Assembly: GCF_002127325.2 (NCBI RefSeq) | Contig: NC_035433.2 | Location: 14,682,611 to 14,746,610, forward strand | DNA: 64,000 bases | Reading direction: 5' to 3' | Source: Helianthus annuus | Taxonomy: Eukaryota > Streptophyta > Magnoliopsida > Asterales > Asteraceae | Shown: positions 1-64,000 of the stretch, piece by piece | Numbering within the stretch: position 1 is the first letter of the stretch | Layout: the number at the start of each line of letters is the position of its first letter | Position numbers and translations under genes: made by a program | The notes under the pieces: generated by a model | What the model was told of the DNA's origin: nothing | The model's input: only the letters and a program-made list of their open reading frames with translations | Databases searched by the model: none

Positions 1-169
1 CATTGTATTGACCCATTTACTTTGATTAGTCACTGTGTGTCACTTGTTTGTTCGAGGTAACGAACGAATGATCGCCTTCCTTATGTTCCGTTGATATCTT
101 CAATACCTCTTTTGTTTATCCAATCGTCAATCTCACTCGTTTCTCATGTTTCCTTGTTCTTTTTAGAAT

Positions 170-1261
170 ATGCCACCTAGACGTGATCCAAAACACGATG
201 TTTCCCTTGCAGCCACAATCGTTCAGCAAATGGCTGCTGTGCTTCCGAACCTCACTACCCAGATTAACCAAGCGAATAACAATAGCAACAATAACAATGC
301 TCAGTGTAACTTCAAAACAGTTAATTAGCTAAGCCATCGAAATTTTCTGGGTCTCAAGGAGCAACTGCGCTCCTATAATGGTTCGAGAGTTTGGAAAGCA
401 CATTCAGACATGTTTAGTGTCCAAACGAGCGAAAGGTTGAATTCGCATCTAGTGTTTTTGAAAAACGAGCTTTAACATGGTGGAATGGTGTGATGAGAGA
501 TAGGGGTGCCGATGTAGCACTGGCTCAAACCTGGGAAGAGCTTCGAGCTCTAATGATGAAGGAATTCTGTCCTCGTCATGAAATCAGGGCATTGGAAAGG
601 GAATTCGACGATCTTAAGCAAGATAGCGGTGAGCATCGAGCCTACACGGACCGTTATGAAAAGCATATCTATTATGCCCGACCATGGTTACGCCTTTGTA
701 TAAGGCAATTGAAAATTATATTGATGGCCTCCCTGACTCAGTACAAGATATTGTTACTGGTAGCAACCCTACTACAGTTAGACAGGCCATTGAGCTATCC
801 GCTACCCTGACTGAATCTCAGATCAGGAAAGGTAAACTTTTCCGAAAAGGCGACAAGAAACCAACCGATGAATCGAAACCAAAGGATAAGCAAACTGAGT
901 CCTCTAAGAAGTCAAAGAAGCGTAGGGCTTCCAAGAACTTCGCCGTGATTGCTCAAAATGATCAAGCTGTCCCTAACCAACCAGTTCAACCCCCTTCTAA
1001 GAATCCATACAACGGGACTGCACCCTTGTGCAACCAATGTAACCTCATCATCATGCTAGTGTGAAATGCCGCAAATGCCTAAATTGTCGACTTGCTGGTC
1101 ATACAGCTAGGGTTTGCCGAGCAGCAGCTGCACCAAATCAAGCTGACAACAATCCTGCTCAAGCTCGTTCTCCACCAGGTTCTTGCTACAACTGTGGCGA
1201 GATGGGCTATTTTAGAAACAATTGCCCAAAGCATGCTAATGCAAATCCAGCACAAGGATGA
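170..1261 (+). pseudogene. gag: Decayed gag of element O
   Basis: A Gag polyprotein remnant, the nucleocapsid precursor that packages element RNA. The likely start at 170 reads MPPRRDPKHDVSL. Stops fall near 326, 375 and 416, after which the reading shifts through three frames (490-810, 684-1064, 1061-1261). Recognisable parts are the retrotransposon-gag core (ALTWWNGV, then FCPRHEIRALEREF) and two CCHC knuckles near the end. Knuckle one is intact (CLNCRLAGHTARVC). Knuckle two has Tyr for the zinc-binding His (CYNCGEMGYFRNNC). The final TGA at 1259-1261 looks like a mutated Arg codon in the usual GRAF motif, so the original frame went on. No protease or RT follows. Clearly not functional. Confidence 0.8.
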
Positions 1262-1892
1262 GCATTTGACTGACTGGAAGACGATGCGGTTTAGAAACAA
1301 TCGAACTTTATGTATTATTTTCTTTTGTTATCTAAGTCTTTGAAACAAATATTTTGGTTTATAAATAAATCTTTATTTGCATTACGATGTACAAAAAACA
1401 AATATGGTTACATGTATGAACAACATATCCCATACGATACCGATACCAAGGAACCGTATTCCTTGCAGTCAAACTACCCTCAAAATTCTTCCATTTTGTC
1501 ATCGCGTGCGATCTCCACGAAAATCCTAAATACTCGTTTCTTCTAAGAAACAAAGTACAAGGTGCAAGTTGCAACCCTGAACGAATACCCAAAGTACCAC
1601 TTTAAATCCTTAATTGGATACCCAAGGGTACTTCTGTAAGCCCTTGATTGGTCTTACATATCATATCTTCCCAACTTCACGATATTTTACACAACATATG
1701 ATTTCAAAAGATTACGCATGTTTTCAAAAACCTCATACATGTTTCCAAAATCATCTCACATGGTTTTAAAACATTTCATAAAAATGTTTACATAATATAC
1801 TTAGTACATGATTTCAAAAACATTACAAAAGGTTTTCAAAAACATATTTTTAATGATCCCAAGCATAGCTCCCAAAAACAATTTTGCTCGTT
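1262..1892. other. AT-rich non-coding part of O
   Basis: No coding similarity seen. The first 60 bases continue the broken gag. From about 1680 to 1860 there are loose repeats of a CATG-TTTCAAAA type phrase. I see no promoter or gene here. Confidence 0.4.
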
Positions 1893-2075
1893 TGTTGCCT
1901 TAACATACGTAGCGCGCGATTTCCAAGAACACCCTGCATCGTATGCCGACTTAGCATGCTTAGCACAATGATTTCAAGGATCCGTTTGCTTCATATGTTG
2001 TCTTAGCATATCTAGCACCTTGATTTCATAAACACTATGTTTCGTATGTTGTCATAGCATACCTAGTACAAGATT
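1893..2075. repeat. Degenerate ~52-bp tandem repeat, four units
   Basis: Four diverged units start near 1893, 1939, 1992 and 2044. Each carries a phrase like TATGTTGTCTTAGCATA followed by CTAGCAC and a GATTTC run. The units differ at many sites, so the array is old. Function unknown. Confidence 0.55.
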
Positions 2076-2487
2076 CCTAAACTCTTCCCGCTATAAGAAT
2101 TCCAAATCCTTATAGGATCTTCTTCATAGTTAGATCCTTGTAGATGTTTAAAGCGCAAAATCAAAGTCCTTAATTGGATTCTTTGTATGCTTTAATACGA
2201 ATGTTACAATTCCTTGTAAACGAAATCGAATTCTTATAAGATCATCCTATCTTTACAGATAAGATTCTTGAGGATGTTGAAGTCCATTGACTGGATTCCT
2301 GGTATAGTTTGAATACCCCTGTACAAATCGACAACAAGTTAATAACAATTAATAACAAACTGATAACGAATTAATAACCAATTGAACAATTATGTGCTTA
2401 TGTGTTTATGTTTTGACCTAGTCAAAGTTATCTCAAGATTGTTCAACAAATTCTATCCCCTACACATTATAAAACAAACTGTGCAGA

Positions 2488-2545
2488 CTGTGCAAGGAAT
2501 TACGTAATTATGGATGCACACATAATTATGGAATTTAGTGCACAG
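2488..2545 (+). other. Two-step hairpin with 8-nt TGCA-type loop (copy 1)
   Basis: The outer stem is CTGTGCA (2488-2494) with TGCACAG (2539-2545). The inner stem is TAATTATG (2505-2512) with CATAATTA (2521-2528). The loop is GATGCACA. The same outer stem and the same 8-nt loop size recur in element A (16460-16517), and a related inner hairpin occurs in element C (58043-58072). In this copy the loop has only a 4-nt palindrome. See findings. Confidence 0.6.
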
Positions 2546-2603
2546 AAACCACAACAAGTTTTGCCATGTATAAACATAAACAAGAAACTAAAGTTAACTC
2601 TAT

Positions 2604-3608
2604 TCATTTCCATTTCTGATGAAGTACCCGCTATTCATTTTTCACTTCTGAAAGAAATACCCGCTGAGGGAAATGAATAATCTACTCATGAACCGTGTTC
2701 ATTTTCATTTCGTATGAAGTACCCCCTGAGGAAAATGAAATATCCATTCATATTCGCTTCTGAGAAATACCCACTGAGGAAAATGAACAAATTCATTTTC
2801 ATTTATGATAAAGTACCCACTGAGGAAGATAAACCATCCGTTCATTTTCACTTCTGAAGAAATACCCACCGAGGAAAATGAATAAATTCATTCCATTTCC
2901 GACGAAATACCCACTGAGGAAAATGAATTGATCATTCATTTTCATTTCTAAAGAAATACCCGCTGAGGGAATGAATAATCCTGCGTCAATCCTTCATTTC
3001 TACTTCTGACGAAGTACCCACTGAGGAAAATGAATCATCCATTCATTTTCACTTCTGAAAAATATCCATCGGAGGAAATGAATATCTTTCTCAATAATCC
3101 TTCATTTATACTTCTGACGAAGTACCCACTGAGGAAAATGAATCATCCATTCATTTTCGCTTCTGAAGAAATATCCATCGGAGGAAATGAATATCTTTTT
3201 CAATAATCCTTCATTTCTACTTCTGACGAAGTACCCACTAAGGAAAATGAATCATCCATTCATTTTCACTTCTGAAGAAATATCCATCGGAGGAAATGAA
3301 TATATTTTTCAATAATCCTTCATTTCTACTTCTGACGAAGTATCCACTGCAGAAAATGAATCATCCATTCATTTTCGCTTCTGAAGAAATAACCATTGAG
3401 AAATAAACAGCTTATCCATTCCTTCTTTTCTATTTCTGATAAAAGTATCCATCGGAGAAAATGAATTATCCATTCATTTCTACTTTTGAAGAAATACCCA
3501 TTGGAAACGAATAACCTATTCATCTTTCATTTCCACATCTGACGAAGAATCCATTGGAGAAAATGAATCATCCATTCATTTTCGCTTCAAAGTATATCCA
3601 CTAGGGAA
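2604..3608. repeat. Tandem array of ~20 AT-rich hairpin units
   Basis: About 20 half-units of roughly 50 bp alternate between two types. One reads near CTTCTGACGAAGTACCCACT, the other near CTTCTGAAGAAATATCCATC. Together they form a higher-order unit of about 108 bp that is clearest between 2990 and 3400. Many units are bounded by ATTCATTTTC on the left and GAAAATGAAT on the right, a perfect 10-bp inverted repeat, so a transcript would fold into a row of stems. Short ORFs on the minus strand (3326-3523) are a by-product of the repeat. Confidence 0.75.
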
Positions 3609-4404
3609 TGACAAGTTTATGCCTTGCATGGGAATCTTTGATGGTACGCAAATAGATGACACCCTAGATTCCATGCAAGACAATTGTTTAACTGTGACAA
3701 CTCGAATTTCCAAGATTCCTATTTCGCATTTATTGCACGTTCATTTATTATCTAGTTGTTTAATTGCACAAATAATTGGCTATGGAACTGTAACGTTTTG
3801 ATACAATGAAGTGTATTGTGTGTTCATGCATGGTTATGAGTTAATTGTGAAAGACCAGTCTAATACATAAACTTGGTGGTGAAACTGTGAAATTGTTGTG
3901 AGATGGTGTACTTGTGTAAAAGTTAATACTTGAGGATATAGAAAGCAATTAGTGAAATCCTTGTGATACTTAACCCTAATCTCCTTCCCTAATCATTCAC
4001 TAATCATCACACAAGAATCAAAACACGTACCCTCATATCCTCTAATCCTCTCTACAACCATCTTCTCATCATTCTTGGAGTCACAAGTTCTTTTGCATCA
4101 AGTTTGATTATCAATCCATCTAGAATCAAATCAAGGTAATTGTTTAATCATTGTTTGTGATTAATTGTTGATTGATTGATGCATGTAAACCCTAGTTCTT
4201 CACAATACTAGTTCTGTAGTTATTGAGTGAATCCTGATGATTGTGTTATGATGATGATTAGTCATGAAATCGTTTGTTTGATGACAAGATATGCTTGATA
4301 CGATGAAGTTGTTAATTGTTAAATTGATTCCTGTTATGCAATGTACGAATTAGGGTTCCAGATCGTATGAACAAGAGAATGTAACTGTTACAATTGTGAT
4401 TGTG

Positions 4405-4925
4405 ATCGTCTGAGTTTTATTATAACACAACGATGTCCGAGCTTTAATAACATTACGTAGTCTGAGTTTTATCATTGGATTTAGTCCGACTTTTAACATG
4501 TAATTGTGTCCGAGGTTTATATATATAACATGATATCCGACTTTTTGGAGAGTATGATATCCGAGTTTTCTAAATACAAGCATGTCCGACCTTTTATGAT
4601 ATGTTAAAACATGTCCGAGTTTTTACACAAGTAAACAAGTGGTCCGAGCTTTGTTGTTAAATGATGATGTCCGAGTTCTTATAAGTATCAAGTGTCCGAC
4701 CTTTGTGAGTTCAATAGTGTCCGAGCTTTGTGCCTCATATGTTGTCCGATCTTTAAGTTTAAAGGGGGTCCGAGTTTTGTGAGCCACCCCTCTTGTCCGA
4801 CTTTGTTTGGGCTCAAAGGTGGTGGTCTGAGTTTTAAGGGGGGGACACCCCTGTCCGAGTTTTAACCCCCCCCCCCCCCCCCCACTTGGTCCGAATTTTG
4901 ATAGGCTTCCCTTGTCCGACTTTGT
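4405..4925. repeat. Array of ~20 GTCCGA-(G/C)-pyrimidine motifs in E1 LTR
   Basis: The phrase GTCCGAGTTTT, or GTCCGACCTTT, recurs about every 30-40 bp with unrelated sequence between. The 3' LTR keeps it on both sides of the nested elements. It may be a binding-site cluster or the worn remains of a tandem repeat. TATATATATA near 4518 lies inside it. Confidence 0.65.
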
Positions 4926-5403
4926 GTAATGATCAAAGGAAGCCCTGAGTTGTGTGTTACTTATTATTGGATCTGATAAGATGTGTATGTCCTATGCTAG
5001 CCACTAACACCGTTAAACCTGTTAAGTTTATTGAAGCTGCTAAATGTGCTAAGTATCTTAACGGTGGCAATTAGGCTAATACCCACGTTAGATTAAACTG
5101 TGAAATCAAAGGCGCGACGCATGAATTATGTGAATACGATTAACTGTTTACGTGATGTATGATTCTGTGTATGATTGTATGATACTGAATGCAACTGTAT
5201 GTTCCTGCATGTATGAACAGTCTATGTGATATCATCCTGCACACAATAAGCACACAAAACACAGTTGCTTGAATGTCAATGATTTGCAAACCCTAATTTG
5301 ATGCAAACACTTACATCGTATCATGTGCAACATATCCTAGGTCGTGTGTAACAGACTTAGACATTTGATAAACCCTAGAGCATAGCATACCGAGCAAACC
5401 AAG

Positions 5404-5996
5404 GTGAGTTCACACAGCCAAGGCATGGGGTTCCCAGGGTGGGAATGGGATTGATTTATTTATTTGTACTTCTCTAGATAATGGAACGTAGTGATATGAT
5501 CCTCGGGTGAGGAAGGTGATTGATTAAGATACTGCTAGACTAGTGATGCTTATAGAACTGATCTTCGCACACACGCCGGGATTGGCTGCGATAATATGAC
5601 TGATCTTCGCACACATGCCAGGGTTGGCTGCGATAATATGACAGATCTTCGCACACATGCCAGGGTTGGCTGCGATAATATGACTGATCTTCGCACACAT
5701 GCCAGGGTTGGCTGCGATAATATGACTAATCTTCGCATACATGCCTAGGAAGGCTGCGAACTATACACTAAAACTTCGCACAGGTGCCGGGTGGCCGCGA
5801 TACAAACATACCTAGTCTAGAATACTTGAGAACTTTCCCTAATCTTCGCATACATGCCTAGGTGGGCTGCGATACGAACTATTACGATACATGACTTAAT
5901 GAACGAATACAAGGCTTATTACACTATTACAATTACTGAACTATAAACTGTGAACTCGCTCAACTAGTTGTTGATCCTCTGTTACATGCCTTGCAG
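5404..5996 (+). other. Predicted LTR intron with seven TCGCA...TGCGA hairpins (E1)
   Basis: The donor is CCAAG/GTGAGTTCAC at 5403/5404. The acceptor is CCTTGCAG/GT at 5996/5997, preceded by TGAACTCGCTCAAC, which could supply a branch point. The same signals occur in B, C and A. Inside are TTCCC/GGGAA (5431-5445, loop AGGGT), CCTC/GAGG (5501-5512, loop GGGT) and seven larger hairpins with stem TCGCA/TGCGA at 5565, 5607, 5649, 5691, 5733, 5776 and 5846. Unit six has CGCGA instead of TGCGA on the 3' side. Each large unit has an inner GCC/GGC pair. The copy in the 3' LTR is 27718-28310. Splicing itself is not shown. Confidence 0.6.
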
Positions 5997-6296
5997 GTCG
6001 TTAGATACATGGAGCTTGCACAGGGAGGAGCAGGTCGTTGTGGAGCATGGATCGTGGATGCCATGTTAAAACATTTAAACATTTAAACTATGATATACAT
6101 TGGGTTTTCGTACTTATGCTTCCGCTACACTTTGAAACTATAATTACGTTTTGAACACCTATCGTATTGAATGATTGGTTTGCATTTATTTTACTTGATA
6201 TTATTTACATGTTCAATATGATTGGTGGCTTGATCCTGGTCAGTCACGCTCCCAAGCGGTGTTACTCCGCGTGTGGATTTTGGGGGTGTGACAGAT

Positions 6297-6308
6297 TGGT
6301 ATCAGAGC
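6297..6308 (+). promoter_or_regulatory. Primer-binding site, initiator tRNA-Met type (E1)
   Basis: TGGTATCAGAGC starts three bases after the 5' LTR end. This is the standard plant gypsy/copia PBS matching the 3' end of initiator tRNA-Met and primes minus-strand DNA synthesis. Confidence 0.92.
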
Positions 6309-6613
6309 CATTGGTTATAGAGAACTTAGTTTTAATATGGGAAAACGTTTTTATTAAAACCAGACTATAACCAGAACAGTGCTCTCAACGATCCACAACG
6401 ACACTTCGCTCCACGTGCAAGACTCGACATTCTAGGTAATAAGGTTTATGTTTATTACCTGCTTGCTAGAAATGTATAGAACTTTGCTCGTAGTATGCTT
6501 AGATTACATTGCTCACTACTTGTTATTGCTTGAGAACACTTGTGTGCTTACACTCTTCTGTCATCACACTACTCGCGAACCATTCATACTTATGCTACCT
6601 TTACTGCTCGATC

Positions 6614-9600
6614 ATGTCCGGACGTGTTAACATGACTCAAGCCCAGTTGACGGCTCTCATTAACGAACAAGTTGCTGCAGCGTTTGCAGCCGCAAAAGCA
6701 GGAGGTATAATCTGCTATTTCAGACCTATCCTAGGATGTTAGATCCTACTCTCGTGACCCAACTCTCGCGCTTAACCTTGACCTATCTTTCTCGCGCAAC
6801 GGGTCAGAACGCACAGCAACCTGTCTGCACATTCAAGAACTTCATGGATTGTCGTCCAAGCACATTCAGTGGCACAGAAGGAGCAGTGGGACTACTCCAT
6901 TGAGTTGGGAAGCTCGAGTCAGTATTCGAGATGTGTGAATGCCCTGAGGCACGCAGGGTCAAGTACGCCACTGGCACGTTGGAAGGAATCGCACTAACCT
7001 GGTGGAACGGGCAAGTTCAGATATTAGGGCTGGCAGCTGCTAACGCCACCCCTTGGAACGATTTTAAGGAACTCGTTAAAAAGGGAATACTGCACGCGTG
7101 ATGACATCCATAAGTTGGAAGTGGAGCTTTACCATTTGAAAATGACGGGGTCAGAAATTGAAGCTTATACGAAACGGTCGAACGAACTGGCCATCCTGTG
7201 TCCAACCATGGTGGACCCTCCGATCAAGCGTATAGAATTGTACCTCAAGGGTCTAGCCTCAGAGATTCAAAGTTATGTGACATCGGTCAACCTTGCTACT
7301 ATCCAGGATGTTACTCATCTTGCTCATCGCCTCACAGATCAGGCAGTAGAACAGAACAAGCTGCCTAGACGCATTGGTGCTATTGCGACTACTTCTGCTA
7401 TTCGCAGTGACAACAAGAGAAGGTGGGATGGAACCTTCAGCAAGGGTTCAACTTCAGTTCAGTCTCAGGCACGGCAGCGAAAAATTGATGACTATCAGAG
7501 CACTGGTCAGCAATCTTCTGGTAGTCAAGGGTTGTAACCTCGTCTTAGTTGGTCAGACATTCTCCATCAACCTCATTCCCTAGTCTTGGGTAGTTTCGTT
7601 GTCGTTATTGGGATGGATTGGTTATCCCAACATCACACAGAGATCCTATGCAAGGAGAAGATAGTTCGTATTCCCCGTTCGGGTAGGCAACCTCTCGAAG
7701 TTCAAGGGCGACAAGAGTGGTGCTGTGGTTGGCATCATTTCTTTCTTGAAGGCACAGAAATGTTTACGAAAGGGGCACACTACTATTCTGGCATTAGTTA
7801 CGGATGCATCAGCAAAGGAAAAGAAATTGGAGGATATTCCAGTTGTACGCGACTTTCCTCAGGTGTTTCCTGAAAATTTACCCGATTTACCGCCTCATCG
7901 TCAAGTCGAATTTCAGATCGAGCTCGCTCCAGGAGCAGCACCTATACCTCGCGCACCGTATCGTTTAGCCCCAACTGAACTGGAAGAACTTTCAGAGCAA
8001 CTACAAGAACTCTTGGATAAGGGATTTATCCGACCTATCTCTTCGCCTTGGGGAGCTCCAGTATTATTCGTGAAAAAGAAGGATGGCACTTTCAGGATGT
8101 GCATTGACTACCGCGAACTGAACAAGGTCACAGTGAAGAACCGTTATCCTCTTCCACGTATTGACGACCTATTCGACCAGTTTCAAGGGTCGAGCTACTA
8201 CTCCAAGATAGACTTGAGGTCAGGATACCATCAGCTGAGAGTCCGGGATGAGGACGTCTCCAAAACCGCATTCAGAACTCGCTACGGTCACTACGAGTTT
8301 CTAGTCATGCCATTCGGGCTTACGAACGCGCCTGCAGTTTTCATGGATCTTATGAACAGGGTGTGCAAACCCTATCTTGACAAGTTCGTCATTGTCTCCA
8401 TCGACGACATTCTGATCTACTCCAAGAGTCAGGAGGAACACGAGCAGCACTTACGTCTTATCTTGGAACTTCTTCGAAAGGAACAACTGTACGCCAAGTT
8501 TTCAAAATGCGACTTCTGGCTTCGTGAAGCCCACTTCTTAGGCCATGTGGTGAGTAGGGATGGGATTCATGTCGATCCATCCAAGGTAGATTCGATCAGG
8601 AACTGGCCTGCACCGCGTACACCAACGGAAATACGCCAATTCTTGGGTTTGGCGGGGCATTACAGACGATTTATTAAAGACTTCTCCAAGATCGCACAGC
8701 AGCTCACTATGTTGACACAGAAAGGTGTTACCTATCGTTGGGGTAATACACGAGAAACTGCTTTTCAGTACCTGAAGGATAGACTATGCAGCGCACCTAT
8801 TCTCTTATTGCCAGAGGGCACGGACGATTTTGTGGCCTATTGTGACGCATCGATACAGGGGCTTGGTTGTGTATTGATGCAGCGGGATAAAGTTATTGCC
8901 TACGCTTCGCGATAACTCAAAGTTCATGAACGGAATTATACGACGCACGATTTAGAGCTGGGAGCTGTTGTTTTCGCGCTTAAGATATGGCGACACTACC
9001 TGTACGGTACCAAGTGCCCTATTTATACCGATCACAGGAGTCTCGAGCATATCTTCAAGCAGAAGGAATTGAACATGCGTCAACGACAATGGGTCGAGTT
9101 ATTTAATGATTATGAATGCACTATCAAGTATCATCCAGGCAAAGCCAATGTTGTGGCTGACGCTCTCAGTCGGAAAGGCACTCTACCTAGGCGTGTACGA
9201 GCTCTGCAGCTCACTATTCAGTCTGATCTTCCTACACAGATACGAAATGCTCAAGTTGAAGCATTGAAACCAGAAAACGTCAGGGCTGAAGCCTTACGCG
9301 GCTCAAGGCAACGATTAGAACAGAAGGAAGACGACACCTACTATGTAACAGGGCGTATTTGGGTACCACTGTACGGCGGTTTACGAGAACTTGTGATGGA
9401 TGAAGCTCATAAGTCTCGCTACTCGGTACATCCAGGATCGGATAAAATGTATCACGACATTAGAACAACGTACTGGTGGCCTAGCATGAAGGCCAACATT
9501 GCAACTTACGTCGGAAAATGTTTGACTTGTGCGAAAGTCAAGACAGCGTACCAGAAACCCTCAGGCCTACTTCAGTAACCTAAGATACCGCAGTGGAAAT

Positions 9601-10753
9601 GGGAAGAAATTTCCATGGATTTTGTTACTGGCTTGCCTAGATCCCAGCGTGGGAATGATACTATTTGGGTGATCGTGGATCGACTCACCAAGTCTGCTCA
9701 TTTCTTGGCTATCAAAGAAACGGATAAGTTCTCCACTCTAGCAGACATCTACTTGAAAGAAGTTGTTTCGAGGCACGGAGTGCCAACCTCTATTATTTCG
9801 GATCGGGATGCACGATTCACTTCAGAACTGTGGCAAGCAATGCACAAATCTTTTGGCTCTCGATTAGACATGAGCACAGCTTATCACACTCAGATGGATG
9901 GGCAGTCTGAGCGCACGATTCAAACCCTAGAAGACATGCTTCGGGCATGTGTTATTGATTTCGGCAACAGCTGGGAAAAACACCTCCCTTTAGTGGAATT
10001 TTCGTACAATAACAGTTACCACACCAGCATACAAGCCGCTCCATTCGAGGCATTGTACGGACGTAAATGCCGGTCACCTCTCTGTTGGGCAGAGGTGGGG
10101 GATAGTCAGATTACAGGTCCAGAAATGGTAGTTGACGCTACTGAACGAATAGCACAGATACGACAACGCATGGCGGCAGCTCGTGATCGCTAGAAAAGCT
10201 ACGCTGACCTACGCAGAAAACCGCTCGATTCCAAGTTGGGGATCGAGTGCTACTCAAAGTCTCACCCTGGAAGGGTGTGGTTAGATTTGGTAAACGAGGC
10301 AAGCTCAATCTACGGTATGTTGGACCGTTCGAGATCATAGAAAGAATAGGCAAAGTAGCCTACAGACTAAACCTACCAGCTGAACTCGGTGCAGTTCACA
10401 ACGTATTCCACGTGTCGAATCTGAATACGTGTCTGTCAGATGAGACCCTTATAGTTCCTTTTAAGGAACTCACTATCGATGAGCGGTTGCAGTTCGTCGA
10501 GGAGCCAGTTGAAATCACGGACCGGGATGTTAAGGTCCTCAAAAGCAAGAGAATCCCTCTTGTTCGAGTTCGTTGGAACTCCCGACGTGGCCCATAGTAC
10601 ACCTGGGAACGCGAATACCAAATGAAAGAAAAGTACCCCAAGTTATTCGGAACCAATGCAACCACTACTGAGACTGAAGCTACTACTGCGGAATTTCGGG
10701 ACGAAATTCCAAATCAACGGGGGGATGATGTGACACCCCAGGAAAATCAGTAA
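6614..10753 (+). pseudogene. gag-pol: Broken gag-pol of E1
   Basis: Domain order matches B: Gag, RT, RNase H, integrase, chromodomain. The start at 6614 reads MSGRVNMTQAQL. Defects relative to B: TGG to TGA at 6901; an extra A near 7078; about 585 nt missing at about 7530, which removes both zinc knuckles and the protease DSGAD site; an extra G near 7706; stops at 8913, 9576, 10191 and 10595; single-base losses near 10203 and 10230. RT (7725-8915) still has the catalytic IDD, preceded by SIDD instead of FIDD. Integrase keeps SDRDARF, and the C-terminal chromodomain reads [10 protein letters not shown]. The AG acceptor of the proposed gag intron is also lost (near 6800). Most stops are C-to-T or G-to-A. 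The element cannot make its own proteins. Confidence 0.9.
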
Positions 10754-10829
10754 ACGATACAACTTACCTAGCTTCCTCAGTAACCGCATGCTAAATTTCG
10801 GGACGAAATTTCTTTCAAGTTGGGGATAA
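10691..10829 (+). promoter_or_regulatory. Twin GGA-loop hairpins and polypurine tract of E1
   Basis: Hairpin one is 10691-10709 (arms GAATTTCG/CGAAATTC, loop GGA), inside the end of pol. Hairpin two is 10793-10811 (arms AAATTTCG/CGAAATTT, loop GGA). The purine-rich AAGTTGGGGATAA just before the 3' LTR is the likely plus-strand primer. The same pair is present in B and C. Confidence 0.75.
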
Positions 10830-11666
10830 TGTGACAACTCGAATTTCCAAGATTCCTATTTCGCATTTATTGCACGTTCATTTATTATCTAGTTGTTTAA
10901 TTGCACAAATAATTGGCTATGGAACTGTAACGTTTTGATACAATGAAGTGTATTGTGTGTTCATGCATGGTTATGAGTTAATTGTGAAAGACCTGTCTAA
11001 TACATAAACTTGGTGGTGAAACTGTGAAATTGTTGTGAGATGGTGTACTTGTGTAAAAGTTAATACTTGAGGATATAGAGAGCAATTAGTGAAATCCTAG
11101 TGATACTTAACCCTAATCTCCTTCCCTAATCATTCACTAATCATCACACAAGAATCAAAACACGTGCCCTCATATCCTCTAATCCTCTCTACAACCATCT
11201 TCTCATCATTCTTGGAGTCACAAGTTCTTTTGCATCAAGTTTGATTATCAATCCATCTAGAATCAAATCAAGGTAATTGTTTAATCATTGTTTGTGATTA
11301 ATTGTTGATTGATTGATGCATGTAAACCCTAGTTCTTCACAATACTAGTTCTGTAGTTATTGATTGAATCCTGATGATTGTGTTATGATGATGATTAGTC
11401 ATGAAATCGTTTGTTTGATGACAAGATATGCTTGATACGATGAAGTTGTTAATTGTTAAATTGATTCCTGTTATGCAATGTACGAATTAGGGTTCCAGAT
11501 CGTATGAACAAGAGAATGTAACTGTTACAATTGTGATTGTGATCGTCTGAGTTTTATTATAACACAACGATGTCCGAGCTTTAATAACATTACGTAGTCT
11601 GAGTTTTATCATTGGATTTAGTCCGACTTTTTAACATGTAATTGTGTCCGAGGTTCATATATATAA
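10830..11666 (+). repeat. E1 3' LTR, segment 1
   Basis: Matches 3693-4523 of the 5' LTR with six substitutions and a one-base indel. It stops where element A begins. Confidence 0.93.
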
Positions 11667-14300
11667 TGTGACAACCCTCACTAAACCAGGTATCCGTACG
11701 ACTTAATTAATAATTAATTACTGCTTGATTACTGTGCTTAACTGAATTTACTGATGAACTGCTACTTGACTTCTGATACTTGTACATATCTGCATCATAC
11801 TTTACATACCGTCACTACATTATTTACATACTGAACTCTAGTGACAAACATGATGCACAAAAGCACAGTAGCACTATGAACGGATAACCTATTGAACATG
11901 TTGATAAAGCCAGCATCAGGCAGATACTGCCTCTAAGGCCTGTATGAGCCAGAAATATTTTACTACACCCATAGTGAGTGTAGGGATACAAGGGTTGTAG
12001 AACTGCGTCTCTAGGAATAAGTTACGATGACTGGATGTGCCTAAAACGTACACTGAGCACAAAACACAGCACTTTAATGAACAAATCAGCTTCTAGCTAG
12101 CTAATAAAGTGCCAAAACATGAAAAAAACATTACTAGACACTTTCCAAAGTGTCGGGAATAAGTTGTGTCACTAAAAAGGGCATTAACGACACTCTAAAG
12201 CTTTATTAAGCGCTTTAACGGATTACTATCCAACCGAACAACCGGACTATACCCGGAACATAAAAATATTGACATGAACATTATCTTTTTCTGAGCCAGT
12301 TAGGGTCCCTGAACACCCTAACACCCGCGTTAAAACATATCACATAACTAACTAAGTTAATCCCTAAACTTAACTTAGTTAGCTTAACTAAGTACCTAAC
12401 TAATGGTTGGAAACAAACTAGAACCCCCCCCCCCATTGAAATCGGCCCCATCAAGGGGAGACAAGCCTTGAATTCTTTTTAATATTATAATCAAGATGTT
12501 TAATATCTAGATAGCACATGATCCTTTGGACGAAAACCTAACTAATTGTCTATAAGTAGTAAGTGTTGGCACAAGAGTTAATCACAACACACTTCACCAT
12601 CCAAACACCTCTCTCCCTCTTGCTCTAAGTCACGGCCGAACACCCCCTTGGCACCCCATCCATATTCGAGTTTGTTCATTCCATTCCAAGGTTATACAAA
12701 CAGCAAGGGTCACGTATTAGGAAGCTTGGTGCACTCGGAGTTCGAAGGACCACTTTCTCTAGCTTTTATCCACCTCTTTCGCGCATAGATTCTTCCCTAG
12801 CCCCGAGCTAGTGGTATGATGTTTAAACCCCTTACTTTAACTAATCTTAAGTGGTTAATATGTGTTGTAACGGTTAAAACTCGGAATCTTACAAAAGGGT
12901 GCATTAAAGTCTACTTAAAACATGAAAAAGGATGGTTAAAAGCTCACTAGTTGTGTAAATGTTGTAGTAATTGAGATTTGTGATTATTTAGACCCGATCT
13001 ATGTTGTGGTAGCTCGGATCATCGTTTAACCCGGTTTGGTCATGATCACGAATCATAACATAAGGTTGTTTCGAATAGAACAAGGGTTAAAAGATGAAAC
13101 TCTACCACACGCGAATCATGAACTTGTGTAAAAATGTTTTACTTGTGGAATAGTGTTTAAAACTAGCAGATCTACGTATCTGCAAGTGGTATTTTCAAAG
13201 GACCAAGTGTCAAAGAAATCATGTTTTCTAAAAATGGATCTTACACTAACAAGCATGATTTTTATAAACCACAAGTGTGTAAAAACTTGTGAAATGAAAA
13301 GTTTCGACAAATAACAAACTTTGTAAAAGATGACGAGAAGTTGCAAAGATGGATTTACTCTAAAAACGAGGTTTTTACGAGATCACATTTCTTTATATAA
13401 AGATCAAAATATAATGGGATTTACACTATAGTTTCGGAAAAACTACAAGTTCATGTGATTATGCGATTTACATACTTGTCGACTAGTTTGATGTGTCGGA
13501 AATTGTTTGATTGAATAAAGAAGTTGTTGAAATTGATTTAGTAAAAGAAAATGATACGCTTGAAAGCGTGGCCACCTCCAGTTACAGAGGAAACTCTGGC
13601 GAAATTTTTCTAAAAACCTAACACTTAGAATTATTTTCACTACAAGTGTTAGAATTATTTTTGACATGTTTTCAAAATATATTTCGCCACGACTTTGTTT
13701 ACAAATATTCGGAGGTGGGATTTTCACAAAAATTAAACGCGATTAAAATATATTTGGTAAGTATATATTTTCACAACATTGTTTACGATTATTTTGTGAA
13801 AATACACAAATATTATTTTTAGAGTAAAAATAATATTTACGAACGTTTACGGATCCAAAATAATACGAACGCCTCTACGATAACATATAAGTTACACCGG
13901 TAATTATTATTATTACCACCCGATCGTTAAAACGTAACTTACGCATTACGGAAATATTTATGAACGCGTAATTTTGTCGACGTATTATTTTTGGGGAAAT
14001 TATGTGAAATGAAAGTATAATATTTTTGAGAAAAATACTTATATTTTGGAATTGGAAATAAATATATATTAAGTGAGACTTAATGATATAATTCAAACGC
14101 ACATGTATTAAATCCCCCATCCTTAGGAAGGAGATTAACTACCAAGTATATACGAAAAGTAAATACGGAATAGTTGTCTAACTATTTCCCAAAAACTTAA
14201 ACTATAAAGCTAAGGCACGGCCGTCCGTCTAATAGAATTAGCCCATGTAGGTCGTTGCACAGCTGCCCGATTTGGAGTACTTGGTAGAGATACACTGATT

Positions 14301-14854
14301 GTGAGTTCATGTCCCCCTTTTCTCTTAACTGTTTTCAGTTTTCTAAACTGCGGGGGTGAAATACATGTTACTATGATTACGAATATTTCTTACATGGTAT
14401 GGTCAGCTAAGGAAGGAACTGTTAGGTTATGTGATTTGGGTAGGTGAAACCTTAAGAACATTAGTCCTCGTAGTACGATCGAGGGATACAAGTGATAGGC
14501 CTATTTGAGCACAACAAAACCCCACCCATGCGCCCTAAGGTTGGACCATGTGGTGACCTTGTCTTAACACCACCCTTGCGCCCGCAGGTTGGACCATGTG
14601 GTGACCTTGTCGTAACACCACCCATGCGCCCGCAGGTTGGACCATGTGGTGACCTTGTCCTATCCCCTCCCATGCGCCCGCAGGTTGGACCATGTGGTTA
14701 CACATTAACTGATATGTTTCCTTATTTGCTTTCATACCAGAGTTTACAAAATATTCACACTTACAATGATTATAAAGGTTTATTCGCGCGCACATACTAA
14801 ACGCATGAACTCGCTCAACATTATTGTTGATTTTTCAACTTACATGTATTTCAG
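14301..14854 (+). other. Predicted LTR intron of element A
   Basis: The donor-side GTGAGTTCA begins at 14301; its upstream bases are GATT, not AAG. The acceptor TTTCAG/GG ends at 14854, preceded by TGAACTCGCTCAAC and TTGTTGA at 14806-14830. These are the same 9-mer donor and the same acceptor block as in E1, B and C. Length 554 nt. It encloses the 43-bp repeats. Support is weaker here because the donor context is poor. Confidence 0.45.
14515..14696. repeat. 43-46 bp tandem repeat, four units, in A LTR
   Basis: Each unit contains CATGCGCCCGCAGGTTGG and then ACCATGTGGTGACC. Where the unit reads CACCCATG on the left, it can pair with CATGTGGTG on the right with one bulged T. Two units survive in the 3' LTR stub (16793-16876). 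The repeat gives false ORFs on both strands. Confidence 0.85.
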
Positions 14855-15176
14855 GGAATTAAAGGATCTGGCGCGGTATGACACGTTTTCCCGCTGTACT
14901 AGTTACGAGGTCATCCTGGTTTGGGGAATGTGACTCTTTCCTGGACAAGTCACAGTCCTTAAACTGTGTTTATGTCATGTTAATGTTTGTGTTGTTGAAC
15001 AATGTCGTTAGGATGTGTTTCCATTGAGACAGTGTTGTTGTATTCGGTTTTTAAAACTTAATTAAATGGATGATCTTGCATGGTTTTATTTCATATAGCT
15101 TTGTTATGGTTAAGCTATGGTATTAAGAAGTCACACCAAAATAACCACGCTTCCTCAAAGCCAGGGTGTGACAGCT

Positions 15177-15188
15177 TGGTATCAGAGC
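15177..15188 (+). promoter_or_regulatory. Primer-binding site of A
   Basis: TGGTATCAGAGC, three bases after the 5' LTR, initiator tRNA-Met type. Its right-hand context (TCAGATCAT) differs from E1, B and C, as expected for a separate family. Confidence 0.88.
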
Positions 15189-15340
15189 TCAGATCATAGC
15201 GAACTAGGATTCCTTCTCGAGTCTAGACTATGATCACTAGGGCTCTCACGAGAACATTTTTACTGCATACCACTTAAGTCCAGATCCAAAACCTTTTTAT
15301 AAACAAATGTTGAGCACATTTTATTTATTTATTATTTAGA

Positions 15341-15563
15341 CTCAGTCTTGGAGGCTGAGGCTCGGTCTTGGAGGCCGAGGCTCGATCTTAGAGATCGAGG
15401 TAGATGGCTAGTGAGACTAGGAAGAGTAGGCTCAGTCATGGAGGCTGAGGCTCGGTCATGGAGGCCGAGGCTCGATCTAGGAGGTCGAGGTAGATGATAG
15501 AGCAGCCTTGGAGGCTGGGAGGAATTTGGCTAGTGGGACTAGGAATATCAGTCTGGGAGGCTG
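15341..15563 (+). other. Eight covarying 15-19-nt hairpins in the A leader
   Basis: Two blocks of three hairpins at exact 20-nt steps begin at 15341, 15361, 15381 and 15431, 15451, 15471. Two shorter ones lie at 15503 and 15549. Arms in each triplet go CTCAGTC/GGCTGAG, then CTCGGTC/GGCCGAG, then CTCGATC with GATCGAG or GGTCGAG. Loops are TTGGA, ATGGA, TTAGA, TAGGA or TGGGA. Stem positions four and five change on both sides together. The array starts 150 nt after the PBS, where retroelement packaging signals are often found. Function unknown. Confidence 0.7.
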
Positions 15564-15629
15564 GGAGGCTAGTGGGACTAGGAGAAATATTTGATTGCTT
15601 ATTGCTGACTAACATGTTTATATGTTGAT

Positions 15630-16132
15630 GTGATTGATTGTTATACGTATATGTGTTTTTGTTACAAACGTCATGCTTTCATCATGTACAAGAAAGATGG
15701 ACACTACGAATCCCATGGCCATAGCATCAGACGACATAGTTCATCGGAGCACGAGGTGCACATTTCTGATACTACCGGCACAGACAATGATGACATTCAG
15801 CCCTTTGCGCTGCCTGAAGTCGTAGCAGAGCCTACTGATGGTCATCTTGTTGGGAATTTGCCACTCGTGGTGATCCCTGCTCCTGTGCCCCTTGCCGTTT
15901 ATCCCATTGTTGATATGCCCCCGACATGGCCTCTGTCGAAGATAACTATCTACTAGAGGAGGACCCATTCGAGGGCGAGGCCCTATTGCTGCTGGTATTA
16001 GCCTATTGCTTGCGGACGCTCCTGCGGGGGAAACTCATGCCCATTCCCCTGTCCCAGACTCATTCAGTTTCCGACATCCGCATTTTCACATATACAGGGA
16101 GTGCAGCACCATTCACACGACGCCGACCCTGA
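15630..16132 (+). pseudogene. Acidic, proline-rich gag-like remnant of A
   Basis: One frame from 15630 to 15956 gives a peptide rich in Asp, Pro and Val (DTTGTDNDDIQPFALPEV, then LPLVVIPAPVPLAVYPI). It recalls the N-terminal part of some long-LTR gypsy Gag-like ORFs in plants. That likeness is from memory of the style, not a search. Reading breaks at 15956, and traces go on in other frames to about 16180. No zinc knuckle, protease or RT follows. It may instead be an element-specific accessory ORF. Confidence 0.35.
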
Positions 16133-16199
16133 TACGGCATCATTAGCTGCACCGTTTCCTGCACACAGCTTTGAGTTGATCACAGTAGTGAGGGTGATC

Positions 16200-16790
16200 C
16201 TGTTCTTCAATATGGTTTTGATCCAGACCATGACCTTGAGTTCATACACTTAGACCAGCCCTTGGAGGATCCTGCAACCCCCCTGTGATGGTTGATCCAG
16301 CTGATTTTTGAGATGGAGTTTGTTGATCCGGAGCCAGCCGTGGCCCTGAGCCAGGCGTTGCTCTTGACCCAGCATTGGAGCATGACCCTGTTCATGCCAA
16401 TGCACCTGCTGTTGCTCCTTGGTTGATCATCTGCTTGGACGAGAGAAAATGTGGGGTAACTGTGCAAGATAATTTATTATTACGGGGGCCCACGTAATAA
16501 CGACTTGTAGTGCACAGAAATCCCGGTGGACTCTGCGAGTCAAGCTAATGAAAACCAATGTAGTAGGAAATAACTAATGACCAAGGCGATGTAGCCTCGA
16601 GTTCATTCTATTACAAGCATCAAGCCAAATTGGCAAGCCTATGTGAAGGCTCAGAAATTTATTTCCCCACCCATACATTGAGTATATTTACGTGTAAAAT
16701 TGGGTGCTTACATGATGGCTTATGGTGCCATGTATCTCATAGACAATTGGAATGTTGTCTAACCCGCTTCATGCCATTTCGGCAGAAGAG
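16200..16790. other. Non-coding interior of A
   Basis: No coding similarity apart from the tail of the gag-like remnant. It contains the palindromic-loop hairpin at 16460-16517, followed by about 270 nt without recognised features. Confidence 0.4.
16460..16517 (+). other. Two-step hairpin with palindromic loop GGGCCC (copy 2)
   Basis: Outer stem CTGTGCA (16460-16466) with TGCACAG (16511-16517); inner stem TTATTACG (16477-16484) with CGTAATAA (16493-16500); loop GGGGCCCA. The loop holds the 6-nt palindrome GGGCCC. The outer stem is identical to that at 2488-2545, and both are followed by AAA. Confidence 0.65.
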
Positions 16791-17229
16791 AACACCACCC
16801 ATGCGCCCGCAGGTTGGACCATGTGGTGACCTTGTCCTATCCACTCCCATGCGCCCGCAGGTTGGACCATGTGGCTCAACATTATTGTTGATTTTTCAAC
16901 TTACATGTATTTCAGGGAATTAAAGGATATGGCACGGTATGGCACGTTTTCCCGCTGCACTAGTTTCCGAGGTGATCCGGGGTTTAGGGAATGTGACCTT
17001 TCCTGGACAAGTCACAGTCCTTAAACTGTGTTTATGTTTTGTTTGTTTGTTGAACAAGATTATGGTTGTTAGGGTGTATTCCCGTTAAACCAATGGTATT
17101 GTATTTGGTTTTCAAAACTTAATGGATGATCTTGCATGTTTTTAATTCATATAGCTTTGTTATGATTAAGCTATGGTATTAAGAAGTCACACCAAATTAA
17201 CCACGCTTCCGCAAAGCCAGGGTGTGACA
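16791..17229 (+). repeat. Truncated 3' LTR of A (439 bp)
   Basis: Matches the last part of the 5' LTR. It begins in the 43-bp repeat, jumps from CATGTGG to CTCAACATTATT (about 115 bp missing against the 5' copy) and then runs to the LTR end. The upstream ~2.9 kb of this LTR is gone. Confidence 0.85.
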
Positions 17230-17358
17230 GCTAACATGATATCCGACTTTTTGGAGAGTATGATATCCGAGTTTTCTAAATACAAGCATGTCCGACCTTT
17301 TATGATATGTTATAACATGTCCGAGTTTTTACACAAGTAAACAAGTGGTCCGAGCTTT
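17230..17358 (+). repeat. E1 3' LTR, segment 2
   Basis: A 129-bp piece of E1's LTR between A and B, matching 4522-4645 of the 5' LTR region with one substitution, apart from the altered first two bases. Confidence 0.9.
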
Positions 17359-18219
17359 TGTGACAACTCGAACTTTAGACTTGCTTTGATGTAACGTTAC
17401 GTGCTTATGTGACATTTCGAACTAATGAATGTTATGATATTATGTGTTTTTTTATATATGTGTGTGTGTTATGTTTATCTTTATCGAGCCAACCCGAACC
17501 GCACAACACTTCATACGAGTGCACAAGCCCCATTGGGCCACTCCTTGTTCACGGTTTCATTAGGCAGCCGAGTGGGCTTGGCCCACTCCCCCACTCGCAA
17601 CACAAAATCGGAATTAGGGGTTTTGTTTCCTTGTTTTTGCAAAATCACAAACACACACAACAACCCTAGACTCTTTCTCTCTCTCTCTCGGCTGCTTGGA
17701 TCCCCGACGGCGAACAACACTTCTCGGCTCACCCTCTCTTTGTTCCAATCCAACCGGTTAGTGTTTGATAATTAAGTTGCTTGTTAAATGATTGACGGAT
17801 TGGTTGCATGTTGATGTTTGCTTAGCCGAGGATTCTTGTTAACGTATTGATTGGGATGATAATTGATTTAGTTTTGTTAATCGACTCATGTATGCTAAAT
17901 ATGATCACACTAATTGATGGTTTGGATATAAGCACCGAGTAGATAAGTAATCGGCTGTTAGGCATTGTTTGATCGGGTATAGTTGGTAATCGGGATCCAT
18001 GTTAGAATGTGTGTATTGTTATGAATGTTAATATTGTTCATATGCATGATTACTGATTTAATTGCCGGTTTGATGTTCTTGAATTGTTATGAATATGCAT
18101 GAAATCTGAATTAACTGTTGATAAATTTCTGTGATTGATCTGATTTCGAAACTGCCTTAGATGTTTGCTAGAATCACGGATAAGTCAATGCAGGAATTAT
18201 GGAAACCAGTTACACACAC

Positions 18220-18423
18220 GGTTGCGACTCGGTATCACTCGTTGCGAGTCGGAACCCCACTCGAGACCACAAACAGCATGAACCGTAACCACGGTTGCGA
18301 GTCCCGTTGCGACTCGTAACCAGACCATTATGAACCGAGATCACTATTGCGACTCGCAACCAGCTGTTGCGACTCGTAATCTCCGGATTGCGACTCGAGA
18401 TCTCCGTTGCGAGTCGAGACCAT
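18220..18423. repeat. Cluster of TTGCGA(C/G)TCG motifs in B LTR
   Basis: About eight copies of TTGCGACTCG or TTGCGAGTCG, often followed by (C/T)AACC or AGACC. The full form TTGCGA-C-TCGCAA is an odd palindrome. Element C's LTR has a similar cluster at 56165-56400. CpG-rich and yet well kept. Confidence 0.7.
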
Positions 18424-18776
18424 CCTTTGCACATACCACTGTTTTGGGTCTTCGCTGTCACGGGCCCAATCAGTTGGGCCCAATGATTTGATTTGTGGAC
18501 TGTTTATTATGGACTTGTATGCGTTTACTATTTGGGCCGATTGAGAGTCTGGACTGTTTTGTTAATTGGGCCGGGTTATGATTGGGCCGAACACTTAGAT
18601 TGTTTGTTGGATTGCTGATACGTGTACGTGTTTGCCATGACTATACGTGATTACTTATGTGATAGCATACGTGCAAAGCTTGGACCGAATCTGACTTATG
18701 TGGTAACCCTGTTAGGACGTGGTTGACCACCCTTAGTTCAAGAGTCTTTATTTGTGTGTCTGCCGAGCAAACCAAG

Positions 18777-19332
18777 GTGAGTTCACACAGCCAAGGCATG
18801 GGATTCCCGGGTTGGGAATTGGGTTGGATATGTTATTGTAAAAGGAGTTACTCGTACTTACGCATATACCAGACTATAGACCATCGTCCTCAGGATAGTC
18901 AGGACACGTTACGTAAAGCCTACGTAACCCAGTATATTTGCCATATGTCTCCCGGGTCGGGAGGACACGTTACGTAAAACCTACGTAACCCAATACCATC
19001 TACTGGCTTCCAGGTCGGAAGGCCACGCTGCGTAAAGCCTACGTAGCCCCCACGCGTACCACTGTCCTCGGGGAAGGGCACGTCACGTAAAGCCTACGTG
19101 ACCCTGTACGTTTTCCTGTTCTCGGTAAAGAAGAACACATGGTCGGAAGGTAGTCTAGTAAGTACCGTTAATGAGAAGCCCTCATTAACCAGGATGAACA
19201 TGGGAAGCCCCCACCTTTAGTACTCACTAGTATGGGAAGCCCCCACTAGCTATACTTATGCATTATGTTATGAACTTACCTTCTGTGAACTCGCTCAACT
19301 AGTTTGTTGATTATTTGTTGCATGCCTTGCAG
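18777..19332 (+). other. Predicted LTR intron with alternating covarying hairpins (B)
   Basis: Donor CCAAG/GTGAGTTCAC at 18776/18777; acceptor CCTTGCAG/G at 19332/19333, with TGAACTCGCTCAAC upstream. The first hairpin is ATTCCC/GGGAAT (18803-18819, loop GGGTT). Then four ACGT hairpins at 18908, 18969, 19027 and 19082 have arms GTTACGTA/TACGTAAC (twice), GCTGCGTA/TACGTAGC and GTCACGTA/TACGTGAC, with loop AAGCC or AAACC. Between them are a second kind of hairpin at 18886, 18947, 19004, 19063 and 19117. Stem changes are compensatory. The 3' LTR copy is 26140-26695, where one arm of the last ACGT hairpin has a C-to-G change. Confidence 0.65.
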
Positions 19333-19609
19333 GACCTTAGGTATATTATGGAGCTTGCACAGGGAGGAGCAGGTCGTTGTGGGATTTGGATCATGAACGA
19401 TGTTTGAACTTATAATTAATTGAGAGTACATACTATGCTTCCGCTACTTAAACGATGTTTGGTTTTGAAACATCAATCATGTCATGAGGATTTACATTAA
19501 TTACTTTTATTATTAATTGCTATGTTTGATATGATTGATGGCTTGATCCTGGTCAGTCACGCTCCCAAGCGGTGGTACTCCGCGGGTGGATTTTGGGGGT
19601 GTGACAGAT

Positions 19610-19621
19610 TGGTATCAGAGC
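19610..19621 (+). promoter_or_regulatory. Primer-binding site of B
   Basis: TGGTATCAGAGC, three bases after the LTR, initiator tRNA-Met type, with the same flanks as E1. Confidence 0.93.
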
Positions 19622-19920
19622 CATTGGTTATAGAGAACTTGGTTTTAATATGGGAAAACGTTTTTATTAAAACCGGACTATAACCAGAACAGCGCTCTCA
19701 ACGATCCACAACGACGCTTCGCTCCACGTGCAAGACTCGACATCCTAGGTAATAAGGTTTATGTTTATTGCCTGTATGCTAGAATTGTTTAGAACTTTGC
19801 TCGCATTACGCTTAGATACACATGATACTATAGCATGAGAATCCCTACGTGCTTACACTTTTCTGTCATCGCCCTGCTCGCGAAACATTCTCACGTATGC
19901 TACTTGTTACTATGAAGATC

Positions 19921-20098
19921 ATGTCTGGACGAATCAACATGACACAAGCCCAGCTAGAGGCTCTCGTTCAAGCTCAAGTTGTTGCGGCAGTTGCAGCAGC
20001 TCAAGCAGGTAGTATATCCTGCAGTATAGGCACACACTAGGATCTTTAGATCCTACATTAACTCTCGTATTTAACTTTGCCCTATTCATACACAATAG
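19921..20098 (+). other. Proposed gag first exon and 90-nt intron of B
   Basis: An ATG at 19921 starts MSGRINMTQAQLEALVQAQV, which reads like the true Gag N-terminus and is conserved in E1 (from 6614). The frame meets TAG at 20038 before reaching the long ORF. A GT at 20009 and an AG at 20098 define a 90-nt GT-AG intron. Its removal joins AAAQAG to QHAQQPVC in the same frame and removes the stop. Alternatives are stop readthrough or a start at 20077. The choice rests on protein logic only. Confidence 0.5.
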
Positions 20099-23000
20099 GT
20101 CAACACGCGCAGCAGCCAGTCTGCACATTCAAGAACTTCATGGACTGTCGTCCAAATTCTTTCAGCGGCACCGAGGGGGCAGTGGGACTCCTCCATTGGT
20201 TTGAAAAGTTAGAATCAGTATTCGAGATGTGCGAGTGCCCTGAGGCTCGCAAGGTCAAGTTTGCCACCGGTACTTTGGAGGGAATAGCACTGACTTGGTG
20301 GAACGCCCAAGTTCAGATCTTAGGGTTGGCAGCTGCTAACGCCACCCCATGGAACGACTTTAAGGAACTCATCAAGCGTGAGTATTGCACGCGTGAAGAT
20401 ATTCACAAGCTGGAAGACGAGCTGTATAATCTGAAGATGGTTGGTTCAGAGATCGAAGCGTATACTAAACGGTCGAATGAGCTGGCCGTTCTGTGTCCTA
20501 CTATGGTGGACCCTCCATACAAGCGCATTGAGTTGTATCTCAAGGGATTGGCGCCAGAAATTCAGAGCCACGTGACGTCGGCTAACCTCGAAAACATCCA
20601 GGAAATCCAGCGCCTCGCTCATCGCATCACCGATCAGGCAGTGGATCAGAATAAACTGCCCAAGCGTGTTAATGCTACTGCTAATGTCACCACCTCAGTT
20701 ACTCCTGCTACGTCTGGTGACAGTAAAAGAAAATGGGATGGAGATTCTAGTAAAAGTTCAGCATCTGTTCAGCCACAAGCTCAGCAGCAGAAGATTGACC
20801 ACTATCAGAGTCCCAGTCAGCAATCCTCTGGTGGTCACAGACAGAGGAGATATCAGGGTAGTCAACCTAGGTGCCACAACTGCAACCGGCATCACCACGG
20901 CCCATGTAACAAGGGTCGTTGTCAAAGGTGTCTTAAGATGGGTCACGAGGCCAAAGACTGTAGGAGCCCTCGTCCTGCGAATCAGAATCAGCAACAGCAA
21001 CAACCCGCTCCACAGAACCAGCAGCAGCCACAGCGTGGAAACCGGGGATGTTTCCAGTGTGGGGCTGAAGGTCATTTCAAACGCGATTGCCCTCAGCTAA
21101 ACCAGAACCAGAATCGCAACAACAACAACCAGGGCAACGGCAACAACAACGGCGGGAACAACAACAATAATGGCAACGAGGCAAGAGGTCGAGCTTTTGT
21201 CTTGGGAAGAGGAGACGCAGTGAACGATCCCAACGTAGTTATGGGTAAGTTTCTCCTCGACAATATTTACGTTACTGTTTTGTTTGATTCGGGTGCGGAT
21301 ACAAGCTATATGTCTGTGAAAATGTGTCAACTGCTAAAACGTGCACCAACACTTTTACCCACCAAACATGTAGTAGAGTTAGCTAACGGTAAAAGTCTAG
21401 AAGCCACGCACGTAGTTCAGGGTTGTAATCTTATCCTAGCTGGTCAAGCTTTCTCTATTGATCTCATTCCCATAGTTTTGGGTAGTTTCGACGTCGTGAT
21501 TGGGATGGATTGGCTATCCCAACACCAGGCAGAAATTCTATGCAGTGAGAAGATCATTCGTATTCCTCGTTCGGGTCAGGAACCTCTAGAAGTTCAAGGC
21601 GACAAGAGTGGTGCAGTGGTTGGCATCATCTCTTTCTTGAAGGCTCAGAAATGCTTACGTAAGGGGCACACAGCCATTTTGGCTCTTGTTACAGACGCAT
21701 CAGCAAAGGAAAAGAAATTGGAAGACATTCCAGTCGTACGTGATTTTCCTCAGGTGTTTCCTGAAGACTTACCTGGCTTACCGCCTCATCGTCAGGTTGA
21801 ATTTCAGATCGAGCTCGCTCCAGGAGCAGCACCCATAGCTCGCGCACCATATCGTCTAGCTCCATCGGAATTGGAGGAACTGTCAAAGCAACTGCAGGAA
21901 CTCTTGGAAAAGGGTTTCATACGACCAAGCTCTTCGCCTTGGGGAGCTCCAGTACTCTTTGTGAAGAAGAAAGACGGTACGTTCAGGATGTGCATCGACT
22001 ACCGTGAACTCAACAAGGTAACGGTGAAGAACCGTTATCCTCTTCCGCGCATCGACGACTTATTCGACCAGTTGCAAGGGTCGTGTTACTATTCAAAGAT
22101 AGACTTGAGGTCTGGATATCATCAGCTGAGAGTCCGGGATGAGGACATCTCCAAGACAGCTTTCAGAACTCGTTACGGTCACTACGAGTTTCTTGTCATG
22201 CCATTCGGGTTAACGAACGCGCCTGCCGTATTTATGGATCTTATGAACAGGGTGTGCAAACCCTATCTCGACAAGTTCGTCATAGTATTCATTGACGACA
22301 TTCTGATTTACTCCAAGAGTCAGGAGGAACACGAGCAGCAACTTCGTCTGATATTGGAACTCCTTCGAAAAGAACAGTTGTACGCCAAGCTTTCTAAATG
22401 CGACTTCTGGTTTCGTGAAGTCCACTTCTTAGGCCATGTGGTAAACAGGGATGGGATCCATGTCGATCCATCCAAGGTAGATTCGATCAGAAACTGGCCT
22501 GCACCGCGTACACCGACAGAAATACGCCAATTCTTGGGTCTGGCAGGTTACTACAGACGGTTTATTAGAGACTTTTCGAAGATTGCTCAGCCGCTTACGC
22601 TACTGACACAGAAGGGTGTTACCTATCGCTGGGGAGAGCCCCAGGAGACTGCTTTTCAACATCTAAAGGATAGACTTTGCAGCGCACCTATCCTCTCATT
22701 GCCAGAAGGCACAGATGACTTCGTGGTTTATTGTGATGCATCCATTCGGGGACTTGGATGTGTGTTAATGCAGCGCGACAAGGTTATTGCTTACGCCTCT
22801 CGTCAACTCAAGGTTCACGAACGAAACTACACGACGCACGATCTAGAGCTGGGAGCTGTCGTTTTCGCGCTTAAGATATGGCGACACTACCTGTACGGTA
22901 CCAGGTGCACGATTTACACCGATCACAGGAGTCTCGAGCATATCCTTAAGCAGAAGGATTTGAATATGCGTCAACGACGATGGGTCGAGTTACTTAACGA

Positions 23001-24645
23001 TTATCAATGCGCTATCAAGTATCATCCAGGCAAAGCCAATGTTGTGGCTGACGCACTTAGTCGAAAGGACACCTTACCGAAGCGCGTGCGAGCGCTACAG
23101 CTTACGATTCAGTCTAGCCTTCCTGCTCAGATACGAGCTGCTCAGACAGAAGCACTGAAGCCCGAAAACGTCAAGGCTGAAGCCTTACGCGGCTCACGAC
23201 AACAGATGGAACAGAAGGCAGACGGCACCTACTATGTAACGGGTCGTATTTGGGTCCCACTATATGGCGGTCTACGCGAACTTGTGATGGACGAAGCTCA
23301 CAAGTCTCGCTACTCGGTACATCCAGGGTCGGATAAAATGTACCACGATATTAGCACTACTTATTGGTGGCCTAGTATGAAGGCCCATATCGCTACGTAC
23401 GTTGGAAAGTGCTTGACTTGTGCAAGAGTCAAGGTCGAATATCAAAAACCAGCTGGCCTACTTCAGCAGCCTAAGATACCGCAATGGAAATGGGAGGAAA
23501 TTTCCATGGATTTTGTTACAGGCTTACCTAGATCTCAGCGTGGAAACGATACGATATGGGTGATCGTGGATCGACTCACTAAGTCTGCACACTTCCTACC
23601 TATAAAGGAAACGGACAAGTTCTCCACTCTCGCAGACGTCTATCTTAAAGAAGTTGTCTCGAGGCACGGGGTGCCCACATCTATCATTTCGGATCGCGAT
23701 GCACGATTCACGTCAGAGCTATGGCAAGCAATGCACAAATCTTTCGGCTCACGGTTAGACATGAGTACAGCATATCATCCTCAGACGGATGGGCAGTCTG
23801 AGCGAACGATCCAAACTCTTGAAGACATGCTTAGAGCATGCGTCATCGATTTCGGCAACGGCTGGGAAAAGCACCTCCCTTTGGTGGAGTTCTCTTACAA
23901 TAACAGTTACCATACCAGCATTCAAGCCGCTCCATTCGAGGCATTGTACGGGCGTAAATGCCGATCACCTCTCTGTTGGGCAGAGGTGGGGGATAGTCAA
24001 ATTACGGGTCCAGAGATTGTAGTGGACGCCACAGAAAAGATTGCACAAATAAGACAACGCATGGCGGCAGCACGCGACCGTCAGAAAGCCTACGCAGACA
24101 AGCGTAGAAAGCCATTGGAATTTGAGGTCGGGGACCGGGTTTTATTGAAAGTTTCACCCTGGAAGGGTGTGGTTCGTTTTGGCAAACGGGGCAAACTAAA
24201 TCCGCGGTACGTCGGACCATTCGAAATTTTAGAAAAGATTGGCAAGGTAGCCTACAAGTTGAATTTACCAGCTGAACTCGGGGCAGTTCACAATGTCTTT
24301 CATGTATCGAACCTAAAGGAGTGCCTATCTGATGAAAACCTCATCATTCCTTTCAAAGAACTCACTATCGACGAGCGGTTGCAGTTCGTCGAGGAACCAG
24401 TGGAAATCACGGACCGGGATGTGAAGGTCCTCAAACACAAGAGAATCCCTCTTGTTCGAGTTCGTTGGAACTCCAAACGTGGCCCAGAGTACACCTGGGA
24501 ACGCGAAGACAGGATGACAGAAAAGTACCCCCAGTTATTCGAAACCAATGCTACCACTACTGAGGCTGAAGCTACTACTTCGGAATTTCGGGACGAAATT
24601 CCAGATCAACGGGGGGAGGATGTGACACCCCAGGAAAATCATTGA
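20077..24645 (+). CDS. gag-pol: Gag-pol polyprotein of chromovirus B (1522 codons open)
   Basis: Encodes structural Gag and all enzymes for retrotransposition. Residues counted from 20077: Gag core 1-200; CCHC knuckles at 282-295 ([14 protein letters not shown]) and 325-338 ([14 protein letters not shown]); Asn/Gln-rich linker; aspartic protease DSGAD at 404; RT with FIDD at 738-741; RNase H with catalytic Asp in YCDAS near 887; integrase HHCC zinc finger around 1083-1121, then D1145, D1206 and E1242, with the D,D-35-E spacing; C-terminal chromodomain about 1438-1480 ([10 protein letters not shown], then GPEYTWERE). The chromodomain is thought to direct integration to heterochromatin. No stop or frameshift is seen. 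The true start is probably 19921 through a short intron. Gag and pol share one frame, usual for this lineage. Confidence 0.95.
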
Positions 24646-24721
24646 ACAGTACAGTTTACCTAGCTTCCTCAGTGAGTGCATACCAAATTTCGGGACGAAA
24701 TTTCCAATTAGTTGGGGATAA
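24583..24721 (+). promoter_or_regulatory. Twin GGA-loop hairpins and PPT of B
   Basis: Hairpin one is 24583-24601 (GAATTTCG/CGAAATTC), which also codes EFRDEIP near the polyprotein end. Hairpin two is 24685-24703 (AAATTTCG/CGAAATTT). Both loops are GGA. AGTTGGGGATAA before 24722 is the likely PPT. Confidence 0.75.
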
Positions 24722-26969
24722 TGTGACAACTCGAACTTTAGACTTGCTTTGATGTAACGTTACGTGCTTATGTGACATTTCGAACTAATGAATGTTATGA
24801 TATTATGTGTTTTTTTATATATGTGTGTGTGTTATGTTTATCTTTATCGAGCCAACCCGAACCGCACAACACTTCATACGAGTGCACAAGCCCCATTGGG
24901 CCACTCCTTGTTCACGGTTTCATTAGGCAGCCGAGTGGGCTTGGCCCACTCCCCCACTCGCAACACAAAATCGGAATTAGGGGTTTTGTTTCCTTGTTTT
25001 TGCAAAATCACAAACACACACAACAACCCTAGACTCTTTCTCTCTCTCTCTCGGCTGCTTGGATCCCCGACGGCGAACAACACTTCTCGGCTCACCCTCT
25101 CTTTGTTCCAATCCAACCGGTTAGTGTTTGATAATTAAGTTGCTTGTTAAATGATTGACGGATTGGTTGCATGTTGATGTTTGCTTAGCCGAGGATTCTT
25201 GTTAACGTATTGATTGGGATGATAATTGATTTAGTTTTGTTAATCGACTCATGTATGCTAAATATGATCACACTAATTGATGGTTTGGATATAAGCACCG
25301 AGTAGATAAGTAATCGGCTGTTAGGCATTGTTTGATCGGGTATAGTTGGTAATCGGGATCCATGTTAGAATGTGTGTATTGTTATGAATGTTAATATTGT
25401 TCATATGCATGATTACTGATTTAATTGCCGGTTTGATGTTCTTGAATTGTTATGAATATGCATGAAATCTGAATTAACTGTTGATAAATTTCTGTGATTG
25501 ATCTGATTTCGAAACTGCCTTAGATGTTTGCTAGAATCACGGATAAGTCAATGCAGGAATTATGGAAACCAGTTACACACACGGTTGCGACTCGGTATCA
25601 CTCGTTGCGAGTCGGAACCCCACTCGAGACCACAAACAGCATGAACCGTAACCACGGTTGCGAGTCCCGTTGCGACTCGTAACCAGACCATTATGAACCG
25701 AGATCACTATTGCGACTCCCAACCAGCTGTTGCGACTCGTAATCTCCGGATTGCGACTCGAGATCTCCGTTGCGAGTCGAGACCATCCTTTGCACATACC
25801 ACTGTTTTGGGTCTTCGCTGTCACGAGCCCAATCAGTTGGGCCCAATGATTTGATTTGTGGACTGTTTATTATGGACTTGTATGCGTTTACTATTTGGGC
25901 CGATTGAGAGTCTGGACTGTTTTGTTAATTGGGCCGGGTTATGATTGGGCCGAACACTTAGATTGTTTGTTGGATTGCTGATACGTGTACGTGTTTGCCA
26001 TGACTATACGTGATTACTTATGTGATAGCATACGTGCAAAGCTTGGACCGAATCTGACTTATGTGGTAACCCTGTTAGGACGTGGTTGACCACCCTTAGT
26101 TCAAGAGTCTTTATTTGTGTGTCTGCCGAGCAAACCAAGGTGAGTTCACACAGCCAAGGCATGGGATTCGCGGGTTGGGAATTGGGTTGGATATGTTATT
26201 GTAAAAGGAGTTACTCGTACTTACGCATATACCAGACTATAGACCATCGTCCTCAGGATAGTCAGGACACGTTACGTAAAGCCTACGTAACCCAGTATAT
26301 TTGCCATATGTCTCCCGGGTCGGGAGGACACGTTACGTAAAACCTACGTAACCCAATACCATCTACTGGCTTCCAGGTCGGAAGGCCACGCTGCGTAAAG
26401 CCTACGTAGCCCCCACGCGTACCATTGTCCTCGGGGAAGGGCACGTCACGTAAAGCCTAGGTGACCCTGTACGTTTTCCTGTTCTCGGTAAAGAAGAACA
26501 CATGGTCGGAAGTTAGTCTAGTAAGTACCGTTAATGAGAAGCCCTCATTAACCAGGATGAACATGGGAAGCCCCCACCTTTAGTACTCACTAGTATGGGA
26601 AGCCCCCACTAGCTATACTTATGCATTATGTTATGAACTTACCTTCTGTGAACTCGCTCAACTAGTTTGTTGATTATTTGCTGCATGCCTTGCAGGACCT
26701 TAGGTATATTATGGAGCTTGCACAGGGAGGAGCAGGTCGTTGTGGGATTTGGATCATGAACGATGTTTGAACTTATAATTAATTGAGAGTACATACTATG
26801 CTTCCGCTACTTAAACGATGTTTGGTTTTGAAACATCAATCATGTCATGAGGATTTACATTAATTACTTTTATTATTAATTGCTATGTTTGATATGATTG
26901 ATGGCTTGATCCTGGTCAGTCACGCTCCCAAGCGGTGGTACTCCGCGGGTGGATTTTGGGGGTGTGACA
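24722..26969 (+). repeat. B 3' LTR (2248 bp)
   Basis: Same length as the 5' LTR, offset 7,363. About seven substitutions found by eye, all in the second half. It carries copies of the motif cluster and the predicted intron (26140-26695). Confidence 0.95.
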
Positions 26970-28607
26970 GCTTTGTTGTTAAATGATGATGTCCGAGTTC
27001 TTATAAGTATCAAGTGTTCGACCTTTGTGAGTTCAATAGTGTCCGAGCTTTGTGCCTCATATGTTGTCCGATCTTTAAGTTTAAAGGGGGTCCGAGTTTT
27101 GTGAGCCACCCCTCTTGTCCGACTTTGTTTGGGCTCAAAGGTGGTGGTCCGAGTTTTAAGGGGGGGACACCCCTGTCCGAGTTTTAACCCCCCCCCCACT
27201 TGGTCCGAATTTTGATAGGCTTCCCTTGTCCGACTTTGTGTAATGATCAAAGGAAGCCCTGAGTTGTGTGTTACTTATTATTGGATCTGATAAGATGTGT
27301 ATGTCCTTTGCTAGCCACTAACACCGTTAAACCTATTAAGTTTATTGAAGCTGCTAAATGTGCTAAGTATCTTAACGGTGGCAATTAGGCTAATACCCAC
27401 GTTAGATTAAACTGTGAAATCAAAGGCGCGACGCATGAATTATGTGAATACGATTAACTGTTTACGTGATGTATGATTCTGTGTATGATTGTATGATACT
27501 GAATGCAACTGTATGTTCCTGCATGTATGAACAGTCTATGTGATATCATCCTGCACACAATAAGCACACAAAACACAGTTGCTTGAATGTCAATGATTTG
27601 CAAACCCTAATTTGATGCAAACACTTACATCGTATCATGTGCAACATATCCTAGGTCGTGTGTAACGGACTTAGACATTTGATAAACCCTAGAGCATAGC
27701 ATACCGAGCAAACCAAGGTGAGTTCACACAGCCAAGGCATGGGGTTCCCAGGGTGGGAATGGGATTGATTTATTTATTTGTACTTCTCTAGATAATGGAA
27801 CGTAATGATATGATCCTCGGTTGAGGAAGGTGATTGATTAAGATACTGCTAGACTAGTGATGCTTATAGAACTGATCTTCGCACACACGCCGGGATTGGC
27901 TGCGATAATATGACTGATCTTCGCACACATGCCAGGGTTGGCTGCGATAATATGACAGATCTTCGCACACATGCCAGGGTTGGCTGCGATAATATGACTG
28001 ATCTTCGCACACATGCCAGGGTTGGCTGCGATAATATGACTGATCTTCGCACACATGCCTAGGAAGGCTGCGAACTATACACTAAAACTTCGTACAGGTG
28101 CCGGGTGGCCGCGATACAAACATACCTAGTCTAGAATACTTGAGAACTTTCCCTAATCTTCGCATACATGCCTAGGTGGGCTGCGATACGAACTATTACG
28201 ATACATGACTTAATGAACGAATACAAGCCTTATTACACTATTACAATTACTGAACTATAAACTGTGAACTCACTCAACTAGTTGTTGATCCTCTGCTACA
28301 TGCCTTGCAGGTCGTTAGATACATGGAGCTTGCACAGGGAGGAGCAGGTCGTTGTGGAGCATGGATCGTGGATGCCATGTTAAAACATTTAAACATTTGA
28401 ACTATGATATACATTGGGTTTTCGTACTTATGCTTCCGCTACACTTTGAAACTATAATTACGTTTTGAACACCTATCGTATTGAATGATTGGTTTGCATT
28501 TATTTTACTTGATATTATTTACATGTTCAATATGATTGGTGGCTTGATCCTGGTCAGTCACGCTCCCAAGCGGTGTTACTCCGCGTGTGGATTTTGGGGG
28601 TGTGACA
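26970..28607 (+). repeat. E1 3' LTR, segment 3
   Basis: Resumes E1's LTR at the GCTTT duplication and runs to its TGTGACA end, followed by TTAAC. It has about fourteen substitutions against the 5' LTR and a shorter poly-C run. It carries the second copy of the hairpin intron (27718-28310). Confidence 0.93.
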
Positions 28608-28612
28608 TTAAC

Positions 28613-28883
28613 ACAACGTTACAGACAGACTCCTACGAATAAATTTCGGGACGAAATTTCCTAAAGTAGGGGAGACTGTGACATCTGTTCCTCTATGACC
28701 ATCATACGAATACAAAACAATTGAAATCTTGTGTTTCATACTTGGGATTTATGTAAATATGTGTATCTTTTGCACATATCAATTCTTGTTCAATTTCGAG
28801 CTTTACATTACTTTCTGGAAGGTTTTACGAGAATTGATGCGTAAACGTAATCAGTTTAACGCAACAAACACTCCGGAACAGTT
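28613..28883 (+). mobile_element. Right end of O interior and start of its 3' LTR
   Basis: After E1 the old element O resumes. A GGA-loop hairpin (28641-28659, arms AAATTTCG/CGAAATTT) is followed by purine-rich TAAAGTAGGGGAGAC and an LTR start TGTGACATCTG at 28677. The LTR is cut at 28883 by LINE alpha and resumes at 54121, with ACTCCGGAACAGTT on both sides (28870-28883 and 54121-54134). Confidence 0.75.
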
Positions 28884-28889
28884 TTTTTT

Positions 28890-29075
28890 GGGTAAAGGGT
28901 TACCCCGGTGATTCTATATATTCACAAACCAAACAAACCAAGTAGTGTAGAAGGTCTACACTAGTTCAATCATGAGACATGCCCCATGAAAGTAAAAACA
29001 AAGAAAACCAACCATAGACATCAAAATGAAACAAGTAGACTAAACTCTAGACAAATGCGACATGAAACACACTAA
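28890..29075 (-). other. 3' UTR and terminal hairpin of alpha
   Basis: On the minus strand it ends in CCGGGGTAACCCTTTACCC before the poly(A). GGGTAA pairs with TTACCC around loop CCCT (28890-28905). The same 19 bases end beta, gamma, delta and epsilon. Confidence 0.8.
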
Positions 29076-30688
29076 TCAGCCGCCATCATCATCCACGTGC
29101 CCCCCTCGAATCTCCCACTCTCCAAGGAGTCTCCGCACACTCGCAGTGTTCTTTAGTTTAGCTCCAATCAGCTTGTATCTGACCGTGTTTAAAATAATCT
29201 CACTAAGTTTCTCCGGTGGTCTTAGCTGATTTTTGAAGAGTCTAGCATTTCTTTCTTGCCAAATGAAGTACACAGCAGCCGCAGTAAGAATTTTAGCAAC
29301 ATAATTCATGGCCGATTTAGAACGTGCACGAACCAACAACCAATCAACTATATCAGTCCACATCGGACTAACAGCATCCATACTCACCTTGCTTTGAATT
29401 ATATGCCATACTTGAGATGAATATTTGCATTCAAAAAATAGATGCGGGTGAGAGTCAAAGTTCTGATAACATAGCAGGCAACACATCATATTCATGTTCT
29501 TCCTCCGCGAGATATCCCATTTTAGAATTTTGTCTTGAGTCAAAAGCTTACCTTTGATGACCAGCCACATCATAAAGGCATGTCGAGGAATACACTGCGA
29601 AAACCAAACAATATTACACCAATTCACTTCCGGAACCTTGTACCGAACCGAATGCCAAACACGCGAAGAGGAGAACTCCGTTATATCACGACCATCTTTC
29701 CATAACAATTTATCATGCTTTGTCGGATTTAACTGAACTTGGTCTAACTGAATGAGAACCGGAAAGAGATCTCTCCATGCCATAGGCCAAGACCAAGAAC
29801 CATGCGAGTAGATGTTAGCCACAGAATCATCCAGATTAAAATCTGCATCGGTGATGGTTCTAGGCGAAATAAAGTCACCAAGCGACCCTATCTCACACCA
29901 GAAATCAAACCATGCAGATGTATCAGCGCCATTGCCTAATTCCGACCATATATGATTCCTGATAAGAGGCCACAATTGCATTAACTTTCTCCAAGACCAA
30001 CAGCAATTAGAGGGGGTTTTACACACCCATAAGCTCTTGCCTTTTAACCGGTAACTGTGCACCCAATCCACCCATAAAGAATCCCGCTTAGAAACAACAC
30101 TCCAAATATGATAAGACATAAGAGCCTTATTCATATCCCCAAGTCGTCTAATGCCCAACCCTCCTTCATACTTCGGAGTACAAACGGACTTCCAAGAAAC
30201 TTTTGATTTACCTTTAGCATACGAACTCTCTTAGGACCATAGGAAATTTCGCATACAAGCTTCGAGCTCATGAATAATACGAATCGGCAACATAAAGACA
30301 GAAGACCAATAGATGTGCATGGATGAGAGAACCGAAATAATAAGCTGAAGTCTACCAGCAAACAAAAGCAACTTGTTCCTCCAATGCGTTATACGTTTCT
30401 CTAATCTTTCAACGAGCACTCGACACTCATTATAACAGAGTCTGGAGGAGATCAGGGGCACACCCAGTTATCTGACAGGCAAATTTCCTTCCACAAACGG
30501 TATAAGATCCAAAATAGCATCCTTGACATGGGCATTGACATTACAAAAGAATATCGTACTTTTCTGATTACTCGGCACTAACCCGGACATCTTAGTGAAC
30601 TTAGAAAGAGATGTCATAATACACCTAGCCGAATTCACTTCTCCTCTAGCAAAAAGGAACAAATCATCCGCAAAACAAAGATTGATAA
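29076..30688 (-). pseudogene. ORF2 C-terminal part of alpha (RT end and zinc-binding region)
   Basis: Encodes the end of RT and the C-terminal zf-RVT region (CCLLCYQNFDSHPHLFFEC). A frame of 360 codons is open at the end (29076-30158). Upstream there is a stop at about 30231 (a Gln codon in beta) and another near 30470 (the Tyr of RYLGVP in beta). It breaks off just downstream of the FADD catalytic site, where beta was inserted at 30688. Neighbouring alpha sequence continues at 42481. Inactive. Confidence 0.85.
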
Positions 30689-31157
30689 CTTACCTTTTTG
30701 CGTAAAAAAATGAAATGGCTAACCCTATGCTCTCTCTCCTAAATGGCGATTTTGATTGTTCTTCATGAATCCTATGTTTTTTCTTCGTGATCTTGTGTAT
30801 AACAGTCTGTGATTAGAGATTTGATCTCTATAACGAACTCGTTAGCACTAGGGATCGATTTAGAACTAGGGTTTTTTTCGGTTTTCTTCTTACAATCGCC
30901 GCTCTAGTTTTTGATTCAAGAACCCTGATTTATTATACTGGTAGTCGTTGATTGCGGTTAACTGAGTTTAATTTAGCTAGATTGATGCTCAGGTTTAATC
31001 GATTAAGGGTTCAGGTTTCAAACTAGGGTTTTTAGGATTAGGGTTTTCTGTTTCTTGGTCTTAGTTCTGGTTGCGGCTCTAGGGTTTTTTGGATTTCGGG
31101 TGCTTGTTTCTTTGGTCTGCTGGTTTCTAGAGAGAGTTGTTTTGGATTGCTGTTGTC
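30689..31157 (+). promoter_or_regulatory. 5' UTR of beta, presumed internal promoter
   Basis: LINEs use an internal promoter in the 5' UTR. The sequence begins with a short A-rich stretch, then CTCTCTCC and GGCGATTTT, shared with alpha and partly with delta. No gene in it; the minus-strand ORF overlapping it is a shadow. Confidence 0.6.
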
Positions 31158-32672
31158 ATGAATGATCGCTCTAAGCCGTTGCAGGAGGTTGCCACTCCGG
31201 GGACGGATGAGAAGACACCACCAGTTCGTGGTATTGGGTTGCGAGTGACTAACATTGAGGGGAATAATCGGATTCCGAGGCGAGGTATGTATTCCACTAA
31301 TGCTACGTCGGTTATTGATGGCTTGATCGATATATCTAAGCCAGTTGAATTGAATGCTGATCATGCATGTGGGATGGATTATGAGTCGGCTATGGGGGCG
31401 CCCCATGCAAACCCTAATCCTGCTAAAGGTGTGACCTTCAAACCGGTTGCATCTGGGGCTGCTCATGGTGTTCAAAGTTCTTTTAACGGTCAGAGTAGTA
31501 GCCCTACTCCTTTGTCTTATGCGGAATCGGTTGCAGCTAGTAGTGGTCAGAAAGTTAATTTTCGTTCCTTGGAGAGTCCGGTTGTGCATGAAGGATGTGA
31601 TATCGTGCTTCCCAAAGAATCTGTCCGAGCCGTGCAAGAGAAGTTATCTAATACTATTTACGGGTATTTTTTGGGGGACCGGGTTGCATTCCCGGTTGTT
31701 GATTACTTTGTTAAAGCTCAGTGGAAGAAATATGGGTTGCAGAAGTCGATGATGAATGCTAATGGATTTTTCTTTTTCAAGTTCAACGATGAAGGGGGAA
31801 TGATGAATGTCCTCAAGGATGGTCCGTGGATTATTAGATCGCAACCGTTGTTTCTGAACATATGGACCCCAACGACCAAACTTGAAAAGAAAGAAGTTAA
31901 GAAGGTGCAGGTTTGGGTTAAAATTCATGAGGTTCCTATTGCGGCTTATACGGAAGATGGTCTTAGCTTGATAGCTACAAAAGTCGGTGAGCCTAAGATG
32001 CTGGATTCTTTTACAACTTCTATGTGTACCGATTTGTGGGGTCGTAGCAGCTATGCTAGAGCGTTGGTGGAAATTTCGGCTGATAAGGAGTTTCGTGAAG
32101 AGATTACTATGGCGATACCTGAACCGGAAGGGGAGGGTTTTATTAAAGAAACTATGTACGTGGAGTATGAATGGAGTCCACACCGTTGCCACACTTGTTG
32201 TGTGTTTGGTCACACGGCTGATGTGTGTCCTAAAACACCGGTGAAGGTTGTTAAGAATGATGTGCCGAATCGTAATTTTCAAAAGAACTTGCAGACGAAA
32301 AAGGGTCCGATTGTTGATCAGGATGGGTATACTGAAGTACATGGTAAGAAGGTCGCTAGAAAAATGGGTATTCCGGTGAACAAGCAGAAAAGCAGATTTG
32401 AATATCGGCCGGTGGCTCCAAAACCCCAGCCGAAGGGTAACAATGGGTCGTCTTCGGTGCCGATTAAACTGAATAATCCTTTTGAAGTGTTGAACCAAGC
32501 TGATTCGGGAGAGGGAACTAGCAAGAAATCCTCAGGTTCGGCCTTGGAGGATTCGGATAATGAAGTTGAAGAAATTTATAACGAAATGGATGAGTTCATG
32601 AGGCAAGGGACGTGTAAAATTCAGAGCAAACAAGGGGCAAGCACTCCTTCTCAGGTAGTTGCTAATGATTAG
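31158..32672 (+). CDS. ORF1 protein of LINE beta (504 aa)
   Basis: ORF1 proteins of plant L1 elements bind element RNA and form the RNP. The ATG at 31158 (MNDRSKPLQE) is chosen over the upstream open frame because alpha also begins MND. The N-terminal part is low-complexity, with VRGIGLRVTNIEGN shared with alpha and delta. The middle is a DUF4283-like fold (YGYFLGDRVAFPVVDY, then GFFFFKF and VWVKIHEVP). A CCHC knuckle follows (CHTCCVFGHTADVC), then a basic and polar tail ending GASTPSQVVAND. The ORF is unbroken. Its stop overlaps the ORF2 start (ATGATTAG). Confidence 0.88.
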   Translation: MNDRSKPLQEVATPGTDEKTPPVRGIGLRVTNIEGNNRIPRRGMYSTNATSVIDGLIDISKPVELNADHACGMDYESAMGAPHANPNPAKGVTFKPVASGAAHGVQSSFNGQSSSPTPLSYAESVAASSGQKVNFRSLESPVVHEGCDIVLPKESVRAVQEKLSNTIYGYFLGDRVAFPVVDYFVKAQWKKYGLQKSMMNANGFFFFKFNDEGGMMNVLKDGPWIIRSQPLFLNIWTPTTKLEKKEVKKVQVWVKIHEVPIAAYTEDGLSLIATKVGEPKMLDSFTTSMCTDLWGRSSYARALVEISADKEFREEITMAIPEPEGEGFIKETMYVEYEWSPHRCHTCCVFGHTADVCPKTPVKVVKNDVPNRNFQKNLQTKKGPIVDQDGYTEVHGKKVARKMGIPVNKQKSRFEYRPVAPKPQPKGNNGSSSVPIKLNNPFEVLNQADSGEGTSKKSSGSALEDSDNEVEEIYNEMDEFMRQGTCKIQSKQGASTPSQVVAND

Positions 32673-35600
32673 TCTCGCGGTCTGGAATATAAGGGGGTTG
32701 AACCGCCCGCTTAAACAAATGGAGGTTCGGCAAGCTGTGAAAGATTATAAGTTGAGTCTGTGTGCTATTTTAGAGTCCCATGTTAATGTTGCTAACTTGG
32801 CTAGTGTTTGTAAGTCCGTTTTTCGCTCGTGGGATTGGACTTCGAATGGTAGATGTTGTGATAAAGGCACTAGAATCATTGTGGGTTGGAATCCGGCCGT
32901 TTTTGACGTGATGGTTTTGGCTCAGTCGGATCAGGTTATGCACCTTCAACTCGTGTTTAAATTGGATAAAAGGAGGGTCTTCTGTTCTATTGTTTATGCT
33001 GCTAATTATTATGTGACCCGGAGGGAGTTGTGGCACCAACTTTCGTTGCACAAAACTCTTGTTGCGGATAGTCCGTGGTTTATTATGGGTGATTTTAACT
33101 CGGCTCTGAATATAGAGGACAGTTCCATGGGCACTTCTTCTTGTTCGACCGGTATGAGGGAGTTCCAGGCTTGTGTTGATGATATTGAAGTGGTCGATAT
33201 TAATCGGTCAGGTATTCATTTTACTTGGAACCAAAAGCCTAAGAAAGGGATTGGGTTACTTAAGAAAATTGATCGGGTGATGGGGAACACTTCTTTTCTA
33301 GCGGAATATCCGAACTCGGTGGCTGTTTTCAAGCCATATCGTCTGTCGGATCATTGTCCATGTATTTTATCGTTCCCGGATGCTGTGATAGTGAAACCGA
33401 GGTCTTTCAAGTTCGCTAATTTTCTGGTTTTCAAACCAGAATTTTTGGAGATCGTTACTAATGGTTGGGGTACTCATGTTGAGGGAGTGTATCAGTTCCG
33501 AGTTGTAAAAAAACTTCGTTTGCTGAAACACCCGTTGAGGTCGTTGCTCTTTAAACAAGGAAATCTCCACAAGAAAGTAGATAACTTTAGATCGAAGTTG
33601 GATGTAATTCAGCAAAACTTGGATCAAGACCCGTCTAATGTTGCTATCCGTGCTGAAGAGGCTTCTATTAGCCGCGAGTTACAGGCGGCTTTACTAGACG
33701 AGGAGAGGTTCCTGAAACAAAAATCGAAAGTGGACTGGTTAGCGGCTGGTGATATGAACACGAAATTCTTTCATTCCTCGTTGAAAGCCAGAAATCATTT
33801 TTCTAGAATAGAAGTTGTTACGGACTCGGGTGGGGTTACTTATGAAGGTGACATGGTTTTTAAAGCGTTTGTTCAGCACTATGAGGGATTCTTCGGATCT
33901 ATAGGGGATATTTCTCTTGAACCGGCTCCAGATTTATTCCCGAAAATGTTATCTCATGATGCGGCGTCCAATATGATTCGGCAGGTAACGACGGAGGAGG
34001 TCAAAAAGGCTATGTTTTCGATTGGTAACGACAAAGCCCCTGGGCCGGATGGTTATACGGCAGCCTTCTTTAAGAGTGCTTGGTCTTTAGTTGGTAATGA
34101 TATTTCTAACGCGATTAAGGATTTCTTTGAAACGGGTAATCTTCTCCGGGAATTGAATCATACGTTAATTGTTCTCATTCCAAAGGTTTCGACCCCTATG
34201 CTTGTTACTGATTTTCGTCCGATTGCTTGCTGTAATGTTTTTTACAAATGTACCAGTAAGATCATTGCGGACAGAATTAAAGGTGCCCTTAATGATATTG
34301 TTAGCATCAACCAATCGGCCTTTGTTCCTGGTCGGAAAATCTCGGATAACATTCTCTTAACCCAGGAATTAATGCATAATTATCATAGAGATGCGGGTCC
34401 CCCGAGATGTGCGTTTAAAGTCGATATTCAGAAAGCTTACGATACTGTCGATTGGGGGTTTTTGAGAAAAGTGCTGATTGGTTTTGGTTTTAACATCAAA
34501 ATGGTGGAGTGGATTATGGTATGTGTCTCTACTACATCATTCTCGGTTTGTGTCAATGGCTCAGTGCATGGGTTTTTCAAAGGGAAACGTGGGTTGAGGC
34601 AGGGTGATCCAATGTCCCCGTATTTATTTACGTTGGTTATGGAGGTATTAACGAGTATTCTGCAGCATTCGGTACAAATTGATTCCTCTTTCAGGTTCCA
34701 CAATAGGTGTGAAAGACAGCGAATTATTAATCTTTGCTTTGCAGATGACTTGTTTTTATTCGCTAGAGGGGAAATTAGTTCGGCTAATTGCATTATGTCC
34801 TCCCTCTCGAAATTCACTAAGATGTCGGGGTTGGTCCCTAGCAATCAGAAAAGCACGGTTTTCTTTTGCAATGTGAAAAATCATACTAAGCAAGCTATTC
34901 TGAATATCATGCCTTTTAAGGAAGGAAAGCTGCCTGTCAGGTACTTGGGGGTCCCTTTGATTTCGGCTAGGCTTGGGTACAATGAATGTCGAGTTCTAGT
35001 GGAGAGGTTGGAAAAGCGTATCATGCATTGGAGAAATAAGCTGTTATCCTTCGCAGGAAGACTTCAGCTTATTAATTCTGTCCTATCTTCTATGCATATC
35101 TACTGGGCCTCAGTGTTTATTTTACCGGTTCGGATTATCAAGGAGCTCGAAGCTAAGATGAGAAACTTTCTTTGGTCTCAAGACTCTGCGTTTAATAAAG
35201 GTAAATCGAAAGTCTCTTGGAAATTGGTTTGTACGCCAAAATATGAGGGGGGCTTGGGTATTAGACGTGTGGGGGATATGAATAAAGCGTTGATGTCGTC
35301 TCATATTTGGAGCATTGTTTCTAAACGAGACTCCTTGTGGGTTGATTGGGTGCACTCGTATCGGTTAAAGGGTAAGAGTTTTTGGGTATGTAAAACGCCC
35401 GCTAGTAGTTGTTGGTCGTGGAGGAAGATATCTCAGTTAGGGCCGCTGGTTAGAAATCATTTTTGGTCGGAGGTTGGTAATGGTGCCTCTACCTCAGCGT
35501 GGTATGATACATGGTCCGAGTTGGGGCCTTTGGCCGATTTTCTTTCGCCTAGAGTTATTACAGATGCTGATTTTAGGTTGGAGGATTCGGTGGCCGATGT

Positions 35601-36250
35601 GCATTCGAATGGGGGTTGGAGTTGGCCTATAGCGTGGAGGGATTTGTTCCCTGTTCTGATTCAGATTGATCAAGTAATTTTGGAACCGATGAAAAATGAT
35701 AGGCTTTTATGGAAGGATGGGAATGATCTTAGTGGGTTTTCGACGTCTGGGGCTTGGCATTCGTTGCGCCATAGGGAACCGGATGTTGATTGGTGCAAAA
35801 TTGTGTGGTTCGCTCAGTGTATTCCGAGGCACGCATTCATGATGTGGCTGATTATGAAACGTAAGCTCCTTACACAGGATAAAATTCTGCAATGGGATTT
35901 TTCTAGAAGGAAAAACATGAATATGATGTGTTGCTTATTGTGTTTTGAGAACTTTGATTCCCATCCACACTTGTTCTTTGAATGCAAATATTCTTCACAG
36001 GTGTGGACGCTAATCCGGGATAGGGGGGGTATGAACTCGGTCAGCCCGAAATGGTCAGAAGTTGTTCACTGGCTTAGTGCTCGTAGTCATCAGAAGCGGG
36101 CGGATATTTGTGTGGCTAAGCTCCTCGTTGCGGCTACTGCTTATAACATTTGGCAAGAGAGGAATGCTCGGTTGTTTAAAAATCAACTCAGACCTCCTGA
36201 GACGGTTAGTGATGTTATTATCAAAACAGTGCGATACAAGTTGATGGGAG
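32665..36250 (+). pseudogene. ORF2 of LINE beta, interrupted near its C-terminus by delta
   Basis: Encodes AP-type endonuclease and reverse transcriptase for target-primed reverse transcription. The start at 32665 overlaps the ORF1 stop. Visible signatures: WNIRGLN at the N-terminus, GDFNSAL and SDHCPC (endonuclease), APGPDGYT, NQSAFVPGR, DIQKAYD, RGLRQGDPMSPY and CFADDLF (RT), and CCLLCFENFDSHPHLFFEC (zf-RVT). It is open up to the delta insertion at 36250, after which the frame runs into delta's 5' UTR and stops at 36363. The last codons lie at 42168-42254. The break is purely an insertion. Confidence 0.9.
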
Positions 36251-36798
36251 AAATAAAGAACAAAATAAGAGGGCCGTGTTCTCTCTCCCTTCTTGGCGAT
36301 TTCGTGCGCTTGTTCTTGATCTCCCTTGTTCTTCTTTGTGATCTGATGTATAACAATCTGTGATTGGATCTTGTTTCTTCCAAGTATCCATAACGAATTC
36401 GTTAGCATCAAGGATCAATCCAGAATTAGGGTTTCGTTTGTTTTTCTCATAATTGCCGCTCTAGAAACATATTCTGATTCTCTAATTTATTAATCTGGTT
36501 GCCATTGATTGCGGTTAACTGAGTTTAATTTAGCTAGATTGATGACACTGGATTAATCGATCAAGAGTTGAAGTTTTGCCTCTAGGGTTTAAGGGAGTTC
36601 GGGCTTTATTTTCTTCTTTACGTGTTCTTGTTCATTCAGATTTGGTTTCCTTCTGACGGCGGATTAGGGTTTGGTATTGTGAAGGTTTCTGTTTTCGGCG
36701 CTGATTTTCTGTGATTGTTTCATTTCTCTTGGCCGATTAGGGTTTTTGGTTTGGTTTTCTTTCATTGTCGGCTGTTTTAGTTCTTTCGTTTTGCATGC
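36251..36798 (+). promoter_or_regulatory. 5' UTR of delta
   Basis: Shares the CTCTCTCC and GGCGATTT opening with beta and a middle block (GATTGCGGTTAACTGAG). Presumed internal promoter. The short minus-strand ORFs here are not convincing. Confidence 0.55.
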
Positions 36799-38259
36799 AT
36801 GGCGGGTGAAAGTGGCGGGGTCAAACCTTTGAATCAACAATCACCTGGGGTTGATGATAATACTCCTCCGGTTCGTGGGATTGGATTACGAGTTAGGAAT
36901 ATTGAGGGTAATCCAATGATGCCGAGACGTGGTTTGTACTCGACGAATAATGTATCGGTCATAGATGGGCTCTTAGAAATCTCGAAGCCGGTGGAATTGC
37001 CTAGTGTGTGGGATTATGGAGATGGGTCTTCGGCAGCCAACACGGATAGCCAAGCTAATCCCAGTTCGAGTAATGTGGTCAATGATGCTCCCAGTTTGTC
37101 GTATGCTGATAAGGTTAAAACGCAGAATTCGCTGAAAAGAGAGGTTAACTTTCGTAAGCTGGACGCAACTGAGACGGTTCAGGATGCGGATGTGCTGATC
37201 CCGCGTGAGGTTATAAAAAAGGTCCAGGATAAATTTGAGAATGTTTTATATGGTTATTTCTTGGGCAATCGGCTGCCTTTTCCTGTTGTCGAGTATTATG
37301 CAAAAAATGTTTGGTCGAAATATGGTTTTGCGAAGATCATGATGAACTCTGATGGGTTTTTCTTTTTCAAGTTTGACTCTAAGGAGGGGATGATGAAAGT
37401 GCTGGACGGAGGGCCTTGGTTAATTAGAAAAGTTCCTTTATTCTTGAATGTTTGGTCGCCGTCGGTAAACCTCATAAAGGAGTGTATTAAGTCGGTCCCG
37501 GTATGGGTGAAACTCCATAATGTTCCTATTGCTATATACACGGATGATGGGCTGAGTTTATTAGCGTCTAAGTTGGGTACTCCTAAACGTTTGGATGGCT
37601 ATACGGCTGATATGTGTGTTGATAACTGGGGGAGAAGTAGCTTTGCTCGTGCGTTAATTGAAATTAGTGCGGATAATGAATTAAAAGATCATATTACGGT
37701 TGCAATTCCGAAGCTTGAAGCGGATGGTTATGTTACTCATAAGGTGAAAGTTGAATATGAATGGAAGCCGCAGAGGTGCTCGTCTTGCTGTGTTTTTGGT
37801 CATAGTGACCAAGCGTGTCCGAAGAACATAGTTTCAAAAGCTAAGCAGGTTGTTATTGATGATGAGGGGTTCGTTACGGATGAGCGGAAAATGGCTAGAA
37901 AAGGAGGTATGCAAAAGAAACAAAGGGCAAAATTTGTGTATAGGCCGAAAACAGGAAGCTCGGGTGCTAGCACTTCAGGTACGAAGGATGACAAGCAGAA
38001 TACTAATGCGAATGCAAATGTGGCAACTAAAAATTCTTTCGAAGTTTTATCTAAATCGGATGGGGATGCGGATATCCCTCCGGGTAATGTGAAGTCTACG
38101 GGGCCAACTGTGGCCGGTCCTAATGATCCGTTAGATGATTATGAAGCTGAATTTGTTGAGGCGGTGCCTACTGAAGTGTCAAAGTTTATGAGTAGTAATT
38201 CGATTGGAAGCAAAGCTGAGGGGGCAAGCACTCCCGGTCAGAGCGGTCTTCATGGATAG
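36799..38259 (+). CDS. ORF1 protein of LINE delta (486 aa)
   Basis: RNA-binding RNP protein of the L1 cycle. It starts MAGESGGVKP at 36799. The N-terminal motif VRGIGLRVRNIEGN is shared with beta. The DUF4283-like part contains YGYFLGNRLPFPVVEY, GFFFFKF, VWVKLHNVPIAIYTDDGL and GRSSFARALIEI. The CCHC knuckle has C327, C330, H335 and C340. The tail is basic and polar and ends EGASTPGQSGLHG. Unbroken and of normal length for this type. The stop TAG overlaps the ORF2 start in ATGGATAG, which suggests coupled translation. Confidence 0.9.
   Translation: MAGESGGVKPLNQQSPGVDDNTPPVRGIGLRVRNIEGNPMMPRRGLYSTNNVSVIDGLLEISKPVELPSVWDYGDGSSAANTDSQANPSSSNVVNDAPSLSYADKVKTQNSLKREVNFRKLDATETVQDADVLIPREVIKKVQDKFENVLYGYFLGNRLPFPVVEYYAKNVWSKYGFAKIMMNSDGFFFFKFDSKEGMMKVLDGGPWLIRKVPLFLNVWSPSVNLIKECIKSVPVWVKLHNVPIAIYTDDGLSLLASKLGTPKRLDGYTADMCVDNWGRSSFARALIEISADNELKDHITVAIPKLEADGYVTHKVKVEYEWKPQRCSSCCVFGHSDQACPKNIVSKAKQVVIDDEGFVTDERKMARKGGMQKKQRAKFVYRPKTGSSGASTSGTKDDKQNTNANANVATKNSFEVLSKSDGDADIPPGNVKSTGPTVAGPNDPLDDYEAEFVEAVPTEVSKFMSSNSIGSKAEGASTPGQSGLHG
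38221..38259 (+). promoter_or_regulatory. Conserved 11-mer and ORF1/ORF2 overlap (delta copy)
   Basis: GGGGCAAGCAC (38221-38231) lies 20 nt before the ORF2 ATG at 38252, and the ORF1 stop is inside ATGGATAG. The same 11-mer is found in beta (32634), gamma (44275), alpha (52392-52402, minus) and epsilon (45723-45733, minus), spaced 20-21 nt from the ORF2 ATG. It may act in termination-reinitiation. Confidence 0.6.
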
Positions 38260-41200
38260 TTTTCTTTCATGGAATATAAGGGGTTTGAACCATCCCCTGA
38301 AACAAAATGAGGTTCGTCTTATGCTGTCGGAAAATAAGGTGTCTGTTTGTGCTATTCTTGAATCGCATGTGGAGGTTGCTAATCTGGATAAAGTTTGTAA
38401 CAAGGTGTTCAGAAATTGGAGTTGGACGTCTAATGGGGGTCTTTGTGATCGGGGTACGAGAATTATCCTAGGATGGAATAGTGATATTGTGGATGTTATG
38501 ATTTTGTCTCAATCTGATCAAGTTATTCATGCGCAATTATGGTCTAAAACTGATAACACTAGTGTCTTCGGGTCTTTTGTTTATGCAAAAAATAAGTATC
38601 AAGACCGTAGGGCTCTTTGGGAGAACTTAGCTGGGCATGCAATATTGTGTACGGATAAGCCTTGGTTTGTCATGGGCGATTTTAACTCGGCGCTTTATAT
38701 GGAGGATTCACTGTTTGGTACGTCGAGTCAAACTATTGGAATGCGTGAATTTTATGAATGTGTCAAGAACTCGGGCCTGTTTGATGTGAAGGGTCATGGT
38801 ATGCAATACACTTGGAACCAGAAGCCGAAGGAGGGTATTGGTTTACTTCGTAAGATTGATAGGGTCATGTGTAATGTTAAGGGTTTAGACATGTTTCCTG
38901 ATGCTTATGTTTTGTACCATGCGTATCGGGTCTCGGACCACACTCCTTGCATTTTAAAGCTTACAAATGTGCCTAAAGGGTCTAAGCCGAAACCGTTCAA
39001 GTTCGCGAACTTTATTACTTCTAAACCGGAGTTCAGAATTTGTGTCGAGCGAGAATGGGTGAAGATGGTTGATGGGATTTCTATGTTCTCGGTTACCTCT
39101 AAGTTAAAAAACTTGAAGCCAGGTCTTAGGAAAATCCTGAACCAACAAGGGAATTTACACTTAAAGGTGAGTGAGCTGCGTAAAAAGCTTGATGAGATCC
39201 AATGCCTGCTAGACAAGAACCCTCTTGATGTGGAGCTTCGTAAGAACGAATCGGAGTGCCTAAAGGAGTTCCAGATTGCAGCATATGATGAAGAATGCTT
39301 CTTGAAACAAAAATCAAAGGTTGAGTGGCTTTGTACTGGGGATTCGAATACAGCCTTTTTTCATAATAGCCTGAAATGTAGAAATGCTAGAAACAAGATT
39401 CATTGTATTCGGGATGTGGCTGGAACCCGATATGAAGGGGATGCGGCTTCGGAAGCGTTAGTAAATCATTACGCGGGTTTCTTAGGAATGGAGGATCAAG
39501 TTGCTCGTATTGACTTGTCGGAGGTTTGTGTTAATACGCTTAGTCCGGAAGTGGCAAGCAACATGGTCAGACAGGTTACTCCAGAAGAAATTAAAAAGGC
39601 TATGTTCAGTATTGGTGAAAACAAAGCTCCGGGACCGGATGGTTACACGTCTGCCTTTTTCAAGCATGCATGGGATATTGTGGGGGCTGAGGTCACAAAA
39701 GCGATTCTGGAATTCTTTGAGAACGGTAAAATTCTGAAGCAATTGAATCATACAATTTTGGCTCTTATCCCTAAAGTTGATACCCCGGATTCGGTTTTGG
39801 ATTACCGTCCAATCTCTTGTTGCAATGTTCTCTACAAATGTATAAGTAAAATTATAACGGAGAGATTAAAGGGGTGTTTGGAGACCCTAGTTAGCATTAA
39901 TCAATCGGCGTTTGTGCCTGGTAGGAGGATTTCGGATAATATCCTCTTGACGCAAGAACTGATGCATAATTACCATCTAAACAAAGGCCCGCCAAGGTGT
40001 GCATTCAAAATTGACATTCAAAAGGCGTATGACACTGTTAGTTGGTCGTTTCTAGAACAGATTCTTTGTCAGTTTGGTTTGCATAGAAAGATGGTGAACT
40101 GGATTATGGCGTGTGTTACCACGGCTACCTATTCATTGAGTATAAACGGTAATCTCCATGGGTTCTTTAAGGGGAGAAGGGGGCTTCGTCAAGGAGATCC
40201 AATGTCTCCTTATTTGTTCACTCTTGTCATGGAGGTGCTCACTTTACTCCTTCAACATAATGCTCGTTCAAGCACAACGTTCAAGTATCATGCAAAATGT
40301 GTGAAGCAGAAAATTATTAATGTCTCTTTCGCTGATGATTTGTTTATTTTTGTTCATGGGAGTGTCTCTCCGGTTAACAGAATCAAGGAGGTGTTGGAGT
40401 TGTTCACTAATATTTCGGGACTGGTTCCGAGCCCTGCAAAGAGTACGGTCTTTTTCTGTAATGTTAGTCAGCAGGTTAGGCAGCATATTCTCAACATTAT
40501 GCCGTTTCAGGAAGGCACTTTGCCTGTTCGGTATCTTGGTGTGCCGTTGATTACTACGAGGTTAATGGCAAAAGATTGTAAGTTGCTGGTGGATCGTATG
40601 GAGAAGAAAATTGATAACTGGATGACAAAGACTCTCTCGTTTGCGGGTAGGTTGCAGCTGGTTAACTCTGTTCTTTCAGCCATGCATTTATATTGGGCTT
40701 CGGTTTTCATGATTCCGGCTCGTGTTACCAAGGAGTTAGAAAAGCGTATGCGGCGCTTTCTTTGGAATGCGGGAACGAGTGGGAGAATCAAAGCAAAGGT
40801 GGCGTGGAATGATATATGTTTGCCAAAAGCGGAAGGTGGTTTGGGTATTAGATGTATTGCGGATGTCAACAAGGCCCTCATTACTAAGCATATTTGGAGT
40901 ATCCTCTCAAAAAGGAACTCATTATGGGTGCAGTGGATCTATACTCATAAACTGAAAAATCAGAATTTTTGGGAGGTACAAGGTAAAGGTAGTATGACGT
41001 GGGGTTGGAGGAAGATTTTATCCATTCGGAATGCGGTTCGGCCGTCTTTTTGGAGCATCATTCGGAGTGGTAAGCAAACGAATGTGTGGAGCGATAATTG
41101 GTGTCACTTGAGTCCTCTTAGGTCTTTTATAACACCAAGACACATTGCGAACGCGGGGTTTAACCTTCAAGCCACGGTGGCAGAAGTAATAGATGAGAAT

Positions 41201-41929
41201 GGGCAGTGGAAATGGCCCCAAGCATGGTACGATGTATACCCGGTTCTGATTGGGTTAACTGTTAATCAACAGGACCCCCAGTTAGCGGACCGAATGGTTT
41301 GGAAGGATGTAGAGGGTCATGATCAGCACTTTAGCTCATTGGAAGTATGGCATACATTACGGACTCGTGACATTCCAGTTACGTGGGCTAGTATGGTGTG
41401 GTTTAGTCAATGTATCCCGAGACATTCATTTCATCTTTGGTTAGTCATAAAAAACAAGCTCAAAACACAAGATCGGTTGGCGGTTTGGGAAGTGGGCAGC
41501 GAAACGAACCGGAGACTCATGTGTTGTCCTCTTTGTAAACATGGTACGGATTCTAGAGATCATTTATTTTTCGTGTGTGGTTTTGCTTCTCAAGTCTGGT
41601 CGAACATAAGGATGTTGGTGGATTTGGAAAACGTTAATGATTCTTGGACCTCGATTGCGGATTGGATGGAACGCTATTCGGATTCCAAAAGGTTCAAACA
41701 CATTGTGTGTAAGCTAGCAATATCGGCCTCATCTTATTACATATGGCAAGAGCGGAATAATCGGTTGTTTACGTCAAAGGAGTGCACGGCGGAACAGGTA
41801 ACCGAGAAGATTAAAAACATTGTCCGGCTCAGGCTAATGGGTTTCGTTTACAAAGGAGATATGGATTATCAAAGGACGCTTACAAAGTGGCAGAACCTGT
41901 GTAGGGCATCGGATGAAGACCCGGGCTAA
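38252..41929 (+). CDS. ORF2 protein of LINE delta, endonuclease and reverse transcriptase (1225 aa)
   Basis: Cuts the target DNA and copies the element RNA onto it. Residues from the ATG at 38252 (the frame is open upstream to 38204, but this ATG matches the other copies): endonuclease with WNIRGLN 7-13, GDFN 142-145 and SDH 228-230; RT with GPDG 461-464, then NQSAFVPGR, DIQKAYD, RGLRQGDPMSPY and FADD 693-696; zf-RVT cysteine/histidine region about 1091-1110 (CCPLCKHGTDSRDHLFFVC); end DEDPG. All key catalytic motifs are present and no stop is seen. Translation probably depends on ORF1 termination. Confidence 0.93.
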   Translation: MDSFLSWNIRGLNHPLKQNEVRLMLSENKVSVCAILESHVEVANLDKVCNKVFRNWSWTSNGGLCDRGTRIILGWNSDIVDVMILSQSDQVIHAQLWSKTDNTSVFGSFVYAKNKYQDRRALWENLAGHAILCTDKPWFVMGDFNSALYMEDSLFGTSSQTIGMREFYECVKNSGLFDVKGHGMQYTWNQKPKEGIGLLRKIDRVMCNVKGLDMFPDAYVLYHAYRVSDHTPCILKLTNVPKGSKPKPFKFANFITSKPEFRICVEREWVKMVDGISMFSVTSKLKNLKPGLRKILNQQGNLHLKVSELRKKLDEIQCLLDKNPLDVELRKNESECLKEFQIAAYDEECFLKQKSKVEWLCTGDSNTAFFHNSLKCRNARNKIHCIRDVAGTRYEGDAASEALVNHYAGFLGMEDQVARIDLSEVCVNTLSPEVASNMVRQVTPEEIKKAMFSIGENKAPGPDGYTSAFFKHAWDIVGAEVTKAILEFFENGKILKQLNHTILALIPKVDTPDSVLDYRPISCCNVLYKCISKIITERLKGCLETLVSINQSAFVPGRRISDNILLTQELMHNYHLNKGPPRCAFKIDIQKAYDTVSWSFLEQILCQFGLHRKMVNWIMACVTTATYSLSINGNLHGFFKGRRGLRQGDPMSPYLFTLVMEVLTLLLQHNARSSTTFKYHAKCVKQKIINVSFADDLFIFVHGSVSPVNRIKEVLELFTNISGLVPSPAKSTVFFCNVSQQVRQHILNIMPFQEGTLPVRYLGVPLITTRLMAKDCKLLVDRMEKKIDNWMTKTLSFAGRLQLVNSVLSAMHLYWASVFMIPARVTKELEKRMRRFLWNAGTSGRIKAKVAWNDICLPKAEGGLGIRCIADVNKALITKHIWSILSKRNSLWVQWIYTHKLKNQNFWEVQGKGSMTWGWRKILSIRNAVRPSFWSIIRSGKQTNVWSDNWCHLSPLRSFITPRHIANAGFNLQATVAEVIDENGQWKWPQAWYDVYPVLIGLTVNQQDPQLADRMVWKDVEGHDQHFSSLEVWHTLRTRDIPVTWASMVWFSQCIPRHSFHLWLVIKNKLKTQDRLAVWEVGSETNRRLMCCPLCKHGTDSRDHLFFVCGFASQVWSNIRMLVDLENVNDSWTSIADWMERYSDSKRFKHIVCKLAISASSYYIWQERNNRLFTSKECTAEQVTEKIKNIVRLRLMGFVYKGDMDYQRTLTKWQNLCRASDEDPG

Positions 41930-42154
41930 GGACCAAGATTTTGTGTTGTCTGTTTGGTAGTAATTGTTTGTTTTCTTGGTAGTGTTTTGGGCTGTGTGTC
42001 GTCTTTGGTTGTACGTTGATGTTGGTCTTGTTTTCTTGTTGCCTAGTCTTGGTATGCCGGGGCTAGTTGCGTGTGCTATGTCAGGCACATGCTTTGTTCT
42101 TATTGGTTATTTATAAAATTTACCGGGGTAACCCTTTACCCAAAAAAAAAAAAA
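41930..42154 (+). other. 3' UTR, hairpin and poly(A) of delta
   Basis: G/T-rich 3' UTR ending in the 19-base family terminus. The hairpin is GGGTAA/TTACCC with loop CCCT at 42126-42141, directly followed by poly(A). Confidence 0.8.
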
Positions 42155-42167
42155 AAAGTTGATGGGA

Positions 42168-42467
42168 GCTAAGTTGAAGGATACCGTGAGGGTGCGAAAG
42201 ATTCTTGAAGAATGGGAGATCTATGCGGATGACAAAGGCGACGATGGAGGCTGATTAGTGTGTTTGGTTATTTGTATCTAGATTGTAGTCTAGTGGTCGT
42301 TTCCTTTTCTTGGTTGTTTTGTTTTGGTTTGGTTTTGGTTTGACTTTCATGGGGTGTGTCTCATGATTGAACTAGTGTAGACTCTCTACACTACTTGTGC
42401 TTTTTTGGTTGTGAATATATAGAATCACCGGGGTAACCCTTTACCCAAAAAAAAAAAAAAAAAAAAA
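42168..42467 (+). pseudogene. ORF2 end, 3' UTR and poly(A) of beta
   Basis: Continues beta after delta. The last ORF2 codons end EEWEIYADDKGDDGG at 42254. The 3' UTR ends with the same hairpin (42431-42446) and about 21 A. Confidence 0.88.
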
Positions 42468-42480
42468 CAAAGATTGATAA

Positions 42481-42593
42481 TCTGCTATTTTTTCACATTT
42501 ATTGTGAAATTTAAACGAAGAGTCAATACGAACCGCATGGTGAAGAATGGTCGTCAAAACCTCCATAACTAAGGTAAAAAGATAAGGGGAGAT
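42481..42593 (-). pseudogene. RT fragment of alpha between beta and gamma
   Basis: About 110 bp of alpha ORF2. On the minus strand it reads SPYLFTLVMEVLTTILHHAV, the stretch just before FADD in beta. A local frame defect is likely, since the reading drifts near 42490. It ends in GATAAGGGGAGAT (42581-42593), which is repeated at 50411-50423. Confidence 0.8.
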
Positions 42594-42855
42594 GGCGACC
42601 AAGGGAAACCCTAGCTTTCGTTCGTTCGTTCGTTCCTACTAATCTTCTTCTTGATTGATTTCGGTTAGAAATTGTGGTGTTGTCGTTCCTTCTGAGTAAG
42701 GATACTAGACTTCACCGTGGTTTCTAATCGTTTGACGTCGGGTTTAAGGTTAGTTTTTGCTTCGTTTTTCCTGCTAGGGTTTGTTGCCAGATCGTTTGGT
42801 TTTGTTGTTTCGTTCGTTTTCTTTGCACGTTGCATGCTTCTTGATTTCGTTTGTC

Positions 42856-44307
42856 ATGGATTCTAGTCAGTTCAAGCCATCGGATATGGATGCTAGACAT
42901 GTTAAGCCGCCGGATATATTGAGTTCCTCGCGAAACCCTAATAAGGGTTTTTCGTCTAGGTTATTGAATATTGACGGAAAAACGTTCTGTCCGCGTAGGG
43001 GTGTTGTGTCTGATCAACAACAGGGATCGAAGGGAATTAATGTTATCGACGAACTTACCAAGATCACTGTTCCAGTTGATGTTCAGGATGCTAGGCCGGA
43101 GGTAGCTAAACCGAATGATATGCAGGATGAGGTGTTCTGGGAAGCTACTCAGGAGGATAAACCAGTCTCATATGCGGATAAAGTGCAAGCCACTCGTAAG
43201 AAACGGGAGGTAAATTTCAGACTTATGGAAGCTATAGAATCTAGAGACGATGCTGATATTGTTATACCGAAAGAGGTTGTTCAGCAAGTACAGGATAAGT
43301 TTGAAAATGTCCTCTATGGTTATTTTTTAGGGGATAGGTTGCCGTTTCCTGTGGTTGAATATTATGCAAAGAATGTCTGGGCAAAGTTTGGGTTTTCAAA
43401 ACTTATGATGAACACGTCAGGCTTCTTTTTCTTTAAGTTCGATTCGAAGGAGGGATTGACTAAGGTTTTAGAGGGAGGTCCATGGTTAATACGTAAAGTT
43501 CCGTTATTTTTAAACGTATGGTCACCGAAGGTTGCTCTCAAGAAAGATGGTATCAAAACCGTGCCAGTATGGGTAAAGTTGCACAATGTGCCGATCTCAG
43601 TTTATACTGATGATGGGTTAAGCTTGCTCGCATCTAAGATAGGTGTTCCAAAGAGGTTAGATTCCTATGCGGCTGATATGTGTGTTGAGAATTGGGGTAG
43701 GAGTAGTTATGCTCGTGCGATGATTGAAATTAATGCTGACAATGATCTAAAGGATTTGATTACGCTAGCTATTCCTAAAATGGATGAAGACGGGTTCATT
43801 ATGGAGCGGGTAAAGGTGGAATATGAATGGAGGCCGAAACGGTGTAGTGCTTGTTGTTTATTTGGTCATGATGAGAATACGTGTAGCAGCAAATCTAATG
43901 GTAAGTCCAAAATGGTTACCATTGATGAGGAGGGATTTGTTACGGATAGAAGGAAGATGGCAAAGTACTCGTTCCCACAAAAAAAGCAAAAACCAAAGGT
44001 TGTGTATAGGCCTAAGGTTAATAAATCTTATGCAAGTACTTCTGGTACGAAGGGAGATAACTCGACGGGAAGCAATGCTAATGTGCAGGTGTCAAACTCA
44101 TTTGGGGTGCTCGATAATGGCTTGAATGATGAGGAGAGGGACCCTACTAGTGCCAAGTCCATGATTGATGAGAATAATGGTACCCGTATTCACCAACCGG
44201 ATGTAGTCAAAGAGTTGAATCCGACAGAGATGGCTGATTTTATGAGTGGTAACCAGAATAATAAATCTTCTGAGGGGGCAAGCACTCCCGGTTACGAGGG
44301 TTTTTAA
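42856..44307 (+). CDS. ORF1 protein of LINE gamma (483 aa)
   Basis: RNA-binding ORF1 protein. ATG at 42856 (MDSSQFKPSD) is taken as the start; the frame is open further upstream into the 5' UTR. The DUF4283-like part has YGYFLGDRLPFPVVEY, GFFFFKF and VWVKLHNVPISVYTDDGL. The CCHC knuckle is CSACCLFGHDENTC. The tail ends EGASTPGYEGF. Unbroken. Its stop and the ORF2 start share one base (TAATG), unlike the 8-nt overlap of the other copies. The 5' UTR (42594-42855) has a TTCG run and no gene. Confidence 0.88.
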   Translation: MDSSQFKPSDMDARHVKPPDILSSSRNPNKGFSSRLLNIDGKTFCPRRGVVSDQQQGSKGINVIDELTKITVPVDVQDARPEVAKPNDMQDEVFWEATQEDKPVSYADKVQATRKKREVNFRLMEAIESRDDADIVIPKEVVQQVQDKFENVLYGYFLGDRLPFPVVEYYAKNVWAKFGFSKLMMNTSGFFFFKFDSKEGLTKVLEGGPWLIRKVPLFLNVWSPKVALKKDGIKTVPVWVKLHNVPISVYTDDGLSLLASKIGVPKRLDSYAADMCVENWGRSSYARAMIEINADNDLKDLITLAIPKMDEDGFIMERVKVEYEWRPKRCSACCLFGHDENTCSSKSNGKSKMVTIDEEGFVTDRRKMAKYSFPQKKQKPKVVYRPKVNKSYASTSGTKGDNSTGSNANVQVSNSFGVLDNGLNDEERDPTSAKSMIDENNGTRIHQPDVVKELNPTEMADFMSGNQNNKSSEGASTPGYEGF

Positions 44308-45408
44308 TGGGTACCTTAGCTGCTTGGAACATAAGGGGTCTGAACCAACCCCTGAAACAAAGTGAGGTTCGTCATTTTATTGCTGAGAATCAATTAAGTA
44401 TTTGTGCAGTTTTAGAATCCCATGTGGATGTAAACAAGCTGAATAAGATATGCGAGAAAGTGTTTAGGAATTGGAAGTGGACGTCGAATGGAGATATGTG
44501 TAGTAGAGGTATGAGGGTGATTTTGGGGTGGAATGCGGAGGACATTGATCTTATGGTTATAGCTCAATCCGATCAGGTCATTCATACGCAGCTTTTGTTC
44601 AAATCGGTTAAAAAGAAAATATTTTGTTCGTTTGTGTATGCGGAGAACAAGTATCAGGATAGGAGAAGCTTGTGGGATGATCTGTCTAAATTTAGAGGCC
44701 TCACTTGTGACACTCCTTGGGTTGTGATGGGTGATTTCAACGCTGCTTTGAATATGGAGGATTTTCTCATGGGTCCGTCTTCCCACACGATAGCAATGCG
44801 AGAGTTTTATGAATGTGTTCAAATGACGGAACTGATTGATATTAAGACTCACGGGTTGCACTATACTTGGAATCAAAAACCAAAGGATGGGGTAGGAATG
44901 CTAAAGAAGATCGACCGTATCATGGGCAACATCAAACTCTTAGAGGTTTTTTCGGATGCTTATGCCATGTTTCAGCCATTTCGTGTTTCGGATCATGCTC
45001 CGGCCATACTGAAACTATTCTCTATTCATAGGGATCGGCCTAAACCGTTTAAGTTCCCAAATTTTATTGTGTCTAAGCCTGAGTTTCGTGAAGCTGTCTT
45101 GACCGAATGGAATAAACCGGTTGAGGGTGTGACCATGTTCTCAGTGGTGAAGAAGATGAAGGATCTGAAATCGCACTTTAGGAGGATATTACGTAATCAA
45201 GGTAATCTTCATAAACGGGTTGTTGATTTACGGAATGACCTGGATAAGATTCAAAAACAGGTGGAATCTCAGCCGTTTGATGCCACTCTTCGGGCTTCAG
45301 AAGTCATATGTCTACGAGATTTCAAGGCCGCGGTCTATGATGAGGAGTGCTTCTTGAAGCCAAAGTCCAAAGTGCAATGGTTATGTGCAGGTGATTCTAA
45401 CACTTCTT
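44307..45408 (+). pseudogene. ORF2 of gamma, N-terminal part (endonuclease)
   Basis: Starts MGTLAAWNIRGLNQPLKQ. Endonuclease motifs GDFNAAL and SDHAPA are present. It is open until epsilon is inserted in the codons for GDSNTS. The target duplication TGATTCTAACACTTCTT (45392-45408) is repeated at 47633-47649, where the frame resumes. Confidence 0.9.
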
Positions 45409-45627
45409 TTTTTTTTGGGTAAAGGGTTACCCCGGTAAATCTATTAAAAATCAACCGCAAATAAGTACAAGTAGTGAGGATGTGTTCCACACTAGTTCAT
45501 ATATAGGACATGCCCTATATATGTATGACCCAACAAAAACAAAACATCTATGACACCCCGAAACCTAGCCTACTAAACATCATGATCTAGTAGACAAACT
45601 TGGAAAAAACAAAACAAAACAAAATCC

Positions 45628-45702
45628 TCAGCCGCCATCATCAAAAATAAAGTTGCCACAAACCGGCAACCCCTTCAAACGAACCAAAAGCAGCCTATCC
45701 AT
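45628..45702 (-). CDS. 24-codon ORF2 remnant of epsilon
   Basis: Starts at the usual overlap ATGGATAG with MDRLL and ends FDDGG, like the last residues of alpha and beta ORF2 (DDGG). Start and end codons of ORF2 are thus fused in frame over a loss of about 3.6 kb. Whether it is translated is unknown; the upstream 11-mer is kept at 45723-45733. Confidence 0.6.
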   Translation of the reverse strand: MDRLLLVRLKGLPVCGNFIFDDGG

Positions 45703-47149
45703 TTGAGAATTTTGTGGAAGAGGTGCTTGCCCCTGCTTTCGAAGAGAAAGGATGAGTACCCGATGTCATAAATGCACTAGTTTCATTGTATACTTCTTCG
45801 ACCTCCTCTTCATCCGAATCCTGCCTATCAGTCGACTTTTTCTCCTTCTCTCTACGACCCACATTACTACCTCCCTGACCACCATCATCATCCTTAAGAG
45901 CATCAAAGGGGTTTGATGTTGATACCTGATTGTTCACCGGCTTCTTCAAGGACGAGATTGGTTTAGGGTTTACAACTGGTCTGTACACTACCTTCGGCTT
46001 CTGATTTTTCATGTGAAGACCTTGATTAGTAGATTTCTTCTTCTTTGCACCCACAACCTGAAAATCATCAATTTTCTTACTAGGCTCCCCACTCGAAACA
46101 ACCTGAGGCCTCATAGGACACGAGTTATCCTCATGACCAAACACACAACAAACAGAGCACCTCAAAGGCTCCCAATCATATTCAATTTTCACCTCCACCA
46201 TTGAGTGACCATTACCCTGTAAAGATGGGATTGCAACTTTAATACTCCTCTTTAATTCAGCCCCGGCATGAATTTCAATAAGAGCTCTAGCATAACTGCT
46301 TCTTCCCCATGACTCAGCACACATTGTAGCAGTGTATGAATCTAGCATCTTAGGCACCCCTATCTTAGAAGCAAGCAAACTAAGACCGTCCTCAGTATAA
46401 GCTGCTAACGGCACTTCATGCATCTTAACCCAAACAGGGATAGCCTTTATGTCTTCTTTTTCCAGCTTGACAGAGGCCGACCACTCCTTCAAGATTATCG
46501 GAACATTTCTAATCAACCATGGCCCATCCTCCACCAATTTATCCATCCCTTCCTTTGTTTTGAATTTAAAGAAAAAGAACCCGTTTGCATTCATCATTAG
46601 TCTAGAAAGACCATATTTGACCCAGTTATTCTTTGCAAAATAATCCACCACAGGAAAAGCCAGCCGTTTGCCCAGAAAATAACCATACAACGTGTTCTCA
46701 TACCTGTCTGAGACTTGCTTGACCGACGACAATGGAATAACCACATCAGCACCATCAACCGACTCGCTAGATTCCATCATCCGAAAATTAACCTTAACTT
46801 TCTCCTTTTCGGTGTTCACAACGCTAGCAAATGAGACCGGGTTTGCAGCCCCCGAATTCACTCCCCCCATACTTGTCGATGCAGCACCATTGGATTCAAA
46901 ATTTTGCGCATATCTCTTGGTAGCTTGCTTAATCCCTTCCCAATCAGAAACCCTAGTTGCTGACCGCAAGTTTTCAGCATCAATTGGAACAGAATTCTTT
47001 ATCAATTCATCAATTATGTTAACGTTACGGGGTTCAGTTTGAGCCGAGAGATTGTCAATTACTTTAAACCTTGCTGCAATTTCTTCAAACGTTGCCCTCG
47101 GTGTCGAATGAACCTGTTGTTTACCACCAGAACCACTAACATCATCCAT
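45695..47149 (-). CDS. ORF1 protein of LINE epsilon (484 aa)
   Basis: Complete ORF1 protein. The ATG at 47149 reads MDDVSGSGGKQQ; the frame is open a few codons upstream. The DUF4283-like part has YGYFLGKRLAFPVVDY, GFFFFKF, VWVKMHEVPLAAYTEDGL and GRSSYARALIEI. The CCHC knuckle is CSVCCVFGHEDNSC. The tail ends AGASTSSTKFSNG. It lacks the VRGIGLRV motif of beta and delta near the N-terminus. An intact ORF1 beside an erased ORF2 suggests ORF1 was useful for its own mobility. Confidence 0.88.
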   Translation of the reverse strand: MDDVSGSGGKQQVHSTPRATFEEIAARFKVIDNLSAQTEPRNVNIIDELIKNSVPIDAENLRSATRVSDWEGIKQATKRYAQNFESNGAASTSMGGVNSGAANPVSFASVVNTEKEKVKVNFRMMESSESVDGADVVIPLSSVKQVSDRYENTLYGYFLGKRLAFPVVDYFAKNNWVKYGLSRLMMNANGFFFFKFKTKEGMDKLVEDGPWLIRNVPIILKEWSASVKLEKEDIKAIPVWVKMHEVPLAAYTEDGLSLLASKIGVPKMLDSYTATMCAESWGRSSYARALIEIHAGAELKRSIKVAIPSLQGNGHSMVEVKIEYDWEPLRCSVCCVFGHEDNSCPMRPQVVSSGEPSKKIDDFQVVGAKKKKSTNQGLHMKNQKPKVVYRPVVNPKPISSLKKPVNNQVSTSNPFDALKDDDGGQGGSNVGRREKEKKSTDRQDSDEEEVEEVYNETSAFMTSGTHPFSSKAGASTSSTKFSNG

Positions 47150-47632
47150 CTCAAAAATTGGCAAACCCTAGCAGCCGTCACTAGAGAAACAGCCAAATAA
47201 TCGGCTGAAGTTAACCCTAGCCGAACACAACTAGGATATCGAACAAACCCTAGTAGCCGTCACCCACTAATCGATCAAATCAAGAACCAAAACAATCTGA
47301 TTATGGATTGTCGAAACCCTAATCTGATAATCGGGATCTCTTCACTAATCGGAGAAATTATAGCCGACGAACAGCCGCACCTCTTCACTAAACAGAAAAA
47401 AGATGAAAATCGGAACCCTAAATGCAGAATTGAAGCACGATTTCAACTGATTGTCTTCTAAGAATCGTCTATAGAAACCCTCAGATGATAATCAATGTCA
47501 ATCGTGATTAGAAGAGCACGAATTCTGCTAGGATTACACGAAAATTGCCCAATTCGCCTAGTTCGCCCAGAGAAACCCTATGTGTGTGTGTAACTGTTAC
47601 GGTCCCTTAGAAGGCGGAAGCACTTTTTGTTC
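47150..47632 (-). promoter_or_regulatory. 5' UTR of epsilon
   Basis: Complete-looking 5' UTR reaching the 17-bp duplication, with a short CA/TG run at the very end and GGGCGAACTAGGCG near the start. Presumed internal promoter. No gene. Confidence 0.5.
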
Positions 47633-47649
47633 TGATTCTAACACTTCTT

Positions 47650-50207
47650 ACTTCCATAATTGTGTGAAAAGTAGGAATGCGAGAAATAAGATTAATTGCA
47701 TCAAGGATACGAATGGTAATCAGTATGAGGGAAGTGATGTTGCGGCTGCTCTTCTCAACCATTATTCGGCTTTCATGGGTACCGAAGATCAGGTTGCGAG
47801 TCTTGATGATTCAGATTTATTTGTTAATGTTTTACAACAAAATGTGGCGGAGAATATGGTGAGACAGGTCACTGATGATGAAGTGAAACAGGCTATGTTC
47901 AGTATAGGTGAGAACAAGGCCCCCGGTCCGGATGGTTACACATCTGCGTTTTTTAAAAATGCGTGGGATATAGTGGGTGCTGATGTTATAAAAGCGGTGC
48001 GTGATTTTTTTAACAATGGCCAAATTCTGAAGCAAATAAACCATACGATCTTAGCGTTGGTGCCGAAGATAGATACTCCAAATACGGTGCTCGACTACAG
48101 GCCGATTTCATGCTGCAATGTGATTTATAAATGTATTAGCAAAATAATCACTGATCGTTTGAAGGGCAGCTTGGGGATTTTAGTGAACATAAACCAGTCG
48201 GCGTTTGTTCCGGGTAGGAAGATATCGGATAATATTCTTATTACGCATGAGCTTATGCATAATTATCATGTGAATCGCGGTCCTCCGAGGTGTGCATTGA
48301 AGATTGATATCCAAAAAGCTTATGACACTGTAAGTTGGTCCTTTTTGGAAGCTATCCTTAAACGGTTCGGGTTCCACCGAAAGATGGTCTCTTGGATTAT
48401 GGCATGTGTCACTTCTGTTTCCTATTCGGTTAGCATAAATGGTGAGCTGCATGGGTATTTTTCGGGGAAACGGGGTCTTCGTCAAGGAGATCCAATGTCC
48501 CCATACCTATTCACGTTGATTATGGAGGTGTTATCTCTCATGTTACAAAAGATGGCGTTACATCCGGCATTTAAGTTCCATAGCCACTGCTCTAAACAAA
48601 AGATTATTAATGTGTCCTTCGCTGATGATTTATTTGTTTTTGTTAATGGGGACACTGGATCGGTTCAGCTTATTCGGAATGTATTGGAGAAATTCACTAG
48701 TGTTTCGGGCTTAGTCCCTAGCTTGCCAAAGAGTACGATCTTCTTTTGTAATGTTCCAAGTCAAGTTAAAGCTGAGATTATGAGCCTGTTGCCGTTTCGT
48801 GAGGGTAACCTTCCGATTCGCTACCTCGGGGTTCCTTTGATCTCTACCAAGTTATCCTTTAGAGACTGTCGGGTGCTTGTGGAACGTATGGAGAGGAGGG
48901 TTGATAACTGGATGTCTAAATCGCTGTCATTTGCAGGTCGATTGCAGCTTCTCAACTCTGTTCTTTCAGCTATGTATACATATTGGGCATCGGTCTTTAT
49001 TTTGCCTATGCGAATAGTTAAGGATCTTGAAAAGAGAATGCGCAGGTTTCTGTGGAATGCAGGGACTCCGGGCAATATTCGGTCAAAAGTTGCATGGAAT
49101 GATGTTTGTTTGCCTAAGGATGAGGGGGGTCTAGGGATCAGAAATATATCAGATGTGAACAAAGGCCTTATGATGTCTCATATCTGGAGTATTATTAGCA
49201 ACCGAGAGTCCCTTTGGGTCCAATGGATCCATTCGTACAAGTTAAAGGGCCGAAACTTCTGGGATATTCAAAGCCGTGGTAGCTTAACCTGGAGTTGGCG
49301 AAAGATTCTATCTATTCGTCCGCTGGTCAGACCTTATGTTTGGAGGGAGATTGGTAGTGGTTCGCAGACTAATGCGTGGAGTGATAATTGGTGCTCGTGT
49401 AGTCCGATCCGTAACTTTATTACGCCTAGGAGAATAGCTCAAGCTGGCTTTACTTTGCATACTACGGTTGATGAACTTGTGGGTGCGGATGGTAATTGGA
49501 GGTGGCCACAGGCATGGTACGACTTATTTCCAGTTCTCATAAATGTCACGGTTCCTCATCTTGTTCCTGATTCGAGTGACAGACTGGGTTGGAAAACTGT
49601 GGAAGGTAAAATTGTGCATTTTAATTCCTGGGAAGCTTGGAACAACCTTCGCTTAAGGGATAACAAGGTGGTTTGGGTGAACATGGTGTGGTATGGCCAA
49701 TGCATTCCAAGACACGCTTTCCACCTTTGGTTAGTTCTAAAAAATAAGCTTAAGACGCAGGATAGACTGGCGGTCTGGGAAGCAGGGAGTGAGACAAATT
49801 TAAGACTTATGTGCTGTCCTCTTTGCAACTATGGACGGGACTCGAGGGATCACTTGTTCTTTCAATGCTCTTTTTCGGCTAAAGTATGGAATATTGTCAA
49901 GAAGAGAACTGATCTGAGGTATGTTAGTGACTATTGGAGCTCTATTATGGGATGGATAGAACAGAATGCGAGTTCAAAGACGCTGGATCACATTGTAAGT
50001 AAGCTTGTTCTTGCGGCGTCTACATACTTCATATGGCAAGAAAGGAACAACCGGCTGTTTTCCAACATACGCAGAAAGGAAGAGATGGTGGCGCAAGTTA
50101 TTCTTGACACGGTACGGCTTCGTATTATGGGCTTCAAGATCGGCCGAGACGTGAACAGCAGGAGACTTTTGGAAGCATGGGAAATAAAGGAAGACGTTCC
50201 GGGCTAA
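47650..50207 (+). pseudogene. ORF2 of gamma, RT and C-terminal part
   Basis: Continues gamma ORF2 after epsilon with YFHNCVKSRNARNKI. RT motifs: APGPDGYT, NQSAFVPGRKISDN, DIQKAYDTV, RGLRQGDPMSPY and SFADDLF. The zf-RVT region is CCPLCNYGRDSRDHLFFQC, and the protein ends KEDVPG. No stop. The upstream open codons from 47580 belong to epsilon's flank, not to this protein. Gamma was probably intact before epsilon landed. Confidence 0.9.
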
Positions 50208-50410
50208 TGGCGTGTTTAGTTAGCTAGTGTGATGTAGTTTTTGTTTGTGTTTCGGGTTGTTCTGGTTTGGCTGTTTCTTTGGTTTTGTTTGTTTGTTTTG
50301 CCTAGGCTTGGCATGTCAAGCCTAGTAGTGTGTGTCAAACTTTTTGTCGCACCCTGTTCTTTGATTCTTTTATAAAATTCACCGGGGTAACCCTTTACCC
50401 AAAAAAAAAA
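50208..50410 (+). other. 3' UTR, hairpin and poly(A) of gamma
   Basis: T/G-rich 3' UTR with the terminal hairpin at 50385-50400 and 10 A. Confidence 0.8.
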
Positions 50411-50423
50411 GATAAGGGGAGAT

Positions 50424-52371
50424 TGGATCCCCTTGCCTTAAGCCTCGATTGCCCTTAAAGAAACCATGAACAGAACCATTGACACAAATAGAAAAGGAAG
50501 CTGTCGAGACACACACCATGATCCACTCAATCATCTTTTCATTAAACCCAAATCCAAGCAAAGCACTTTTTAGAAATCTCCAGTCAACCTTGCCATAAGC
50601 TTTCTGGATATCCACTTTAAAAGCACACCTTGGAGGCCCCACGTGTCTATGATAATTACGCATTAATTCTTGAGTCAACAAAATGTTGTCAGAAATTCTC
50701 CTTCCTGGAACAAATGCCGATTGATTAATACTAACGATGTCATTTAGCGCCCCTTTGATTCTATCCGCTACGATTTTACTGATACATTTGTATAAGACAT
50801 TACAGCAAGCAATCGGCCGATAGTCACTGACTGCCGAAGGGGTAGGAATTTTCAGAATAAGTACAATGGTTGTGTGATTCAATTCTCGAAGGAGGTTTCC
50901 TGTCTTAAAAAAATCTCTGATAGCACAAGTAACTTCATTACCGACAATAGGCCACGCACTTTTGAAAAACGCCGCTGTATACCCATCAGGACCCAGAGGT
51001 TTATCGATACCAATAGAAAACATCGCCTTTTTCACCTCCTCCGGTGTAACTTGGCGGATCATATGAGCTGCAACCTGAGGGGAAAGGACTTTAGAGAATA
51101 AATCCGGAGCCGGAGTAAGAGAAATATCACCTTGAGTACCGAAAAACTTCTCATAATGCTTGACAAACGGTTGAAAAACCGTATCACCCTCATAGAGCTT
51201 CCCTTCCGAATCTTTAATCACCTCGATCTGGCTACAATGATTTCTGATTTTCAGAGATGAGTGAAAAAAAAGCAGAATTCATATCCCCCACACTCAACCA
51301 ATCTACCTTAGACTTTTGTTTCAGAAAACGTTCTTCGTCTAACGATGCCTCTTGGAGGTCACGACTTATCAAACACTCGACTGCCAGTAGGTCAGCATTA
51401 GAAGGATCACGATCAATCTTTTGTTGAATACTATCCAGGTCCGAACGCAACTTTTCAACTTTTTTATGAAGATTACCTTGTTTGAAAAGTAAAGAGCGCA
51501 AAGGGTGTTTAAGTAATCGAAGTTTTTTAACCACTCTAAACTGATGAACACCATTGACGATAGTATCCCAATTGCATTTAACAATCTCCAAGAACTCTGG
51601 TTTATCCACCAGGAAGTTAGCAAACTTGAAAGACCTCGACTTCAATCTACCAGCTTCCGGGAAGGAAAGAATACAAGGACAGTGATCCGAAAGCCTATAC
51701 GGTTTGAAGATGGCCACCGAATTCGGAAATTCAGCTATAAAAGTCGTATTTCCCATCACTTGGTCAAGTTTCTTCAGCAAACCTACCCCATTTTTTGGCT
51801 TTTGACTCCATGTAAAATGTATCCCAATTCGGTTAATATCCACGACTTCAATATTATCCACACACTCTTGAAAGTCTCTCATACCCGTAGAGATCGATGA
51901 AGTTCCCATAGAGTTATCCTCAATGTTAAGAGCCGTATTAAAATCGCCCATAATGCACCAAGGTTTATTATTAACAAGGGTTTTGTGCATGGAAAGATTA
52001 TTCCATAACTCTTTGCGGGCAATGTAATAATTAGCAGCATAAACCACCGAACAAAACATCATTCTTTTATCCAATTTGAAAACAAGCTGAAAATGCATAA
52101 CCTGATGAGATTGCGCCAAAACCATCACATCAAAAATGGCTGGATTCCATCCAATAACAATTCTCGTTCCTTTGTCACAGCAACCTCCATTCGAAGTCCA
52201 CTCCCAAGATCTGAAGACTGACTTGCAAACTTTACTCAAATTACCAACATCCACATGAGACTCTAAAATAGCACACAAACTCAAATTAAATTCTTTGACT
52301 GCTTGTCGAACCTCCTTTTGTTTAAGAGGGCGGTTCAACCCCCTTATATTCCAAACAGCAATACTAACCAT
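50424..52371 (-). pseudogene. ORF2 N-terminal part of alpha (endonuclease and RT)
   Basis: Starts at 52371 with MVSIAVWNIRGLNRPLKQ, overlapping the ORF1 stop in ATGGTTAG. Endonuclease motifs GDFNTAL and SDHCPC are present. A frameshift near 51240-51260 (an extra A in a run) ends the first frame at LISENQKSL. RT goes on in another frame (from 51221) with DGYTAAFF, NQSAFVPGRRISDN, DIQKAYGKV (the catalytic D of the KAYD motif is G here) and RGLRQGDPISPY. It is cut by gamma. Confidence 0.87.
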
Positions 52372-53691
52372 GGGTAACTATCGGAGAAGGAGTGCTTGCC
52401 CCTTTACTTTTAACGTTTAGAGTACCCCCCGTCATAAACCCATCCATTTCATTTTCCACCTCTATAACCCCGTCTTCATCAGACTCTTCATTATTCAACC
52501 CCGACGTCTTGTTGCTAGTACCCGACTCGTCTTCCACTTCATTGAGAACATCAAAAGGGTTACTCGATCTTATATTTATAGAACCCGATTCTTTATTGGT
52601 GTCGCCTTTAGGTTTTGGACCAACATGACGATATTCAAATTTAGACTTTTGCTTATTAACAGGAATACCAACTTTCTTGGCCGCTTTCTTACCATACACT
52701 CCTATGTATCCGTCTTGATCAACAATAGGTACCTTCTTTGCAGGACGATTCTTTTGAACATTCCGATTTTGATTCTCAAGCACAGCCTTATTTGGTTTCT
52801 TCGGTTGTTTCGGACAAATATCGGTCGAGTGACCGAACACACAGCAGGTAGCACACCTATGCGGACTCCATTCATACTCGACATACGTAGTCTCTTTAAT
52901 GAAACCCTCCCCTTCCGGTTCAGGAATTGCCATTGTAATTTCTTCTCGAAACTCTTTCTCAGCCGAGACCTCAATCAATGCTCTAGCATAGCTACTACGA
53001 CCCCAAGAGTCCATGCACATAGACGTAGTAAACGAATCCAACATTTTTGGTTCCCTAATAGTAGTTGCAATCAAGCTAAGACCATCCTTCGTATAAGCTG
53101 CTAAAGGAACTTCATGAATTTTGACTCATACATGAACCTTCTTAACCTCTTTCTTCTCTAGCTTAGTTGTTGGAGACCAGCTATCCAGAAACAATGGCTG
53201 GGATCTAATTATCCAAGGCCCATCTTTCAGAACATTCGACATACCAACTTCATCTTTAAATTTAAAGAAGAAAAAACCATTCGCGTTCATCATAGTTTTT
53301 AACAAGCCGTACTTCTTCCAATTTGTCCGGACGGTTTAGAGACGGTTTCCTGAAATGGCTTCGTTCCTTTCGAAACACCAGTTCCAGCCAAATTACCGCC
53401 GGAGCCTTCACTATCAAGGTTAATAGGTTTGGATATGGCAGCTAGTCCATCGATAGCCGAAACATTATCCGAAACAAACATACCTTTCTTTGGCAACAAT
53501 GGTTTACCTTCGATGTTAGTCACACGGAGACCAATACCGTGAATAGGGACTGAACCCGGGGAAGACCCTACCTCTTGAGCGGCAGATTCATCCATAGCCG
53601 CCAGAGACAAATGACAACCATCTTGATCAAACAATCCTTGGTTCACCTGATCTAATGGGATGTTACTCCCAGAAAAATTATGATCATTCAT
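52364..53691 (-). pseudogene. ORF1 of alpha, broken
   Basis: N-terminal part from 53691 (MNDHNFSG; VHGIGLRVTNIEGKP...) to about 53330. A deletion then removes the segment that holds YGYFLGDR in beta, and the frame is lost. A TGA near 53127 replaces the Trp of VWVKIHEVP. The C-terminal part (52364-53074) keeps the CCHC knuckle (CATCCVFGHSTDIC) and the ASTPSPIVTHG end. Not functional. Confidence 0.85.
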
Positions 53692-53703
53692 TAGAGGAAA
53701 CAC

Positions 53704-54120
53704 GACTCTCCCTTAAACAACGTAACTGAGTACACCATGCAATCCAAACACGACCACGAAGCCATGAAAACGAAGAACCCGAAAACAGAAAAAGAAAACC
53801 CTAATCCTGAAACCCTAGAGCCGAATTTCAATCCTTAACAGATTAACCCAGAGTATTAATCTAGCTAAATTACACTCAGGTAACCGCGACCAATAACAAC
53901 TGGAGTAATAGGTCAGGATTTCGAAACAGCAACTATGGCGGCGATTAAAGAAAAAAATGAAAGAAAAAACCTTGATTTCAGATTGATTACTATTGTTAAC
54001 GAGTTCGTTATAAAGATTTGATAAACAAAACTCTAATCACAGACTGTTATACAAACGAATCTCAAAGAATTAGGATTTCATGATGAACAAGAAAATCGCC
54101 CAGGAGAGAGGGCACAGGGT
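53704..54120 (-). promoter_or_regulatory. 5' UTR of alpha
   Basis: Minus-strand sequence beginning near CCCTGTGCCCTCTCTCCTGG, like the start of beta. It ends at the target duplication. No gene. Confidence 0.55.
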
Positions 54121-55204
54121 ACTCCGGAACAGTTACATAGGCTTAACATACCTTAAATAACCTTTACATAACTTAGAAATAAGTTTTGGAGGGTTTGGTG
54201 TGTCGAAAACAAGTTTATTCGATCGCAGGGACTATTTGCGTCAAACTGCGAAACTATGCCGATTTGTATAGTAACGAACATTCCGGAACTTTATCATAAG
54301 TTAAACATACCCTAAATATCCATTACATAGCTTAGAAATAGGCTTTGAGGGGTTTGGTATGCGAAAGTAAACTTATTTGATCAATAGGGACTAAAAGCGT
54401 CAAAAAGTGCATAAGTTTGCATTTTCGCGCATATCTTACGTTCTGAACATATCCGGACATCCAAAAATTTTTGTAATCATTAAAATATTTTATTTTAGTG
54501 ATTGGAATGCAAAAATACCATTCATCGCGCAACTTGGGTCGTATACGCGTTCGTTACGATTCCATCGTAATTAACCGAACAACGCAACCGTACGGGCAAA
54601 CGAACTGACATCTGAGAGGTTTGCAAGTATATTTCATGTTCCCTATGCTTTAACTTCATTATGGAGCTTGAATATGTGCCTGACGGGTGTTAGAAGTGCC
54701 AAAACGCGACAAAACAAGGTGCAGGGGCTAAACTGTCAATTTATGAAAGTTGCTGGTCTGCAAGGTCCTTACGGACCGTATGCTTAGGACCTTACGGTCC
54801 GTAAGCTCTCTCCAGCACATCGAAATTGCAGAAACATTGAATCTGGCCTTTACAGCCTATTCTAATGGTTTTTAACCCGTGATTTTGGATGCTATGGACT
54901 TGTTTTGAGTACCCCTTGTATTGTAAAACCATGTCCCCAAATGTAAGGCCAAGATTGATCCTTCTAAACATATGGAATGATCTCATTCATCCTAACTTCC
55001 TATAAATAGCAATGGGTTCTTCATTCATTCTTCACATTTGATCTGAAAATTGCTCTAAGTTGAAGCCTTAGCTTCATACCTGAGTGTTTTAGATCAAATC
55101 TTCATTGCTTGGACCCTTTGTAAGTTTCTTTCATGCTTGTTTATGCTTTTCAAGCATGAAAGTCAAACGGTGTTTGACTTTATGCTTTGACCATGAATTG
55201 TTCA
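54121..55204 (+). mobile_element. 3' LTR of O, continued, with diverged duplication and TATA box
   Basis: Resumes O's LTR after alpha. Two diverged copies of a ~130-bp block start near 54121 (CTCCGGAACAG) and 54278 (TTCCGGAAC). A pair of palindromes lies at 54775-54803 (TACGG-A-CCGTA and CTTACGG-T-CCGTAAG). CCTATAAATAGC near 55010 is a good TATA box, so a start site would lie near 55040. The LTR is cut by C at 55204, with GTTCA as the likely target site. No gene. Confidence 0.65.
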
Positions 55205-55369
55205 TGTGACACTCGAGGTTTTTCCGAACGAACACCTGGTAATATTTTGTGTATGTAATTATTATTAAATGAAAACGTGATCTTTATTCGCTTATTGTGT
55301 GTTAAATGTACGTATTATATATAAATGTATGCGAGTCGAGACCATGACTCGCAACCGGGCGGTTGCGAG

Positions 55370-55440
55370 TGGGCCTTTGGGCCGTAACCGGCTTGGGCCG
55401 AAACCCCAAGCCCAAACCGAAACATCCCTTGGTATATATA
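55370..55440 (+). promoter_or_regulatory. LTR promoter of C: four site-II motifs and a TATA box
   Basis: TGGGCC at 55370, 55378 and 55394, with inverted TGGGCT at 55409, followed by TATATATA at 55433. TGGGC(C/T) is the plant site-II element bound by TCP factors and common in growth-related promoters. The spacing is typical, so transcription may start near 55465 in the CT-rich region. The 3' LTR has the same block at 62356-62426. Confidence 0.6.
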
Positions 55441-56164
55441 CCCCACCTTCCCCACTTTCCTTCACTTTACACAAACACACAAACACACACTCCTCCTATT
55501 TTTCTCTCAACTAGAAACCTTCAACAACAACACCACTCTTCTTCTCTTTTCGGTTCAAGCAAGGATCCCGGACAAGAAACTCGGTCAAGACTATCACTCG
55601 GACACTTCATCTTCTCTCATTTCCTTCCTTTCTTTCGGCTCATCCTCCTTCTTCACAACCGGTTAGTGTTGTTACTATGTGCATGAGATTTATGTTTGTT
55701 GTATGAACTAGAAATGCTTGGTTAGAATGATTATGCATGACTCTTAGGTTGATTTGTAAAGTTTGACAATATTTGGTAACATGTTTAAGAAAATGGTAGT
55801 TTAAGAATGATAATGCCTAACCATACTATGCTTCATTGTTTCCTTGTAAAATAATGATGTTAAACTTAAGATTTCGGATATAATGTATGTTTTGCATGTT
55901 GATCTTGCTAAAACATGTGATTTTGGTTCATAAATATATGATTATGTTGATATGAAAACCCTAGAAAATGATGAACATAAGATGAACTTGTTTGAATATG
56001 ACTTGAAGATGTAAAAATGGCAAAGTTTGATCTATCTTTACTAGTAATCAGATTAGGAAAAAGTGTTAGTGAAACCTTATTGGTTGTTTCCTAATCTGGG
56101 TCTGAGTACATGGTACAATTTCGGACTGTTGCATCTGCATCATCACGTGTACGTGAAAGGGACA

Positions 56165-56400
56165 GCTTACGACTCGCAACCGCACCGTTGCGACTCGCAA
56201 CCAACGCAAGACAACTCGAGACCACGTAGTTGCGACTCGCAACCACTGCATGACTACTCGAAACCACAAGATTGCGACTCGAGACTACGTCAGTTGCGAC
56301 TCGCAACCACAGCATGATGACTCGAGACCACGGATACGACTCGCAACCATAACGTGACAAGCCGAAACCACCTGGTTGCGACTCGAGACCAGCTGGTTGC
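56165..56400. repeat. Array of ACTCG(C/A)(A/G)ACCA motifs in C LTR
   Basis: About twelve copies at roughly 20-22 bp steps. Half are the odd palindrome TTGCGA-C-TCGCAA followed by CC; the others read CTCGAGACC. A further group is at 55330-55370. Like B's cluster at 18220-18423, though the LTRs otherwise differ. Confidence 0.7.
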
Positions 56401-56662
56401 GAGTGGGCTGTTCATTTTGGTTATTGGGCCCATATGTGTATAACTTGGGCTATCTGTTGACTGGATTATGTGTTGCTGTGACTGCTTAATTGTTTAGGCC
56501 GGCCCAATAACCCAACGACTGTTTATTTATATGTGTGTTACGTGCCAAGTATGTGTTTTACGTGAATGCTTGTATACCGAACCTGACCTATACCAGTAAC
56601 CATGTTAGGACGTGGTGACCAACGTGATTGACAAGTAACCTAAACCTACCGAGCAACCCAAG

Positions 56663-57336
56663 GTGAGTTCACAACTTAAAAGCATGCGTCCCGGTGGTTT
56701 GGGACACGAGACTAAAACAACCCTATCCCCTGGTAAAAGGGGATACCATTTACATACCTTCCCTAGTTATGGGAACAAAACTTACTTTTCCTTCCCTGGT
56801 ATTGGGAAACCTGTTGGACAATCCTATCCCCTGGTAAAAGGGGATACCATTTACATACTTTCCCTGGTTATTGGGAACACAAAACTTACTTTTCCTTCCC
56901 GGGTATTGGGAAACCTTTTGGTTAATTACTGTTTATACGGATTGCAACTAACGGCACTAAACGATACTCTATCACTCAAGTCCCTACTACAAATACCGAT
57001 TAGTCGCCGGGTTAGGCGAGCGGGTTATTAGTTGATAGCGCTATTTAGGTGTTTACCAGCCTCACACCGTGCCCTGGTTTGGGACGGTCGTGAACTAATG
57101 TACTCAGAAATCCGTCAATGATGATAGAACATTGACAACGGGGCATCCTGCGGATACGCAACGGTTACTAGTGTTCGGTATTGGAAAAACAGTTTAGTCG
57201 CTAACTTTTGGGGTAGCTCCCCAGGGCAAGTATAAACGGGTAAATTAACCGGTGAAACAAGTTTTTGGTAATTAAAACTGGACAACTAGTGAACTCACTC
57301 AGCATAATTGTTGACCCCTTACTGCATGCTTTGCAG
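56663..57336 (+). other. Predicted LTR intron with eight CCC-GGG hairpins (C)
   Basis: Donor CCCAAG/GTGAGTTCAC at 56662/56663; acceptor CTTTGCAG/GT at 57336/57337, with TGAACTCACTCAGC upstream. Hairpins: GTCCC/GGGAC at 56688; TATCCCC/GGGGATA at 56724 and 56825; TTCCC/GGGAA at 56759, 56792, 56860 and 56896; CGCC/GGCG at 57005. Loops such as TGGTAAAA, TGGTATT and GGGTTA contain GGT in all but one case (TAGTTAT). The 3' LTR copy runs off the window end. Confidence 0.62.
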
Positions 57337-57626
57337 GTAACCAATGATTCAGGAGCTGCTGCTTGGGGATGTGTAGTGTTCGTCAAACCCGTGTGTTGGG
57401 ATAATTGTTTTGATCAATGAACTATCTTTAAAACTGTTTTGGTTTATGCTTCCGCTGTTTTGTTAAACCAATTACCGAATCTAAACTCTAATGTTGATTA
57501 ATTACTTCGGATATTAAATATTTCTACTATTAATTAAATGCTCAGTATAATTGGTGGCTGGATCCTGGTCAGTCACGCCCTCGAAGCGGGTGTTATCCGC
57601 AGGTGGATTTTGGGGGTGTGACAGAT

Positions 57627-57638
57627 TGGTATCAGAGC
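57627..57638 (+). promoter_or_regulatory. Primer-binding site of C
   Basis: TGGTATCAGAGC, three bases after the LTR, initiator tRNA-Met type. Confidence 0.93.
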
Positions 57639-58983
57639 CATTGGTTATAGTGAACTTGGTTTTAAAAAGGGGAAAATCTTTTTGGAGAAAACCAGACTAT
57701 AACCCGTGACTCGTGACGACACTACACTCCAAGTACAAGGCTCAACACTTTTGACCTCATAGCTCGGACCAGTGTTTACTTGTTTGCTTACTTTATGTTT
57801 CCTGTTTCGCTATACGTACTAGTATGCCTAACTAGTGAACGCCCACATACGATATTGCATGTGATTGCACGTTAGCACACCAATATGAATTCATGTACAC
57901 ATTCTCGTATCATGTGATTAATAGGGTGGTAATTCCCTAAACCTCCATGACTTACACTACTTGATACTCTTTGAAATCTACTCGAGTGTGGGGAACCATT
58001 TGACATGAGTTAAGAGGAGCTGAGATGAACATGCAAATCACAATATTATTGTGGGTGCACACATAATAATATAGTGGGGTGGATGTGAGTCCCAGTAAGG
58101 CTTAACAAGTGAAAAAGGGGTTCCGTTTCGTTATTTGTATGATGAGAAACACAACAGTCCATAGGAGCCGTAGCAGTGATTGTCTCCTACTCGAACACGA
58201 TCTTTTCACTTCTCACTGCACCCCTTTCGAACCTCGATGCTATCGAGTATTACCTGAACACCCATATGAACGCCTAGCGAACTGTGTAGAACATTAGGTG
58301 CTTGTACGAACATCCCCGGGATGGATGTTGAAACAACAATGATTGGTCTATATCCTTCTCACCTCTCTTCGCTTGCTGGAACTTAACGTGTTGACGTCTT
58401 AAATCCCGAAGTGCGATCACTCCTGCAACACTATCTCAACATACCGTGTATTAATCAGTCAAGAGGATAGACGTAGTACCTTACTGGCTTCAGCATTTGA
58501 ACGACCCTAGTCACCGACAACGAGCATCAGCGAATTGACTCCAATCGAACCCTTAACCCTAGTCAGCGGCTCATAGGAGCCAGCTCTTACGAATCAGTCG
58601 GGCCATAAGCGATGACAATTGACAATGGTGCGGAAACGCGTAACGGCCAGCTCAATAAGTACACCTTGGGACGCGGCACGGAAACGTGACAAGATGGACT
58701 TGTCAGTGAAGGATCGTAGCGCACCATTTCAAGCAACATTAGAAACAACAGTCGCGACAACATCAAGGTCAACAACATTGGAAATGATGCTCATGGAAGG
58801 GCATTAGGGTTGACGCAGGCGACGCCAGGCATAGTAGCAACATGGTAGCTTGTATGGGTAGTTGTTTGCTTCATCTCTATTCTGCTTGACCCTGATACTT
58901 CTTAAAACCGAACCAGATGCGGAATCGACTGATGGCAAGTCAAGTAGAATCTCAAAAGTTCGTTAGGATGTAAACACGACCTT
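57639..58983 (+). other. Leader of C with a palindromic-loop hairpin; no recognisable gag
   Basis: Where gag should be I recognise nothing. At 58043-58072 there is an 11-bp stem ATATTATTGTG/CATAATAATAT (one G-U pair) with loop GGTGCACA, which contains the 6-nt palindrome GTGCAC. The text after it (TCCCAGTAAGG...) loosely resembles that after the hairpin in A (TCCCGGTGGAC). Short ORFs (58109, 58619) show no domain. Confidence 0.55.
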
Positions 58984-60275
58984 GTGGGACGAGTGTCCAA
59001 TGTCGACCTTCCTTCTACCACACTCGGTGGTTACAACGCAGTAGTTAGTGTGAATTGGTTACCCAGGAATCACGCGAATATACCCAGTGAGGAGAAAACT
59101 TTGTGTGGAGGATCGGCATTTATTCTAAAGCATCAGAGTAGTTCAATAGTTAGCGCCATTCCAGCTGTGAAGGCCAGAAGTGTCTACAGAGGGATTACTC
59201 CGCTGTGTTAGCAACCGCTACGGATGTTAAGGCTAAGGAAAAGTGGAACGAGGATCCACCAGTTGTTCGTTGTTTCTCTCGGCGTGCTATCCGAGGAACA
59301 TTCAGTTTTTCTTCCGAAAATTTGTTAGGCGGAATCTCAGTTTGATCTCACGTCTGAGGCAGCCCTGATTACTTGTACTTTTACCATTTTGCGCCAGGAA
59401 GGTCGCAAGATCTATCAAAGCAACTATAGGAACCGTTGGACAGGAGTTTTGTAGGGTCTAGTTCTTCGCTTTGGGGGAGCCCCACTTATCCTAGGGAAGA
59501 TGGGCCTTTTCGTGTGTATACTGACTATTAAGAGCTCATCAAGGTGACAGCCCAAAACCGTTTGACTCGATCCTGTATTGACAACCTGTTGGCCAGTTAC
59601 ATGGGTCATGCTCCTATGTGAAGAATGAGTAGCGAACGAACTAACATCAGATGGAAGTCCAAAGGGAGGATGTTCCTAAAACGGCATAGTGAACGCAATA
59701 AGGCCATTTCCAGGAGACACCGGATGAATTATTCCATGACCTTTTGGGGTGAACAACCCACCGGCTGCTTATGGATCACACTGCAACTGTGTTTATCTAG
59801 TACGTTTTGAATCACTTCTAGGAGAAAGGGGCACCTTGAACAACCCTTGTATTCCATGGTAGAGCTTCTAGGGGAGGAGCGTCTACGTGCGAAGTCTACC
59901 TAAGTATGACTTCAGGATTCGGGAAGTACACATTTTCTTTTTATCAAACAACGAAGTGGGAATACACATGGATCTCGCTAAGATCCATTTGGTTAGGAAC
60001 TGATCAACATCAAAGATCCCTTTGAGGATACAGGAGTTCCTTGGTCCCACTAGATACTATCGCAGCTTAATCACAAGATTTTCGAAGGTCGCACAGCTTA
60101 AGTCTCGTTGGCACAGCAGGGTGTTGTGTTCGTGAAAGACCAAAACAGGAGGACGTCTTTCGAATCCCAACTTTGTAATGCACTGAGCATCATCTTCACC
60201 CTAGGGTACGGGTGATCTAGCGGTATACCATGATGCTTCGAATCAGGGTCCCAGTACACACGGATGTAACACGAG
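58984..60275 (+). pseudogene. pol: Ruined protease and RT region of C
   Basis: Faint likeness to B: around 59030-59105 the phrase GGYNAVVSVNWLPRNHA recalls [17 protein letters not shown] after the protease. Around 59460-59640 scattered pieces of the RT start survive among many stops. The FIDD catalytic site is not recognisable. Divergence from B is far higher here than after 60276. Confidence 0.6.
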
Positions 60276-62098
60276 AAGGTTATTGCTTACGCCTCTCGAC
60301 AACTTAGGACGCACGAAAGGAACTACACAACGCTTGATTTGGAACGGGGAGCAGTGATCTTCGCACTTAAGTTATGACGGCATTACCTATACGGAACCAA
60401 GTGCGCCATCTACACCGACCACAGAAGTTTAGAACACATATTCAAGCAGAAGGAACCGAATATGCGACAGCGACGATGGGTCGGACTGCTGAATGATTAC
60501 GAGTGCTCTATCAGGTATCACCCGGGCAAGGCCAATGTAGTGGCAGACGTCCTCAGTCGGAAGGACACTACGCCTAAGCGCGTAAGAGCTTTACAACTCA
60601 CGATCCATTCTAGTCTACCTTCGCAAATACGAGCTGCTCAGATAGAAGCACTGAAACCAGAGAACGTTAGAGCTGAAGCCCTACGCGGGTCAAGGCAACG
60701 CTTAGAACAGAAGGAAGACGGTGCTTATTATGTAACAGGACGCATTTAGGTCCCACTCTATGGCGACTTACGAGAACTTGCGATGGATGAAGCGCACAAA
60801 TCTCGCTACTCAGTACACCCTGGTTCGGAAAAGATGTACCACGATATTAAGACTACGTATTGGTGGCCTAGCATGAAGGCCCACATAGCAACTTACGTCA
60901 GCAAGTGTTTGACTTGTGCGCGAGTCAAGACGGAATATCAGAAACCCTCAGGCCTACTCCAACAACCAGAGATATCACAATGGAAATGGGAGCAAATTTC
61001 CATGGATTTCGTTACTGGCCTACTTAGATCACAGCGCGGAAACGATACTATCTGGGTGATCGTGGAGCGACTCACGAAATCCGCACACTTCTTGGCAATC
61101 AAAGACAACAGATAAAATTCTCCACTCTGGCGAAGATATACCTCAAGGAAGTTGTTTCGAGGCACGGGGTGCCCACCTCTATCATCTCTGATCGAGATGC
61201 ACGTTTTACTTCGGAACTGTGGCAAGCAATGCACAAGTCTTTTGGCTCACGTTTAGATATGAGCACAGCGTATCACCCACAGACGGACGGGCAGTCCGAA
61301 CTCACTATGCAAACATTAAAAGACATGCTTCGCGCTTGTGTAAACGACTTTGGCAACAGCTGGGAAAGGCATCTGCCACTCGTGGAATTCTCGTATAATA
61401 ACAGCTACAACACCAGCATTAAAGCTGCTCCGTTTGAGGCATTGTACGGACGTAAATGCCGGTCACCTCTTTGTTGAGCAGAGGTGGGGGATGGTCAAAT
61501 CACTGGTCCAGAACATGTGGTAGACACTACTGAGCGGATTGCTCAAATACGACAACGCATGGCGGCCGCTCGTGACCGTCAGAAGGCCTACGCCGATAAG
61601 GGCAGGAAACCACTTGAGCTCCAGGTTGGGGAGCGGGTATCACTCAAAGTTTCACCCTGGAAGGGTGTGGGTCGTTTTGGTAAACGAGGCAAACTCAACC
61701 CACGGTACGTTGGACCTTTCGAAATCCTTGAGAAAATAGGCAAGGTGGCCTACAGACTGAACTTACCAGCAGAACTCGGTGCAGTTCGCAACGTTTTCCA
61801 TGTGTCGAATCTGAAGAAGTGTCTGTCAGATGAGACGCACGTAGTTCCTCTGAAGGAACTCACGATCGACGAACAGTTGAAATTCGTCGAAGAACCTGTC
61901 GAAATCACGGACCGGGATGTTAAGGTCCTCAAGAGCACTAGAATACCTTTTGTTCGAGTTCGTTGGAACTCACGTCGCGGCCCAGAGTTTACCTGGGAGC
62001 AGGAGGACCAGATGAAGTCCAAGTATCCCCAGTTATTCCCAAACGAAAACCCCAGCACTGAAGCTACAACCGAATTTCGGGACGAAATTCCAAACTAA
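60276..62098 (+). pseudogene. pol: RNase H end, integrase and chromodomain of C
   Basis: Much closer to B than the upstream part. It includes the RNase H tail ([11 protein letters not shown]), the integrase zinc finger ([18 protein letters not shown]), the core with MDFVTGL and [12 protein letters not shown], the QSE motif changed to QSELTMQ, and a chromodomain ([20 protein letters not shown]). Defects: a non-stop break near 60377 (TATGACGG), TAG at 60747 (Trp in B), a frameshift near 61105 leading to TAA at 61113, and TGA at 61475 (Trp in B). It cannot yield a working integrase as it stands. Confidence 0.85.
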
Positions 62099-62190
62099 CG
62101 GGGGGATGATGTGACACCCCGTTAAAACACGCTAGCTTGGCAGTGGCTGCTTCAACTTTCGGGACGAAAGTTCTTAAAACTTGGGGATAA
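62072..62190 (+). promoter_or_regulatory. Twin GGA-loop hairpins and PPT of C
   Basis: Hairpin one 62072-62090 (GAATTTCG/CGAAATTC). Hairpin two 62154-62172 has arms AACTTTCG/CGAAAGTT, changed on both sides relative to E1 and B, with the same GGA loop. AACTTGGGGATAA before 62191 is the likely PPT. Confidence 0.75.
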
Positions 62191-64000
62191 TGTGACACTC
62201 GAGGTTTTTCCGAACGAACACCTGGTAATATTTTGTGTATGTAATTATTATTAAATGAAAACGTGATCTTTATTCGCTTATTGTGTGTTAAATGTACGTA
62301 TTATATATAAATGTATGCGAGTCGAGACCATGACTCGCAACCGGGCGGTTGCGAGTGGGCCTTTGGGCCGTAACCGGCTTGGGCCGAAACCCCAAGCCCA
62401 AACCGAAACATCCCTTGGTATATATACCCCACCTTCCCCACTTTCCTTCACTTTACACAAACACACAAACACACACTCCTCCTATTTTTCTCTCAACTAG
62501 AAACCTTCAACAACAACACCACTCTTCTTCTCTTTTCGGTTCAAGCAAGGATCCCGGACAAGAAACTCGGTCAAGACTATCACTCGGACACTTCATCTTC
62601 TCTCATTTCCTTCCTTTCTTTCGGCTCATCCTCCTTCTTCACAACCGGTTAGTGTTGTTACTATGTGCATGAGATTTATGTTTGTTGTATGAACTAGAAA
62701 TGCTTGGTTAGAATGATTATGCATGACTCTTAGGTTGATTTGTAAAGTTTGACAATATTTGGTAACATGTTTAAGAAAATGGTAGTTTAAGAATGATAAT
62801 GCCTAACCATACTATGCTTCATTGTTTCCTTGTAAAATAATGATGTTAAACTTAAGATTTCGGATATAATGTATGTTTTGCATGTTGATCTTGCTAAAAC
62901 ATGTGATTTTGGTTCATAAATATATGATTATGTTGATATGAAAACCCTAGAAAATGATGAACATAAGATGAACTTGTTTGAATATGACTTGAAGATGTAA
63001 AAATGGCAAAGTTTGATCTATCTTTACTAGTAATCAGATTAGGAAAAAGTGTTAGTGAAACCTTATTGGTTGTTTCCTAATCTGGGTCTGAGTACATGGT
63101 ACAATTTCGGACTGTTGCATCTGCATCATCACGTGTACGTGAAAGGGACAGCTTACGACTCGCAACCGCACCGTTGCGACTCGCAACCAACGCAAGACAA
63201 CTCGAGACCACGTAGTTGCGACTCGCAACCACTGCATGACTACTCGAAACCACAAGATTGCGACTCGAGACTACGTCAGTTGCGACTCGCAACCACAGCA
63301 TGATGACTCGAGACCACGGATACGACTCGCAACCATAACGTGACAAGCCGAAACCACCTGGTTGCGACTCGAGACCAGCTGGTTGCGAGTGGGCTGTTCA
63401 TTTTGGTTATTGGGCCCATATGTGTATAACTTGGGCTATCTGTTGACTGGATTATGTGTTGCTGTGACTGCTTAATTGTTTAGGCCGGCCCAATAACCCA
63501 ACGACTGTTTATTTATATGTGTGTTACGTGCCAAGTATGTGTTTTACGTGAATGCTTGTATACCGAACCTGACCTATACCAGTAACCATGTTAGGACGTG
63601 GTGACCAACGTGATTGACAAGTAACCTAAACCTACCGAGCAACCCAAGGTGAGTTCACAACTTAAAAGCATGCGTCCCGGTGGTTTGGGACACGAGACTA
63701 AAACAACCCTATCCCCTGGTAAAAGGGGATACCATTTACATACCTTCCCTAGTTATGGGAACAAAACTTACTTTTCCTTCCCTGGTATTGGGAAACCTGT
63801 TGGACAATCCTATCCCCTGGTAAAAGGGGATACCATTTACATACTTTCCCTGGTTATTGGGAACACAAAACTTACTTTTCCTTCCCGGGTATTGGGAAAC
63901 CTTTTGGTTAATTACTGTTTATACGGATTGCAACTAACGGCACTAAACGATACTCTATCACTCAAGTCCCTACTACAAATACCGATTAGTCGCCGGGTTA
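62191..64000 (+). repeat. C 3' LTR, cut by the window end
   Basis: Starts TGTGACACTCGAGG; offset from the 5' LTR is 6,986. No difference seen over 1,810 bp. The window ends inside the eighth hairpin of the predicted intron. Confidence 0.93.

Follow-up and report, generated by a model that had tools for sequence, protein, structure and literature searches.

An L1-type LINE that carries ORF1 and only a short remnant of ORF2 is present at hundreds of sites in the sunflower genome, so that the mammalian half-L1 (HAL1) appears to have a counterpart in plants. We consider it probable (roughly 0.84) that these elements form a large and long-lived family of non-autonomous L1-type LINEs, which would bring their own ORF1 protein (ORF1p) in cis and obtain reverse transcriptase (RT) in trans. 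The evidence comprises a common deletion junction, independent insertions, an ORF1 that is mostly open and under selection, the failure of exact patterns to find the marker ORF1 end on any full-length element, and a compartment on contig C1 that is shared with full-length LINEs. One of the elements, epsilon, had been the subject of a preliminary description; new beyond it are the copy number, which runs into the hundreds, the joining of three ORF1 lineages to one 3′ module, the apparent exchange of 5′ ends, and a clustering that looks centromere-like.

Anatomy and setting of epsilon

The window, i.e., the whole stretch of 64,000 nucleotides that was analysed (C1:14682611-14746610), contains epsilon as a 2.2-kb L1-type LINE that has ORF1 but lacks a usable ORF2. 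It is inserted in ORF2 of delta, a full-length plus-strand L1 at 44307-50207, and the other LINEs of the window have kept both ORFs or pieces of both. All parts previously ascribed to epsilon (17-bp duplication, poly(A), 3′ hairpin, 5′UTR, 484-aa ORF1, and 24-codon ORF2) were found again in the sequence. The features are as follows.

45409..47632, minus strand: epsilon, complete ORF1-only LINE including the short poly(A), 2,224 bp, with contiguous copies in the genome
45392..45408, no strand: target-site duplication, copy 1, 17 bp, exact direct repeat TGATTCTAACACTTCTT
47633..47649, no strand: target-site duplication, copy 2, 17 bp, exact direct repeat TGATTCTAACACTTCTT
47150..47632, minus strand: 5′UTR of epsilon, 483 bp, a module that varies from one subfamily to another
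45695..47149, minus strand: ORF1 of epsilon, 484 aa plus stop, Pfam DUF4283, CCHC knuckle read by eye
45628..45702, minus strand: ORF2 remnant MDRLLLVRLKGLPVCGNFIFDDGG, 24 codons plus stop, the common deletion junction
45417..45627, minus strand: 3′UTR of epsilon, of the kind common to the ORF1-only copies examined
45568..45595, minus strand: 3′UTR stem-loop 1
45498..45523, minus strand: 3′UTR stem-loop 2, the family hairpin of the preliminary description, with 13-nt arms
45472..45494, minus strand: 3′UTR stem-loop 3
45417..45436, minus strand: 3′-terminal motif ACCGGGGTAACCCTTTACCC, which also ends alpha, beta, gamma, and delta
45409..45416, minus strand: poly(A) tail; the A-run covers 45407-45416, its last two bases being counted in the target duplication
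36251..42155, plus strand: beta, a nearby full-length L1 with ORF1 (486 aa) and ORF2 (1225 aa) both open

ORF1 of epsilon has no inner stop. The remnant ORF2 frame starts with an ATG at 45702 that overlaps the ORF1 stop, and it ends in FDDGG, with its stop codon ending at 45628. The named relatives of epsilon ORF1 among the 120 matches listed were from Asteraceae. Beta, which is flanked by the target duplication AAGTTGATGGGAG (starts at 36238 and 42156) and whose ORF2 has endonuclease, RT, and zf-RVT domains, is an example of a possible RT source for epsilon; the same three domains are present in ORF2 of alpha.

Copies with the common junction

A DNA search of the 3.01-Gb, 334-contig sunflower assembly with epsilon gave 2,888 first-look candidates, the best 40 of which, in 40 places on 14 contigs, made up the epsilon-type set (the window's own copy and 39 others, L009-L047). 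The ORF1 end, the stub, the 3′UTR, and the poly(A) were contiguous in all 40 of these closest copies. A target duplication of at least 12 bp was found in 33 of them (12-20 bp, mean 16.3, 32 distinct) and was absent in 7, whereas a control with flanks swapped between copies showed one in 1 of 400 cases. Full-length ORF1 was open in 34 of the 40 copies and broken or truncated in six (L018, L040, L043, L044, L046, and L047). L017 and L018 have the same target duplication and may represent one insertion that was duplicated.

Searches with exact patterns located the junction at 327 (narrower pattern) or 919 (broader pattern) genome sites, compared with none for the reversed-pattern control of either. 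The marker ORF1 end CAAGCACCTC (Gly-Ala-Ser-Thr-Ser) was followed by the junction at 919 sites genome-wide and by the ORF2 start motif at none, with both strict and broad exact patterns. Conversely, CAAGCACTCC (Gly-Ala-Ser-Thr-Pro), the end found in the window's full-length LINEs, was followed by the ORF2 start motif at 1,069 sites and was joined to the junction at none genome-wide by exact pattern; such patterns miss copies with altered anchors, and the start motif leaves the intactness of the remaining ORF2 unproven. Because of these counts (919/0 versus 1,069/0), the ORF1-only and the full-length kinds are, by exact patterns, separate populations of similar size.

The preliminary description had concluded from the complete insertion marks of epsilon that the deleted form itself had been copied. 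This argument is invalid on its own, because the marks would also survive an internal deletion that took place after insertion, and a deletion unique to the epsilon locus, either by later loss of ORF2 from a full-length LINE or by a jump of the RT during one insertion, would look identical; it can nevertheless be dismissed, as the junction is present at 919 exact-pattern sites and in 40 of the 40 closest copies, 33 of them with target duplications that take 32 distinct forms. The conclusion itself therefore stands on the other copies. Further copies with the same ORF1-to-3′UTR junction at different target sites were the result that had been proposed as a check, and their lack the result that would have spoken against the proposal; many such copies exist. 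With many copies, their own target duplications, and poly(A), the ORF2-less form is mobile in the sense applied to HAL1.

One junction among many independent insertions is also known from human L1 SpIREs, according to the accessible text of the source (PMC5860796), and the sunflower copies might correspondingly be recurrent by-products of full-length RNA spliced at the same sites, each dead on arrival and without progeny. The gene models P0025 and P0027, judged by their protein ends, look as if an intron had been predicted near the ORF1 end, as this explanation would have it. A full-length parent should then carry the marker end, but this end occurred on no full-length element compared with 919 occurrences with the junction, a count by exact patterns that would miss a diverged parent, and the copies fall into subfamilies marked by changes of their own in stub, ORF1, and 3′UTR. 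We therefore regard recurrent splicing as very improbable. SpIREs resemble the sunflower elements in having internal deletions and one junction common to many insertions, but their deletions, as far as the accessible text describes them, lie in the 5′UTR and ORF1 and the copies are dead on arrival (PMC5860796), whereas the sunflower elements have lost ORF2 and form subfamilies.

Three ORF1 lineages and one 3′ module

Two further ORF1 types, represented by the proteins P0045 and P0051, were found with the same junction. P0045 and epsilon ORF1 are 54% identical over 76% of the epsilon ORF1. By our own count, 61 of the 84 match rows of the P0045 search and 73 of the 88 match rows of the P0051 search were without inner stop. 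The junction and the 3′ end motif were present in 18 of 18 sampled P0045-type and in 18 of 18 sampled P0051-type copies, both samples being hand-picked to span 66-100% identity; in three P0045-type copies (L059, L062, and L065) the mini-ORF was damaged.

The stubs of these two types, one copy of each, were compared in 12-nt blocks with the window's four ORF2 starts. They agreed at 8-10, 2-8, and 7-9 of 12 positions in blocks 1 to 3, i.e., over ~36 nt, and at 0-2 of 12 positions in the fourth block; as the match is lost after ~36 nt, the 5′ breakpoint is placed around codon 12 of ORF2. The stub's final residues match alpha-family ORF2 ends, as seen for L103, an alpha-family ORF2 C terminus ending in ...EIHGKETFDDGG. 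The earlier proposal that the stub joins the start of ORF2 to its end was thus matched on both sides, by the ~36-nt start and by the alpha-family end, although this support is indirect. Splicing, DNA deletion, and an RT jump are indistinguishable by sequence as origins of the junction, since a close full-length parent was not found.

Of 76 stubs, 72 were open with ATG and stop (24 codons in 68 and 23 codons in 4). Variation per site in the 40 epsilon-type copies was 0.015 in the stub, 0.046 in the 3′UTR, and 0.014 in the ORF1 end. Initial pN/pS values of 0.44 and 0.37 for the stub were biased by the method used to find stubs. Codons 4-17, which are left unfixed by the stub-finding pattern, gave a pN/pS of 0.67; coding selection on the stub is unsupported, because another frame gave a lower value (0.48) and 66 of 300 column shuffles were as low. 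A protein search with the stub yielded three candidates, of which P0025 alone passed.

The 3′UTRs of epsilon-type and P0045-type copies were 71-87% identical to each other in the printed representatives (three epsilon-type and six P0045-type), and those of the same ORF1-only copies were 55-62% identical to alpha and gamma and 47-57% identical to beta and delta. All three ORF1-only types lay on short branches of a 3′-module tree (46 ORF1-only and 4 full-length rows), the bootstrap of which was not settled and which by itself is no proof of one origin. Alpha and gamma fell among the ORF1-only rows of this tree, on a long branch and without strong support. Three stem-loops of the 3′UTR were kept in 24 sequences, with few and mostly one-sided changes. 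Stem-loops 2 and 3 are like hairpins predicted in the full-length elements alpha and gamma. Each of the four full-length 3′UTRs read carried the terminal motif ACCGGGGTAACCCTTTACCC at its end.

The ORF1-core tree (n = 57) contained 21 ORF1-only and 36 full-length-type sequences, the type being assigned from the end motif. They were what remained of 123 proteins and 4 window ORF1s after those without motif or core had been dropped. The ORF1-only type occupied three places in this tree, and three label changes were forced by well-supported branches. Taken by themselves, the three clades could mean that ORF2 was lost separately in three full-length lineages, whose 3′ ends later converged or were exchanged, the more so as the 3′ ends of alpha and gamma do not clearly fall outside the 3′ modules of the ORF1-only type. 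Mammalian HAL1, according to what Bao and Jurka are said to have reported in 2010, arose independently more than once, which we counted in favour of this explanation. Three separate losses are unlikely, however, in view of a stub that hardly varies in length and an ORF1 end of one kind in all three types, the 3′UTR identities between epsilon-type and P0045-type copies, and the short branches on which all three types lie.

More simply, recombination or template switching would have brought ORF1 bodies from three LINE lineages onto one 3′ module. The bodies of epsilon-type ORF1s had a mean identity of 72% to a full-length-type group (P0036, P0037, P0042, P0071, and P0030) and of 56% to the P0051-type, whereas for the 40 residues before the GAST motif the corresponding values were 18% and 62%. 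Because the body is closer to the full-length type but the last 40 aa are closer to the P0051-type, epsilon ORF1 is, judged by these identities, a mosaic. Among ten copies whose ORF1 cores were 95-99% identical, the best alignment of the 5′UTRs reached 240 nt in 4 of 45 pairs, which suggests that 5′ ends, too, were swapped. In the epsilon subfamily of L012, the 3′UTR groups with the P0051-type (95/83). The ORF1-only family thus seems to have swapped in new ORF1 versions several times, and the mosaics of ORF1 and 5′UTR would show which parts of a LINE are open to swapping.

The part that appears fixed is the 3′ module, comprising an ORF1 tail of its own, the 24-codon mini-ORF, and the three stem-loops, on which three ORF1 bodies are represented. 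We are inclined, with slightly better than even odds, to view the lineage as a persistent modular parasite, in which this ORF2-less module would repeatedly acquire ORF1 bodies and promoters and be copied in trans by the machinery of centromeric LINEs. ORF1p would then be the sole protein that a trans-mobilised RNA must bring, and the swapping might be driven by the need to match RT donors.

Selection on ORF1 and the proposed supply of RT

The dN/dS of ORF1 among copies, a comparison already proposed in the preliminary description, was far below 1. Eight epsilon subfamilies (28 pairs, last 374-375 ORF1 codons) gave values of 0.05-0.20 at a dS of 0.02-0.16, and pN/pS within the epsilon subfamilies was 0.07-0.43. 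The median was 0.20 for P0051-type ORF1s (n = 10, range 0.14-0.48, dS up to 1.44) and 0.24 for P0045-type ORF1s (n = 9, range 0.17-0.30, dS up to 1.04). All sets consisted of open ORFs (34 of the 40 epsilon-type copies and 19 hand-picked stop-free rows), which biases dN/dS down somewhat; the 19 P0051-type and P0045-type rows were all among the copies shown to be ORF1-only. Since the shallow copies are all ORF1-only and the nearest full-length-type bodies in the set are ~72% identical, these ratios indicate that ORF1 is under purifying selection while in the ORF1-only state. Deeper ORF1 conservation may be partly older than the capture. On open ORFs, coding capacity of ORF1 has been kept in the ORF2-less lineage, as in HAL1.

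A low dN/dS would also be observed if mobilisation were purely in trans, with ORF1p not acting on its own RNA, and if the constraint on ORF1 stemmed from a recent takeover or from another role, such as interference with rivals. The apparent exchange of ORF1 bodies with full-length lineages speaks for this explanation, as deep conservation may then partly predate capture. However, at a dS of 0.02-0.16 all 40 epsilon-type copies have the ORF1-only form, and in the compared set no full-length-type body is closer than ~72% identity, so that recent recapture fails to explain the values of 0.05-0.20. Purely trans mobilisation is rather unlikely in our view, and the anatomy of the elements together with the selection on ORF1 suggests that ORF1p would act in cis and RT would come in trans.

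According to the preferred reading, in which ORF1p is supplied in cis and RT in trans, a complete copy consists of its own 5′UTR, the presumed promoter, a gene for ORF1, and the 3′ end of an L1 with a ~24-codon ORF2 stub. The ORF1-only RNA would be transcribed and translated into ORF1p, which would act preferentially on this RNA. The endonuclease/RT of a full-length centromeric LINE would recognise the 3′ hairpins and the terminal motif, and target-primed reverse transcription would place copies of the RNA at new sites. The family would have kept one 3′ module, to which the ORF1 bodies from three lineages of LINEs, as well as many different 5′UTRs, were added through recombination or template switching. 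It is an old question why ORF1p is needed by some LINEs and whether it works in cis, and an ORF1-only family that keeps a selected ORF1 on foreign RT would be a natural experiment on this need, in a plant and with hundreds of copies, in many of which ORF1 is open.

The simplest reading of the chromosomal placement and of the 3′ ends is that full-length centromeric LINEs supply RT in trans and the element itself supplies ORF1p. Tallied on C1, the interval from 12.5 to 16.5 Mb of 149.5 Mb contained 49 of 52 ORF1-only sites and 53 of 58 full-length LINE sites, i.e., both kinds occupy the same compartment of this contig. The clustering looks centromere-like, which suggests that the choice of target comes with the borrowed machinery. 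A full-length element with a closely matching 3′UTR was not found, the three alpha-family 3′UTRs compared being 55-64% identical to those of ORF1-only copies. The genome pattern search for ORF2 ends with FDDGG gave two exact matches; the 3′UTR of one was 59-64% identical to ORF1-only copies and 77-79% identical to alpha and gamma.

Mammalian HAL1 encodes ORF1p alone and kept its coding capacity for 29-44 Myr in guinea pig, and ORF1p in cis combined with ORF2p in trans has been proposed for it, according to the accessible text of PMC3627910, which cites Bao and Jurka 2010. The sunflower elements are likewise L1 derivatives with a long-kept coding ORF1 and without ORF2, and the comparison with HAL1 drawn in the preliminary description is apt as regards the mode of life, i.e., mobility without ORF2 and selection on ORF1. 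They differ in that their ORF1 is of the plant DUF4283 type and derives from plant L1s rather than by mammalian L1 descent, in that the start of the stub overlaps the ORF1 stop, and in that one 3′ module carries three ORF1 lineages; they work like HAL1 but arose separately and are not members of HAL1. The statement that no plant L1 example was known agrees with the listed titles and abstract beginnings of the open-access literature searched, in which no plant ORF1-only LINE was seen, and it holds within that scope.

Two centromeric plant LINEs share features with the elements described here. HaCEN-LINE of sunflower is enriched in CENH3 ChIP-seq and located on centromeres by FISH (PMC4628103, Nagaki et al. 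2015, accessible text). The full-length LINEs and ORF1-only copies of our analysis, compared with it by description only, share one dense interval of C1. The HaCEN-LINEs possess endonuclease and RT, whereas epsilon has no endonuclease/RT ORF and only 24 ORF2 codons left; ORF1-only elements are not mentioned in the accessible part of that paper (PMC4628103). Celine of poplar centromeres resembles the sunflower LINEs in its DUF4283 ORF1, overlapping ORF1/ORF2, short poly(A), and TSDs, which in Celine are 10-30 bp long according to the accessible text of PMC11288735. In contrast to the ORF1-only elements, Celine is full-length with both ORFs, and its non-autonomous copies are described in that text as truncations (PMC11288735).

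A word-filtered protein search found the marker ORF1 end in 22 proteins, all from H. annuus, H. anomalus, or ENA contigs, and P0012 of H. debilis has it as well. With rates as usually assumed, the dS values of about 1 or more within two lineages suggest an origin older than the genus Helianthus. A dS of up to 1.44 within one lineage sits oddly with a marker end seen only in Helianthus or ENA contigs; the mismatch could be due to faster change via reverse transcription, to exchange of ORF1 with full-length elements, or to gaps in the protein set. Many such ORF1s are labelled uncharacterised or hypothetical proteins in public records, and the annotation of these proteins would gain.

The ORF2 stub and the proteins that read into it

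In the ORF1-only copies that carry the ORF1-to-stub junction (L001 and L009-L083), the remnant of ORF2 begins in overlap with the stop of ORF1, and it is open in 72 of 76 (45628-45702 in epsilon, the ORF1-only element of the window). Coding selection was tested on the stubs of these same copies, and none could be demonstrated. The C-terminal ends of four proteins in the sunflower database (P0023, P0025, P0027, and P0119) run on into the stub; in P0025, P0027, and P0119 these ends suggest that gene prediction placed an intron close to the end of ORF1.

Exchange of 5′ ends

Ten ORF1-only copies (L001, L012, L021, L022, L025, L032, L038, L039, L041, and L045) share 95-99% identity in their ORF1 cores. 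Among them the 5′ UTRs have been exchanged, and in part the exchange takes in the first ~100 residues of ORF1 as well.

Full-length L1 elements and the surrounding interval

The full-length L1-type LINEs of the window include:

36251-42155, beta, with ORF1 and ORF2 both open and a 13-bp target duplication
42594-50405, delta, with an 18-bp target duplication (copies starting at 42576 and 50406)

Beta is inserted in the 3′ end of alpha, another L1, and delta in ORF2 of an L1 on the minus strand; delta is itself interrupted by epsilon. The window lies inside a very LINE-dense interval of the sunflower genome (G000, C1:12.5-16.5 Mb), in which ORF1-only and full-length elements occur side by side and which may be a centromere.

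LTR-retrotransposon-like frames

The window also contains two related frames:

20140-24645, plus strand, open frame of 1,501 codons
8097-8915, RT-like frame related to the former

Inspected by eye, the 1,501-codon frame looks like an LTR-retrotransposon gag-pol.
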